Shown here piece after piece: positions 1-46,363 of a DNA stretch of 46,363 bases. The notes beneath the pieces are model-generated. The model was not told the DNA's origin. It made no database searches and worked only from the letters and a program-made list of their open reading frames with translations. The stretch lies in the NCBI RefSeq assembly GCF_016792905.1, contig NZ_JAEULP010000025.1, forward strand, positions 1 through 46,363, read 5' to 3'. A program made the position numbers and the translations under genes. This DNA comes from Tabrizicola sp. Lineage in GTDB: Bacteria > Pseudomonadota > Alphaproteobacteria > Rhodobacterales > Rhodobacteraceae. Each line of letters begins with the position of its first letter. Within the stretch, counting starts at the first letter, position 1.

Positions 1-734
1 CCGGCCATCAGGTCGGTGATCTCTTCGCGGGTCTTCTCGCCCTTCTTGAAGTCCGCGGCGACGGCGCCCCGGATCAGCACGGCGAAATGGTCGCCCACCG
101 CCATCGCATGCATCACCTGATGGGTGATGAACACCACCGCCAGACCCCGCCGCTTCGCCTCGTTCACGATGCGCAGGACGTGGGTCGCCTGCTTGACGCC
201 AAGCGCGGCGGTCGGTTCGTCAAGGATCAGCACCCGCGCGCCGAAGTGGACGGCCCGCGCAATCGCAAGGCTCTGCCGCTCGCCACCCGAGAGGCCGCCC
301 ACCAGCCGGTCGCCGTCGGTGATCCGGGTGATGCCCATGTCCTGCACGGCTTTCACCGCGATGGTGTTGGCCTTCCTGCGGTCATAGCGCTTGAACGGCC
401 CCCAGCCTTTGGTCGGTTCGACGCCAACGAAGAACGACCGCCCGATGGACATCAGGGGAAACGTCCCGCCGAACTGGTGGACGGTCGAGATTCCCGCCTC
501 CTGCGCCGCGCGGGGGGTGGGGAAGCTGACCTCTGCCCCGTCCATCTCGATCCGGCCCGTGGTGGGCTGGTGCACGCCCGAGAGGATGCGGATCAGCGTC
601 GACTTGCCCGCGCCGTTGTCGCCGAGAAGGCACAGCACCTCGCCCGGCCGAACTTCGAGATTGATGTCATGCAGCACGTCGATCGGGCCGAAGCTCTTGT
701 TCACGCCCCGCAGGGCAAGGATCGGGGCGGTCAT
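1..734 (-). CDS. Sugar ABC transporter ATP-binding protein (FrcA-like), 3' end outside window
   Basis: Energises uptake of an unidentified sugar-like substrate through the adjacent permease. The visible 244 residues hold one complete ABC cassette: Walker A GDNGAGKST (about residues 38-46), signature LSGGERQS, Walker B VLILDEPTAAL and a switch histidine in THQVMHA. The start ATG overlaps the permease stop codon (ATGA), so the two are translationally coupled. Single-cassette ATPases of the FrcA type are about 260 residues, so only the C-terminal tail is likely missing beyond the left edge. The family assignment is firm; the substrate is not determined. Confidence 0.93.
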   Translation of the reverse strand, partial: MTAPILALRGVNKSFGPIDVLHDINLEVRPGEVLCLLGDNGAGKSTLIRILSGVHQPTTGRIEMDGAEVSFPTPRAAQEAGISTVHQFGGTFPLMSIGRSFFVGVEPTKGWGPFKRYDRRKANTIAVKAVQDMGITRITDGDRLVGGLSGGERQSLAIARAVHFGARVLILDEPTAALGVKQATHVLRIVNEAKRRGLAVVFITHQVMHAMAVGDHFAVLIRGAVAADFKKGEKTREEITDLMA

Positions 735-1723
735 GCCTTGGCTCCCTTCTTCCTGGGCGCGGTCGACAGCGCCATCTTGCGGAAGGTGTTGTTCATCAGG
801 ACAGCCCCGAGCAGCAGGACGCCGATGACAAGGTTGGACCAGGTCTGGTCGAACTCGGTGTAGTAGATGCCTTGCGTCACCACGGCGAAGGTGATGGTGC
901 CGAAGAAGATGCCCAGCACCGACCCGAAGCCCCCGGTCAGCAGCACCCCGCCCACCACCACTGCAATGATGGTGTTGAAGATCAGCGTCAGCTGCGGCGT
1001 GGCCTGCACCGACTGGAACAGGATGGCCTGGCTCATCCCCACGAAGCTCGCGCAGACCGAGGAGAAGACGAAGAGCAGGATCGTCATCCGTCGGGTCGGG
1101 ATGCCCGCATTGCGCGCGCTGTCCTTGTCGCCGCCCATGGCGAAGACCCAGTTGCCGTAGGGCGACATGTGCATGAAATAGGCGAAGGCGGCGGTGATCC
1201 CCAGCCACCACAGGATCAGCACCTGGAAGCCACCGACATACATGCCGAAGATCGTCTTCGCGGCCTCGGGCGCCTTGATCGAGATCGAGGTCGTGCCGGT
1301 CAGGACCACTGTCGCCCCCAGAAGCACGCCGGAGACGGCGAAGAGCGTGCCGAGCGTCACGATGAAGGACGGCACCCCGGTCTTGATCACCAGCCAGCCG
1401 TTCAGGAGGCCGACCAGCACGCCGAAGGCCAGCGTGGCGAGCATCCCCACCAGGATCGGCGCGCCGTAGAAGCCCGAGACGAGGGCGGTGATCAGCGCGC
1501 CCGCGGTGATGGTGGCGCCGACGGAAATGTCCAGCTCTCCGGCGATCATCAGAAGGCCCACGGGGATGGCGATGATGCCCAACGTGGCCGAACGCGAAAG
1601 CCAGCTGCCGATCGAGGACGGATACAGGAACTCGACCCCTCCGACGATGGCGAAGAAGACGGTGACACCGATAAGGCCGATGAGGGCACCGGCTTCGGGA
1701 CGTCGCAAGAGGCCCGAGAACAT
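731..1723 (-). CDS. Sugar ABC transporter permease (RbsC/FrcC family)
   Basis: Inner-membrane permease of a CUT2-type sugar importer, 330 residues with about eight to ten hydrophobic segments. It carries the family's GELDISVGA motif after the second or third helix and a GGVLLTGGFGSVLG segment near the C-terminus. I chose the ATG at 1723 because AGGAG lies just upstream; the open frame extends further upstream but that part has no permease character. It follows the binding protein by about 60 bp and overlaps the ATPase start by 4 bp. It belongs to the desaturase-led operon. Confidence 0.93.
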   Translation of the reverse strand: MFSGLLRRPEAGALIGLIGVTVFFAIVGGVEFLYPSSIGSWLSRSATLGIIAIPVGLLMIAGELDISVGATITAGALITALVSGFYGAPILVGMLATLAFGVLVGLLNGWLVIKTGVPSFIVTLGTLFAVSGVLLGATVVLTGTTSISIKAPEAAKTIFGMYVGGFQVLILWWLGITAAFAYFMHMSPYGNWVFAMGGDKDSARNAGIPTRRMTILLFVFSSVCASFVGMSQAILFQSVQATPQLTLIFNTIIAVVVGGVLLTGGFGSVLGIFFGTITFAVVTQGIYYTEFDQTWSNLVIGVLLLGAVLMNNTFRKMALSTAPRKKGAKA

Positions 1724-1784
1724 GGCGTGGCTCCTGTCGTGGAGGGAAAGGTGGGCCCGCCGGACAAGGGCGGGCCCGACGATC

Positions 1785-2756
1785 TTAGCGCGCGCCGATC
1801 TGCACGCCCGCGATGGTCGCATCGACGTTCGAGGCGTCGACGATGCCCGGCCCGGTCAGCACCGGGGCGGTCGGCAGGTCGGTGCCGAAGTCGATATGCG
1901 CGGCCAGCAGCGTGACAGCCAGCATCGCCTGAAGATAGGGCTGCTGGTCGATGGCGAAGGCCTGGGTGCCGCCCTTGATGCGGTCCAGTGTCGCTTCGTT
2001 GAAGTCGAAGCTCCCGAGCTTGACCGCGCCGGTCTTGCCCGCCTGTTCGATGCCGACCGCAGCCGCATCCGCCTCGCCCGCGCCGATGGTCAGCGCACCG
2101 TCGACATCGGCATGTTCGGTCAGGTAGGCCTTGACGGCTTCCGCAATCGCCGCCGGGTCGCCGAACGAGGTCGAGGGCAGGGGCAGCTGTTCCGCCGTGG
2201 CACCTGCCGCGGTCATCGCGTCGATCATGCCCTGGCAACGTGCCTCGATGTTCGCGGTGCCGGGCAGCGTGTTGATGCAGACGCCCTTCTTGGCCCCGAG
2301 CTTCACCAGCTGGTCGCCACCGGCCTTGCCGGCGATGTATTCGTCCGACCCGATGTAGTTGATCGCGCCCAGTTCGCGGGCCTTGTCGATGGTGCCCGCG
2401 TTGAACAGGATCACCTTGATCCCCGCCGCGATGGCCTCCTGGATGGCCGGGTCCTGCGATTCATAGACCCAGTCCGGCACCGCGATGCCGTCGGGGTGCT
2501 GGCTGATTGCCACGCGGATGATATCCGCGGCATCGGCGGCGAAGTTGTCGTAGCTCTGCATCCGCAGGTAATCGACCTTGCCGCCGTTGGCCTCGACGAT
2601 CAGGCGGGCATCATCGACGCCCTTCTTGATCTTGTTCCAGAACTGGTCCGAGTTCATGCCGCCGATGATGGCAATCTCTGCCGCCATCGCCGAGGACGCG
2701 CCCGCGACCAGCGCGGTGGTTGCCATCACCCTGGCAAGCGTCTTCATCAGTCCCAT
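1785..2756 (-). CDS. Periplasmic sugar-binding protein of ABC importer (Peripla_BP_4)
   Basis: Captures the substrate in the periplasm for the downstream permease and ATPase. It has 323 residues with an N-terminal signal peptide (basic start, hydrophobic stretch, SAMA-AE cleavage site around residue 25). The mature part begins with the EIAIIGG strand typical of ribose/fructose-binding folds. The start ATG at 2756 is preceded by GGAGGAG at good spacing; a second in-frame ATG three codons later is possible. The neighbouring hydroxylase is unusual for this transporter class, so the substrate cannot be named with confidence. Confidence 0.92.
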   Translation of the reverse strand: MGLMKTLARVMATTALVAGASSAMAAEIAIIGGMNSDQFWNKIKKGVDDARLIVEANGGKVDYLRMQSYDNFAADAADIIRVAISQHPDGIAVPDWVYESQDPAIQEAIAAGIKVILFNAGTIDKARELGAINYIGSDEYIAGKAGGDQLVKLGAKKGVCINTLPGTANIEARCQGMIDAMTAAGATAEQLPLPSTSFGDPAAIAEAVKAYLTEHADVDGALTIGAGEADAAAVGIEQAGKTGAVKLGSFDFNEATLDRIKGGTQAFAIDQQPYLQAMLAVTLLAAHIDFGTDLPTAPVLTGPGIVDASNVDATIAGVQIGAR

Positions 2757-2855
2757 GGTCTTTCTCCTCCCTTGGTCCGCCTCTCCCGGCGGGTGTTGAT
2801 GCCTTGGTCTTCCCCACGCGAACGGCCTCTCCCGCCACCCGGTGGAATGCTCTTG

Positions 2856-3872
2856 TCAGTTGGGGACGGCCTTCGCGTTCATTCGCTCTTTCTTCTTGCG
2901 GAACCGCTCCTTCATCCGCTCGTCGGCGGCCTTGGTGCCGTCGTGCCAGTAGCCGAACCACTTATCCAAGGGGATCAGCCCATCGCCGCCGTAGTTTACC
3001 TCGAAATACTTGTGGTGCAGGTAGTGGGCATAGGCGTGGCTATCGAGTGCGGTGTCCTCGGTCAGCTCCAGCTTGTCGAAACCGATGTGGCCATTGACCG
3101 CCCCGAACCCCGCGCCGTGCAGCTGGAACAGCGCCACGATCGGGTTCGACGGGATGATCAGGTGCCAGAAGGCTACGGCGTGGTAGAGGAACGCCTCGAC
3201 CGGATGCATCGACAAGGACGACCAGGGCGAGGGGTTGATCGAGTTGTGGTGCACCGAATGGATCCACTTGTAGAGCACCGGCACATGGATCAGCCGGTGG
3301 ATGCAGAAGAAATGCACCTCGTGGATCGCCGGGCTGATCAGCGTCAGGACCACAAGCCACAGCCAGTTGTCCGACCATGACAGCCAGGGCACGAAGCCGT
3401 TGGCAAAGCACCAGAGGATCAGCACCTGAACCAGCGTCCAGAGCGGGATCGAGATGAAGAACGAGCGCAGGAAGTTGTCGATATTCTGGCTCTTGAACCA
3501 GAACACGTCCGACGGGCTTTCGGCGGGGAACTTGTGGTTGTACTTGAACCGGGTGCCCTGCTTCTTCTTCACATACCAGAAGAGCTCGATCGCGCCGTAG
3601 AAGACGAAGATCGCCGCCGCGTTCACCGTGTAAAGCCACAGCGCCCAACCCCAGGACAGGGTCTTCAGCACCTCGACATCCGGCACGACGAAGAACCACC
3701 ACAGAAGCGCCGTCGCCATATGGAAGGCGTTCCAGGGCCAGAGATAGCCCGGGATCCAGGCCACCACCTTCGGCAGGCTGAAGGGCTTGCGCCAGAACGG
3801 CGCAACGTCGAGGGCCTCGTTCGGGGACCAGTTGCCGCGCTTGTCGCGGGTGCCGAATTGCAGGTCGTCCAT
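2856..3872 (-). CDS. Sterol desaturase / fatty acid hydroxylase superfamily membrane protein
   Basis: A membrane di-iron oxygenase of the fatty acid hydroxylase superfamily, 338 residues with several hydrophobic helices. The three histidine clusters are intact: HRLIH (about 192-196), HSVHH (205-209) and HYLHH (283-287), which in this family ligate the diiron centre. Family members hydroxylate or desaturate lipids and sterols; the substrate here is unknown. It is the first gene of the operon and is followed after about 100 bp by the sugar-binding protein. The upstream region is shared with the divergent LacI-type regulator. Its placement in a sugar-import operon suggests the imported molecule, or a lipid linked to it, is the substrate, but that is inference. 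Confidence 0.9.
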   Translation of the reverse strand: MDDLQFGTRDKRGNWSPNEALDVAPFWRKPFSLPKVVAWIPGYLWPWNAFHMATALLWWFFVVPDVEVLKTLSWGWALWLYTVNAAAIFVFYGAIELFWYVKKKQGTRFKYNHKFPAESPSDVFWFKSQNIDNFLRSFFISIPLWTLVQVLILWCFANGFVPWLSWSDNWLWLVVLTLISPAIHEVHFFCIHRLIHVPVLYKWIHSVHHNSINPSPWSSLSMHPVEAFLYHAVAFWHLIIPSNPIVALFQLHGAGFGAVNGHIGFDKLELTEDTALDSHAYAHYLHHKYFEVNYGGDGLIPLDKWFGYWHDGTKAADERMKERFRKKKERMNAKAVPN

Positions 3873-4010
3873 CTGTCGCCCCCGTTGATACGTTCGTTCC
3901 GAGTCGTTCTGCGATTGGAATTTTCATACTGTTGACAAACCATCCTGCATAATCCTTTCATTCATTCTGAAGCATTTCCCCTCATTTCCTTCTTTTGCCC
4001 TGCGCAAGAA

Positions 4011-4025
4011 TGAAGGAATCCTTCA
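4011..4025. promoter_or_regulatory. Perfect 7-1-7 palindrome, candidate LacI-family operator
   Basis: TGAAGGA-A-TCCTTCA is a perfect inverted repeat around one central base. It lies in the divergent intergenic region, ten bases before the LacI-type gene and abutting its AGGAGG ribosome binding site. The position suits autorepression and possibly repression of the divergent desaturase-ABC operon. Related half-site-like stretches (TCCTTTCA, TTCCTTC) occur upstream within the same 160 bp. Assignment is by symmetry and position only. Confidence 0.5.
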
Positions 4026-4034
4026 GGAGGACAC

Positions 4035-5057
4035 ATGGCTCGCCGGTTCACCATCCACGACCTCGCCGCCAGGGCAGGCGTCAGCGTCTCGACCATCGAC
4101 CGCATCCTGAACGGGCGCAGCGAGGTCCGGGCCGCCACCGGCCAGCGCGTGCTGGAAGCGGCCGAGGCAATGGGCTTCTACGCCCTGCCCGCCCTGCGCC
4201 AGCGGCTCCAGGCCGAACGTCCGAAGGCGCGGCTGGGCTTTCTGCTGCAACAGTCGCACCGCACCTTCTACCGGATGATCGCCGATGCCCTGCGCCAGGC
4301 CGAAACCGAAACGCCCGGGCCGGTCGCGGTTCTGGTCGAACACATGGACGATCTCTCGCCCGAGGCGGTGTCGGACCGGATCCTGCGCCTCGGCCAGCAG
4401 GTCGATGCCCTGGCGGTCGTGTCCGCCGAACATCCCCGCGTCGCCAACGCGATCGAGACTCTGGCGGCCGGGGGCGTTCCGACCTACGGGCTGATCTCCG
4501 AACTGACCGCTGCCTGTGCCACGGGCTATGTCGGGCTTGACGCCTGGCGCATGGGCCGGACAGCCGCATGGGCAATGACCATGCAAAGTCGCCGCGCGGG
4601 CCCGGTGGCGATCATCGTCGGTAACCACCGCTATCGCTGTCAGGAACTGAGCGAATCCGGCTTCCGGTCCTATTGCCGGGAACATGGCGTCGGCTTCACC
4701 ATCCTGGAACCGCTGCAGACCTTCGAGGACAAGTCGATCGCCCGGGACGTGACCGAACAGCTTCTCCGCCGCGAGCCGGACCTTGTCGGCATCTACATCG
4801 ACGGCGGCGGGGCGGCGGGCGTGCTGGAGGCCATGTCTTCCCTCGGCCGCGACCGGGGCATCGTCGCGATCGGCCATGACCTGACGGAACACACCCGGAT
4901 GGGCCTGATCGACGGGCTCCTGTCCATGGTTCTCTCGCATCCGGTCCAGCGCCTGGCCAGCGATGCCGTCGGCCACATGATGAAGGAACTCGACGCGGGC
5001 ACCGGCCCGACCAAGAAGGTGCTGGCCTTCGACATCTACGGTCCCGAGAACATCTAG
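4035..5057 (+). CDS. LacI-family transcriptional regulator
   Basis: Probable repressor or sensor for the divergent desaturase-sugar ABC operon. It has 340 residues. The N-terminus is a LacI helix-turn-helix (TIHDLAARAGVSVSTIDRIL, about residues 6-25) with a hinge region, followed by a periplasmic-binding-protein-like effector domain. It starts at an ATG preceded by AGGAGG. The divergent arrangement and the palindrome overlapping its leader support local regulation. The effector is presumably the transported compound or a product of it. A short stem (CTGCC / GGCAG, 5059-5072) follows the stop codon but has no T-run. Confidence 0.92.
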   Translation: MARRFTIHDLAARAGVSVSTIDRILNGRSEVRAATGQRVLEAAEAMGFYALPALRQRLQAERPKARLGFLLQQSHRTFYRMIADALRQAETETPGPVAVLVEHMDDLSPEAVSDRILRLGQQVDALAVVSAEHPRVANAIETLAAGGVPTYGLISELTAACATGYVGLDAWRMGRTAAWAMTMQSRRAGPVAIIVGNHRYRCQELSESGFRSYCREHGVGFTILEPLQTFEDKSIARDVTEQLLRREPDLVGIYIDGGGAAGVLEAMSSLGRDRGIVAIGHDLTEHTRMGLIDGLLSMVLSHPVQRLASDAVGHMMKELDAGTGPTKKVLAFDIYGPENI

Positions 5058-5158
5058 CCTGCCGTCCGGCAGATGCTCGACCCCGTGCAGCTAGCGGTGG
5101 AATATCCGCCCGGATCGGGTTAGGGAAAGAACAGCGGCTGACAGTGCATGGACCCTGA

Positions 5159-5863
5159 ATGAAACCCGAACTCATCGCCCTTGCGCGCCGGTCGCTGCTT
5201 CTCGCCGCCGCACCCGAGCATGTGGCGAAGACCGTGCTCGACAGCGCGCGCGTGCGCAGCTTCTCGCGCGGCGAGACCATCTTCCTCCAGGGTGAGCGGG
5301 CCAGCGCGATCTACATCGTCGCGGATGGCTGGGTGAAGCTCTACCGCATCGCGCCCTCGGGGACCGAGGCGGTGGTGGGGGTCTTCACCAAGGGCGCGAG
5401 TTTCGGCGAGGCGGTGGCCTTCCGCCACGATACCTATCCCGTCGCGGCCGAGTCGGTGACGGACTGCACCCTGATCCGGATCGAGGCGGATGTCCTCCTG
5501 CGCCAGATCCGCGACAACCCGGAGGTGGCGATCTCGATCCTGTCGGCCACCTTCGCACATCTTCACGCGCTGGTGGGGCAGGTCGAGGCGCTGAAGGCGC
5601 AGACCGGTGCGCAGCGGGTGGCGGAATTCCTGCTGGAGCTGGCCCCCTGCCCCGACGGCGCCTGCGAGGTGACGCTGCCCTACGACAAGGTACTGATCGC
5701 TGGGCGTCTGGGGATGAAACCGGAAAGCCTGAGCCGGGCCTTCGCGCGGCTGAAGGACCAGGGCGTGACGATCAAGCAGAACACCGCGCAGATCGACGAC
5801 GTGGCGACGCTGCGCGACTATGTCGAGGAAGATCCGGCGCTGGCCTGGTCGAAGGGGGGCTGA
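5159..5863 (+). CDS. nnr: CRP/FNR-family regulator of denitrification (NNR/DNR type)
   Basis: Likely nitric-oxide-responsive activator of the nir and nor genes in this window. It has 234 residues: a cyclic-nucleotide-type beta-barrel sensor domain (about 15-120), a long dimerisation helix (about 125-160) and a winged helix-turn-helix. The recognition helix MKPESLSRAFARL contains the E-x-x-S-R set (E189, S192, R193) that FNR-like proteins use to read TTGAC/TTGAT half-sites. The N-terminal cysteines that hold the FNR iron-sulfur cluster are absent, which fits NNR/DNR rather than FNR. No strong ribosome binding site is visible. The stop codon overlaps the start of the DUF4202 gene (TGATG). I see no NNR-type box upstream. 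Confidence 0.85.
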   Translation: MKPELIALARRSLLLAAAPEHVAKTVLDSARVRSFSRGETIFLQGERASAIYIVADGWVKLYRIAPSGTEAVVGVFTKGASFGEAVAFRHDTYPVAAESVTDCTLIRIEADVLLRQIRDNPEVAISILSATFAHLHALVGQVEALKAQTGAQRVAEFLLELAPCPDGACEVTLPYDKVLIAGRLGMKPESLSRAFARLKDQGVTIKQNTAQIDDVATLRDYVEEDPALAWSKGG

Positions 5864-6414
5864 TGTCCGATCGCCTGCGCCGGGCGCTGGCCCTGATCGA
5901 CGCGGCGAACGTCGCCGATCCGAAGGGCGAGGCGCTGGTCTATGGCCAGCGGATGAGCACGGAACTGGCCCGGCTGTTTCCGGCCGCCTCCGAGGGGCTG
6001 CAAGTCGCGGCGCGGGGGCAGCATGTGGAACGCTGGCTCTTGCCAAGGGGCGACTATCCCGAGGGCAAGGCGGGCTATCTGGACTGGCGCCGCGAACAGG
6101 GGCGGCGGCATGGGCTGCGCGTCGCGGCGATCATGACCGAGGCGGGCTTTCCCGAGGCTGATGGCGCGCGGGTCGGGGTGCTTCTCCGCAAGGAGGGGAT
6201 CAAGCGCGACCCGGAGGTGCAGGCTTTGGAGGACGTGATCTGCTTCGTCTTCCTGAAGTGGTATTTCTCGCCCTTCGCGGCCGACCGGGATGCGGAGCAG
6301 ACCCTCGATATCGTGAGGAAGACCGCGCGGAAGATGTCGGCGGAGGGCCGGGCACGGGTACTGGCGGAGTTCGACCTGCCCGAACCGCTGGCCGGAGCCT
6401 TCCGGGCCGAGTGA
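5863..6414 (+). CDS. DUF4202 family protein
   Basis: 183 residues, recognised as DUF4202 from the run of family motifs: EALVYGQRMS, AARGQHVERW, YPEGKAGYLDWR, LLRKEGIKRDPEVQALEDVICFVFL, and KTARKMSAEGR near the end. Biochemical function is unknown. No signal peptide or membrane segment is visible, so it is probably cytoplasmic. Conserved histidine and acidic residues (QHVERW, LEDV) could bind a metal, but this is speculation. It is translationally coupled to the NNR-type regulator, which implies a role in nitrogen-oxide response or in regulator function. A hairpin with a short T-run follows. Confidence 0.85.
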   Translation: MSDRLRRALALIDAANVADPKGEALVYGQRMSTELARLFPAASEGLQVAARGQHVERWLLPRGDYPEGKAGYLDWRREQGRRHGLRVAAIMTEAGFPEADGARVGVLLRKEGIKRDPEVQALEDVICFVFLKWYFSPFAADRDAEQTLDIVRKTARKMSAEGRARVLAEFDLPEPLAGAFRAE

Positions 6415-6418
6415 GGGG

Positions 6419-6441
6419 CTGTCCACGGTGGACAGATTTTC
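6419..6441 (+). terminator. Probable intrinsic terminator after the regulator-DUF4202 pair
   Basis: CTGTCCAC-G-GTGGACAG is a perfect 8-bp inverted repeat (6419-6435) starting five bases after the DUF4202 stop, followed by ATTTTCT. The one-base loop means the innermost pairs will open. A second, weaker stem (CCCTT / AAGGG, 6445-6461) follows and may serve the convergent nor operon. Confidence 0.6.
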
Positions 6442-6494
6442 TGACCCTTTGAAATCAAGGGGTTGGTTGCGGGCGTTTACCACATCTTAATCTG

Positions 6495-6740
6495 TCACGC
6501 CGCCAGAGCGAGGCCCGCGAAGGCCAGGATCAACAGGCTCAGGCCCAGGTCGAAGCCGCGCAGCCAGCCGGGCGCGACGACAAGGCCAAGATAGTCGCGC
6601 AGGATCACATGCGCCTTCAGACCCGAGAGCGCCAGCACCGGCAGGGCCAGCGCCGCGCCGATCAGGCCCGATGCCGCAAGGGCGGTCGACGCGGCGGAGA
6701 GGGCCAGCAGCAGAATCCAGGCTTTGGTCGCGCGCGTCAT
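6495..6740 (-). CDS. norF: NorF, small membrane subunit of the nor operon
   Basis: 81 residues, almost entirely hydrophobic, with two to three membrane helices and the LSGLKAHVILRDYLGL segment characteristic of NorF / cytochrome oxidase subunit IV-like proteins. In other denitrifiers NorE and NorF are needed for full NO reductase activity but are not part of the purified NorCB complex. The start ATG overlaps the norE stop (ATGA). It is the last gene of norCBQDEF. Confidence 0.85.
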   Translation of the reverse strand: MTRATKAWILLLALSAASTALAASGLIGAALALPVLALSGLKAHVILRDYLGLVVAPGWLRGFDLGLSLLILAFAGLALAA

Positions 6741-7354
6741 AGCAGGTAGACCACCGGGAACAGCAGCACCCAGACCAGGTCCACCATGTGCCAGAAGGCC
6801 GCCCCGGTCTCGACCGCCTTCGGCGTGCCAAGCCAGCCGACCAGCGCCAGCAGGACCATCCCCGCCAGCACATGCGCGGCATGGAAGCCGGTCAACAGGT
6901 AGCTGAAGGTATAGAAGGCATGGGTTTCGGTGCCGATGCCCTGCGCCCAGAGATCGGCATATTCGGTGCCTTTCAGGATCAGGAACACCGCGCCGAAGCC
7001 GATCGCCACGGCAAGCAACAGACGCAGCCTTCGCCTCTGCCCGGCCTCGGCCGCCCGGGTGGCCAGCGCGGCAAGCCAGCCCGAGGTCACAAGGACCAGC
7101 GTGTTCGCGGCAGCGCCCGTGCGGTGGAGGTGGGACTGCGCCTCGGCAAAGCCGGTGGGGTCGGTCAGGCGCACGGAAAGGAAGGCAAGGAGCCCCGCAC
7201 CGAAGACGGTGATCTCCGAAAGGATCAGCACCCACATGAGGAGTTCGCCGGGAAGCTGGCCGGAGGGGGGCTCGTCGTGCGTCTTCGGCTTCTCTTCGCC
7301 GGGCGCAAGCGATGAGGCACGAAGTGACTGAGGAGAGTCCGGCGGAATCGTCAT
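6737..7354 (-). CDS. norE: NorE, cytochrome c oxidase subunit III-like protein
   Basis: 205 residues, five predicted membrane helices, heme-copper oxidase subunit III family. The motif GELLMWVLILSEITVFGAGLLAFLSVR and the FHAAHVLAGM segment are typical of NorE. It assists assembly or stability of NO reductase in related organisms. The ATG at 7354 overlaps the norD stop (ATGA); the open frame extends upstream but only inside norD. It is coupled to norF downstream. Confidence 0.88.
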   Translation of the reverse strand: MTIPPDSPQSLRASSLAPGEEKPKTHDEPPSGQLPGELLMWVLILSEITVFGAGLLAFLSVRLTDPTGFAEAQSHLHRTGAAANTLVLVTSGWLAALATRAAEAGQRRRLRLLLAVAIGFGAVFLILKGTEYADLWAQGIGTETHAFYTFSYLLTGFHAAHVLAGMVLLALVGWLGTPKAVETGAAFWHMVDLVWVLLFPVVYLL

Positions 7355-9270
7355 CCGGTGACAAGCTGCCGGTAGATCTGCGGCAGCGCCTGGGTCAGTT
7401 TCTCGGGATGCGGGATCAGGGCAAAGGCGCCCTGGCCGAACAGTCGGGGGAACCACGACTTGCCGTCACGGTCCACGGTGATGCCGAAGACGGCGTGTCC
7501 GGCACGGCGGGCTTCCTGAACCGCCATCCGGCTGTCCTCGATCCCGTGGCGGCCCTCGTAGTGGTCAAGGTCGTTCGGCTTGCCATCGGTGATGACCAGT
7601 AGCAACCGCCGCTTGCGGGCTTCCTTGGCCAGCAGCGCCGACATGTGCCGGATCGCCGCCCCAAGCCGGGTGTAGTGACCCGGTTTCAGCGCGGCGATGC
7701 GGTGTTCCACCGCCTCCGCCATCGGCTCGGCAAAGCGCTTCACCTCCTGCACGAAGACGCGGTTCCGCTTCAGCGAGGAGAAGGCGTGGATCGCGAAACT
7801 GTCGCCGCAGGCATCCAGCCCCCAGGCCAGCGCCGCCAGCGCCTCGCGTTCGATGTCGATCACGCTGCGCCCGTCATGGCCGTGGCCGGGGATCGCGCTT
7901 TCGGTCGAGCGGGAAATGTCCAAGAGGATCGACACGGCGAGGTCGCGGCGCTCCGGCCTGGTCTGGCGCCAGACCCGATCCGTCCCCTCACCGTTGGCAA
8001 GAAAATCGACCCGCGCGCGCACCGCCCGTTCGGTGTCAAGCACGTCGCCGTCCGGGTAGCCAGGCATCGAGACGAGGCTGGGACGCAAGGCCTCGAACTG
8101 GCGGCGGACGGCGCGGATCCGGGCGGAGGCGCGCGGGTCAGCCCGAAACGGGGGCGTCAGGTCGCTGGCTTCAGCCCGGGAATGAAGCACCCGGGCGTGT
8201 GAGGGAAGGTAGCTGGCGGTGCGGACGTCCCATTCGGGATAGGTGAAGCTGCCGGAAATCTGTTCGCGGTCCACGTCTTCGGGCGCGAGGTCGAGATGCA
8301 GTTTCAGGCGGGTGGCCGGGGCCTTGGAAACCTGGGCAAGGCCGATCTCCTCCTGATCGTCGGCAGCCTTTTTCGCGGTGTCCTCGTCGTCATCCTCGAC
8401 CCGGCGGTTGAGGTTGAGGAATTCGGTCATCGACAGGATGGCCTCGAACTTGTGCAGGATGAAGCTATCGTTGCGGTCGGCCTGGTCGGCCTTGCGGCGG
8501 CGGGCCTTGCGGGCGGTTTTTTCCTCGGACTCCTCGGGCGGGCCTTCGGTGGCGCGGGCCTCGACGGCGGTATGCTCGCTGCGGGCCAGGACGCGCAGGT
8601 CGGGCCAGAGCGGCACCGGCTTGAACGGACGATAGCCGCGCGGCGCCTTCGCGGGCAGCGGCGGGAGGGTGACGTTGGCGCCAAGGGCGGCCCGGATGCG
8701 CGCCTCGACGGCGGCCTCGACGGGGGGAAGGTTCGGGGTGCGGCGGAAAAGGAGCGTCGCCTCGCAGAGGTCGGCATGGAGTTTGGTGTAGCCGGGGGCA
8801 AGGCGCAGGGCTGCGGCGGTCATCGTCTTCGCGGTTTCGAGCGCGGCGAGATCGGCTTGCAGCGGATCGGCGTCCTCAGAGGGCGTCAGGTCGCGCAGGG
8901 CCACGGCGGCGGCGGCAAGCCAGAGGTAAAGCGCCGCATTGGCGCGGGGGTCGGGAAAGGCGGCGAGGCTTTCCGGCAGGCGCAGGGTCGCGCCATCGAA
9001 ACTGGCGCGCGGGGTCGCTTCGGCCCAGGTGCCAAGGCGGCGCAGGAAGGACAGCCGATGGTGGCTGGTTTCAGCGGCCACCGGCTTGATTTCCACCGCC
9101 GGATCGCCGCCCAGGCCGCGGAAAAGGACTGCCAGCCGTCCGCCCACCTGTGACAGCGGGACACGGGCTCCGTCGTGGATGGGGTCGCCATCCAGACGGC
9201 TGGCAAAGGCGTGCCACAGTTTCCCGACAGATTCCTCGGGTTCCCATGGCTCGAACTCGATCCGTGACAT
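7351..9270 (-). CDS. norD: NorD, von Willebrand factor A domain protein for NO reductase activation
   Basis: 639 residues. The C-terminal part is a VWA domain with the MIDAS motif DISRS and the TDGKPNDLDHYEGRHGIEDSR block typical of NorD/CbbO proteins. NorD works with the MoxR-type ATPase NorQ and is thought to insert metal (non-heme iron FeB) into NorB. The central region has an acidic, charged linker (EDDDEDTAKK). I chose the ATG at 9270, eight bases after the norQ stop with GAGG upstream, rather than the longer open frame. Confidence 0.93.
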   Translation of the reverse strand: MSRIEFEPWEPEESVGKLWHAFASRLDGDPIHDGARVPLSQVGGRLAVLFRGLGGDPAVEIKPVAAETSHHRLSFLRRLGTWAEATPRASFDGATLRLPESLAAFPDPRANAALYLWLAAAAVALRDLTPSEDADPLQADLAALETAKTMTAAALRLAPGYTKLHADLCEATLLFRRTPNLPPVEAAVEARIRAALGANVTLPPLPAKAPRGYRPFKPVPLWPDLRVLARSEHTAVEARATEGPPEESEEKTARKARRRKADQADRNDSFILHKFEAILSMTEFLNLNRRVEDDDEDTAKKAADDQEEIGLAQVSKAPATRLKLHLDLAPEDVDREQISGSFTYPEWDVRTASYLPSHARVLHSRAEASDLTPPFRADPRASARIRAVRRQFEALRPSLVSMPGYPDGDVLDTERAVRARVDFLANGEGTDRVWRQTRPERRDLAVSILLDISRSTESAIPGHGHDGRSVIDIEREALAALAWGLDACGDSFAIHAFSSLKRNRVFVQEVKRFAEPMAEAVEHRIAALKPGHYTRLGAAIRHMSALLAKEARKRRLLLVITDGKPNDLDHYEGRHGIEDSRMAVQEARRAGHAVFGITVDRDGKSWFPRLFGQGAFALIPHPEKLTQALPQIYRQLVTG

Positions 9271-9278
9271 TGCCGGCC

Positions 9279-10091
9279 TCACCCGAAAACGGCAGTCACG
9301 AGATCGCGGAGCCCGGCCTTCACATCCGGGTCGTCGGTCAGGGGTTCGATCATCGCCGCGCGGATGGCGCGATCGACGGGCATGCCCCCGTGGATGAGTT
9401 GCGCGCAATAGACGACGAGGCGGGTGGAGACGCCCTCCTCGACATCCTGGCCCTTCATGGCGCGGAGCTTGTTCGCCAGCCGGACCAGCGGCTGCACCTG
9501 CGCTTCGGGCAGGCCGGATTCGCGGGCGACGACGGGGACTTCGTGTTCCGGCTTCGGGAAGCTGAATTCCAGCGAGACGAAGCGCTGGCGGGTGGAGGGT
9601 TTCAGCGTCTTCAGGATGTTCTGGTAGCCGGGGTTGTAGCTGGCGACCAGCAGGAAGTCGGGATGCGCCACCAGCTCCTCTCCCGTGCGGTCGATCGGCA
9701 GGATGCGGCGGTCGTCGGTCAGGGGGTGGAGGACGACGGTCACGTCCTTCCGCGCCTCGACCACCTCGTCGAGGTAGCAGATCGCGCCTTCGCGCACGGC
9801 GCGGGTGAGGGGGCCGTCGACCCAGACCGTCTCGCCGCCTTTCAGCAGCCAGCGGCCGATCAGGTCGGCGGCGGAGAGGTCGTCATGGCAGGCGACGGTA
9901 TGGAGCGGGCGGCCGAGTTTCGCGGCCATGTGGGTGACGAAGCGGGTCTTGCCGCAGCCGGTCGGGCCCTTGAGGAGGATCGGAAGGCGGTGGGCGGCGG
10001 CGGCCTCGAAGACCGAAACCTCGTCGCCCTGGGGGAGGTAGAAGGGGGCTTGCGCCCCCCTCGTGTCGATGTGGGAACCGTCCATCAGCAT
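9279..10091 (-). CDS. norQ: NorQ, MoxR-type AAA+ ATPase
   Basis: About 270 residues, an AAA+ ATPase that partners with NorD to activate NO reductase. Walker A GPTGCGKT lies near residue 40, Walker B is CYLDEVVEA, and SYNPGYQNILKTLKPSTRQRF contains sensor 1 and an arginine-rich segment. The start is ambiguous: GTG 10094, ATG 10091 (overlapping the norB stop as TGATG) or ATG 10085, which has GGAG at the best spacing. It lies between norB and norD as in canonical nor operons. Confidence 0.93.
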   Translation of the reverse strand: MLMDGSHIDTRGAQAPFYLPQGDEVSVFEAAAAHRLPILLKGPTGCGKTRFVTHMAAKLGRPLHTVACHDDLSAADLIGRWLLKGGETVWVDGPLTRAVREGAICYLDEVVEARKDVTVVLHPLTDDRRILPIDRTGEELVAHPDFLLVASYNPGYQNILKTLKPSTRQRFVSLEFSFPKPEHEVPVVARESGLPEAQVQPLVRLANKLRAMKGQDVEEGVSTRLVVYCAQLIHGGMPVDRAIRAAMIEPLTDDPDVKAGLRDLVTAVFG

Positions 10092-11488
10092 CACTCCGCC
10101 GCGACGTGGTCGGGGTCGTGCTCAAGCCGGTCGCTTTCCAGCGGGCCGGGGGTCACGATCTCGCGCCGCGGGAAGGCTGTGGCATAGATGAACAGGATGG
10201 CGCCCAGGACCACGGCCGCACCGGCGCCGAAGCGCATGGCGTAGAAGATCCAGAGCTGGTCCTGCACGTCCATATAGGCCTCGCCGTTGACGCGTTGCAG
10301 GTGGGTTTGCAGCGCACCGGCGAAGGTCAGGACCACGGTCATGAACACCACGCCCGAGGACATCAGCCAGAACGAGGCCATGTTCAGGACCTGGTTGTAG
10401 GGATCGCGTCCGCGCAGGTGCGGCATGGCATAGCTGATGATCGCAAGGTTGAGGCAGACATAGGCGCCGTAGAAGGCAAGGTGCCCGTGCGCGGCGGTGA
10501 TCTGGGTGCCGTGGCTGTAGTAGTTGATCCCGTGCAAGGTGTGCAGGAAGCCCCAGACGCCCGCGCCGAAGAAGGCCAGCGTGGCACAGCCGAGCGACCA
10601 CAGGAGCGCGGCCTTGTTCGGGTGGTCGCGGCGGCCTTTCCAGACCATGACGAAGGCGAAGGACATCATCGCGAAGAACGGCACGATTTCGAGGCTGGAG
10701 AAGATCGAGCCGATCCATTGCCAGTAGCCCGGCGTGCCGATCCAGTAGTAGTGGTGGCCGGTGCCGAGGATGCCGGAGAAGAGCGCCAGCGCGGCGATGA
10801 CGTAGAGCCACTTTTCAACGACCTCGCGGTCCACCCCCGTCAGCTTCAGCATCAGGAAGGCGAGGATCGAGGCCATCACCAGCTCCCAGGTGCCTTCGAC
10901 CCAGAGATGGACGATGTACCACCAGTACATCTTGTCCAAGGCCAGGTTGTCCGGGTTGACGAAGGCGAACAGGAAGAGGAGCGCCAGCACCCAGAGGCCC
11001 AGGAGCAGGATGTTGGTGATCGCGGTCTTCTTGCCCGCCAGCACCGTCATCGAGATGTTGTAAAGGAAGATCAGCGCGGCGACGACGATCCCGGCCTTGA
11101 CCCAGCGCGGCTGTTCGATGAACTCGCGCCCCTCGTTGCCCAGAAGCCAGTTGCCGTCGAAGAGGTTGAAGAGATAGGTCACGACCACCCCGGCGGTGCC
11201 GAGGACGAAGATCGCCAGTTGCAGCCAGGCGAGCTTGGTCGAATGGATCTCGCGCTCGCTTTCCTCGGGGATCAGGTAGTAGGCGGCCCCGAAGAAGCCC
11301 AGAAGCAGCCAGACGATCAGGCTGTTCGTATGCAGCATCCGGCCGATGTTGAAGGGAATCAGCCCGGACAGGAAATTCGGGCTGACATATATCCAGCCCA
11401 GGACAAGACCCATCGTCACCTGCACGGCGAAGAGGGCGAGCGCGACCGAAAAGTAGGCCAGCGCGATCTTCTGCGATTGGTATTTCAT
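10091..11488 (-). CDS. norB: Nitric oxide reductase large subunit NorB (cNor)
   Basis: Catalytic subunit reducing 2 NO to N2O at a heme b3 / non-heme iron centre in the cytoplasmic membrane. It has 465 residues and about twelve membrane helices. Conserved ligands are visible: His53 (MLHTN) and HGHLAFYG for the hemes, HLWVEGTWE with the FeB histidine and the essential glutamate, and GTGHHYYW for FeB. The length matches short-chain cNor rather than the quinol-oxidising qNor. It lies 12 bp downstream of norC. Confidence 0.97.
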   Translation of the reverse strand: MKYQSQKIALAYFSVALALFAVQVTMGLVLGWIYVSPNFLSGLIPFNIGRMLHTNSLIVWLLLGFFGAAYYLIPEESEREIHSTKLAWLQLAIFVLGTAGVVVTYLFNLFDGNWLLGNEGREFIEQPRWVKAGIVVAALIFLYNISMTVLAGKKTAITNILLLGLWVLALLFLFAFVNPDNLALDKMYWWYIVHLWVEGTWELVMASILAFLMLKLTGVDREVVEKWLYVIAALALFSGILGTGHHYYWIGTPGYWQWIGSIFSSLEIVPFFAMMSFAFVMVWKGRRDHPNKAALLWSLGCATLAFFGAGVWGFLHTLHGINYYSHGTQITAAHGHLAFYGAYVCLNLAIISYAMPHLRGRDPYNQVLNMASFWLMSSGVVFMTVVLTFAGALQTHLQRVNGEAYMDVQDQLWIFYAMRFGAGAAVVLGAILFIYATAFPRREIVTPGPLESDRLEHDPDHVAAE

Positions 11489-11500
11489 GATGGCGTCTCC

Positions 11501-11956
11501 TCAGCCCGCGTCATTCGGCGGCCAGTCCTGCGCGCGGATCGTGTCGACCCAGAGCAGGAAGTCGGCGAGGTTCTGGTATTCGGCGTCGGTCAGGCCGAAG
11601 TTCGGCATCTGCCGACGGCCCTCGACACCCGAGGGCATCGCGTCCATCCAGGCCTTCAGCGCATCGAACGCGGCCACATGGTCGCCGGGTTCCACGCCCC
11701 AGCGGGTCATCACGTTGCCAAGTTCGGGCGCGAAGTAGGCGCCTTCGCCCAGAATCGTGTGGCAGTTGATGCAGGAGTGCTTTTCCCACAGGTGTTTGCC
11801 CGCCGCGACACTTTCGGTCAGCGTGGCTTTGTCGGTCGAAGTGGAGGTGATGTAGAGGTGTGACTGGGCCGTAAGGCCCACGAATATCAGGATGAAGAAC
11901 AGTGACCCGCCGTAGAAGATGTTGCGGGCCATGCTCTTGGTCATGACTTCGCGCAT
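11501..11956 (-). CDS. norC: Nitric oxide reductase cytochrome c subunit NorC
   Basis: Membrane-anchored monoheme cytochrome c that feeds electrons to NorB. It has 151 residues with one N-terminal membrane helix (about 13-30), the heme site CINCH (C62, C65, H66) and the NorC-typical HSCINCHTILGEGAYFAPELGN stretch. A methionine in RQMPNFGL is the likely sixth ligand. It is the first gene of norCBQDEF. A TTAACAAAAGTCAA box is centred about 71 bp upstream of the start, as expected for activation by an NNR-type regulator. Confidence 0.96.
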   Translation of the reverse strand: MREVMTKSMARNIFYGGSLFFILIFVGLTAQSHLYITSTSTDKATLTESVAAGKHLWEKHSCINCHTILGEGAYFAPELGNVMTRWGVEPGDHVAAFDALKAWMDAMPSGVEGRRQMPNFGLTDAEYQNLADFLLWVDTIRAQDWPPNDAG

Positions 11957-12020
11957 GGCGGAATCCTTTCCTGGAGCGTTTCAGGTAACGCGGGTGTGAC
12001 CGTTCGGGCAGGACAGGGCC

Positions 12021-12034
12021 TTAACAAAAGTCAA
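12021..12034. promoter_or_regulatory. NNR-type box between norC and the divergent unknown gene
   Basis: TTAAC-AAAA-GTCAA matches the TTAACnnnnGTCAA pattern known from Paracoccus nir and nor promoters. Its centre is 71.5 bp from the norC start (minus) and 107.5 bp from the start of the divergent gene (plus). If it sits at -41.5, the norC leader would be about 30 nt. Confidence 0.8.
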
Positions 12035-12134
12035 CCATCTGACAGGGATATGCCCGGTGCGACAATCCGGCAGGTCTTGCCGCCGCCTTGGTCCCGGATT
12101 AAGCGCGGTTTCGGTGCCGGTAACAAGAGGGATC

Positions 12135-12653
12135 ATGGCAAGTCTTGGAAAAGTCGCGGGAATAGCAGCCTTGGCGGTCGTGGCCTTCGCAGGCCTGGTC
12201 GGGGGCAAGTGGTATCACACCGCCGCGCTGGAGAAGATCGACCCGCAAGAGGGCATCTATGGCATGGCCGGTCTGGAAATCTGGATCGACCTCAACGCCC
12301 GGATGCCTGCCGCCCTGCGGACTTGGGGCTGCGACACCCTGCGCGCGCGAGAGCGTGAGGTTCTGGGCGGTCAGAACAGCCTGCCGCCCTATAGCTGCCA
12401 GCCGGGATTCGGCGAGATGGCGGACAAGACCGCCTATCAGTCCACGGTCGATGCCAATCTGGCGCAGGCGGTGGCGGGGCTGGATGCGGCGAAGGCCGAG
12501 GCGGTGAAGGCCTGTTTCGAGGCGAAGATGGCCGCAGCCGTCACGCCGGAAGAGGTTCAGGCGATGAACGACTTTGATCAGGCGGTCATGTCCAAGGTGG
12601 TGCTGGCGATCAGCGACAGCGCCCGCACCTGCAAGGATGAGGTCGCGGGCTGA
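12135..12653 (+). CDS. Unknown four-cysteine protein with N-terminal membrane anchor or signal
   Basis: 172 residues; I do not recognise a family. A hydrophobic stretch at about 6-24 is either a signal anchor or an uncleaved signal; no clear cleavage site follows it, so an anchored periplasmic protein is likely. The rest is helical and rich in Ala, Glu and Lys. It has four cysteines (66, 88, 127, 166), two in the motifs WGCDTLRARE and YSCQPGF, enough for two disulfides. No heme c motif is present. AGAGGGA precedes the ATG at 12135. It is divergent from norC across an NNR-type box, so it may be co-induced with NO reduction. It converges on nirX. Confidence 0.8.
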   Translation: MASLGKVAGIAALAVVAFAGLVGGKWYHTAALEKIDPQEGIYGMAGLEIWIDLNARMPAALRTWGCDTLRAREREVLGGQNSLPPYSCQPGFGEMADKTAYQSTVDANLAQAVAGLDAAKAEAVKACFEAKMAAAVTPEEVQAMNDFDQAVMSKVVLAISDSARTCKDEVAG

Positions 12654-12680
12654 GGCTTGCTGCTGGCGGATCAAGGAAAA

Positions 12681-12747
12681 CCCCGTCCCGGGCCTGACCC
12701 GGGACATCTTTCGCCACCCTTGGCCCCGGGTCAGGCCCGGGGCGGGG
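12681..12747. repeat. Large GC-rich palindromic repeat, probable bidirectional terminator
   Basis: Two 17-nt arms, CCCGGGCCTGACCCGGG (12687-12703) and CCCGGGTCAGGCCCGGG (12725-12741), are perfect reverse complements with a 21-nt spacer. Outer CCCC / GGGG bases extend the pairing. Each arm can also fold on itself (CCCGGG loops). It lies between two convergent genes, the four-cysteine protein and nirX. It resembles the intergenic palindromes common in alphaproteobacteria. Confidence 0.75.
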
Positions 12748-12753
12748 TCTCTG

Positions 12754-13607
12754 TCAGGCCAGCGCCTCGATCCGGGTGCCGGGGAACCGCGCCAGCGCCG
12801 CGTCAATGCTGGCGCGGTCCATCAGGCAGAAGGCGGTGGACAGCGCATCGGCGACGGCGGCGCGCGGGGCGCTGACGCTGACCGTCTGCCACAGCGGCGG
12901 CTGGCCCTGCGGCCCCAGGATATGCGGCTGGCCGTTCACCAGCGTCCCGCGCGGGGAGGACGTGGCCAACGCGCGGTTGGTGAGGCGGGTTTCGGCCAAG
13001 GCTGTGCCGTCGGGGCCGGTGATCCGGGCAGGCCAGCCGCTCTCGCCCAATGCTGCAATCTCGCCCATGTCGACCAGCGCTTCGGTAAAGCCCTGCGCAC
13101 GGAGGAGGTCGGCGATCCGGTCGGCGGCCCAGCCTTGCGCGATGCCGTTCAGCGTCAGCGCCTGACCCGCGTCGAGGCGGAGTCCTTCGGGCGAGAGGCG
13201 GATGCGGTCCCAGCCGATCAGGGCGCGGGCCTTTTCGCGGTCGGTGCCGTTGGCCAGCGCCAGCCACAGGGGCTGCACGGTCGGTTCGAAGGTCCCGCCG
13301 GTCGCAGCATGGACCTGACCGGCGAGGGTGAGAAGGTCGATGAGGTCGGGCGAGGGCCAGGCGAGGTGGCCGTCACGGTTCAGCCGGGTCAGCGCCGAAT
13401 CGCGGTGCAACGATGCGAGGGTTTGGATGCGGGCGATCTCGGACTCGACCCGGGCGAAGCACTGGCGCGCGCGGTGCGGGTCGGTCCCGACGAGGCGGAG
13501 CGAGAGGCTGGTGCCAAGGCCGCTGCCTTCCCATGTCGTGACCGTTCCGGCATGACCGGGCAGGGGCGCAAGCGCGGCGGCAGACAGGCACAGGAAGCGG
13601 CGGCGGT

Positions 13608-13611
<4 letters not shown>
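12754..13611 (-). CDS. nirX: NirX, ApbE-family FAD:protein FMN transferase
   Basis: Periplasmic enzyme that covalently attaches FMN to a threonine of the NirI/NosR-type protein. It has 285 residues. The N-terminus has a twin-arginine-like signal (NRRRFLCLSAAALA), and the body is ApbE-like with LNGIAQGWAADRIADLL, VDMGEIAALG and ATSSPRG motifs. It is named nirX rather than nosX because it lies in the nirI-nnrS-nirX operon opposite nirS and no nos genes are present. The ATG at 13611 overlaps the nnrS stop (ATGT/TGA region, 4 bp overlap). Confidence 0.85.
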
Positions 13612-18724
<5,113 letters not shown>

Positions 18725-18733
18725 GGCGTTCCC

Positions 18734-18766
18734 TTGCCCCTGCGGCCGGTCGTGCTGCAGGGGCAA
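18734..18766. terminator. First of two tandem hairpins after nirS
   Basis: TTGCCCCTGC (18734-18743) and GCAGGGGCAA (18757-18766) form a perfect 10-bp stem with a 13-nt loop, starting ten bases after the nirS stop. No T-run follows, so it may act as an mRNA 3'-end stabiliser or processing barrier for nirS. Confidence 0.65.
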
Positions 18767-18769
18767 CCT

Positions 18770-18809
18770 GGCGGGGGCGTCCATTCCCTTTCACCCCCGC
18801 CTCTTTTTT
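18770..18809 (+). terminator. Intrinsic terminator between nirS and nirE
   Basis: GGCGGGGG (18770-18777) pairs with CCCCCGCC (18794-18801) across a 16-nt loop and is followed by TCTTTTTTG. This is a good rho-independent terminator, probably partial, giving high nirS and lower downstream expression of the biosynthesis genes. Confidence 0.8.
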
Positions 18810-18835
18810 GCCAAAGCCATCGGGATCCGACAGCC

Positions 18836-19651
18836 ATGAAAATCATCAGCCGTGCGCAGCTTCCGGGCCCCCTGTCCGGCCATGTCCACCTGATCGGTGC
18901 TGGCCCCGGCGATCCCGATCTTCTGACGCTGAAGGCGCTGCGGCTGATCCAGTCGGCGGATGTCGTGGTGCATGACCGGCTGGTCTCGCCCGAGATCATG
19001 GCGCTGGTGCCCGCGGGCGCGCGCCGGATCGACGTTGGCAAGCTGCCGAAATTCCACAAGGTTCCACAGGAAGCGATCAATGCCCTTCTGGTCGACCTCG
19101 CCCGCGAGGGGCTGGTGGTCGCCCGGCTGAAGGGCGGCGATCCGCTGATCTTCGGGCGCGGCTCGGAAGAGGCCGAGGCCTGCCGCGCCGCCGGTGTCGC
19201 CGTGAGCTACACCCCCGGCATCACCTCGGCGCAAGGGGCCGCCGCCTCGACCGGGGTGCCGCTGACCCACCGGGGCCTGGCGACCGGCGTGCGCTATGTG
19301 ACCGGCCACCGGGCGAAGGATGCCGTGCTGGACCTCGACTGGGCCTCGCTCGCGTCGGAGGACACGACGCTGGTCGTCTACATGGGCGCGGGCAACATCG
19401 CCGAGATCGCGCTGCAACTGATGCGGCACGGGCTGGCCCCTGCCCTGCCGGTGCTGGCCGTCAGCGCGGCGACGACCCCGCGCGAGACGCGGCTCCTGTC
19501 GACGCTGGGCCAGATCGGCACCGACGTGGCCAAGGCCCAGCCCGAGGCGCCGGTCCTGTTCGTGATCGGCCGCGTCGCCGGGATGTATCCCGAGATCGCC
19601 GAACTGGACGCGTCCCTCTGCGAGGGGGCCGGGATGGCGGCCTATGCGTGA
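18836..19651 (+). CDS. nirE: NirE, uroporphyrinogen-III C-methyltransferase for heme d1
   Basis: SAM-dependent enzyme making precorrin-2 from uroporphyrinogen III, the first committed step to heme d1. It has 271 residues. Motifs include VHLIGAGPGDPDLLTLKAL, the VVARLKGGDPLIFGRGSEE block and YTPGITSAQGAAASTGVPLTHR. The ATG at 18836 is chosen because an upstream in-frame start would lie in the terminator. It overlaps nirC by 8 bp (nirC ATG 19644). Confidence 0.94.
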   Translation: MKIISRAQLPGPLSGHVHLIGAGPGDPDLLTLKALRLIQSADVVVHDRLVSPEIMALVPAGARRIDVGKLPKFHKVPQEAINALLVDLAREGLVVARLKGGDPLIFGRGSEEAEACRAAGVAVSYTPGITSAQGAAASTGVPLTHRGLATGVRYVTGHRAKDAVLDLDWASLASEDTTLVVYMGAGNIAEIALQLMRHGLAPALPVLAVSAATTPRETRLLSTLGQIGTDVAKAQPEAPVLFVIGRVAGMYPEIAELDASLCEGAGMAAYA

Positions 19652-20111
19652 TCGTCTTCCAGCGATGTCAGCGCCCCCCACCCCCAGCCCCTCCCCACAA
19701 GGGGGAGGGGAGGCGCGGATCGCCGACCGCTCCGCCTGCTTCCCCATCAGTTTTTCGCACCGCCGGTTCCACAAGCGCCTCCCTCCCCCCGCGTGGGGGA
19801 GGGCCGGGGTGGGGGGGCTGGCCCTTGCCATCGGGCTTGCGCTCCCTGCCGCAGCCGACATCCCCCCGATCCGCGCGACGGAACTGGAGCACATGGTCCT
19901 GCAGGACTGCGGATCGTGCCACGGCCTCACCCGCAAGGGGGGCCTTGGCCGTCCCTTGACCACCGAGGCGCTGGCCCATGCCGACCGGGAGGGCCTTGCG
20001 CTCATCATCCTCGACGGTGTGCCCGGCACCGCCATGCCGCCCTGGCGCCCGCTTCTCACCGAAGCCGAGGCGCTGTGGATCGCCGATTACCTGAAAGGGG
20101 AAACCCCATGA
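19644..20111 (+). CDS. nirC: NirC, small periplasmic cytochrome c with repeat-derived N-terminal insertion
   Basis: Monoheme cytochrome c (heme site CGSCH) of the nir cluster, implicated in electron transfer during heme d1 formation or nitrite reduction. It has 155 residues, longer than the roughly 100-110 usual for the family. The excess is a 48-codon block encoded by a palindromic repeat (19674-19817) that splits the signal peptide. Residues before it (MRDRLPAMSA) and after it (LALAIGLALPAAA-D) would join into a normal signal peptide. A GTG at 19809 with GGAGGG five bases upstream, both inside the repeat, is an alternative start giving a leader without basic residues. The stop overlaps the nirF start (ATGA). 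Confidence 0.88.
   Translation: MRDRLPAMSAPPTPSPSPQGGGEARIADRSACFPISFSHRRFHKRLPPPAWGRAGVGGLALAIGLALPAAADIPPIRATELEHMVLQDCGSCHGLTRKGGLGRPLTTEALAHADREGLALIILDGVPGTAMPPWRPLLTEAEALWIADYLKGETP
19674..19817. repeat. 144-bp palindromic element inserted in frame in nirC
   Basis: The element starts with a C-rich end (CCCCCCACCCCC) and ends with the complementary G-rich end (GGGGTGGGGGGG). Inside are two hairpins: CCCCTCCCC / GGGGGAGGGG (19688-19710) and CTCCCTCCCCCC / GTGGGGGAGGG (about 19779-19803). Its last 45 bp (19773-19817) match 33056-33100 at about 39 of 45 positions. The length is 48 codons, so the reading frame is kept. Confidence 0.8.
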
Positions 20112-21268
20112 CACGCCCCACCTTCCTCGCGGGCCTTCTCGCCGCCTTCCTCGCCGCGCCGCTCTGGGCCGGAACGGATGACCTGACCGCCACCGGCGAC
20201 CTGGGCCTCGTCATCGAACGTGCCACCGGCAGCCTTGTCCTTGTCGACCGCTCCGACCGGGCCGCCGTTGGCCGCATCGAGGGGCTGGGCGACCTGTCGC
20301 ATGCCTCGCTCACCTATTCTCCCGATGAACGCTTCGCCTATGTCTTCGGGCGTGACGGCGGGCTGACCAAGGTCGACATCCTGACCCGGACGATCGTCGC
20401 CCGCACCGTGCAGGCCGGGAACTCCATCGGCGGGGCGATTTCGGACGACGGCAAGCTGGTCGCCGTCTCGAACTACGAACCCGGCGGGGTCAAGGTCTTC
20501 GACGCGGACACGCTGGCGCTGGTCGCCGACATCCCCGCCGACGGCAAGACCATCGGCCTGGTCGATGTCCCCGGCCGCCGCTTCGCCTGGACGGTCTGGG
20601 ACACTGGCGAGGTGTTCCTGGGTGATTTCTCCGGCCCGCAGCCGGTGATCACCCCGCTCGGCAACGCCGGGAAGAACCCGTTCGACGCGGTTCTGACCGA
20701 TGATGCCCATACCTACCTGATCGGCCTTTTCGGCGAGAAGGGCGTCACCGCCTTCGACCTCTGGGATGACCATCCCGAACCGCAGAAATTCCTCACCGAC
20801 TACGGCAAGGAGGGTGAGGACATGCCGGTCTACAAGATGCCCCACCTGCAGGGCTGGGCATTCACCGAAGGGCAATATGCCCTGCCCGCCGTCGGTCGCC
20901 ACGAAATCCTCTGGGTGAACCGCGACAGCCAGGAGACGGTGGCCACGACGCCGGTCCACGGCCAGCCCGTCTTCATCATCGCCCAGCCCGCCAGTCCTTT
21001 CGTCTGGGTCAACTTCGCCACGCCGCTGAACGATACCGTGCAGGTCGTCGACAGCCGCAATCACGAGGTCGTCGCCACCCTGACCCCCGGCAAGGCGATC
21101 CTGCACATGGAATTCGCGCCGCGCGGCGCCGAGGTCTGGATCAGCTCGCGCGATGACAACAAGGTGCTGATCTACGACACCCACACCCGCGAGAAACTGG
21201 CCGAGATCCCTGCCGAAGCACCGAGCGGCATCTTCTTCACCGCCCGCGCGCACCAGACCGGCCTCTGA
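20108..21268 (+). CDS. nirF: NirF, heme d1 biosynthesis protein
   Basis: 386 residues with a Sec signal peptide (MTRPTFLAGLLAAFLAAPLWA-G) and an eight-bladed propeller related to the d1 domain of NirS. It binds and converts a late heme d1 precursor in the periplasm. The conserved histidines in YKMPHLQGW and the TPGKAILHMEFAPRG segment fit the family. It overlaps nirC by 4 bp and is followed one base later by nirDL. Confidence 0.95.
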   Translation: MTRPTFLAGLLAAFLAAPLWAGTDDLTATGDLGLVIERATGSLVLVDRSDRAAVGRIEGLGDLSHASLTYSPDERFAYVFGRDGGLTKVDILTRTIVARTVQAGNSIGGAISDDGKLVAVSNYEPGGVKVFDADTLALVADIPADGKTIGLVDVPGRRFAWTVWDTGEVFLGDFSGPQPVITPLGNAGKNPFDAVLTDDAHTYLIGLFGEKGVTAFDLWDDHPEPQKFLTDYGKEGEDMPVYKMPHLQGWAFTEGQYALPAVGRHEILWVNRDSQETVATTPVHGQPVFIIAQPASPFVWVNFATPLNDTVQVVDSRNHEVVATLTPGKAILHMEFAPRGAEVWISSRDDNKVLIYDTHTREKLAEIPAEAPSGIFFTARAHQTGL

Positions 21269-21269
21269 G

Positions 21270-22247
21270 ATGGACCGGATCGACCCCATCGACCTTGCGC
21301 TTCTCGACGGGTTCCAGCGGGACTTCCCACTGGTCAGCCACCCCTTCGCGCGGATCGCCGAAAGACTGGGGCTGAGCGAAACGGAAGTGATCGAGCGCCT
21401 GTCCCGGATGCAGGCCGCGGGCCGGATTACCCGCGTCGGCGGCACGGTCCGGCCCAACACCGCGGGGGCCTCCACCCTCGCCGCGCTGGCGGTCCCGGAA
21501 GACCGGATCGAGGAGGTCGCAGCCCTTGTCGGGGCCGAGTCCGGCGTCAATCATTCCTACCTGCGCGAGGCCGAGTGGAACCTGTGGTTCGTCGCCACCG
21601 CACCGGATGCCAACGCGCTTGCCGCGATGCTGGCCCGGATTGAAAATGCAACCGGCCTCCCCCTTCTCGACCTGCGCCTCGTGCGCCCGTTCAACATCGA
21701 CCTCGGTTTTCCGCTGGCGGGAAGCCCGGTCACGATGCCCGTCGGGCGCGGGGTGGAAACCGCCGTCCTGCGCGCGAATGACCGGCCGCTTCTCGACGCC
21801 CTCAGCCGGGGGCTCGACCTTACTCCCCGGCCCTGGGCCGCGCTGGCCCTGCGGCTGGGGCGGGATGAGACCGCCGTCCTCTCGCGTATCGGGGTCCTGC
21901 TGGCTGCGGGCATCCTGACCCGGCTGGGCGTCATCGTCCGGCATCGCGCGCTGGGGTTCACCGCCAACGCGATGGTGGTCTGGGATGTGCCCGCAGACCG
22001 GACGGAAGCCGCAGGACACGCGCTGGCCACCCTGCCCGGCGTCACGCTCGCCTATGAACGCCGCCCGGTTCCGGGTCTCTGGCCGTATCGCCTGTACTGC
22101 ATGATCCACGGCCGCTCGCGCCCCGAAGCGCTGGCCGTGCTGGACACCGCCCGCACCCTGCCCCAACTGGCCGGGGTCGAGCACCGCATCCTCTTTTCCA
22201 CCCGCTGCTTCAAGCAGTCCGGGGCCAGATTGTCGGAGGCCGCCTGA
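21270..22247 (+). CDS. nirD: NirDL fusion, siroheme decarboxylase subunits
   Basis: 325 residues formed by two AsnC/Lrp-like siroheme decarboxylase halves. The NirD-like half (about 1-155) contains VNHSYLREAEWNLWF; the NirL-like half (about 165-325) contains LAYERRPVPGLWPYRLYCMIHG and ends with the HRILFSTRCFKQSG motif. These proteins remove the propionate-side carboxyls of siroheme to give didecarboxysiroheme. The fusion is the arrangement known in Paracoccus. Its stop overlaps the nirG start. Confidence 0.92.
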   Translation: MDRIDPIDLALLDGFQRDFPLVSHPFARIAERLGLSETEVIERLSRMQAAGRITRVGGTVRPNTAGASTLAALAVPEDRIEEVAALVGAESGVNHSYLREAEWNLWFVATAPDANALAAMLARIENATGLPLLDLRLVRPFNIDLGFPLAGSPVTMPVGRGVETAVLRANDRPLLDALSRGLDLTPRPWAALALRLGRDETAVLSRIGVLLAAGILTRLGVIVRHRALGFTANAMVVWDVPADRTEAAGHALATLPGVTLAYERRPVPGLWPYRLYCMIHGRSRPEALAVLDTARTLPQLAGVEHRILFSTRCFKQSGARLSEAA

Positions 22248-22717
22248 TGCGCACCACCCTTCCCCCGGACGCCCTGGACCGGACCGACCGTCTCTTGATC
22301 AACCGCCTGCAGGACGGCCTGCCGCTGGTCCATGCCCCCTTTGCCGCCGTCGCCGCCGAGGCGGGCATCCCCGAGACCGAAGTCGTCGACCGCATCACCC
22401 ATCTGCGCGAGATCGGCGCGATCACCCGCTTCGGCCCCTTCCTTGATGCCGAGGCGATGGGCGGGGCCTTCTGCCTCTGCGCCATGGCGGTGCCGGAGGG
22501 CCGCTTCGACGAGGTCATGACTTTGGTCAATGCCCATCCCGAGGTCGCGCATAATTATGAACGCCAGCACAAGCTGAACATGTGGTTCGTCCTGGCCTGC
22601 GAACGGCCCGGGCAAATCGCGGAAGCAGCCGAGCGGATCGAGCGGGAGGCGGGGCTGACGGTGCTCCGCTTTCCGAAAATGAAAGAGTTTTTCATAGGCT
22701 TTCGGGTAGAGGCATGA
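22247..22717 (+). CDS. nirG: NirG, siroheme decarboxylase subunit
   Basis: 156 residues, AsnC/Lrp-like fold with an N-terminal winged helix (about 8-60) and the AHNYERQHKLNMWFVLA motif that carries active-site residues of siroheme decarboxylase. The C-terminal [17 protein letters not shown] is typical of NirG. It starts one base inside the nirDL stop (TGATG-type overlap) and overlaps nirH by 4 bp. The NirG name rests on its order in the cluster and this C-terminus. Confidence 0.88.
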   Translation: MRTTLPPDALDRTDRLLINRLQDGLPLVHAPFAAVAAEAGIPETEVVDRITHLREIGAITRFGPFLDAEAMGGAFCLCAMAVPEGRFDEVMTLVNAHPEVAHNYERQHKLNMWFVLACERPGQIAEAAERIEREAGLTVLRFPKMKEFFIGFRVEA

Positions 22718-23211
22718 CCCCCCCTGCGACCCTTGACGCGACCGACCGGCGGATCCTGAAGGCGACGGCTTCCGGCCTGCCGCTGACGCCACATCCGTTC
22801 GAGGAAGTCGCGCGCTGGCTGTTCCTGCCGGAGAACGAGGTCATCGCCCGGATGCAGGCGATGCAGGACGACGGCGTGATCCGTCGCGTGGCGCTGGCGC
22901 CGAACCACTATGCGCTGGGGATGGCCGCCAACGGGATGAGCGTCTGGGACCTGGACGATGCACGGTCAGAAGCGCTTGGCGCGCAGGTGGGCGCCCTGCC
23001 CTTCGTCTCGCATTGCTACCTGCGGCCGCGCGCCCTGCCCGACTGGCCCTACAACCTCTTCGCGATGCTGCATGGCCAGAGCCGCGACGAGGTCGAGGCG
23101 AAGCGCCTGGAAGTTGCCGCCCTGCTCGGCCCCGCCTGCCGGACAAACGACATCCTCTATTCCACCCGCATCCTGAAGAAATCGGGCATGCGCCTTGCCG
23201 GAGAAGGCTGA
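22714..23211 (+). CDS. nirH: NirH, siroheme decarboxylase subunit
   Basis: 165 residues, same family as NirDL and NirG, most like the NirL half: it contains [24 protein letters not shown] and the C-terminal [16 protein letters not shown]. The ATG at 22714 overlaps the nirG stop (ATGA). The longer open frame upstream lies inside nirG. The TGATG overlap couples it to nirJ. Confidence 0.9.
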
Positions 23212-24419
23212 TGTTCCGCCTGACGCAATACATGCGCGAACTCGTGCATCCGACGCCAGTCCGCCGCCGGTCGGGTCCGGTCAAGCCGGTGGTGATCTGG
23301 AACCTGACCCGCACCTGCAACCTGCGCTGTCGGCACTGCTACACCACCAGCGCCGACGTGCCGTTTCCGGGTGAGCTGAGCCATGAGCAGGCGATGGGGG
23401 TGCTGGACGACCTTGCGGGCTTCGGCATCCCGGCGCTGATCCTGTCGGGGGGCGAGCCGCTGTCGCGGTTCGACTTCTTCCCCCTTGCCGAGCGGGCGCG
23501 GGAGTTGGGGTTCCGGCATCTGTCGCTGTCGACGAACGGCACCAGGGTGGCCGAGCACATCGACCGGCTGGTCGAGCTGGACTTCGACTATGTCGGCATC
23601 TCGCTGGACGGGATCGGCCAGATGAACGACTGGTTCCGGGGCGTCGACGGGGCCTATGATGCGGCGCTGGCAGGGGTGCGCGCCTGCAAGGCCAGGGGGG
23701 TCAAGGTGGGCCTGCGCTTCACCATCACCGAGGACAACGCCGACATGCTGCCCGCGATGATCGACCTCTGCGATGCGGAAGGGGTGGACAAGTTCTACCT
23801 GTCGCACCTCGTCTACGCCGGCCGCGGGAACAAGAACCGGGGCGAGGATACCGCGCGCGCGCGGACGCGGAAGGCGATGGACCAGCTGATCGACCGCGCC
23901 TGGGTCGCCGTGGCCGAGGATCAGCCCTTGGAAATCGTGACCGGCAACAACGACGCCGATGCGGTCTGGTTCCTGCGCTGGGTCGAACGCAACTTCCCCT
24001 CGCAGCGCGCCGCCCATGTGGCGCAGCACCTCGAGGCCTGGGGCGGCAATTCCAGCGGTCTGGGCGTGGCCAACATCGACCCGCAGGGCAAGGTCCACCC
24101 GGATACCTACTGGTCCGACTACACGGTCGGCAGCGTCAAGGACACGCCGTTCAGCACGCTCTGGACCGGGGCCGACCCGATGCTCGCCACCCTGCGCCAG
24201 CGCCCCCGCCCGCTGAAAGGCCGCTGCGGCGCCTGCGCCTTCAAGGACATCTGCGGCGGCAACACCCGCATCCGCGCCCTGCAAGTCACGGGCGACCCCT
24301 GGGCGGAAGACCCCGCCTGCTACCTGACCAACGCCGAGATCGGGGTGGACGAGGCCGACCGCATCGCAGTCAGCCCCTTCCGGGGAAAGAGCCATGATCC
24401 CGAACATCGTTTCCTTTAG
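23211..24419 (+). CDS. nirJ: NirJ, radical SAM heme d1 synthase component
   Basis: 402 residues. The radical SAM cluster motif CNLRCRHC (C36, C40, C43) is near the N-terminus, followed by the [10 protein letters not shown] and STNGTRV motifs. A C-terminal SPASM-like region has [13 protein letters not shown] and a further cysteine in EDPACYL, for an additional Fe-S cluster. It replaces two propionates of didecarboxysiroheme by oxo groups. It overlaps nirN by 26 bp. Confidence 0.96.
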
Positions 24420-25944
24420 GCTGCTGGCGCTTCTCACCACCCCCGCCCTCGCCCAACCCGACGGCGCGACGATCTATGCCGACCTCTGCTCCTCCTGCCA
24501 CGCGGAGACGCGGCTTGGTGGCAAGGGCCCGGCGCTGATCCCGGAAAGCCTGGGGCGGCTCAAGGGCGAGAAGCTCGCCGCCACCATCGCCGAGGGCCGG
24601 GCGATGACGCAGATGCCCGCCTTCAAGGACACGCTGAAACCGGAGGAAATCACCGCTGTCGCCGATTTCATCAGCCAGCCGCTGGTGGCCCCGGTCTGGG
24701 GCGAGGCCGAGATCGCCGCCTCGCGCTCGTTGCGCGACGACTACACCCCCGCCGCCGCCCCGGTCTTCAAAGCCGACCCGATGAACATCACCCTCGTGGT
24801 CGAAACCGGCGACAGCCACATCTCCGTCCTCGACGGCGATACGTTCGACGTGCTCGACCGCTTCGAGACCCCCTTCGCCGTGCACGGCGGGCCGAAGTTT
24901 TCCTCCGACGGGCGCTTCGTCTTCGTCATGTCGCGCGATGGCTGGGTGCAGAAGTATGACATCTGGTCGCTGCACGAAGTGGGCCGGGTCCGCGCGGGCC
25001 TCAACAGCCGCAACATCGCGATGAGTTCCGACGGGAAATACCTGGCGGTGGCCAACTACCTGCCGAACACCCTGACCATCCTGAACGCCACCGACCTGAC
25101 CGTCGCCAAGGTCTTCGACGTCAAGGGCCGCAACGGCGAGGCCTCGCGCGTCTCCGCCGTCTACCAGGCGCCGGAACGCGGCACCTTCGTCCTGGCGCTG
25201 AAGGATGTGGCCGAGATCTGGGAGGTCGCCTTCACCGAAGACGGCGGGCCCTATACCGAAGGCTTCGTCCACAACAACGAAAACGGCATGGAAGAGGTGA
25301 TGGGGGCCGAGAAGGGTCTGTTCGCCCGCCGCCGGATCGAAATCTCGTCCCCGCTCGACGATTTCTTCTTCTCCCCCGACTACCGCGAGCTGATCGGCGC
25401 CAACCGCGAGGGCGAGACCGGCGTCGTCGTCAACCTCGACGTCGGGCGCGAAATCGCCAGCCTGCCCCTGCCCGGCATGCCGCACCTGGGGTCGGGAATC
25501 AGCTGGGAAAGGAACGGCCACCGCGTCGTCGCCATCCCGCACCTGAACGAGGGCAGAATCAGCGTGATCGACATGGAGGACTGGAGCCTTATAAAGACCA
25601 TCGAGACCTCCGGCCCCGGCTTCTTCCTGCGCAGCCATGACGGCACGCCCTATCTCTGGGCCGATGTCTTCACCGGAGAGCACAAGGGCGAGATGCACAT
25701 CATCGACAAGCAGTCGCTGGAGGTGGTCAAGGTGCTGAAGCCGGAACCGGGCAAGACCGTCGCCCATACAGAGTTCACCAAGGACGGCAAGTATGCCCTC
25801 GTGTCGATCTGGGAAATGGATGGGGCGGTCATCGTCTACGACGCCGCAACTTTCGTGGAACTGAAGCGCCTGCCGATGGTTAAGCCGTCAGGGAAATACA
25901 ATGTCTGGAACAAGATCACCTTCGAAGACGGCACCAGCCACTAG
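24394..25944 (+). CDS. nirN: NirN, dihydro-heme d1 dehydrogenase
   Basis: Paralogue of NirS that introduces the last acrylate double bond of heme d1 in the periplasm. It has 516 residues: signal peptide ([20 protein letters not shown]), CSSCH heme c site (C32, C35, H36) and a d1-type propeller. [17 protein letters not shown] and [19 protein letters not shown] match conserved blocks of the family. The 26-bp overlap with nirJ is a genuine coupling, since both termini are intact. Confidence 0.94.
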
Positions 25945-26158
25945 GCCCTCCTGGCGGCTGACGGCAATGCTATGGCCTTTTGCCACGGCGGCAGTGGCGA
26001 TCAACCTGTTCCTTCTCGGGCTGATCGGCCTTTCGGTGGGATTGCCCACAATCGCCCCGTTGACGGCACTCTGGCTTTCGGTTCCTTTGGGCCTGCCCGC
26101 AACCTGGCTTGCGGCGCGCTGGGTCGCCGGACTGATCGCCGAGGCCGAGCAAACCTGA
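25901..26158 (+). CDS. Small two-helix membrane protein of unknown function
   Basis: 85 residues; I do not recognise a family. The N-terminal 20 residues are basic and polar (overlapping the end of nirN), followed by two hydrophobic helices (about 24-45 and 50-72) and a short charged tail. AGGGA lies upstream of the ATG at 25901. An in-frame ATG at 25967 would give a 63-residue protein starting at the first helix, 22 bp after nirN. It ends inside the NNR-type box of the next gene. It could assist maturation or membrane docking of nir components, but no evidence is direct. Confidence 0.65.
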   Translation: MSGTRSPSKTAPATRPSWRLTAMLWPFATAAVAINLFLLGLIGLSVGLPTIAPLTALWLSVPLGLPATWLAARWVAGLIAEAEQT

Positions 26159-26168
26159 CCTAAGTCAA
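26155..26168. promoter_or_regulatory. Degenerate NNR-type box upstream of the cytochrome c gene
   Basis: CTGAC-CTAA-GTCAA keeps the right half-site and three bases of the left one (TTAAC). Its centre is 64.5 bp before the cytochrome start, matching the 62-72 bp spacing at nirI, nirS and norC. Confidence 0.6.
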
Positions 26169-26225
26169 GGCCGTGTCGTATCCCTCGTGCCAATGACCCA
26201 TCCAGCAAACCGGAAAGGAAAGCCC

Positions 26226-26636
26226 ATGTTGACACGATTGCTCCCCCTCGTTGCCCTTGCCCTGGCCACGCCCGCCTTCGCCGCCGACCCGGCCAAGGGC
26301 GAGGACAGCTTCAAGAAGTGCAAGTCCTGCCACTCGATCATCGCGCCCGATGGCACCGAAGTGCAGAAGGGTGGCAAGACCGGCCCGAACCTCTGGGGCG
26401 TCGTCGGACGGGTCGCCGGCTCGGCCCCCGATTTCAAGTATGGCGAGGGGCTGCTTGAAGTGAACGCCAAGGGCACCGTCTGGGACGAGGCGCAGATTGC
26501 CACCTACCTCGCCGATCCGACCGCCTGGGTCGAGGCGGCGAGCGGCGACGCTGCCGCCAAATCGAAGATGAGCTTCAAACTGCCCAAACCGGAGGAAGCT
26601 GCCGACATCGCGGCCTATCTCGCCACCCTCAAGTAA
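26226..26636 (+). CDS. Class I cytochrome c (c550/c2-like)
   Basis: 136 residues: signal peptide (MLTRLLPLVALALATPAFA), heme site CKSCH (C32, C35, H36), a GKTGPNLWGVVGR block and a likely methionine ligand in KSKMSFKL. Such cytochromes carry electrons from the bc1 complex to NirS and NorC. The ATG at 26226 is preceded by GGAAAGGAAAG and gives a clean signal peptide; an upstream ATG at 26187 would spoil it. It has its own NNR-type box, suggesting expression with denitrification. Confidence 0.93.
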   Translation: MLTRLLPLVALALATPAFAADPAKGEDSFKKCKSCHSIIAPDGTEVQKGGKTGPNLWGVVGRVAGSAPDFKYGEGLLEVNAKGTVWDEAQIATYLADPTAWVEAASGDAAAKSKMSFKLPKPEEAADIAAYLATLK

Positions 26637-26644
26637 GCATCGGG

Positions 26645-26670
26645 GCCCCTGCCCGACCACGGGCGGGGGC
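26645..26670. terminator. Strong hairpin between cytochrome c and lysR
   Basis: GCCCCTGCCCG (26645-26655) pairs with CGGGCGGGGGC (26660-26670) over 11 positions, one of them a G-T, with a 4-nt loop. It separates convergent genes. No T-run is present, so its termination strength is uncertain. Confidence 0.6.
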
Positions 26671-26702
26671 CATCCGACGCACGGCGGCGTCGCCCGGCAG
26701 GA

Positions 26703-27608
26703 TCAGGGCGATTCGTCGCGTCCCTGCGCCTGATCGTCCGTGTCCGGCAGCACCAGGTCCAGAAACGCCCGCGCCGCTTCGGTCAGGTGGCGTTCGGGGT
26801 GACGGATAAGCCGGAAGGCGCGCAGCGCCGGGCGACTGTCCAGCCGGACAAGGCGGCCCGAGATCAGGTCATCTTCCGCCACCAACCGCGACAGCAGCGT
26901 CGCCCCGCCGCCCGCAAGCACCCCGGCACGAACCGCTTCGTTCGAGGGAAACTCCAGCGCGGCCTGTGGCGACAGGCCAAGCTCGGCCATGGCCTCGTCC
27001 ATCCGCGCCCGTGTGCCCGAGCCCCTTTCCCGCATGATCCACGGCCCCTGTGCCAGTTCGGCCGGGCCGGGCGCCTGCACGGCCCAGGGATGACCCGCCG
27101 CGACCACAAGATACAGCTCGTCCCGCCCGATCTCTCGGTCGACCAGATGCGGAACCGGGGCGCCTCCCTCGATGAAACCAAGGTCGGCCTGCAGGCTTTC
27201 GACCTCGGCCACGATCTGGTCGGAATTGCCCTGGATCAGGTCAAGCCGGACGCCCGGATAGCGGCGATGGAACTGCACCATCCGGGGCGGCAGCCACCAG
27301 CTTGCCAGCGTCTGGCTGGCGGCAAGGGACAGGCTGCCGCGCGCAAGGCTGGCGTGATCGTCCAGCACCCGCTCGGCTGCGGCGGCCCGCGCCAGCACCG
27401 CGCGCGCTTCGGGCAGGAAGGCGCGGGCCGCCGCCGTCAGCCGGATCCCGCGCCCGATCCGCTCGAAAAGCCGGGTGCCGTGTCGCGCCTCAAGCGCCGC
27501 GATGGCGGCAGAGGTCGCCGATTGCGTCAGGTTCAGCGCCTCGGCGGCGCGGGTGACATGCTCGCGCTCGGCGACGGCCAAGAAGATGCGCAGTTGTTCA
27601 AGCGTCAT
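26703..27608 (-). CDS. LysR-family transcriptional regulator
   Basis: 301 residues, with an N-terminal helix-turn-helix (LRIFLAVAEREHVTRAAEAL through TQSATSAAIAALE, about 6-45) and a LysR substrate-binding domain. It lies 9 bp after the YeiH-type exporter in the same direction, so it probably regulates that gene and may respond to the exported anion. This pairing of YeiH-type exporters with LysR regulators is common. Confidence 0.92.
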   Translation of the reverse strand: MTLEQLRIFLAVAEREHVTRAAEALNLTQSATSAAIAALEARHGTRLFERIGRGIRLTAAARAFLPEARAVLARAAAAERVLDDHASLARGSLSLAASQTLASWWLPPRMVQFHRRYPGVRLDLIQGNSDQIVAEVESLQADLGFIEGGAPVPHLVDREIGRDELYLVVAAGHPWAVQAPGPAELAQGPWIMRERGSGTRARMDEAMAELGLSPQAALEFPSNEAVRAGVLAGGGATLLSRLVAEDDLISGRLVRLDSRPALRAFRLIRHPERHLTEAARAFLDLVLPDTDDQAQGRDESP

Positions 27609-27617
27609 GCGGGCAGG

Positions 27618-28604
27618 CTAGGCAGCGATCCGCACCAAGGCAAGCGTCAGCCCGGCGATGAACACCGAGGCCAGCGCCCCCAGCGCAAGCGGTCGCAGGC
27701 CCCGGGCGGCCAGCCGGCGGACATCGGTCTGCAGGCCCATCGCGGCAAGACCCATGGCCAGAAGGCCCTGCGTCAACGGCACCGAGGCGGCCGTCACCGA
27801 TGCCGGAACCAGCCCTGACGAGGCGACAAGCACCAAGACCAGAAAGCCCAGGACGAACAGCGGAAACGGCGCGCGGCTCTCCGACCCTTGCGCCCGCGCC
27901 ATCAGCAGGATCAGTGGCGCCAGCAGCGCGACCCGCGTCAGCTTGGAGATGGTGGCGAAGGCCGCCGCTTCGGGCCCGTGCTGCGCGCCTGCGGCCACGA
28001 CCTGCGCGACCTCGTGGATCGACGCCCCGGTCCACAGCCCGTAGGCGCGGGGGTCAAGCCCCTGCCCCAGCAAGGGTAAGACCAGCATTGCGGCGGTGCC
28101 GAACAGCGTGACGCAGGCAATGGCATAGGCCACGTCCTCGTCGCTCTTGCCGCCGACGGCGTGGGCCGCAAGCACCGCCGAAGCGCCGCAGACCGAAGTG
28201 CCGGTGGCGATCAGCCGCGTCAGGTTGGCCGGGACCCCCAAGGCGCGCCCGGCGAGCGTGGTGAAGCCGAAGGTGGCGCAAAGCCCGGTGACGATGATGG
28301 CCACGCCGGTCAGCCCCACTTCGGCAATCTGGGACAGCGTCAGTTGCAGGCCAAGCGTCACGATTCCCAGCCGCAGCAGGCGGCGCAGCGCGAACTGCAT
28401 GCCGGGCAGCGCGGCGGCGGGAAGGCCCAGGGCATTGCGGAGCCCCACGCCGAGGACCACCGCAAGGATCAGCGGGCTGAACATCGACAGCGCCGGAACC
28501 AGGCGCAGGGTAAACGCCGCGACGACGATGCCCGCGGTCAGCAGAAGACCGGGTGCAAAGCGGGAAGCCGGGCTCTGGCGCGGCAGCGAAAGGGAAATCG
28601 TCAT
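27618..28604 (-). CDS. YeiH-family putative sulfate exporter
   Basis: 328 residues, about ten membrane helices, YeiH (PSE) family. Conserved blocks are GTSVCGASAVLAAHAV, IACVTLFGTAAMLVLPLLG and GLWTGASIHEVAQVVAAG. Some relatives are thought to export sulfate or sulfite produced by sulfonate degradation; the substrate here is not known. AGGAG precedes the ATG at 28604. It is followed by the LysR gene. The upstream region has TTCATC/GATGAA half-sites. Confidence 0.88.
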   Translation of the reverse strand: MTISLSLPRQSPASRFAPGLLLTAGIVVAAFTLRLVPALSMFSPLILAVVLGVGLRNALGLPAAALPGMQFALRRLLRLGIVTLGLQLTLSQIAEVGLTGVAIIVTGLCATFGFTTLAGRALGVPANLTRLIATGTSVCGASAVLAAHAVGGKSDEDVAYAIACVTLFGTAAMLVLPLLGQGLDPRAYGLWTGASIHEVAQVVAAGAQHGPEAAAFATISKLTRVALLAPLILLMARAQGSESRAPFPLFVLGFLVLVLVASSGLVPASVTAASVPLTQGLLAMGLAAMGLQTDVRRLAARGLRPLALGALASVFIAGLTLALVRIAA

Positions 28605-28689
28605 CGGGCGCTCCTGTTGCCCCTGACAGATGCCCCGTTCTCATTTCACCGTCCAACGCAGAATTTCGTTCGGTTTCATCGCCAGTTTC

Positions 28690-28701
28690 GATGAATTCAT
28701 C
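28690..28701. promoter_or_regulatory. Palindrome upstream of the YeiH-type gene, candidate LysR site
   Basis: GATGAATTCATC is a perfect 12-bp palindrome about 90 bp upstream of the exporter start. A further TTTCATCG half-site lies about 15 bp closer to the gene. Repeated dyad half-sites of this type fit a LysR-type recognition region. Confidence 0.4.
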
Positions 28702-28806
28702 CTTTGGGCGCCAATCCCGAAAGCCGCTCACAGAAAGGCACCAGTTGCACCCACCCTTTCCGCGACTGCCCCCGGAAGCGGCGCGGACTCCCGCAGAGAA
28801 AGTTCT

Positions 28807-28831
28807 TGCCCGGCCCAACTCGTGCCGGGCA
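28807..28831 (-). terminator. Probable terminator of the eleven-gene sugar operon
   Basis: TGCCCGGC / GCCGGGCA form a perfect 8-bp stem with a 9-nt loop, 15 bp after the last stop codon in the reading direction of the operon. The minus strand continues AGAACTTTCTC, a weak T tract. Confidence 0.55.
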
Positions 28832-28845
28832 GCGCCTGGCCGGGA

Positions 28846-29955
28846 TCACATCGGCAGGCGCATCGCGGTTCCAACCGCAACCTCACGTCCGGTCCGGCGG
28901 GATTCGATGGCCGCGAAGGCAAGCGCAAGGCTGCCAAGGTTCTCCGCCGCCCCGTTCGCGGGCTCGGTATCGTCCTCGATGGCCACCAGAAGCGCTCCCA
29001 TGGCGCCGCGAAACCCGTCGTTGAACCAGGTGCCGGACAGGAGCGGCCGGGCGCGTCCGGCGGCGGTCGTCAGCGTGACATCCTGTCGGCCAAGATCCGG
29101 ACCATCGCTCATCAGGCTGCCGCGCGTGCCTGCGATGAAGGTGGTGTCGCGTGGCCCGAAGGCTGTCGCCCCGTCAAAGACCAGCGAGGCCTGTCCGCCC
29201 TCCATCTGCACCAGCACCTGCGCCAGAAGCGGTGCGGCGGCCATTTGCCCGCTCGCCCTGGCGGCGGTCGCAATGATCGCGTGGGCACGGGCACCCACAA
29301 TGCTGTGCAGGAAGTCGAACCAGTGGATGCCGAAATCGTAGAGGATCAGATCCTCGATCTTCTCGAACGGCGTTCCCGCAATCCAGCCGTGGTTCCAGTG
29401 GATGCTGGCATGGACGCTGATCACCTCGCCGACCACCCCGGCCCGCACCGCCTCGCGCATCCAGGCCAGATGCGGCGCCCAGCGGCCGTTCTGGTTTACC
29501 GCCAGCTTCACACCCTGCGCACGGGCCAGATCGACCAGCCTTTGCCCCTCGGCCAGGTCCAGAACGAAGGGTTTCTGCGACAGCACATGCTTGCCCGCCC
29601 GCAGCGCCGCCTCGATGATCGGCAGCCGGTCGGCGGGGTGGGGGGTGATGTCGACCACGTCGATGGCGGGGTCGGACAGGACATCCTGCCAGCGGTCGGT
29701 GACGCGGGCACCGGGAGCGAACTCGGCAGCCTTGGCTTTGGCCTTCGCCAGAGTCCGGTTGCAGATCGCTGCGACCTCCCAGCCTGCCGTGCGGTAGGCG
29801 TCGAGATGCGCGCCGACGATCCCCCCGGCCCCGATGATCCCGATCCGGGGCCGATACTGGCGCGGCATCGGCGGCAGCCAGGGCAGGTCGGGGGCCGGAA
29901 CCTCGGCCAGCACCGCCGACTTCAGGGCATAGGTGTCGGCGTCGGGTTCGCTCAT
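28846..29955 (-). CDS. Gfo/Idh/MocA-family oxidoreductase with QKP in place of EKP
   Basis: 369 residues, NAD(P)-dependent sugar dehydrogenase or reductase fold. A 35-residue N-terminal extension precedes the Rossmann motif GIIGAGGIVGAH. The usual EKP motif reads QKP (SQKPF, about 127-129), while the DFGIHWFD motif with the catalytic-type histidine is present. It overlaps the preceding Gfo/Idh gene by 4 bp. It is the last gene of the operon. The substrate is unknown; the family name is secure. Confidence 0.88.
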   Translation of the reverse strand: MSEPDADTYALKSAVLAEVPAPDLPWLPPMPRQYRPRIGIIGAGGIVGAHLDAYRTAGWEVAAICNRTLAKAKAKAAEFAPGARVTDRWQDVLSDPAIDVVDITPHPADRLPIIEAALRAGKHVLSQKPFVLDLAEGQRLVDLARAQGVKLAVNQNGRWAPHLAWMREAVRAGVVGEVISVHASIHWNHGWIAGTPFEKIEDLILYDFGIHWFDFLHSIVGARAHAIIATAARASGQMAAAPLLAQVLVQMEGGQASLVFDGATAFGPRDTTFIAGTRGSLMSDGPDLGRQDVTLTTAAGRARPLLSGTWFNDGFRGAMGALLVAIEDDTEPANGAAENLGSLALAFAAIESRRTGREVAVGTAMRLPM

Positions 29956-31028
29956 GGCACAAGCGGCAATGTGCGCTTTTCGCGCGCGGACAGGGCGGCG
30001 GTGTCGACGATGCGCTGGCCGGTCAGGCTGACGGCGGGGTCCAGGGGGCCGGTCAGGGGTGCACCGCGCGCGATGCAGCCAAGGACATATTCGATGGCAT
30101 TGCGCCCCCCCGCCGGCAAGGGGTCCGCCGGGATCGGATGCGGTTCGGGGTTCGCGCGGGTCTGCACGGTGACATGGTCGGCATAGTCCCAGCTGGCGAT
30201 CGTCCCTTCCGTCCCCACCAGCACGAAGCCGCATTTCGGTTGCGGCTGGATCACCCAGGGATCGGTGAAGGTGCCCCAGCGGGTCTCCATCTTCGACAGG
30301 CCCTTCCGGTAGCGGCAAACGACGATGGCGTGCTGGTCGACCTCGATCCCCGGCGTCTCGTCGGTGACGCAGGTGACTTCCAGCGGCGCCTCGCCGTTCC
30401 GGTACCAGGTTCCCAGCGTCGCGCCATAGCCGAGGTAGTCGAGCAGGCTGCCGCCGCCGGAGGCGCGCTTGTACCACCAGGAGGTCGGCTTCTGCCGCTC
30501 CACCTCCTCGCGCGTGACCTCGATCTTGTCGGCAAGGTGGTAGAGCGGCCCCCGGTTGCCGCCATACGAATGGATCTCGATCACCTCGCCGATCATTCCT
30601 TCGTCGACCAGGCGCTTGGCAGTGACATGGCTTTCGACCCAGCGCAGCGGCCAGTTGATCGCGAGATACTTGCCGGTGGGCTTCACCGCCTCGATCATCG
30701 CCCGGGCATCGGCGACCGATCCGGCGAAGGGCTTTTCGACGAAGACATGCACGCCGTAGGCCGCGAGGCGTCGGGTGTAGTCGGCATGGTCGGCGGTGGC
30801 GGCGCAGAGGATGGCGAGGTCGGGCTGAGTCGCGTCCATGCAGGTGTCGAAGTCGGTGAACACGCGATCTTCGGGGATACCGAAGGTGTCGATGGCGCGT
30901 TGCATGGTGCTGCGGTCGGGGTCGAAGATGCCCGCGATCTCGGCGTCGGGGTGGTCCTGCACGCAGCGCAACAGGTCGCCCATATGCATGTGGTCAAAGC
31001 TGATGCCGACGATGCGGAACCTTTCCAT
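29952..31028 (-). CDS. Gfo/Idh/MocA-family protein with atypical nucleotide-binding loop
   Basis: 358 residues, Gfo/Idh/MocA fold. EKP is present (98-100), but the N-terminal glycine-rich loop is replaced by GISFDHMHMGDLL, and the motif that normally carries the catalytic histidine reads LLDYLGYG. It may bind its cofactor in another way, or act with the next gene product, which has the complementary features. It lies 11 bp after the second permease. Confidence 0.85.
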   Translation of the reverse strand: MERFRIVGISFDHMHMGDLLRCVQDHPDAEIAGIFDPDRSTMQRAIDTFGIPEDRVFTDFDTCMDATQPDLAILCAATADHADYTRRLAAYGVHVFVEKPFAGSVADARAMIEAVKPTGKYLAINWPLRWVESHVTAKRLVDEGMIGEVIEIHSYGGNRGPLYHLADKIEVTREEVERQKPTSWWYKRASGGGSLLDYLGYGATLGTWYRNGEAPLEVTCVTDETPGIEVDQHAIVVCRYRKGLSKMETRWGTFTDPWVIQPQPKCGFVLVGTEGTIASWDYADHVTVQTRANPEPHPIPADPLPAGGRNAIEYVLGCIARGAPLTGPLDPAVSLTGQRIVDTAALSAREKRTLPLVP

Positions 31029-31039
31029 GAAAACCCCTT

Positions 31040-32014
31040 TCAGCTGCGGTCGGTCAGACGGATGAAAAGCGCGGTGACGGCAAGGATGATGAGGCCGAAC
31101 AGGATGCGCCGCCCGCCTTCGGGAATCTGCATCAGGGTCAGCATCGAGGTCAGCACCGTCAGGATCAGCGCCCCGACGATGGTGCCGCCGAAGCCGCCGC
31201 GACCGCCGAAGATCGAGGTGCCGCCGATGACGGCTGCGGCGACCGAGGGCAGGTCGAGGGGCAGGGCGAGCGAGAGCGAGGCGGTCTTGATCTGCCCCAG
31301 ATACAAGAGCCCCGTCACCCCGGCGATCAGGCTCGACAGGGTGTAAAGCGCCAGATGCACCTGCCAGACGCGGACGCCGGACAATCGCGCCGCCGCCTCG
31401 TTCGCGCCGATGGCATAAAGGAGCCGCCCGAACCCGCTGCGGCGCTGCGCCCAGATGATCAGCGCGGCAAAGGGCACGAACAGGACCAGGCTGTTCGGCA
31501 GGCCGCCGGTCTTGCCGGTGCCGAGCCAGATCAGGAAGTCCGGGATCAGCACCCCGGTCGCGATGACATAGCGCTGGTAGACGAGCAGGCAGCCGGTGGC
31601 GATCAGGGCGGTGCCCAGCGTCATGATCAGCGGATGCACCCGGCAGACGGCGATGCCGAAGCCGTTCACCAGCCCGATGACCACGGCGGCGGCAAGCGCG
31701 ATGGCAATGGCAGGGGGCACGCCGATCATCGGCGCCAGGGTGGCGGTCAGGTAGGCGGCGATGGTGGCGACGGTGCCGACGGAAAGGTCGATGCCGCCGG
31801 TGAGCATGGTCAGCGTCTGGCAGGCGGCGAGCATGGCCAGCGGGATGGCGATCTTGATCGTGTTCCCCGCCCAGAACATGCTGAGGACGCCGGGGTTGAG
31901 GATCGCAAGCACGGCGACCAGCAGGATCAGGAGGCCGATCAGCGGCAGGAGCGGCTGGTCGATCATCAGGCGGCCAAGGCGGTTCAGCGGGGTGGGGGTG
32001 TCGGTCATCGTCAT
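31040..32014 (-). CDS. Sugar ABC transporter permease 2 (RbsC family)
   Basis: 324 residues, about ten membrane helices, with the GGIDLSVGT motif and GTSIFGGRGGFGGTIVGA near the C-terminus, typical of CUT2 permeases. It pairs with the permease encoded immediately upstream, whose stop it overlaps by 4 bp. Two distinct permeases with one double ATPase suggest a heterodimeric channel. Confidence 0.93.
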   Translation of the reverse strand: MTMTDTPTPLNRLGRLMIDQPLLPLIGLLILLVAVLAILNPGVLSMFWAGNTIKIAIPLAMLAACQTLTMLTGGIDLSVGTVATIAAYLTATLAPMIGVPPAIAIALAAAVVIGLVNGFGIAVCRVHPLIMTLGTALIATGCLLVYQRYVIATGVLIPDFLIWLGTGKTGGLPNSLVLFVPFAALIIWAQRRSGFGRLLYAIGANEAAARLSGVRVWQVHLALYTLSSLIAGVTGLLYLGQIKTASLSLALPLDLPSVAAAVIGGTSIFGGRGGFGGTIVGALILTVLTSMLTLMQIPEGGRRILFGLIILAVTALFIRLTDRS

Positions 32015-32970
32015 GTGCGTCTTCCCCGGGTGGCGAGAACCGCGCCGAACATCACCACGGCGACCATGATCGACCCCTCGATGATCGCGGCGACGTTGGG
32101 GTCGACGGAAAGGAGGGTCAGGTCCATCCGCACGGTGCGCAGGATCAGGACGGCGAGGATCGGGCCAAGAAGGCCACCCCTGCCGCCGCCCAGCACGACG
32201 CCGCCCAGCACCACGGCGGCGACCGAGGCGAGGAGGTAGGGGCCGGGAATAGGCTCGCCGATGCCGGTGCCCATGGTGACGCTCAGGCCCCCGAGCGCGG
32301 CGAAAAGGCCGCAGAGCGCGTAGGCGGCGATCCGGGTCTGGCCGACGGGAACACCGGACCGGAAGGCGGCAAGGGCGTCGGAGCCGATGGCGTAGAGGCG
32401 CAGGCCGAGTTTGGAGCGGCGGATCGGCAGCCAGATCGCGGCGGTGACCACCGCAAGGAAGACGATCCCGCGCGGCAGCCAGTCAAGGCCCGGCAAGGGC
32501 AGGCCGCCCGCCGCGATGCTGCGGAGCCAGGGCGCGGCGCCGCCTCCCGGCGCGTTCAGGATCAGAAGGGCGACACCCTGCCAGACGAAGAGCATGGCAA
32601 GCGTGACGACGATGTCCGGCACCTTGGAAACCACGATCAGCAAGCCGTTGATCGCCCCCATCGCAAGTCCGAGGAGGAGGACACACAGAACGATAACCAC
32701 GGATTGCAAATCCGTGGCGCCCTGCATCAGGACCGCCCCGGTCACGCTCGCCACCGCCATCATCGCGGCGATGGAAAGGTCGATGCCCCCGGCAATGACG
32801 ACGATGGCCATGCCGACGGTCGCAAGCGCAAAGGGCAGCGCGGCGCGGGCGAGGCTGTCGAGGCCCGAGGCGCCGAAGCCGGGCTGGATCAGCTTGGTGG
32901 CAAGGAGGAGGAGGGCCAGTAGGACGGCAAGGCCCAGTGTCCAGCTGTTCGCTTCGATCCAGCGCTTCAT
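32011..32970 (-). CDS. Sugar ABC transporter permease 1 (RbsC family)
   Basis: 319 residues, about ten membrane helices, with GGIDLSIAAMMAVASVTGA and LGGVVLGGGRGGLLGP motifs of CUT2 permeases. I use the ATG at 32970 because GGGAG is 7 bp upstream; the longer frame runs into the palindromic repeat. It is separated from the ATPase gene by about 150 bp that contain this repeat. Confidence 0.93.
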   Translation of the reverse strand: MKRWIEANSWTLGLAVLLALLLLATKLIQPGFGASGLDSLARAALPFALATVGMAIVVIAGGIDLSIAAMMAVASVTGAVLMQGATDLQSVVIVLCVLLLGLAMGAINGLLIVVSKVPDIVVTLAMLFVWQGVALLILNAPGGGAAPWLRSIAAGGLPLPGLDWLPRGIVFLAVVTAAIWLPIRRSKLGLRLYAIGSDALAAFRSGVPVGQTRIAAYALCGLFAALGGLSVTMGTGIGEPIPGPYLLASVAAVVLGGVVLGGGRGGLLGPILAVLILRTVRMDLTLLSVDPNVAAIIEGSIMVAVVMFGAVLATRGRRT

Positions 32971-32989
32971 GGGTGGACTCCCGGCAGGC

Positions 32990-33100
32990 TGCCCCTCTCT
33001 CCACGAGGAGGAGAGGGGGCTTCTTGCCCAGTCCGGGCGCCAACCCATGATCCCGAAGCGCTTCCCTCCCCCCCTGTGGGGGAGGGAGAGGGTGGGGGGG
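32990..33100. repeat. Second copy of the palindromic element, intergenic
   Basis: A left hairpin (CCCCTCTCTCC / GGAGGAGAGGGG, about 32993-33019) and a right hairpin (CTTCCCTCCCCC / GGGGGAGGGAG region) ending in GGGTGGGGGGG. Positions 33056-33100 align with 19773-19817 in nirC with six mismatches in 45. The left half is less similar. It separates the ATPase from the permease genes within the operon. Confidence 0.75.
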
Positions 33101-33124
33101 CGATGGACGGGAAGACAGGACGCG

Positions 33125-34609
33125 TCATGCCGGGGCCTTTTCGGTCAGGCCATAGGCCGCCCGCATCAGGGTCTGCTCATCGGCATCCTTCGCGTCGATC
33201 ACATCCACCACGCGACCGTTGAAGATGACCACGGCCCGGTCGCAGGCGAGGCGAATCTCCGCGAGTTCAGACGTATAGTAAAGGATCGCCGCGCCCTGAT
33301 CGGCCAGATCCCGGACAAGGGCATAGATCTGCCGCTTGGTGCGGATGTCGATGCCGCGCGTCGGATCGAAGAGGAGGAGCGTCTGCACCCCCTTGGCGAT
33401 CCAGCGGGCAATGGTGACTTTCTGCTGGTTGCCGCCGGAGAGCCTGCGCACCTCCCCCTGGGCGCGGGTGTCGATCTGGAGGGTCTCGATGGCCGACGTC
33501 ACTTTCGCCGCCTCGTCAGCCATGCGGATCGCGCCCCAGTTGCGAAAGCGGGCGAGCAGCGGCACGGCGATGTTTTCCCTGACCGAGCGGGACATGAACA
33601 GCGCGTGGGCGCGGTCGCCCGGCACCAGGGTCAGCCCGGCGGCGATGGCGTCGGCCGGGTGGGTGAAGGTCTGCGCGGCTCCGTCCACCTCGACCGTCCC
33701 GGCGCTCGCCTTGCGCTGTCCGGCGAGGGTGTCGAACAGCTCGTCCTGTCCCTGGCCCTCAAGGGCGACGACGCCCAGAACCTCGCCCTTGTGCAGATCG
33801 AAGGACACATCGGTCAGCCTTGTGCCGGTCTTCAGGTTGCGGACGCTTAGGCGTGGCGTTTCCGTCGAAGCCGCGCCAGCAGGCCGCGTTTCGGTCATCG
33901 CCGCGGCGACGGCGCCGCCGAGCATCATTTCGACGATGCGCTCCTCGATCCCCGGTTCGATGGCGACATCGCCCACCGTCAACCCGTCACGCAGGACAGT
34001 CGCCCGATCGCAGATCGCGGCGATTTCGGTGAAGCGGTGGGAGATATAGATGACCGACCGCCCGGCATCGGCCTGCGCGCGGACGGTCCTCAGCACGCGC
34101 TCGACAAGGTCGGTCGGCAGGGCGGCGGTCAGTTCGTCCAGCAGCAGGACATCGGGCTCGATGGCCAGCGCGCGGGCAAGGTCAACGATGCGCAGCGACG
34201 CCAGCGGCAGCGACCGGATCATCGCCTCTGGGTCAAGGTCGGGCAGCCCCAGCTCGGCCACCCAATGCCGGAACGGCTCCAGCGCCGTGTCGCCAAGCCG
34301 CAGGTTGTCGGCGACGGACAGGTCGGGGATCAGCGAGGGTTCCTGGTAGACCGGCACCAGCCCCCATTTCCGCGCCCCCGCCGGGTTGGTGACAGTGCTT
34401 TCCCGGCCCCTGATCCTGACATGGCCGGAATCGGGTTTCAGGACGCCGGTCAGGATCTTGACGAAGGTGGATTTCCCGGCGCCGTTCGCGCCCATCAGCG
34501 CCACGACCTGCCCCGGCCCCACCTGAAGCGAGGCGTTCTTCAACGCCTGGACCGCGCCGAAGCGCTTGGCGACACCCGTGGCGTCAAGAACGGCGGCAGT
34601 CTCCGGCAT
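33125..34609 (-). CDS. Sugar ABC transporter ATP-binding protein, two cassettes (RbsA/MglA type)
   Basis: 494 residues, tandem ABC domains. The first has Walker A GANGAGKST and Walker B LLLDELTAAL, where the usual DEPTAAL proline is leucine. The second has a degenerate Walker A (LEGQGQDEL) as in RbsA, signature LSGGNQQKV and LLFDPTRGID. The second site is probably not hydrolytic. It follows the binding protein across a strong hairpin. Confidence 0.94.
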   Translation of the reverse strand: MPETAAVLDATGVAKRFGAVQALKNASLQVGPGQVVALMGANGAGKSTFVKILTGVLKPDSGHVRIRGRESTVTNPAGARKWGLVPVYQEPSLIPDLSVADNLRLGDTALEPFRHWVAELGLPDLDPEAMIRSLPLASLRIVDLARALAIEPDVLLLDELTAALPTDLVERVLRTVRAQADAGRSVIYISHRFTEIAAICDRATVLRDGLTVGDVAIEPGIEERIVEMMLGGAVAAAMTETRPAGAASTETPRLSVRNLKTGTRLTDVSFDLHKGEVLGVVALEGQGQDELFDTLAGQRKASAGTVEVDGAAQTFTHPADAIAAGLTLVPGDRAHALFMSRSVRENIAVPLLARFRNWGAIRMADEAAKVTSAIETLQIDTRAQGEVRRLSGGNQQKVTIARWIAKGVQTLLLFDPTRGIDIRTKRQIYALVRDLADQGAAILYYTSELAEIRLACDRAVVIFNGRVVDVIDAKDADEQTLMRAAYGLTEKAPA

Positions 34610-34633
34610 GGCGGGCTTTCGGTCAGGAAAAGG

Positions 34634-34663
34634 CGGCCCCCGGGGTCGGTCCCCCGGGGGCCG
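34634..34663. terminator. Strong hairpin between binding protein and ATPase genes
   Basis: CGGCCCCCGGGG (34634-34645) and CCCCGGGGGCCG (34652-34663) form a perfect 12-bp stem with a 6-nt loop. No T-run follows. In ABC importer operons such stems stabilise the binding-protein mRNA and lower expression of downstream components. Confidence 0.65.
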
Positions 34664-34684
34664 GATCGGATCAGCCGGGCAGGC

Positions 34685-35701
34685 TTATTCGCCCGGGCCC
34701 TTGCAGGCGATGATCTGGTCCATCGTGTAGGTGGTCCAGCCGGGGATCGAGACCGAGACCGGCCATTCGGGCGACAGGTTCGGGTTCGCCGCCGCCGCCA
34801 GCTTGGCCTTGCCTTCCTCGCTCACGTTGTCCCAAAGCTCCGGGTTCACCAGCACGGTCTTCTCGGCCGGCATCTTGCCGTCAAGGATCTGGATCGCCAG
34901 CGCCACGCCCGCACCGCCGACCGAGCCGGGGTTGGTGACGGCCGCACCCTGCAGGCCTTCGACCGACGACAGCTGCCCGACAAAGCCCGCGTTGTCGGCA
35001 CCCACCACCGGCACCAGCGGCGCGCCCGATTCCACCAGCGCGTCGACGATCACGTTGTCGATTCCGCTCGTCCAGATGCCCTGGAACGGCACGCCTGCGG
35101 CAATGATGTCGTTGATCTGCTGCTTGCCCTGGTCCTGCTGCCAGCCGGTAAAGACTTCCTGCGCCACGGTGATGTCGGGGAATTCCGCCATCGCCTTCTT
35201 GAAGCCCACGTCGCGGTCGTTGTCGGCACCTGCGCCCGCCGCGCCGCGCATGTAGACCACTGCGCCCTTGCCGCCCATCTGGGTGAACAGCCATTTGGCG
35301 CCCAGATAGGCATATTCGGTCTGGTTGTTCGACAGGATATAGGCCGAAGGTTCGGTCACGGCCTGGTCGACGGCGACGACGACGATGCCCTTGTCGGTCG
35401 CTTCCTTGATCGCCGCGTTGATGCCGTCGGCGTTGGCCGGGTTGACGACGATGGCCTGCACCCCGGCCTGGATCAGGTTGCGGATGTCTTCCAGCTGGCC
35501 CGCCGCATCGGTGTTGCGATGCGCGATGTTCAGGCTTTCGACCTTGCCCGAGGCCAGCGCCTCGGCCTTCATCGCGCAGACCATCTCCTCGCGCCAGCCG
35601 TTGCCCTGCACGGTGTTCGAGATGCCGATCTTGTAGCCTTCCGCCGAGGCCATCCCGGCCAGGCCCATGGCCATGGCGGTTCCAAGAAGCAGTCTTTTCA
35701 T
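34685..35701 (-). CDS. Periplasmic sugar-binding protein (Peripla_BP_4)
   Basis: 338 residues with signal peptide (MKRLLLGTAMAMGLAGMASA-E) and mature start GYKIGISNTVQGNGWREEM. Features of ribose/galactose-type binding proteins include the hinge-region VVNPANADGI and a central GTWTSG-like segment (QGIWTSGIDN). GGGAGGA precedes the ATG at 35701. It supplies substrate to permeases 1 and 2. The substrate is unknown; the surrounding dehydrogenases and isomerase point to a sugar or polyol. Confidence 0.94.
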   Translation of the reverse strand: MKRLLLGTAMAMGLAGMASAEGYKIGISNTVQGNGWREEMVCAMKAEALASGKVESLNIAHRNTDAAGQLEDIRNLIQAGVQAIVVNPANADGINAAIKEATDKGIVVVAVDQAVTEPSAYILSNNQTEYAYLGAKWLFTQMGGKGAVVYMRGAAGAGADNDRDVGFKKAMAEFPDITVAQEVFTGWQQDQGKQQINDIIAAGVPFQGIWTSGIDNVIVDALVESGAPLVPVVGADNAGFVGQLSSVEGLQGAAVTNPGSVGGAGVALAIQILDGKMPAEKTVLVNPELWDNVSEEGKAKLAAAANPNLSPEWPVSVSIPGWTTYTMDQIIACKGPGE

Positions 35702-35734
35702 CGTGATCCTCCCAGATCGTTGGTTATCGTTGGT

Positions 35735-36649
35735 CTACTTGACGTAAGGGCGCAGGACATCCCGCGCCAGGGCGAAGCCGCGTTTGATCTTGTCGTCGCT
35801 GCCTTCGAAATTGCGGTCCTCGTGTTCGATGATGATGGGGCCATCGTAGCCCGCGCGATAGAGGGTGGCGAAGAAATCTTGCCAGTCAACCTCGCCGAGG
35901 CCGGGCATCCGGGGAATCTGCCAGCCGATCCCCGCGGAAAGGATACCGTGGTCGTAAAGCCCGTCGCGGTCGATCATCAGGTCCTTGGCATGGACATGCA
36001 CCATGCGGCCCCCGAATTCCCGGACGAAACGATTGGCGTCGATCATCTGCCAGACAAGGTGCGAAGGGTCGTAGTTCATGCCGACGGCATCGCCCCAGGT
36101 CTCGAAGATCCGCCGCCAGATGCGCGGGGCATAGGCGATGTTGTGCCCGCCCGGCCATTCGTCGTGGGAAAAGATCATCGGGCAGTTCTCGAAGGCCAGC
36201 GTCACGCCGGTGTCGCGCGCATGGGCGACGATGGGGGCGAAGATCTCGGTCGCGCGGGTCCAGTTCTGGTCGACCGTCAGCGCCCGGTCGCCGCCGACGA
36301 AGGTGTTGACGACCCCGACGCCCATCATCCCGGCGGCGGAGATGACTTTCTTCAGATGGCCGATGACGGCCTCGCGGTGGCTGGCCTCGGCGTGGAGCGG
36401 GTTGGGGTAGTAGCCGAGGCCCGACACTGTCAGCCCCCTGCCCTTCAGCATCCCCATGATTTCGGAACCCCTGGCAGGCGTCATCTCCTCGATGGGCAGA
36501 TGCGCGGTCCCGGCATAGCGGCGCTTCTCGCCACCAGCCTGTGGCCAGCAGGCGATTTCCAGCGCCTCGAAACCTGCACCGACGGCATAGTCGGCGACCT
36601 GCTCCAGCAGAGTGTCCGGGAACGGGGCGGTGAGGATGCCAAGCTTCAT
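35735..36649 (-). CDS. Sugar phosphate isomerase/epimerase family (AP endonuclease 2 TIM barrel)
   Basis: 304 residues, xylose-isomerase-like TIM barrel. Metal-binding residues expected for the family appear in GMNYDPSHL, VHVHAKDL and IIIEHEDRNFEG (glutamate, aspartate, histidines). Family members isomerise or epimerise keto-sugars or act on 3-keto and inositol intermediates. It lies 33 bp before the binding protein and 11 bp after a Gfo/Idh gene, a common pairing. Confidence 0.9.
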   Translation of the reverse strand: MKLGILTAPFPDTLLEQVADYAVGAGFEALEIACWPQAGGEKRRYAGTAHLPIEEMTPARGSEIMGMLKGRGLTVSGLGYYPNPLHAEASHREAVIGHLKKVISAAGMMGVGVVNTFVGGDRALTVDQNWTRATEIFAPIVAHARDTGVTLAFENCPMIFSHDEWPGGHNIAYAPRIWRRIFETWGDAVGMNYDPSHLVWQMIDANRFVREFGGRMVHVHAKDLMIDRDGLYDHGILSAGIGWQIPRMPGLGEVDWQDFFATLYRAGYDGPIIIEHEDRNFEGSDDKIKRGFALARDVLRPYVK

Positions 36650-36660
36650 CTGAATGTTCC

Positions 36661-37815
36661 TTACCCTTTCGCCACGTCGACCCAGGCCCCGCGCGCTGCA
36701 CTGGCAAGAACGGCGTCACAGAACAGCATCTCATAGTGTCCGTCGTCGAAGCTGGCCCAGGTCGACTCGGGCCCCCGACCGCCACGGGCAACGTCACGAT
36801 AGACCTGGGTGAAGAAGGCGGCCCAGGTGTCGGCAAAGCCTTCCGGGTGGCCGCCGGGCATGAACGCCGCCGCCGCGCCGGTCGGGTTCATCAACGAGGG
36901 GTCACGAAGCAGGATCTGGTTCGGCGCCTCGCGGTGGCCGATCCAGAGGTCCTCGGGATGTTCGGCAGACCATGCCGCCGAGGCTTTCGAACCCGAAATG
37001 TCCCATGACAGAAGCCCCCGGCGGCCATGGCTGACCTGGCTGGTCGACATCATCCCCCGCCCGCCATTGCCGTAGCGGAGGAGGATGGTCGCAGCGTCGT
37101 CGGTCTCGATCTTCCGCGTCTCGGTCGCACCCTTGGACGTGGTGAAAGTCTCCACCGGCCCCAGCGGCTTCTGCCGTTCGGGGATGAAGGTGGCCAGTTC
37201 GGCGATCACCGACACCGGCTTTTGCCCGGTGATGAAATTGGTCAGGTCCACCCAATGCGTGCCGATATCGCTGACCGACCGCAGCGGGCCACCCTCCTCC
37301 GCCTCCAGCCGCCAGTTCCAGTCGGTGTCCTTGGCCAGCCAGTCCTGATGGAAATGCCCGGTGATCAGGCGCAGGTCGCCCAGGTCGCCCGCCCGCATCA
37401 TGCCGTGGGCGTGCTGGTTCAGCGGATAGAACCGGGTGTTGTAGCAGACCGCCGCCACCTTGCCCGAGGCCTTGGCCATCGCCAGCATCTCCGCCGACTG
37501 GGCCGAGGTCATCGCCAGCGGCTTTTCGCAGATGACATGCTTGCCCGCCGAAAGGATCGCCTTGACCTGCCCGTAATGCGCGACGTTGGGCGAGGTGACA
37601 TGCACCACCTGGACGCCCGGGTCGGCCAGAAGTTCGTCCAGCGAGCCATAAGCCTTTGCCACGCCAAGCGCCCGCGCCCGGTCCGCCCCCCGTGCGGCGC
37701 TGGAGCCGAGGACGCCGACGATGGGAATCCCCAGCCGCCGCAGGGTGGTCAGGTGAACCGAGCCGATGAAGCCAGTCCCGATGACAGCGGCACCGATGGT
37801 GGAAAGCTCAGGCAA
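36661..37815 (-). CDS. Gfo/Idh/MocA-family oxidoreductase with complete motifs
   Basis: 384 residues. It has the Rossmann loop AVIGTGFIGSVH, EKP (HVICEKPLAMT) and DIGTHWVDL with the catalytic-type histidine. No ATG is available near the N-terminus. The best start is TTG at 37815, preceded by GGGGGG, overlapping the end of the SDR gene by 8 bp; TTG 37839 is an alternative. It is the most canonical of the three Gfo/Idh proteins here and probably the main dehydrogenase. Confidence 0.87.
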   Translation of the reverse strand: MPELSTIGAAVIGTGFIGSVHLTTLRRLGIPIVGVLGSSAARGADRARALGVAKAYGSLDELLADPGVQVVHVTSPNVAHYGQVKAILSAGKHVICEKPLAMTSAQSAEMLAMAKASGKVAAVCYNTRFYPLNQHAHGMMRAGDLGDLRLITGHFHQDWLAKDTDWNWRLEAEEGGPLRSVSDIGTHWVDLTNFITGQKPVSVIAELATFIPERQKPLGPVETFTTSKGATETRKIETDDAATILLRYGNGGRGMMSTSQVSHGRRGLLSWDISGSKASAAWSAEHPEDLWIGHREAPNQILLRDPSLMNPTGAAAAFMPGGHPEGFADTWAAFFTQVYRDVARGGRGPESTWASFDDGHYEMLFCDAVLASAARGAWVDVAKG

Positions 37816-38533
37816 CGGAATACCCCCCGTCGATGGCAAGGCAGGTGCCGGTCATGAATCCGGCGGCCTGGGATGCAAGGAAGAGGACCGGCCCGGCAAT
37901 ATCCTCGGGCTGGCCCCAGCGACCCATCGGCGTGCGGAGGTTGACCGCCGCGACATGGGCCGGATCGGTGCGGCTGCGGGCGGATTGCTGGGTGACGATG
38001 AAGCCGGGGGCGACCGCATTCACGCGGATGCCGTCCCCGGCCCAGGCAATCGCCAGCGACTTGGTCAGCTGCACCACGGCGGCCTTCGAGGCGCCATAGG
38101 CCGGGTTCCGCGGGCTGCCGAACATCGCATACATCGAGGCGATGTTGATCAGCGCCCCCTTCGCCGCCTTCAGCTGGGCGTGGAAGGCCTCGGCCATGCG
38201 GAAGGTGCCGTGCAGGTTCACGTTGACGACATGGGCGAAGAAGTCGGGCGCCATCTCCTCGCCCCGCGCGGTGATCGCGGCGCAGTTGACCAGCACATCC
38301 ACCTTACCCTTCCGCGCGGCGAAGTCCCGCACCGCCGCCCCATCCGTCACGTCAAGCTGGCTATAGCCGAAGCGCCCCGCATCCTGGGGCGCGGGTTCCG
38401 GCTCGGCCCCGGTGATCTCTACCCCTGCCCCCGCGTCCTGAAACGCCCGCGCGATCGCCGCCCCGATTCCCGCACGGCTGGCGCCGACCACCACGACATC
38501 CGCGCCCGCAAAGTCGAACCGGCTGTGCATCAT
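37808..38533 (-). CDS. Short-chain dehydrogenase/reductase (SDR)
   Basis: 241 residues, classical SDR. The cofactor loop is VVGASRAGIGAAIA, with NCAA (NAG-like), a catalytic serine around INIASMYAMFG, and YGASK (YxxxK) with the catalytic tyrosine and lysine. The substrate is unknown, probably a sugar or polyol intermediate. Its start overlaps the stop of the RpiR gene by 4 bp. Confidence 0.92.
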   Translation of the reverse strand: MMHSRFDFAGADVVVVGASRAGIGAAIARAFQDAGAGVEITGAEPEPAPQDAGRFGYSQLDVTDGAAVRDFAARKGKVDVLVNCAAITARGEEMAPDFFAHVVNVNLHGTFRMAEAFHAQLKAAKGALINIASMYAMFGSPRNPAYGASKAAVVQLTKSLAIAWAGDGIRVNAVAPGFIVTQQSARSRTDPAHVAAVNLRTPMGRWGQPEDIAGPVLFLASQAAGFMTGTCLAIDGGYSVA

Positions 38534-39432
38534 GACGTCCTCCCCCGGCCATCCTTGGCTATCGCCCGAGTCGATGCAACGAAATTTTCATTTTCCAGAT
38601 TTTGAGCGATTCCAACCGAGCCGAGCCGCCGCCCCAGCCCGACGATCATCGCCTGCGCCACCACCATCGCGGGCACCTGGCTGCGGAAATGCCCGAGCCT
38701 GGCCTCGTTGACATAAAGCACATGGGTCGCGAGCCCCGCCACCGGGCTGAGCGCGTTGTCGGTGATCACCAGCACCCGGTTGCCCTTCGCGGCGGCCAGC
38801 TTCACCACCTCCACCGTCTCCGGCGTGTAATCGTCGAAGGTCATCGCCAGAAGCGTATCCCCCGGCCCCATCGCCGCGACCTGCATGCCCCGCATCGCGC
38901 CCAGATTGTCGATCAGCTGCGCCCGCCGCCCGATGCTTCCCAGGCCATAGACCGTATAGGCCCCCAGCCCGAAGGCCCCCCGCGCCGCCGCGACATGGAC
39001 CACGTCGGTAGCCGCCAACACCTCGACGCAAGCGGCAAGCTGGTCGCGATCCAGCGCCTCCTGGATCCGCAACAGCGATTGCACCGCCGCCTGCACGAAA
39101 CTGCCGAACACTGCGCCCGGCTGGTCCAGATCGCTGTCGCCGATCCCCGACACCCGCTCGGCATAGGGCAGGCGCGGCCCCAATAATCGCTCGCGGAACA
39201 CCAGTTGCAGCTCGGCAAAGCCCTGGAACCCCAGCTCCTTGGCGAAGCGGGTGATCGTCGCCGGCGGCACCGCCGCCAAGTCGGCCAGCCGGACCAGCGT
39301 CGACACCGCCACTTCCTCGGGATGGTTCAGGAAGAACTGCGCCACCTGTGCCAGACGTTTCGACAGGGTGCCGGACCGGGCCACCAGCGCCGCGCGCAAC
39401 GCCTCGAAATCGCGGGGGGCGGGGTCCTCCAT
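38530..39432 (-). CDS. RpiR-family transcriptional regulator
   Basis: 300 residues, with an N-terminal RpiR-type helix-turn-helix (about 15-75, including LADLAAVPPATITRFAKELGFQGF) and a C-terminal SIS sugar-isomerase domain that binds phosphosugars. It is encoded as the second gene of the operon, coupled to both neighbours (TGATG with the SDR upstream, ATGA with the SDR downstream). It probably regulates the operon in response to a sugar phosphate or related metabolite. Confidence 0.93.
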   Translation of the reverse strand: MEDPAPRDFEALRAALVARSGTLSKRLAQVAQFFLNHPEEVAVSTLVRLADLAAVPPATITRFAKELGFQGFAELQLVFRERLLGPRLPYAERVSGIGDSDLDQPGAVFGSFVQAAVQSLLRIQEALDRDQLAACVEVLAATDVVHVAAARGAFGLGAYTVYGLGSIGRRAQLIDNLGAMRGMQVAAMGPGDTLLAMTFDDYTPETVEVVKLAAAKGNRVLVITDNALSPVAGLATHVLYVNEARLGHFRSQVPAMVVAQAMIVGLGRRLGSVGIAQNLENENFVASTRAIAKDGRGRTS

Positions 39433-40208
39433 CAGATCGCCCCCGCCACTTTCTGCTCCAGGTCGATCACCGCCCCGCTCATCGGCACCGAGGCGTCGGA
39501 CAGCAGGAACACTGCCAGCCGCGCGCATTCCTCGGCCGTGACCAGCCGACCCAGCGGCAGCCCCTCCGCCGCCTCCGCCTCCCAACCCGGCCCCCGGCCC
39601 ATGACCTCGGCCTGCATCCGCCGCTCCGCCGCGGTCGCGACCCAGCCGAGGTTGATCCCGTTCACCCGGATGCGGTCCGCCATGTGGGCATGCGCCGCAT
39701 TCTTCGTCAGCGTGACCATCGCGCCCTTGGTCGCCGCGTAGATCGCCAGTTCCGGGATGCCGCAATGGGCGTTCATCGACAGGATGTTGACGATGGTCCC
39801 CCCTGCCCCGCGCGCCCGCATGTCGGCAATGGCCGCCTGCATCAGCAGGAACCCAGCCCGGGCATTGACGGCGAAGAGCTGGTCCCAGACCGCGGCCGTC
39901 CCGGTCTCGAACGACCCCCGCGTCGTCAGCCCCGCCGCGTTCACCAGCCCGTCGATGCGGCCGAACCGCTCCCGCGCCGCCGCGGCCACGGTTGCCGCAG
40001 CCGCCGTATCGCCCAGGTCGGCCACCACCAGCTGCACCGCGCGGCCCGACCCCAGCGCACCCGCAACCCGCTCCAGGCCCCCGGCATCCCGGTCGGTCAG
40101 CACCAGCCCGCCGACGCCCTCGGCCGCGAGGCCCCGCGCGATCGCCGCCCCGATCCCGCTCGCCGCGCCGGTGACGATCACCGCCTGCCGCTCAAGCCCA
40201 AGCTCCAT
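39432..40208 (-). CDS. Short-chain dehydrogenase/reductase (SDR), first gene of the catabolic operon
   Basis: 258 residues. It has the cofactor loop VTGAASGIGAAIA, NAAG, catalytic serine in VNILSMNAHCG, YAATK (YxxxK) and an INLGWVAT segment. GGGAG lies 7 bp before the ATG at 40208. It begins an eleven-gene run on the minus strand, 77 bp after the replication initiator gene in the same direction. No convincing promoter is visible in those 77 bp. Confidence 0.92.
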   Translation of the reverse strand: MELGLERQAVIVTGAASGIGAAIARGLAAEGVGGLVLTDRDAGGLERVAGALGSGRAVQLVVADLGDTAAAATVAAAARERFGRIDGLVNAAGLTTRGSFETGTAAVWDQLFAVNARAGFLLMQAAIADMRARGAGGTIVNILSMNAHCGIPELAIYAATKGAMVTLTKNAAHAHMADRIRVNGINLGWVATAAERRMQAEVMGRGPGWEAEAAEGLPLGRLVTAEECARLAVFLLSDASVPMSGAVIDLEQKVAGAI

Positions 40209-40285
40209 TCGCCGACTCCCACGCCTGCCCCGCACAGTGCCGACAGGACAGGCCGCAGGGAAGGCCCCATTTTCGCACCCTGCCG

Positions 40286-41485
40286 TCAGGGGGCCTCGCC
40301 CTCGTCCGCCGCGGCATCGAACAGCCCGGGGTGGATGTCCTCCCAGAACGCCCGGATCGCCTCGGCGTTCAAGGGGCTCATCCAGCCGAAGCGCTCGAAG
40401 TCGCCGCGTGCCGCGCCCTCCAGCCGCGACAGGAACAGCCGCCGGTCCGCGTCGCGCTGCGTCGGCGTGCGCCGGGCCACCACCTCCTGGATCCGCCGCA
40501 GCCGTTCGGCCCTTGCCTGGATCTCGGGCGTCGCCGCCGGGGTGGGTTTGGCCGGCCCGGCCGGGTCTTTCCGCAGCGCCGCCGTCAGGTAGCCCACCGG
40601 GTTGCGCACCTCCCCCTGCCCTTCCACATAGTCAAGCTTCGCCACCAACAGCGCCTCGCCATGTTCGGCGATCCACTGGCGCGCCAGCCGGTCCGAGGCG
40701 CCAAGCCCCTTCAGCCGCTCGTAGACCGGCGACCTGCGCACCCCCTCGCCATCGTCGAGGTCAAGGATTGCAAGCTGCGGGTTCTCGCGGATCAGGAAGC
40801 GGATATCCGTCACTGCCCGGCCCATCTTGCGCGTCTCCGGCGTCACGATGATGTTCGACGACCGGTTCACCTCCTCGACCGCCGGCTTGATGATCTTCGC
40901 GTTCAGCTGCTTGAACACCTCGTAATAGGCGCTGTCCCCGACCCCCATCAGCCGCCGGAACAGCTCGATCGGCCACCAGCCGGTGCTGCCGGTGCGCACG
41001 AAACGGTAGCAGTTCTCGTACAGGGCCAGCGCATGGCCGCTGGTGAAGCGGCGCTGGATGTTCATGTTGATCAGCGCAAAGACCTTCGGATCATGCAGCT
41101 TTTGCGCGAGGGCCGGGGAATAGCCGTATTCGCAGATGCCGCCCTTCAGCTTGGCATAGGCCAGAAGGCTCGACACCCCCCATTCCTGGCGCCCCTCCCC
41201 GTCCAGCATGTCCCATTCGGCAACGGTCTCGGCCAGCCCGCGCAAAGCCGCCTTCAGCGTGTCGGTGTCGTTGCTGTTGTAGCCGATCATCAGGCACAGC
41301 GTCCGCGCATCGATCCGGTGCACGCCTTGCGTCGTCAGCGTGTCATAGGCGTTCAGAAGAAGCACGTTCGACAGGCGCCGCTGCAGAAGCGTCAGCTTGC
41401 CCGAGACATGGATCGCCGCGACATGCTTCTTCACCGCTGCCCGCCGCAGGGCGCCCGTCAACTGGTCGCGCGGAATGTCGTCCAT
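40286..41485 (-). CDS. Plasmid replication initiator, Rep_3 family
   Basis: 399 residues. The N-terminal half has the Rep_3 pattern: LTLLQRRLSNVLLLNAYD, a winged-helix segment (RFTSGHALALYENCYRFVR, IELFRRLMGV, YYEVFKQLNAKIIKPAVEEVN) and KMGRAVTDIRFLI. Such initiators bind iterons at the origin. The C-terminal third is charged and variable. AGGAG precedes the ATG at 41485. The iteron-like repeats lie just upstream, and parAB is divergent. In Rhodobacterales this suits a RepB-type replicon. Confidence 0.87.
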   Translation of the reverse strand: MDDIPRDQLTGALRRAAVKKHVAAIHVSGKLTLLQRRLSNVLLLNAYDTLTTQGVHRIDARTLCLMIGYNSNDTDTLKAALRGLAETVAEWDMLDGEGRQEWGVSSLLAYAKLKGGICEYGYSPALAQKLHDPKVFALINMNIQRRFTSGHALALYENCYRFVRTGSTGWWPIELFRRLMGVGDSAYYEVFKQLNAKIIKPAVEEVNRSSNIIVTPETRKMGRAVTDIRFLIRENPQLAILDLDDGEGVRRSPVYERLKGLGASDRLARQWIAEHGEALLVAKLDYVEGQGEVRNPVGYLTAALRKDPAGPAKPTPAATPEIQARAERLRRIQEVVARRTPTQRDADRRLFLSRLEGAARGDFERFGWMSPLNAEAIRAFWEDIHPGLFDAAADEGEAP

Positions 41486-41860
41486 CGCCTCTCCTGCTCC
41501 GGGCCCTTGCCGGGCCTCTCGCCGGTAGTCTAGCCTGAAAGGTACCCTTCGGCAACGGTGTGGTGGGAACCATAATCCGGGGCAGGACTGTCGGACGAAA
41601 GGTACCCGTTTCCGGGAGCCCCGATCCCGGCCCCTGCCCTCCCCCGCCGGAAAACGGCTCTATTCCGGCTGAATTTGCGAATCACCCGGCACCTTCCCGC
41701 GAATCGGCACGCCTGATCCCGTATCCTGGTACCTTTTGTCCCGGATGCGGGCACCTATCCTCCCGTCGCCGGGTGCCGAGAGTTCCGCAATCGTTTGATT
41801 TACAAATGGTTTTTCTGTCGGAAAGATCTTAAAGCTTCTAAGAATCCCGAAACAGCGCCC
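41486..41860. other. Candidate replication origin with iterons and AT-rich segment
   Basis: A region without genes between the initiator and parA. The core AAAGGTACC occurs at about 41538-41546 and 41598-41606, and in the opposite orientation at about 41728-41736 (GGTACCTTT). A degenerate ATAGGTGCC-like copy lies near 41751. From about 41790 to 41850 the base composition turns AT-rich (TTTGATTTACAAATGG and CTTAAAGCTTCTAAG stretches), as expected of a DNA-unwinding element. The initiator gene next door supports an iteron origin. Only sequence pattern is available. Confidence 0.6.
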
Positions 41861-41980
41861 CTGCCTTGACCAGATATTGTGGTCTTGGGGCAGGATTTGC
41901 CCAATTCGATTCCCTTTTCTCCCGAGATGTGCGAGACATCGGTGCATATCACGCGAACCAACGCACATCCGGGTTCCTGC

Positions 41981-43354
41981 ATGGCAAACTCCAACGACCT
42001 CCCCCCCTATTTCGGCATCGATCCCGAAGCTGCCGCCAGCCGTCTGGCGCAGCCTATAGATACCACGCGATTCGCCAAGGCCGCTGCCTTCGCGGCCCGC
42101 GGACGGGATGACCTCGCCCGCCGCGGCTATGCGCCCGATGGGCAGAAGCGCCTGCGCAAGTTCTCCACCTGGGAGGTCTGCCGTTACCTGATCCCGGTCA
42201 ATCCCGCGCATCTGCGCCGGGTGCTGAAGCAGAACCCCGACCTTCCGCAGGGCTCGGGCGAAAGCGGTGCCAAATGGTTCACGCTGGAAGAGGTCCTGGC
42301 CCTGCGCGACCATTTCGCCACCGAAGGCGCGGGCTGGCGCGAGTACAAGGCCTGGCGCCCCGAAGGCCTGCCGGCCAAGGTGGTCGCGGTGGCGAACTTC
42401 AAGGGCGGCGTCGGCAAGACCTCAACCGCCGCCCATCTGGCGATGTCGGCCGCGCTCGACGGCTACCGGGTGCTGGTGATCGACCTCGACAGCCAGGGTT
42501 CGATGACCTCGATCATGGGCGGCAAGGTGGCCGACGAATGGCAGACCGTCTTCCCCCTCCTCGCCCGCGACTATGCGATGCATGTCCAGGCCGAGAATGC
42601 CGTGCGGGTGGCGGCCGGTCAGGGCGAACTCCCGCTTGACGAAACGTTAACCGAGGCGTTGCAGGTTTCGCCGCGAAACCTCGTGCAGAAGACGCATTGG
42701 CCCAACATCGACCTGATCGGCGCGCAGCTCAATCTCTACTGGGCGGAATTCCAGGTCCCGGTCTGGCGGATGCAGCTGCGCAACTGGCCGCTCTGGGACA
42801 GCCTGGGGGGGGCGCTGACCGAAACCGGGATCGTGAACGACTATGACATCATCCTGCTCGATACCCCGCCAGCCCTGGGCTATCTCACCATCAACGCGCT
42901 GTCCGCGGCCGATATCCTTCTGGTGCCGCTTGGTGCCTCCTTCCTGGAATTCGACAGCACGGGCCGGTTCTTCGACATGATCTATTCGACCTTCGCCTCG
43001 ATCGAAGAGGGCGAGAACCGCACCCGACGCGCACAGGGCCTGCCTGAAATGCGTTTCGAATGGGACGCGGTCCGCGCGCTGATCACCCGCTTCGACGCGG
43101 CGCAACAGACGGACCTTGCGAATGTGATCCAGGCCTATTTCGGTGATTTCATGACCACCTACCGCCAGGAAGTCACCGCGATGGTGGGCCAGGCGGGCGA
43201 GCAGGTTTCCGGCATCTACGAAACCGATTACCGCGACTTCAACCGCGATACCTATGTCCGGGGGCGCGAGACCTTTGACCGGACCTGGGCCGAGGTGAAG
43301 CAGGTCATCCTGGGTGCCTGGTGGCGCGATCTGAAACTGATGGAAAAGGGCTAG
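41981..43354 (+). CDS. parA: ParA partition ATPase with N-terminal DNA-binding domain
   Basis: 457 residues. The N-terminal helix-turn-helix-like domain (about 60-115, STWEVCRYLI and FTLEEVLALR) resembles those of plasmid RepA/ParA type Ia proteins. The deviant Walker A is KGGVGKTS (141-148), followed by VIDLDSQGS and LLDTPPALG. It drives plasmid segregation with ParB. The ATG at 41981 is chosen; a GTG at 41879 would add 34 residues without family features. No strong ribosome binding site is visible. parB follows 3 bp later. Confidence 0.92.
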   Translation: MANSNDLPPYFGIDPEAAASRLAQPIDTTRFAKAAAFAARGRDDLARRGYAPDGQKRLRKFSTWEVCRYLIPVNPAHLRRVLKQNPDLPQGSGESGAKWFTLEEVLALRDHFATEGAGWREYKAWRPEGLPAKVVAVANFKGGVGKTSTAAHLAMSAALDGYRVLVIDLDSQGSMTSIMGGKVADEWQTVFPLLARDYAMHVQAENAVRVAAGQGELPLDETLTEALQVSPRNLVQKTHWPNIDLIGAQLNLYWAEFQVPVWRMQLRNWPLWDSLGGALTETGIVNDYDIILLDTPPALGYLTINALSAADILLVPLGASFLEFDSTGRFFDMIYSTFASIEEGENRTRRAQGLPEMRFEWDAVRALITRFDAAQQTDLANVIQAYFGDFMTTYRQEVTAMVGQAGEQVSGIYETDYRDFNRDTYVRGRETFDRTWAEVKQVILGAWWRDLKLMEKG

Positions 43355-43357
43355 ACC

Positions 43358-44440
43358 ATGGCCAAGCGCAAGACCCTTGTCGCTCCCTCGTCGGAAGACC
43401 TCTCGCGGCTCGAGGACGAGTTTCGCCGCGAAACCTCGGGACGGCCACCGCTCGCCGCGCCGATCGCCCATGTCGCGGCCGAGACCGCCGCCGCGCTTGA
43501 TCCGCGCCCCGCCGCCGACCGCGCCGTCGAGGCCCGGGACAGGGCCGATGCCCTGCGCCTGCGCAGCGCCGAAGAGCGCGGGCTGGTGATCCGCGAGATT
43601 CCGCTGGAACTGATAGACGCCGACGCGCTGGTGCGTGACCGCATGGTGCTGGATGCCGACGAGCTGATGGAGTTGCAGACCTCGATCGCCGCGCATGGCC
43701 TCCGCCTGCCGATCGAGGTTTTTGAAACCGTCGGGACAGGGCAGGGCACCCCGACCTATGGTCTCCTGTCCGGATACCGTCGCCTGCGCGCCGTGCAGAA
43801 CCTGCGCGGGCTCAGTGGGCAGGCGAAATATGCGACGATCAAGGCCATGGTGCGCGATCCGGCCTCACTCGGGGGTCCCTTCGCCGCCATGGTCGAGGAA
43901 AACGAGATCCGCTCCAGCCTTTCGCATTTCGAGCGCGGCCGCATCGCGGTGATCGCGGCGCAGCAGGGGGTGTTTCCGAATGTCGAGGCGGCCGTTGACG
44001 GGCTGTTTTCCCAGGCTTCCAAGGCCAAGCGGTCCAAGATCCGCTCCTTCGCGCTGATCTTCGAGGAACTGGGCGACATGCTGTCCTTCCCGGATGCCTT
44101 GCGCGAAAAGGATGGGCTCCGCCTGGCGGCAGCACTGCGCGAGGGGGCCGAGGCCCGGTTGCGGGACGGCCTGGCCGAGAATGCGCCCGAGACACCGGCG
44201 GATGAACTGGACCGCCTCATGGGTATTCTTGACCGGCTTGAACCTGCGCCGCAGCGGCCTGAACGGGGTGGGCGACCGACGGGGCCGCGCGGGCGCAGTA
44301 CCGCGTTGGCGAGCGGCGTGCGTTTGTCCTCGGGCCATGACGGACAGCACTGGTTCATCCGGATCGAGGGAAAGCGGGTGGACGCAGTCCTGGTCGATGA
44401 CCTGTTGCGCGAACTGGAGCGTCTTCTCGGCAGGGCCTAG
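43358..44440 (+). CDS. parB: ParB partition protein
   Basis: 360 residues. The ParB/Spo0J nuclease-like domain has GYRRLRA (139-145) and ENEIRSSLSHFERG (181-194), the arginine-rich and ENxxR motifs of the family, followed by a helix-turn-helix (QQGVFPNVEAAVDGLFSQ). It binds a centromere (parS) and works with ParA. The parS sites were not identified with certainty. Confidence 0.92.
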   Translation: MAKRKTLVAPSSEDLSRLEDEFRRETSGRPPLAAPIAHVAAETAAALDPRPAADRAVEARDRADALRLRSAEERGLVIREIPLELIDADALVRDRMVLDADELMELQTSIAAHGLRLPIEVFETVGTGQGTPTYGLLSGYRRLRAVQNLRGLSGQAKYATIKAMVRDPASLGGPFAAMVEENEIRSSLSHFERGRIAVIAAQQGVFPNVEAAVDGLFSQASKAKRSKIRSFALIFEELGDMLSFPDALREKDGLRLAAALREGAEARLRDGLAENAPETPADELDRLMGILDRLEPAPQRPERGGRPTGPRGRSTALASGVRLSSGHDGQHWFIRIEGKRVDAVLVDDLLRELERLLGRA

Positions 44441-44452
44441 GGGTGGGTCGCT

Positions 44453-45496
44453 TCAGTCGCCCAGCAGGTCGGTGGCCGGGTTCGCGGTGATTTCGACATC
44501 GGCGTAGTACTTCTGGGCCTGCACGGCGGAGCGGTGCAGGCTCAGCTTCATGGCTGCCGCCAGTGGCGCGCCGTCCAGAGCGGCCTGGGTCAGGAATCCG
44601 GCGCGCAGGCCATGCGGTGTCGCAAAATCTTCCGGCATGCCTGCCAGTTGAAGTCGATGGCGCAGAATGGTGCGCAGCGCGTCGGAGGCGAGACGACGGG
44701 GCAGGGGACGGTCCGAGGTGCTGACGGGCCGGAAGAGGGGGCCTCCGGTCAACGCTGTCACCTCCAGCCAGTGCACCACCGCGCGCGCCGCGCGACCCTT
44801 CAGGGGCAGGCGCGGGGCCTGCTCCTTCCGCGTTGTCTTGGTCTCCAGAAGCCGGATCCAGAGCACCCCCTTGGCGTCGAAGTCGTCGCGCCCGATGTCC
44901 TCGACGTTCAGCGCCGTCACCTCCGAGCGCCGCCGTCCGCCCGAGGCGAAGGCCAGCATCAGCATGGCGCGGTCCCGTATCCCGCGATGGCTGTCGTCGC
45001 AGGTGGCGAGCAGGGATTCGAGGATGTCACGGGTGATCGGCTTTGGCGACTTTGGCGCCCGTGGTCGGGCGTTGGCGCGACGGGCCTTCTGGCGGGCCTG
45101 TTGCACGAGCGGGGCGGCGAACGGCGAGGTAAGGTTCCGCATACGATGAAAGGCCTGCCAGCTGGCGATCCGGCGGTCGAGAGTGGCCGGGGCAGGGCAG
45201 GTGAGGGCGACGCGGAGGCCGAGGACGATGAGTTCGAGCGCGGTATCCCGGGCGGGGCCATGCCTGTCGGTCAGATCCTGGGCATGGTCCAGGATGAAGC
45301 GAAGTGCCACCTTCTCGTCCTCGGGCCAGGCCAAGGGCTGGCCGAAGGCGGCCATCTTCCAGGCCGCTACATAGGCCAGATCCCTTTCCCAGGCGCGCAG
45401 CGTGTTGGGCGGCGTGCCGCGCCGGTAGAGATCGGTCAGGGCGGCCTCGTCGGCATCCGACAACTGGGCATAGGAAGGCAAGGCGAGGGTGGTCAT
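44453..45496 (-). CDS. Tyrosine recombinase / integrase
   Basis: 347 residues. Catalytic residues of the family are visible: arginine in SGGRRRSEV (about 188-190), HGLR (H295, R298), a third histidine in SLHRS (321) and the nucleophilic tyrosine in QKYYAD (330 or 331). It has an N-terminal core-binding domain. Likely roles are dimer resolution of the replicon or integration. Its start overlaps the ParE-type toxin stop (ATGA), so it is in the toxin-antitoxin operon. Confidence 0.9.
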   Translation of the reverse strand: MTTLALPSYAQLSDADEAALTDLYRRGTPPNTLRAWERDLAYVAAWKMAAFGQPLAWPEDEKVALRFILDHAQDLTDRHGPARDTALELIVLGLRVALTCPAPATLDRRIASWQAFHRMRNLTSPFAAPLVQQARQKARRANARPRAPKSPKPITRDILESLLATCDDSHRGIRDRAMLMLAFASGGRRRSEVTALNVEDIGRDDFDAKGVLWIRLLETKTTRKEQAPRLPLKGRAARAVVHWLEVTALTGGPLFRPVSTSDRPLPRRLASDALRTILRHRLQLAGMPEDFATPHGLRAGFLTQAALDGAPLAAAMKLSLHRSAVQAQKYYADVEITANPATDLLGD

Positions 45497-45858
45497 GGCC
45501 GGGTCTTGCCCAGAAGCCGCACCAGCATATGGCGCTGGTGGTCCTGCCCACCGAAGAACACGGCCAGAACCCGAACCTGCCGCGTGGTGGCGTCGGCGAT
45601 GAACCAGTAGACCGCACCGTCCAGCGCCAGGTGCCGAAGGCCCGGCATCAGTTCCGCATGCGCCTCGCCCCGGAAAGGGGCCGCTGCCAGACGCTCGGCG
45701 GTGGTGATGATTGCGTCCATCCGCGCCCCGGCGTGGCGCACCGCTTCGGCTGGAGTTTCTCCAAACTCCCGATAGGCGCGGGTCAGGTGGGTTTCGATCA
45801 GGGCCAGGTCGTCGACCGCACCCGCAGCGAAGACGACGGTCCAGTCAATCTCGGTCAT
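45493..45858 (-). CDS. parE: ParE/RelE-superfamily toxin
   Basis: 121 residues, ParE-like fold: an N-terminal helix pair (DLALIETHLTRAYREFGETPAEAVRHAGAR) and a C-terminal beta sheet (GLRHLALDGAVYWFIADATTRQVRVLAVFFGGQDHQRHM). ParE toxins act on DNA gyrase, but the target here is inferred from the family. The start overlaps the antitoxin stop (ATGA). Confidence 0.88.
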   Translation of the reverse strand: MTEIDWTVVFAAGAVDDLALIETHLTRAYREFGETPAEAVRHAGARMDAIITTAERLAAAPFRGEAHAELMPGLRHLALDGAVYWFIADATTRQVRVLAVFFGGQDHQRHMLVRLLGKTRP

Positions 45859-46112
45859 TCCCGGGTGGCAGGGCGGCGATGTGCAAGCTGTGCGCGCAGG
45901 GCATCCCCGGACACGAAGGCGCCATTGGCGCGATCGGTCAGCAGCGCCAGAAGGGCAGCGCGATCAGCCCGCGCATCGGCGTCCTGCTGGCGCAGGAGAT
46001 CGAGCCCTTGCTGGACGACAGCGCTGACCGAGGGAAATCGACCACCATCGACGAGGCTTTTTGCGAAGGCGTGTTGGTCATCGCGCAGGGAGATGGAGCT
46101 TTTGATCGTCAT
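45855..46112 (-). CDS. parD: ParD-like antitoxin
   Basis: 85 residues. The N-terminal ribbon-helix-helix (MTIKSSISLRDDQHAFAKSLV) and SVSAVVQQGLDLLRQQDAD segment match ParD/CC2985-type antitoxins. It neutralises the toxin encoded next and probably represses the operon. GGAGG precedes the ATG at 46112; a longer start at 46151 lacks such a site. Confidence 0.9.
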   Translation of the reverse strand: MTIKSSISLRDDQHAFAKSLVDGGRFPSVSAVVQQGLDLLRQQDADARADRAALLALLTDRANGAFVSGDALRAQLAHRRPATRE

Positions 46113-46130
46113 GGCATCCTCCGTCGAAGT

Positions 46131-46159
46131 AGTATGACCAGGTAGCACCATTCTGGCAA
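46131..46159 (-). promoter_or_regulatory. Sigma70-like promoter of the parD-parE-recombinase operon
   Basis: On the minus strand TTGCCA (46159-46154) is followed after 17 bp by CATACT (46136-46131). The start codon of parD is about 20 bp downstream of the -10, giving a short leader. Confidence 0.55.
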
Positions 46160-46225
46160 GTAACAGGCTGGGCCACGTTGGGTTTCGCCAAGAGACTATC
46201 GCCAGATCCCCTTTGGTTCAACAGT

Positions 46226-46248
46226 CATGATAAGGCAAACTTATCATG
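46226..46248. promoter_or_regulatory. Perfect 9-bp dyad, operator or partition-site candidate
   Basis: CATGATAAG (46226-46234) and CTTATCATG (46240-46248) flank a 5-nt spacer (GCAAA). It lies between the toxin-antitoxin promoter and the right window edge and is too AT-rich to be a terminator of the local type. Its function is unknown. Confidence 0.5.
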
Positions 46249-46280
46249 TGTGACGGATCCCAGACCAATCCGCTTCAGTA

Positions 46281-46308
46281 ACGCGCAAAAATGTGACATA
46301 TTGCGCGT
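46281..46308. promoter_or_regulatory. Nested dyad immediately before a possible start codon
   Basis: ACGCGCAA (46281-46288) and TTGCGCGT (46301-46308) are perfect reverse complements with a 12-nt spacer that itself holds ATGT-G-ACAT. An ATG follows directly at 46309. It is probably an operator of the gene beginning there. Confidence 0.45.
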
Positions 46309-46363
46309 ATGAAGAGACCCGAGCCAGTCCTGCCAGACGATGACGCCGGACTGCCCGGCCCCT
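46309..46363 (+). CDS. Possible start of a further gene, cut by window edge
   Basis: Eighteen codons are open from ATG at 46309 to the edge, starting MKRPEPVLPDDD. There is no ribosome binding site because the dyad abuts the ATG, so it may be leaderless or start further on. Too short to assign. Confidence 0.3.
   Translation, partial: MKRPEPVLPDDDAGLPGP

Follow-up and report, generated by a model that had tools for sequence, protein, structure and literature searches.

A palindromic repeat pair lies in frame within the nirC leader of a Tabrizicola genome, at a gene junction where unlike repeats recur in relatives

The nirC gene of Tabrizicola sp., which encodes a small c-type cytochrome, carries a palindromic repeat in frame within its leader; comparison with relatives confirms this element and corrects its edges. 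Going by the conservation of the reading frame across lineages, the element is probably translated as a long n-region of the NirC signal peptide and removed by cleavage. We analysed a stretch of 46,363 nucleotides of contig NZ_JAEULP010000025.1 (the window), in which nirE and nirC overlap by eight bases with the letters ATGCGTGA. The name nirC was assigned from the position after nirE and from similarity to the same gene in relatives, and a strong nirC match was found in 10 of the 32 genus genomes, including that of the window (G000; other G numbers are the genomes compared and L numbers are loci). NirC has been reported to make, with NirF, the keto groups of haem d1 (PMC13168839). The features discussed below are as follows.

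18839..19651, + strand: nirE (uroporphyrinogen-III C-methyltransferase), the upstream gene (TIGR01469, E 3.2e-89; PF00590, E 2.5e-51)
19649-19651, + strand: nirE stop codon
19644..20111, + strand: nirC, small c-type cytochrome, 155 aa with the insert (ORF; PF13442, E 2.6e-11)
19644..19646, + strand: nirC start codon in an ATGNNTRA overlap with the nirE stop, conserved as a start across junctions and unpaired in the predicted fold
19653..19817, + strand: 165-nt (55-codon) insert relative to empty relatives, from comparison with nine other congeners; translation RLPAMSAPPTPSPSPQGGGEARIADRSACFPISFSHRRFHKRLPPPAWGRAGVGG
19653..19672, + strand: 20 nt of the insert outside the palindrome, with no counterpart in the empty relatives (congener comparison)
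19673..19716, + strand: REP-like unit 1, 44 nt (inverted repeat; nhmmer match 19675-19715, +)
19717..19774, no strand: 58-nt spacer separating the two REP-like units (inverted-repeat search)
19775..19818, - strand: REP-like unit 2, inverted, 44 nt (inverted repeat; nhmmer match 19776-19816, -)
19798..19811, + strand: candidate alternative start, GGAGGG at 19798-19803 and in-frame GTG at 19809-19811 (sequence reading)
19818..19859, + strand: native h-region and likely cleavage site, LALAIGLALPAAA followed by D (alignment with congener signal peptides)
19908..19922, + strand: haem-binding motif CGSCH (read from the sequence)
24394..25944, + strand: nirN, with an empty site in the window and REP inserts at the like junction in G016, G017 and G007

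An earlier note on this DNA had placed a palindromic repeat in the start of nirC, and the repeat is indeed there, with two 44-nt arms (19673-19716 and 19775-19818) that are 80% complementary and lie 58 nt apart, the first containing a perfect 9-bp hairpin (19688-19696/19702-19710). The single strand from 19630 to 19830 has a predicted folding energy of -117.7 kcal/mol, below that of each of 200 dinucleotide shuffles (z -3.75), and an Rfam search of the element gave one match, to a microRNA family and far under the cut-off. As the note had read it, the frame is kept and the element brings in no stop, the nirC ORF being open across the whole palindrome. Its size of 144 bp fits the palindrome (about 146 bp) but not the insert, which at 165 nt is longer because the 20 nt to the left of the repeat are also extra. 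For the same reason MRDRLPAMSA, which the note had joined to the rest of the signal peptide, is not a native n-region. Excising 144 bp on paper, said to restore a normal signal peptide and the usual length, is inexact, leaving 107 aa against about 100 in the empty-site relatives. The placement within nirC is true but incomplete, since the element also lies directly after the nirE stop. Taken as a whole, the note's reading of the element is partly supported.

Copies of the repeat are scattered over the window's own genome, where at least 64 matching BLAST pieces of the region were found in the best 40 of 121 candidates. A profile search of 31 stretches (139 kb around the matches, window included) located 48 units at 37 places, and the family was matched at E 1e-6 in 31 of the 32 Tabrizicola genomes, the window's own included and G030 being the one miss. 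The unit is thus a short hairpin in many dispersed copies, as in REPs. The GTAG and CGTC super-families of REPs have been described as short hairpin units, often in inverted pairs and mostly intergenic, frequently near the 3' end of the upstream ORF and sometimes inside ORFs; in two Xanthomonas recB genes they occupy about the same site (PMC3733652). Our elements resemble these in their short hairpin units, their inverted pairing and their occurrence in some ORFs. They differ in that the unit consensus CCCCCACCCCCATCCCCTCCCCACGAGGGGGAGGGGAGGCG, judged by eye, has neither a terminal GTAG nor a terminal CGTC tag, and we call them REP-like because of it. A search of the window's own genome (92.88% complete) gave no match to the RAYT/Y1-type transposase family PF01797; CGTC REPs have been reported without an associated transposase. 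A further single REP-like unit occurs in the window at 33059-33099 on the - strand, and the ORF across it (32396-33847, +) has no Pfam match.

We then compared the nirE–nirC junction across relatives. From the overlapping ATG to the CxxCH motif the distance is 264 nt in G000, whereas it is 99 nt in five and 105 nt in one of the other nine congeners, and the nearest nirC relative of the window has an empty site. The remaining three congeners have distances of 174 nt (G017), 171 nt (G030) and 168 nt (G007). The earlier note had held that the reading would fall if all relatives shared the long N-terminus with unrelated DNA; long N-termini with unlike DNA do occur, in three of the nine rather than in all, and they strengthen the case, as the inserts look separate and are all in frame. 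At a larger scale, 145 nirC loci yielded 124 unique junctions after removal of 4 without an upstream nirE, 2 with a misplaced nirE and 15 identical copies. One frame relation holds at 120 of the 124, and at 22 of the 24 that are at least 130 nt long; of the 120 in-frame junctions, 109 have ATG, GTG or TTG as the overlapping start. The two long junctions out of frame, L137 (uncultured Paracoccus) and L179 (a Phaeospirillum MAG), have no start overlapping the nirE stop.

Seven insert carriers were picked by junction length together with repeat dispersal (dispersal for six of them), because folding alone fails to single out all carriers. Relative to the empty distance of 94 nt, their inserts add 165 nt (G000), 156 nt (G376), 90 nt (G234), 75 nt (G017 and G209), 72 nt (G030) and 69 nt (G007). 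Each of the seven keeps the frame and stays free of stop codons from the ATG that overlaps the nirE stop. The chance of this is (1/3)^7 = 4.6e-4 for frame and 3.7e-5 with openness estimated from shuffles, figures to be read with the choice of carriers after inspection and with three of them sharing one repeat family, so that counting five events gives (1/3)^5 = 0.004. In-frame junctions of at least 150 nt number 13, and dispersal was looked at in seven, the other six being L108, L109, L146, L148, L183 and L189.

Among the seven inserts, mutual matches occur only between G017, G007 and G209; the repeat family that these share gave 15, 24 and 10 matching pieces in their respective genomes and none in G000. 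The G376 insert has at least 28 matches in its own genome (in the best 40 of 160 candidates) and the G234 insert has 15, while a search of its own genome showed the G030 insert not to be a dispersed repeat. Three dispersed repeat families besides that of the window supply inserts at this junction in other genomes of the family. For rough comparison, 20 copies of the G017/G007/G209 family at other places were sorted by alignment length modulo three: the remainder was 0 in 9, 1 in 2 and 2 in 9, so that multiples of three make up more than a third but by no means all. In a tree of 48 nirE+nirC sequences, which includes five of the seven carriers, G000 groups with G016 (0.77), G030 with G026 (0.95) and G209 with the nearly empty G006 (1.00), each carrier standing beside an empty or nearly empty relative, while G017 and G007 are only weakly placed. 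This alternation of carriers with empty relatives points to separate insertion events.

These comparisons also bear on whether the insert is an assembly artefact. The window's genome is a 91-contig draft with a completeness of 92.88, but the insert sits away from the contig ends and its frame is open, and comparable in-frame inserts are present in Tabrizicola soli CCTCC AB 2017177 and T. oligotrophica KMS-5, whose records are not labelled as metagenome assemblies (they correspond to G007 and G209, with identity over the 250 nt compared). Since G007 is also filled at the CobG and XdhC REP sites described below, we regard an artefact as scarcely credible.

A second junction in the nir cluster shows a similar pattern. 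In the window, nirN, which encodes another haem protein of the cluster, starts 23 nt before the nirJ stop (start region 24394-24419). In G016 and G017, a REP pair (+159) lies directly after the nirJ stop and within the nirN signal peptide, and in G007 (T. soli) a shorter insert (+114) that ends in a REP unit occupies the same position (L260, L051 and L261 for G016, G017 and G007, respectively). All three inserts are open and in frame. Both genes were found in 47 of 49 regions, and one frame holds at all 47 nirJ/nirN junctions; 16 of these are at least 100 nt long, with REP inserts recognised in the three genomes named. A start codon is missing at the usual nirN place in two genomes (G118 and G234).

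For nirC, we propose that a REP-like repeat pair was inserted directly 3' of the nirE stop and, as the start of nirC overlaps the end of nirE, thereby landed within the first nirC codons. With the frame kept and no stop brought in, ribosomes starting at the overlapping ATG would read through the element, and the NirC signal peptide would gain an n-region 55 residues longer than in relatives. Export would still work with the long n-region, and signal peptidase would cut off the extension, likely at the position given by the A-x-A pattern, to leave the mature cytochrome unchanged. Such removal would explain why inserts are tolerated here. Nothing suggests any function for the extra peptide. The predicted mRNA fold is consistent with this start, the overlapping ATG having a probability of 0.98 of being unpaired.

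The strongest competing reading is that the element is not translated as part of NirC but supplies its own ribosome-binding site and the GTG at 19809-19811, giving an ancestral-length precursor that begins MGGLALAIGLALPAAA, with the open frame being accidental. As the earlier note had observed, the element does carry GGAGGG 5 nt upstream of the in-frame GTG, a good ribosome-binding site in G000, and the GTG stands at -33 from CxxCH, the ancestral start position. We treat it as a real rival in G000 because it restores exactly the ancestral length. ATG or GTG codons at -33/-34 from CxxCH are likewise found in the five carriers closest to the window (the four of the genus plus G209), the three nirN carriers have an in-frame GTG at -40, and the REP survey regards most N-terminal REPs as probably untranslated (PMC3733652). 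However, an internal start predicts no conservation of frame, and the seven picked nirC carriers and the three nirN carriers are all in frame and open. The GTG and GGAGGG are also mostly paired in the predicted fold (mean probability unpaired 0.00 and 0.17), as opposed to the free overlapping ATG, and REP units inside CobG and XdhC find no account in such a start.

The charge of the n-region gives a further, partial argument. The extended n-regions of all seven nirC carriers have a net charge of +1 to +13, whereas the short forms range from 0 to -2 and thus lack the positive n-region charge, with negative values in G017 and G209; these short forms use one hand-chosen internal start per carrier, and two of the seven have no n-region by the measure used. 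Natural NirC starts have a net positive n-region in 74 of 102 cases and lack one in 28. The argument fails at nirN, because the GTG at -40 yields a short form with a positively charged n-region. Weighing both sides, we consider initiation at the internal GTG unlikely, and the conservation of frame across lineages argues for translation of N-terminal repeats, in contrast to the view expressed for them in the text of PMC3733652.

A third possibility is that the insertion impairs nirC and that the gene is heading for loss. A 55-codon insert in a signal peptide could lower export, and a very stable hairpin lies within the coding region; against this, CGSCH is kept and the mature part of NirC has a dN/dS of 0.10 to 0.14 against five congeners (0.10 against both G016 and G018), which shows that the gene has been under purifying selection, although as a whole-branch value it would allow for a very recent loss. 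With the nirC and nirN frames of other carriers also open, an impaired gene is very unlikely. Among the three outcomes that the earlier note had listed, the translated extension therefore has the strongest support, a new GTG start comes second as a less likely possibility, and an impaired nirC finds no support, given a dN/dS of about 0.1.

The hairpin may instead be kept for regulation, for instance to reduce the ratio of NirC to NirE or to shield the mRNA upstream, with the frame being merely a requirement. REPs are often transcribed at gene 3' ends and have been proposed as post-transcriptional elements (PMC3733652), and unlike palindromes recur at the nirE–nirC site. Most junctions, however, are without any such insert, and three inserts that still keep the frame (G007, G030 and G376) have folds no more stable than those of shuffles (z -0.54, -0.09 and -0.92). 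We judge selection for the hairpin to be quite improbable as the explanation, and it is compatible with a translated n-region rather than exclusive of it.

REPs have been reported to settle near the 3' ends of upstream genes (PMC3733652), which at overlapping pairs coincide with the first codons of the next gene; where that gene starts with a signal peptide, an in-frame insert would add only to the n-region. The nirC and nirN cases fit this proposed account. We tentatively suggest, at somewhat less than even confidence, that in this family of bacteria overlapping junctions before genes for exported proteins are recurrent landing sites at which unrelated palindromic repeats become translated, cut-off n-regions, making the signal peptide a safe harbour for selfish DNA. 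If this is true, a cleavable signal peptide lets selfish DNA be translated at little cost, and the annotated starts of other exported proteins would be worth re-examining. Whether most N-terminal repeats are translated was left open by the REP survey, and the nirC locus offers a natural test: some close relatives have the insert and others lack it, several repeats of unlike sequence share one site, named strains are among the carriers, and export of the cytochrome is open to assay.

Autotransporters with extended signal peptides also have a long n-region ahead of an ordinary h-region. Their extension is conserved, while the extension described here is repeat DNA that varies by lineage. Intragenic ERIC/RU elements of enterobacteria include a signal-peptide case, a putative exported protein in the account of PMC2759123, whereas the present case concerns a conserved cytochrome of assigned function, for which close relatives include both empty and filled sites. 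Rickettsia palindromic elements are about 150 bp long, palindromic and dispersed, and many lie in frame in unrelated genes (PMC10969869); N-terminal RPE-1 elements have been reported to be expressed in R. conorii (PMC3733652). The earlier note had drawn the comparison with Rickettsia, which holds as an analogy and now takes in several repeat families, two nir junctions and copies in CobG, XdhC and CobN. Our elements are likewise palindromic, dispersed and inserted in frame; they occur in another order of Alphaproteobacteria, one junction is hit repeatedly and within signal peptides, and the likeness drawn here is one of description. Intragenic REPs and Rickettsia palindromic elements are thus already known, and what is new is that such insertion recurs, in frame, where genes for exported cytochromes overlap the gene before, with several unlike families at one such junction. 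Among the matches listed in our search, no report on repeats in nirC or in Tabrizicola was found, which leaves their absence from the literature unproven.

Finally, the search of the genome for copies inside genes that the earlier note had proposed found the element dispersed, with at least 4 of the 37 places inside genes and in frame: nirC, cobG and xdhC by alignment and cobN by a spanning Pfam match, with ampD a probable addition. As with the Rickettsia elements, in-frame insertion thus affects unrelated conserved genes, CobG and XdhC being aligned with and without the insert and CobN resting on its profile match. ORFs across REP places were judged by Pfam and NCBIfam matches (30 of 72 ORFs scanned); codon-usage scoring of these places did not tell the coding strand apart from its shadow. 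The G000 copies of cobG (L005) and xdhC (L013) each hold an in-frame REP pair, of about 39 aa and 40 aa, respectively. By alignment, G007 (T. soli) is filled at both sites and G026 has a single unit in xdhC; the cobG site is empty in G026 and G030, with a shorter unlike stretch in G016, and the xdhC site is empty in G016, G017, G018 and G030. In cobN (L237), a single in-frame unit occupies residues 239-252 of the scanned fragment and is spanned by a Pfam match (173-550), while the NCBIfam match is in two parts and better from 257. The ampD place (L011) was left uncounted, being a single ORF with the unit after the amidase domain. Because no later start could avoid the REP units in cobG, xdhC or cobN, the elements in cobG and xdhC would have to be translated if those genes work. 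The CobG insert has a dN/dS of 0.81 against 0.22 for the rest of the protein (G000 versus G007), as would be expected for tolerated filler, and these two genes show that inserts within proteins can also be kept. Beside the REP pair in xdhC of T. soli (L255) there are about 22 more inserted residues.
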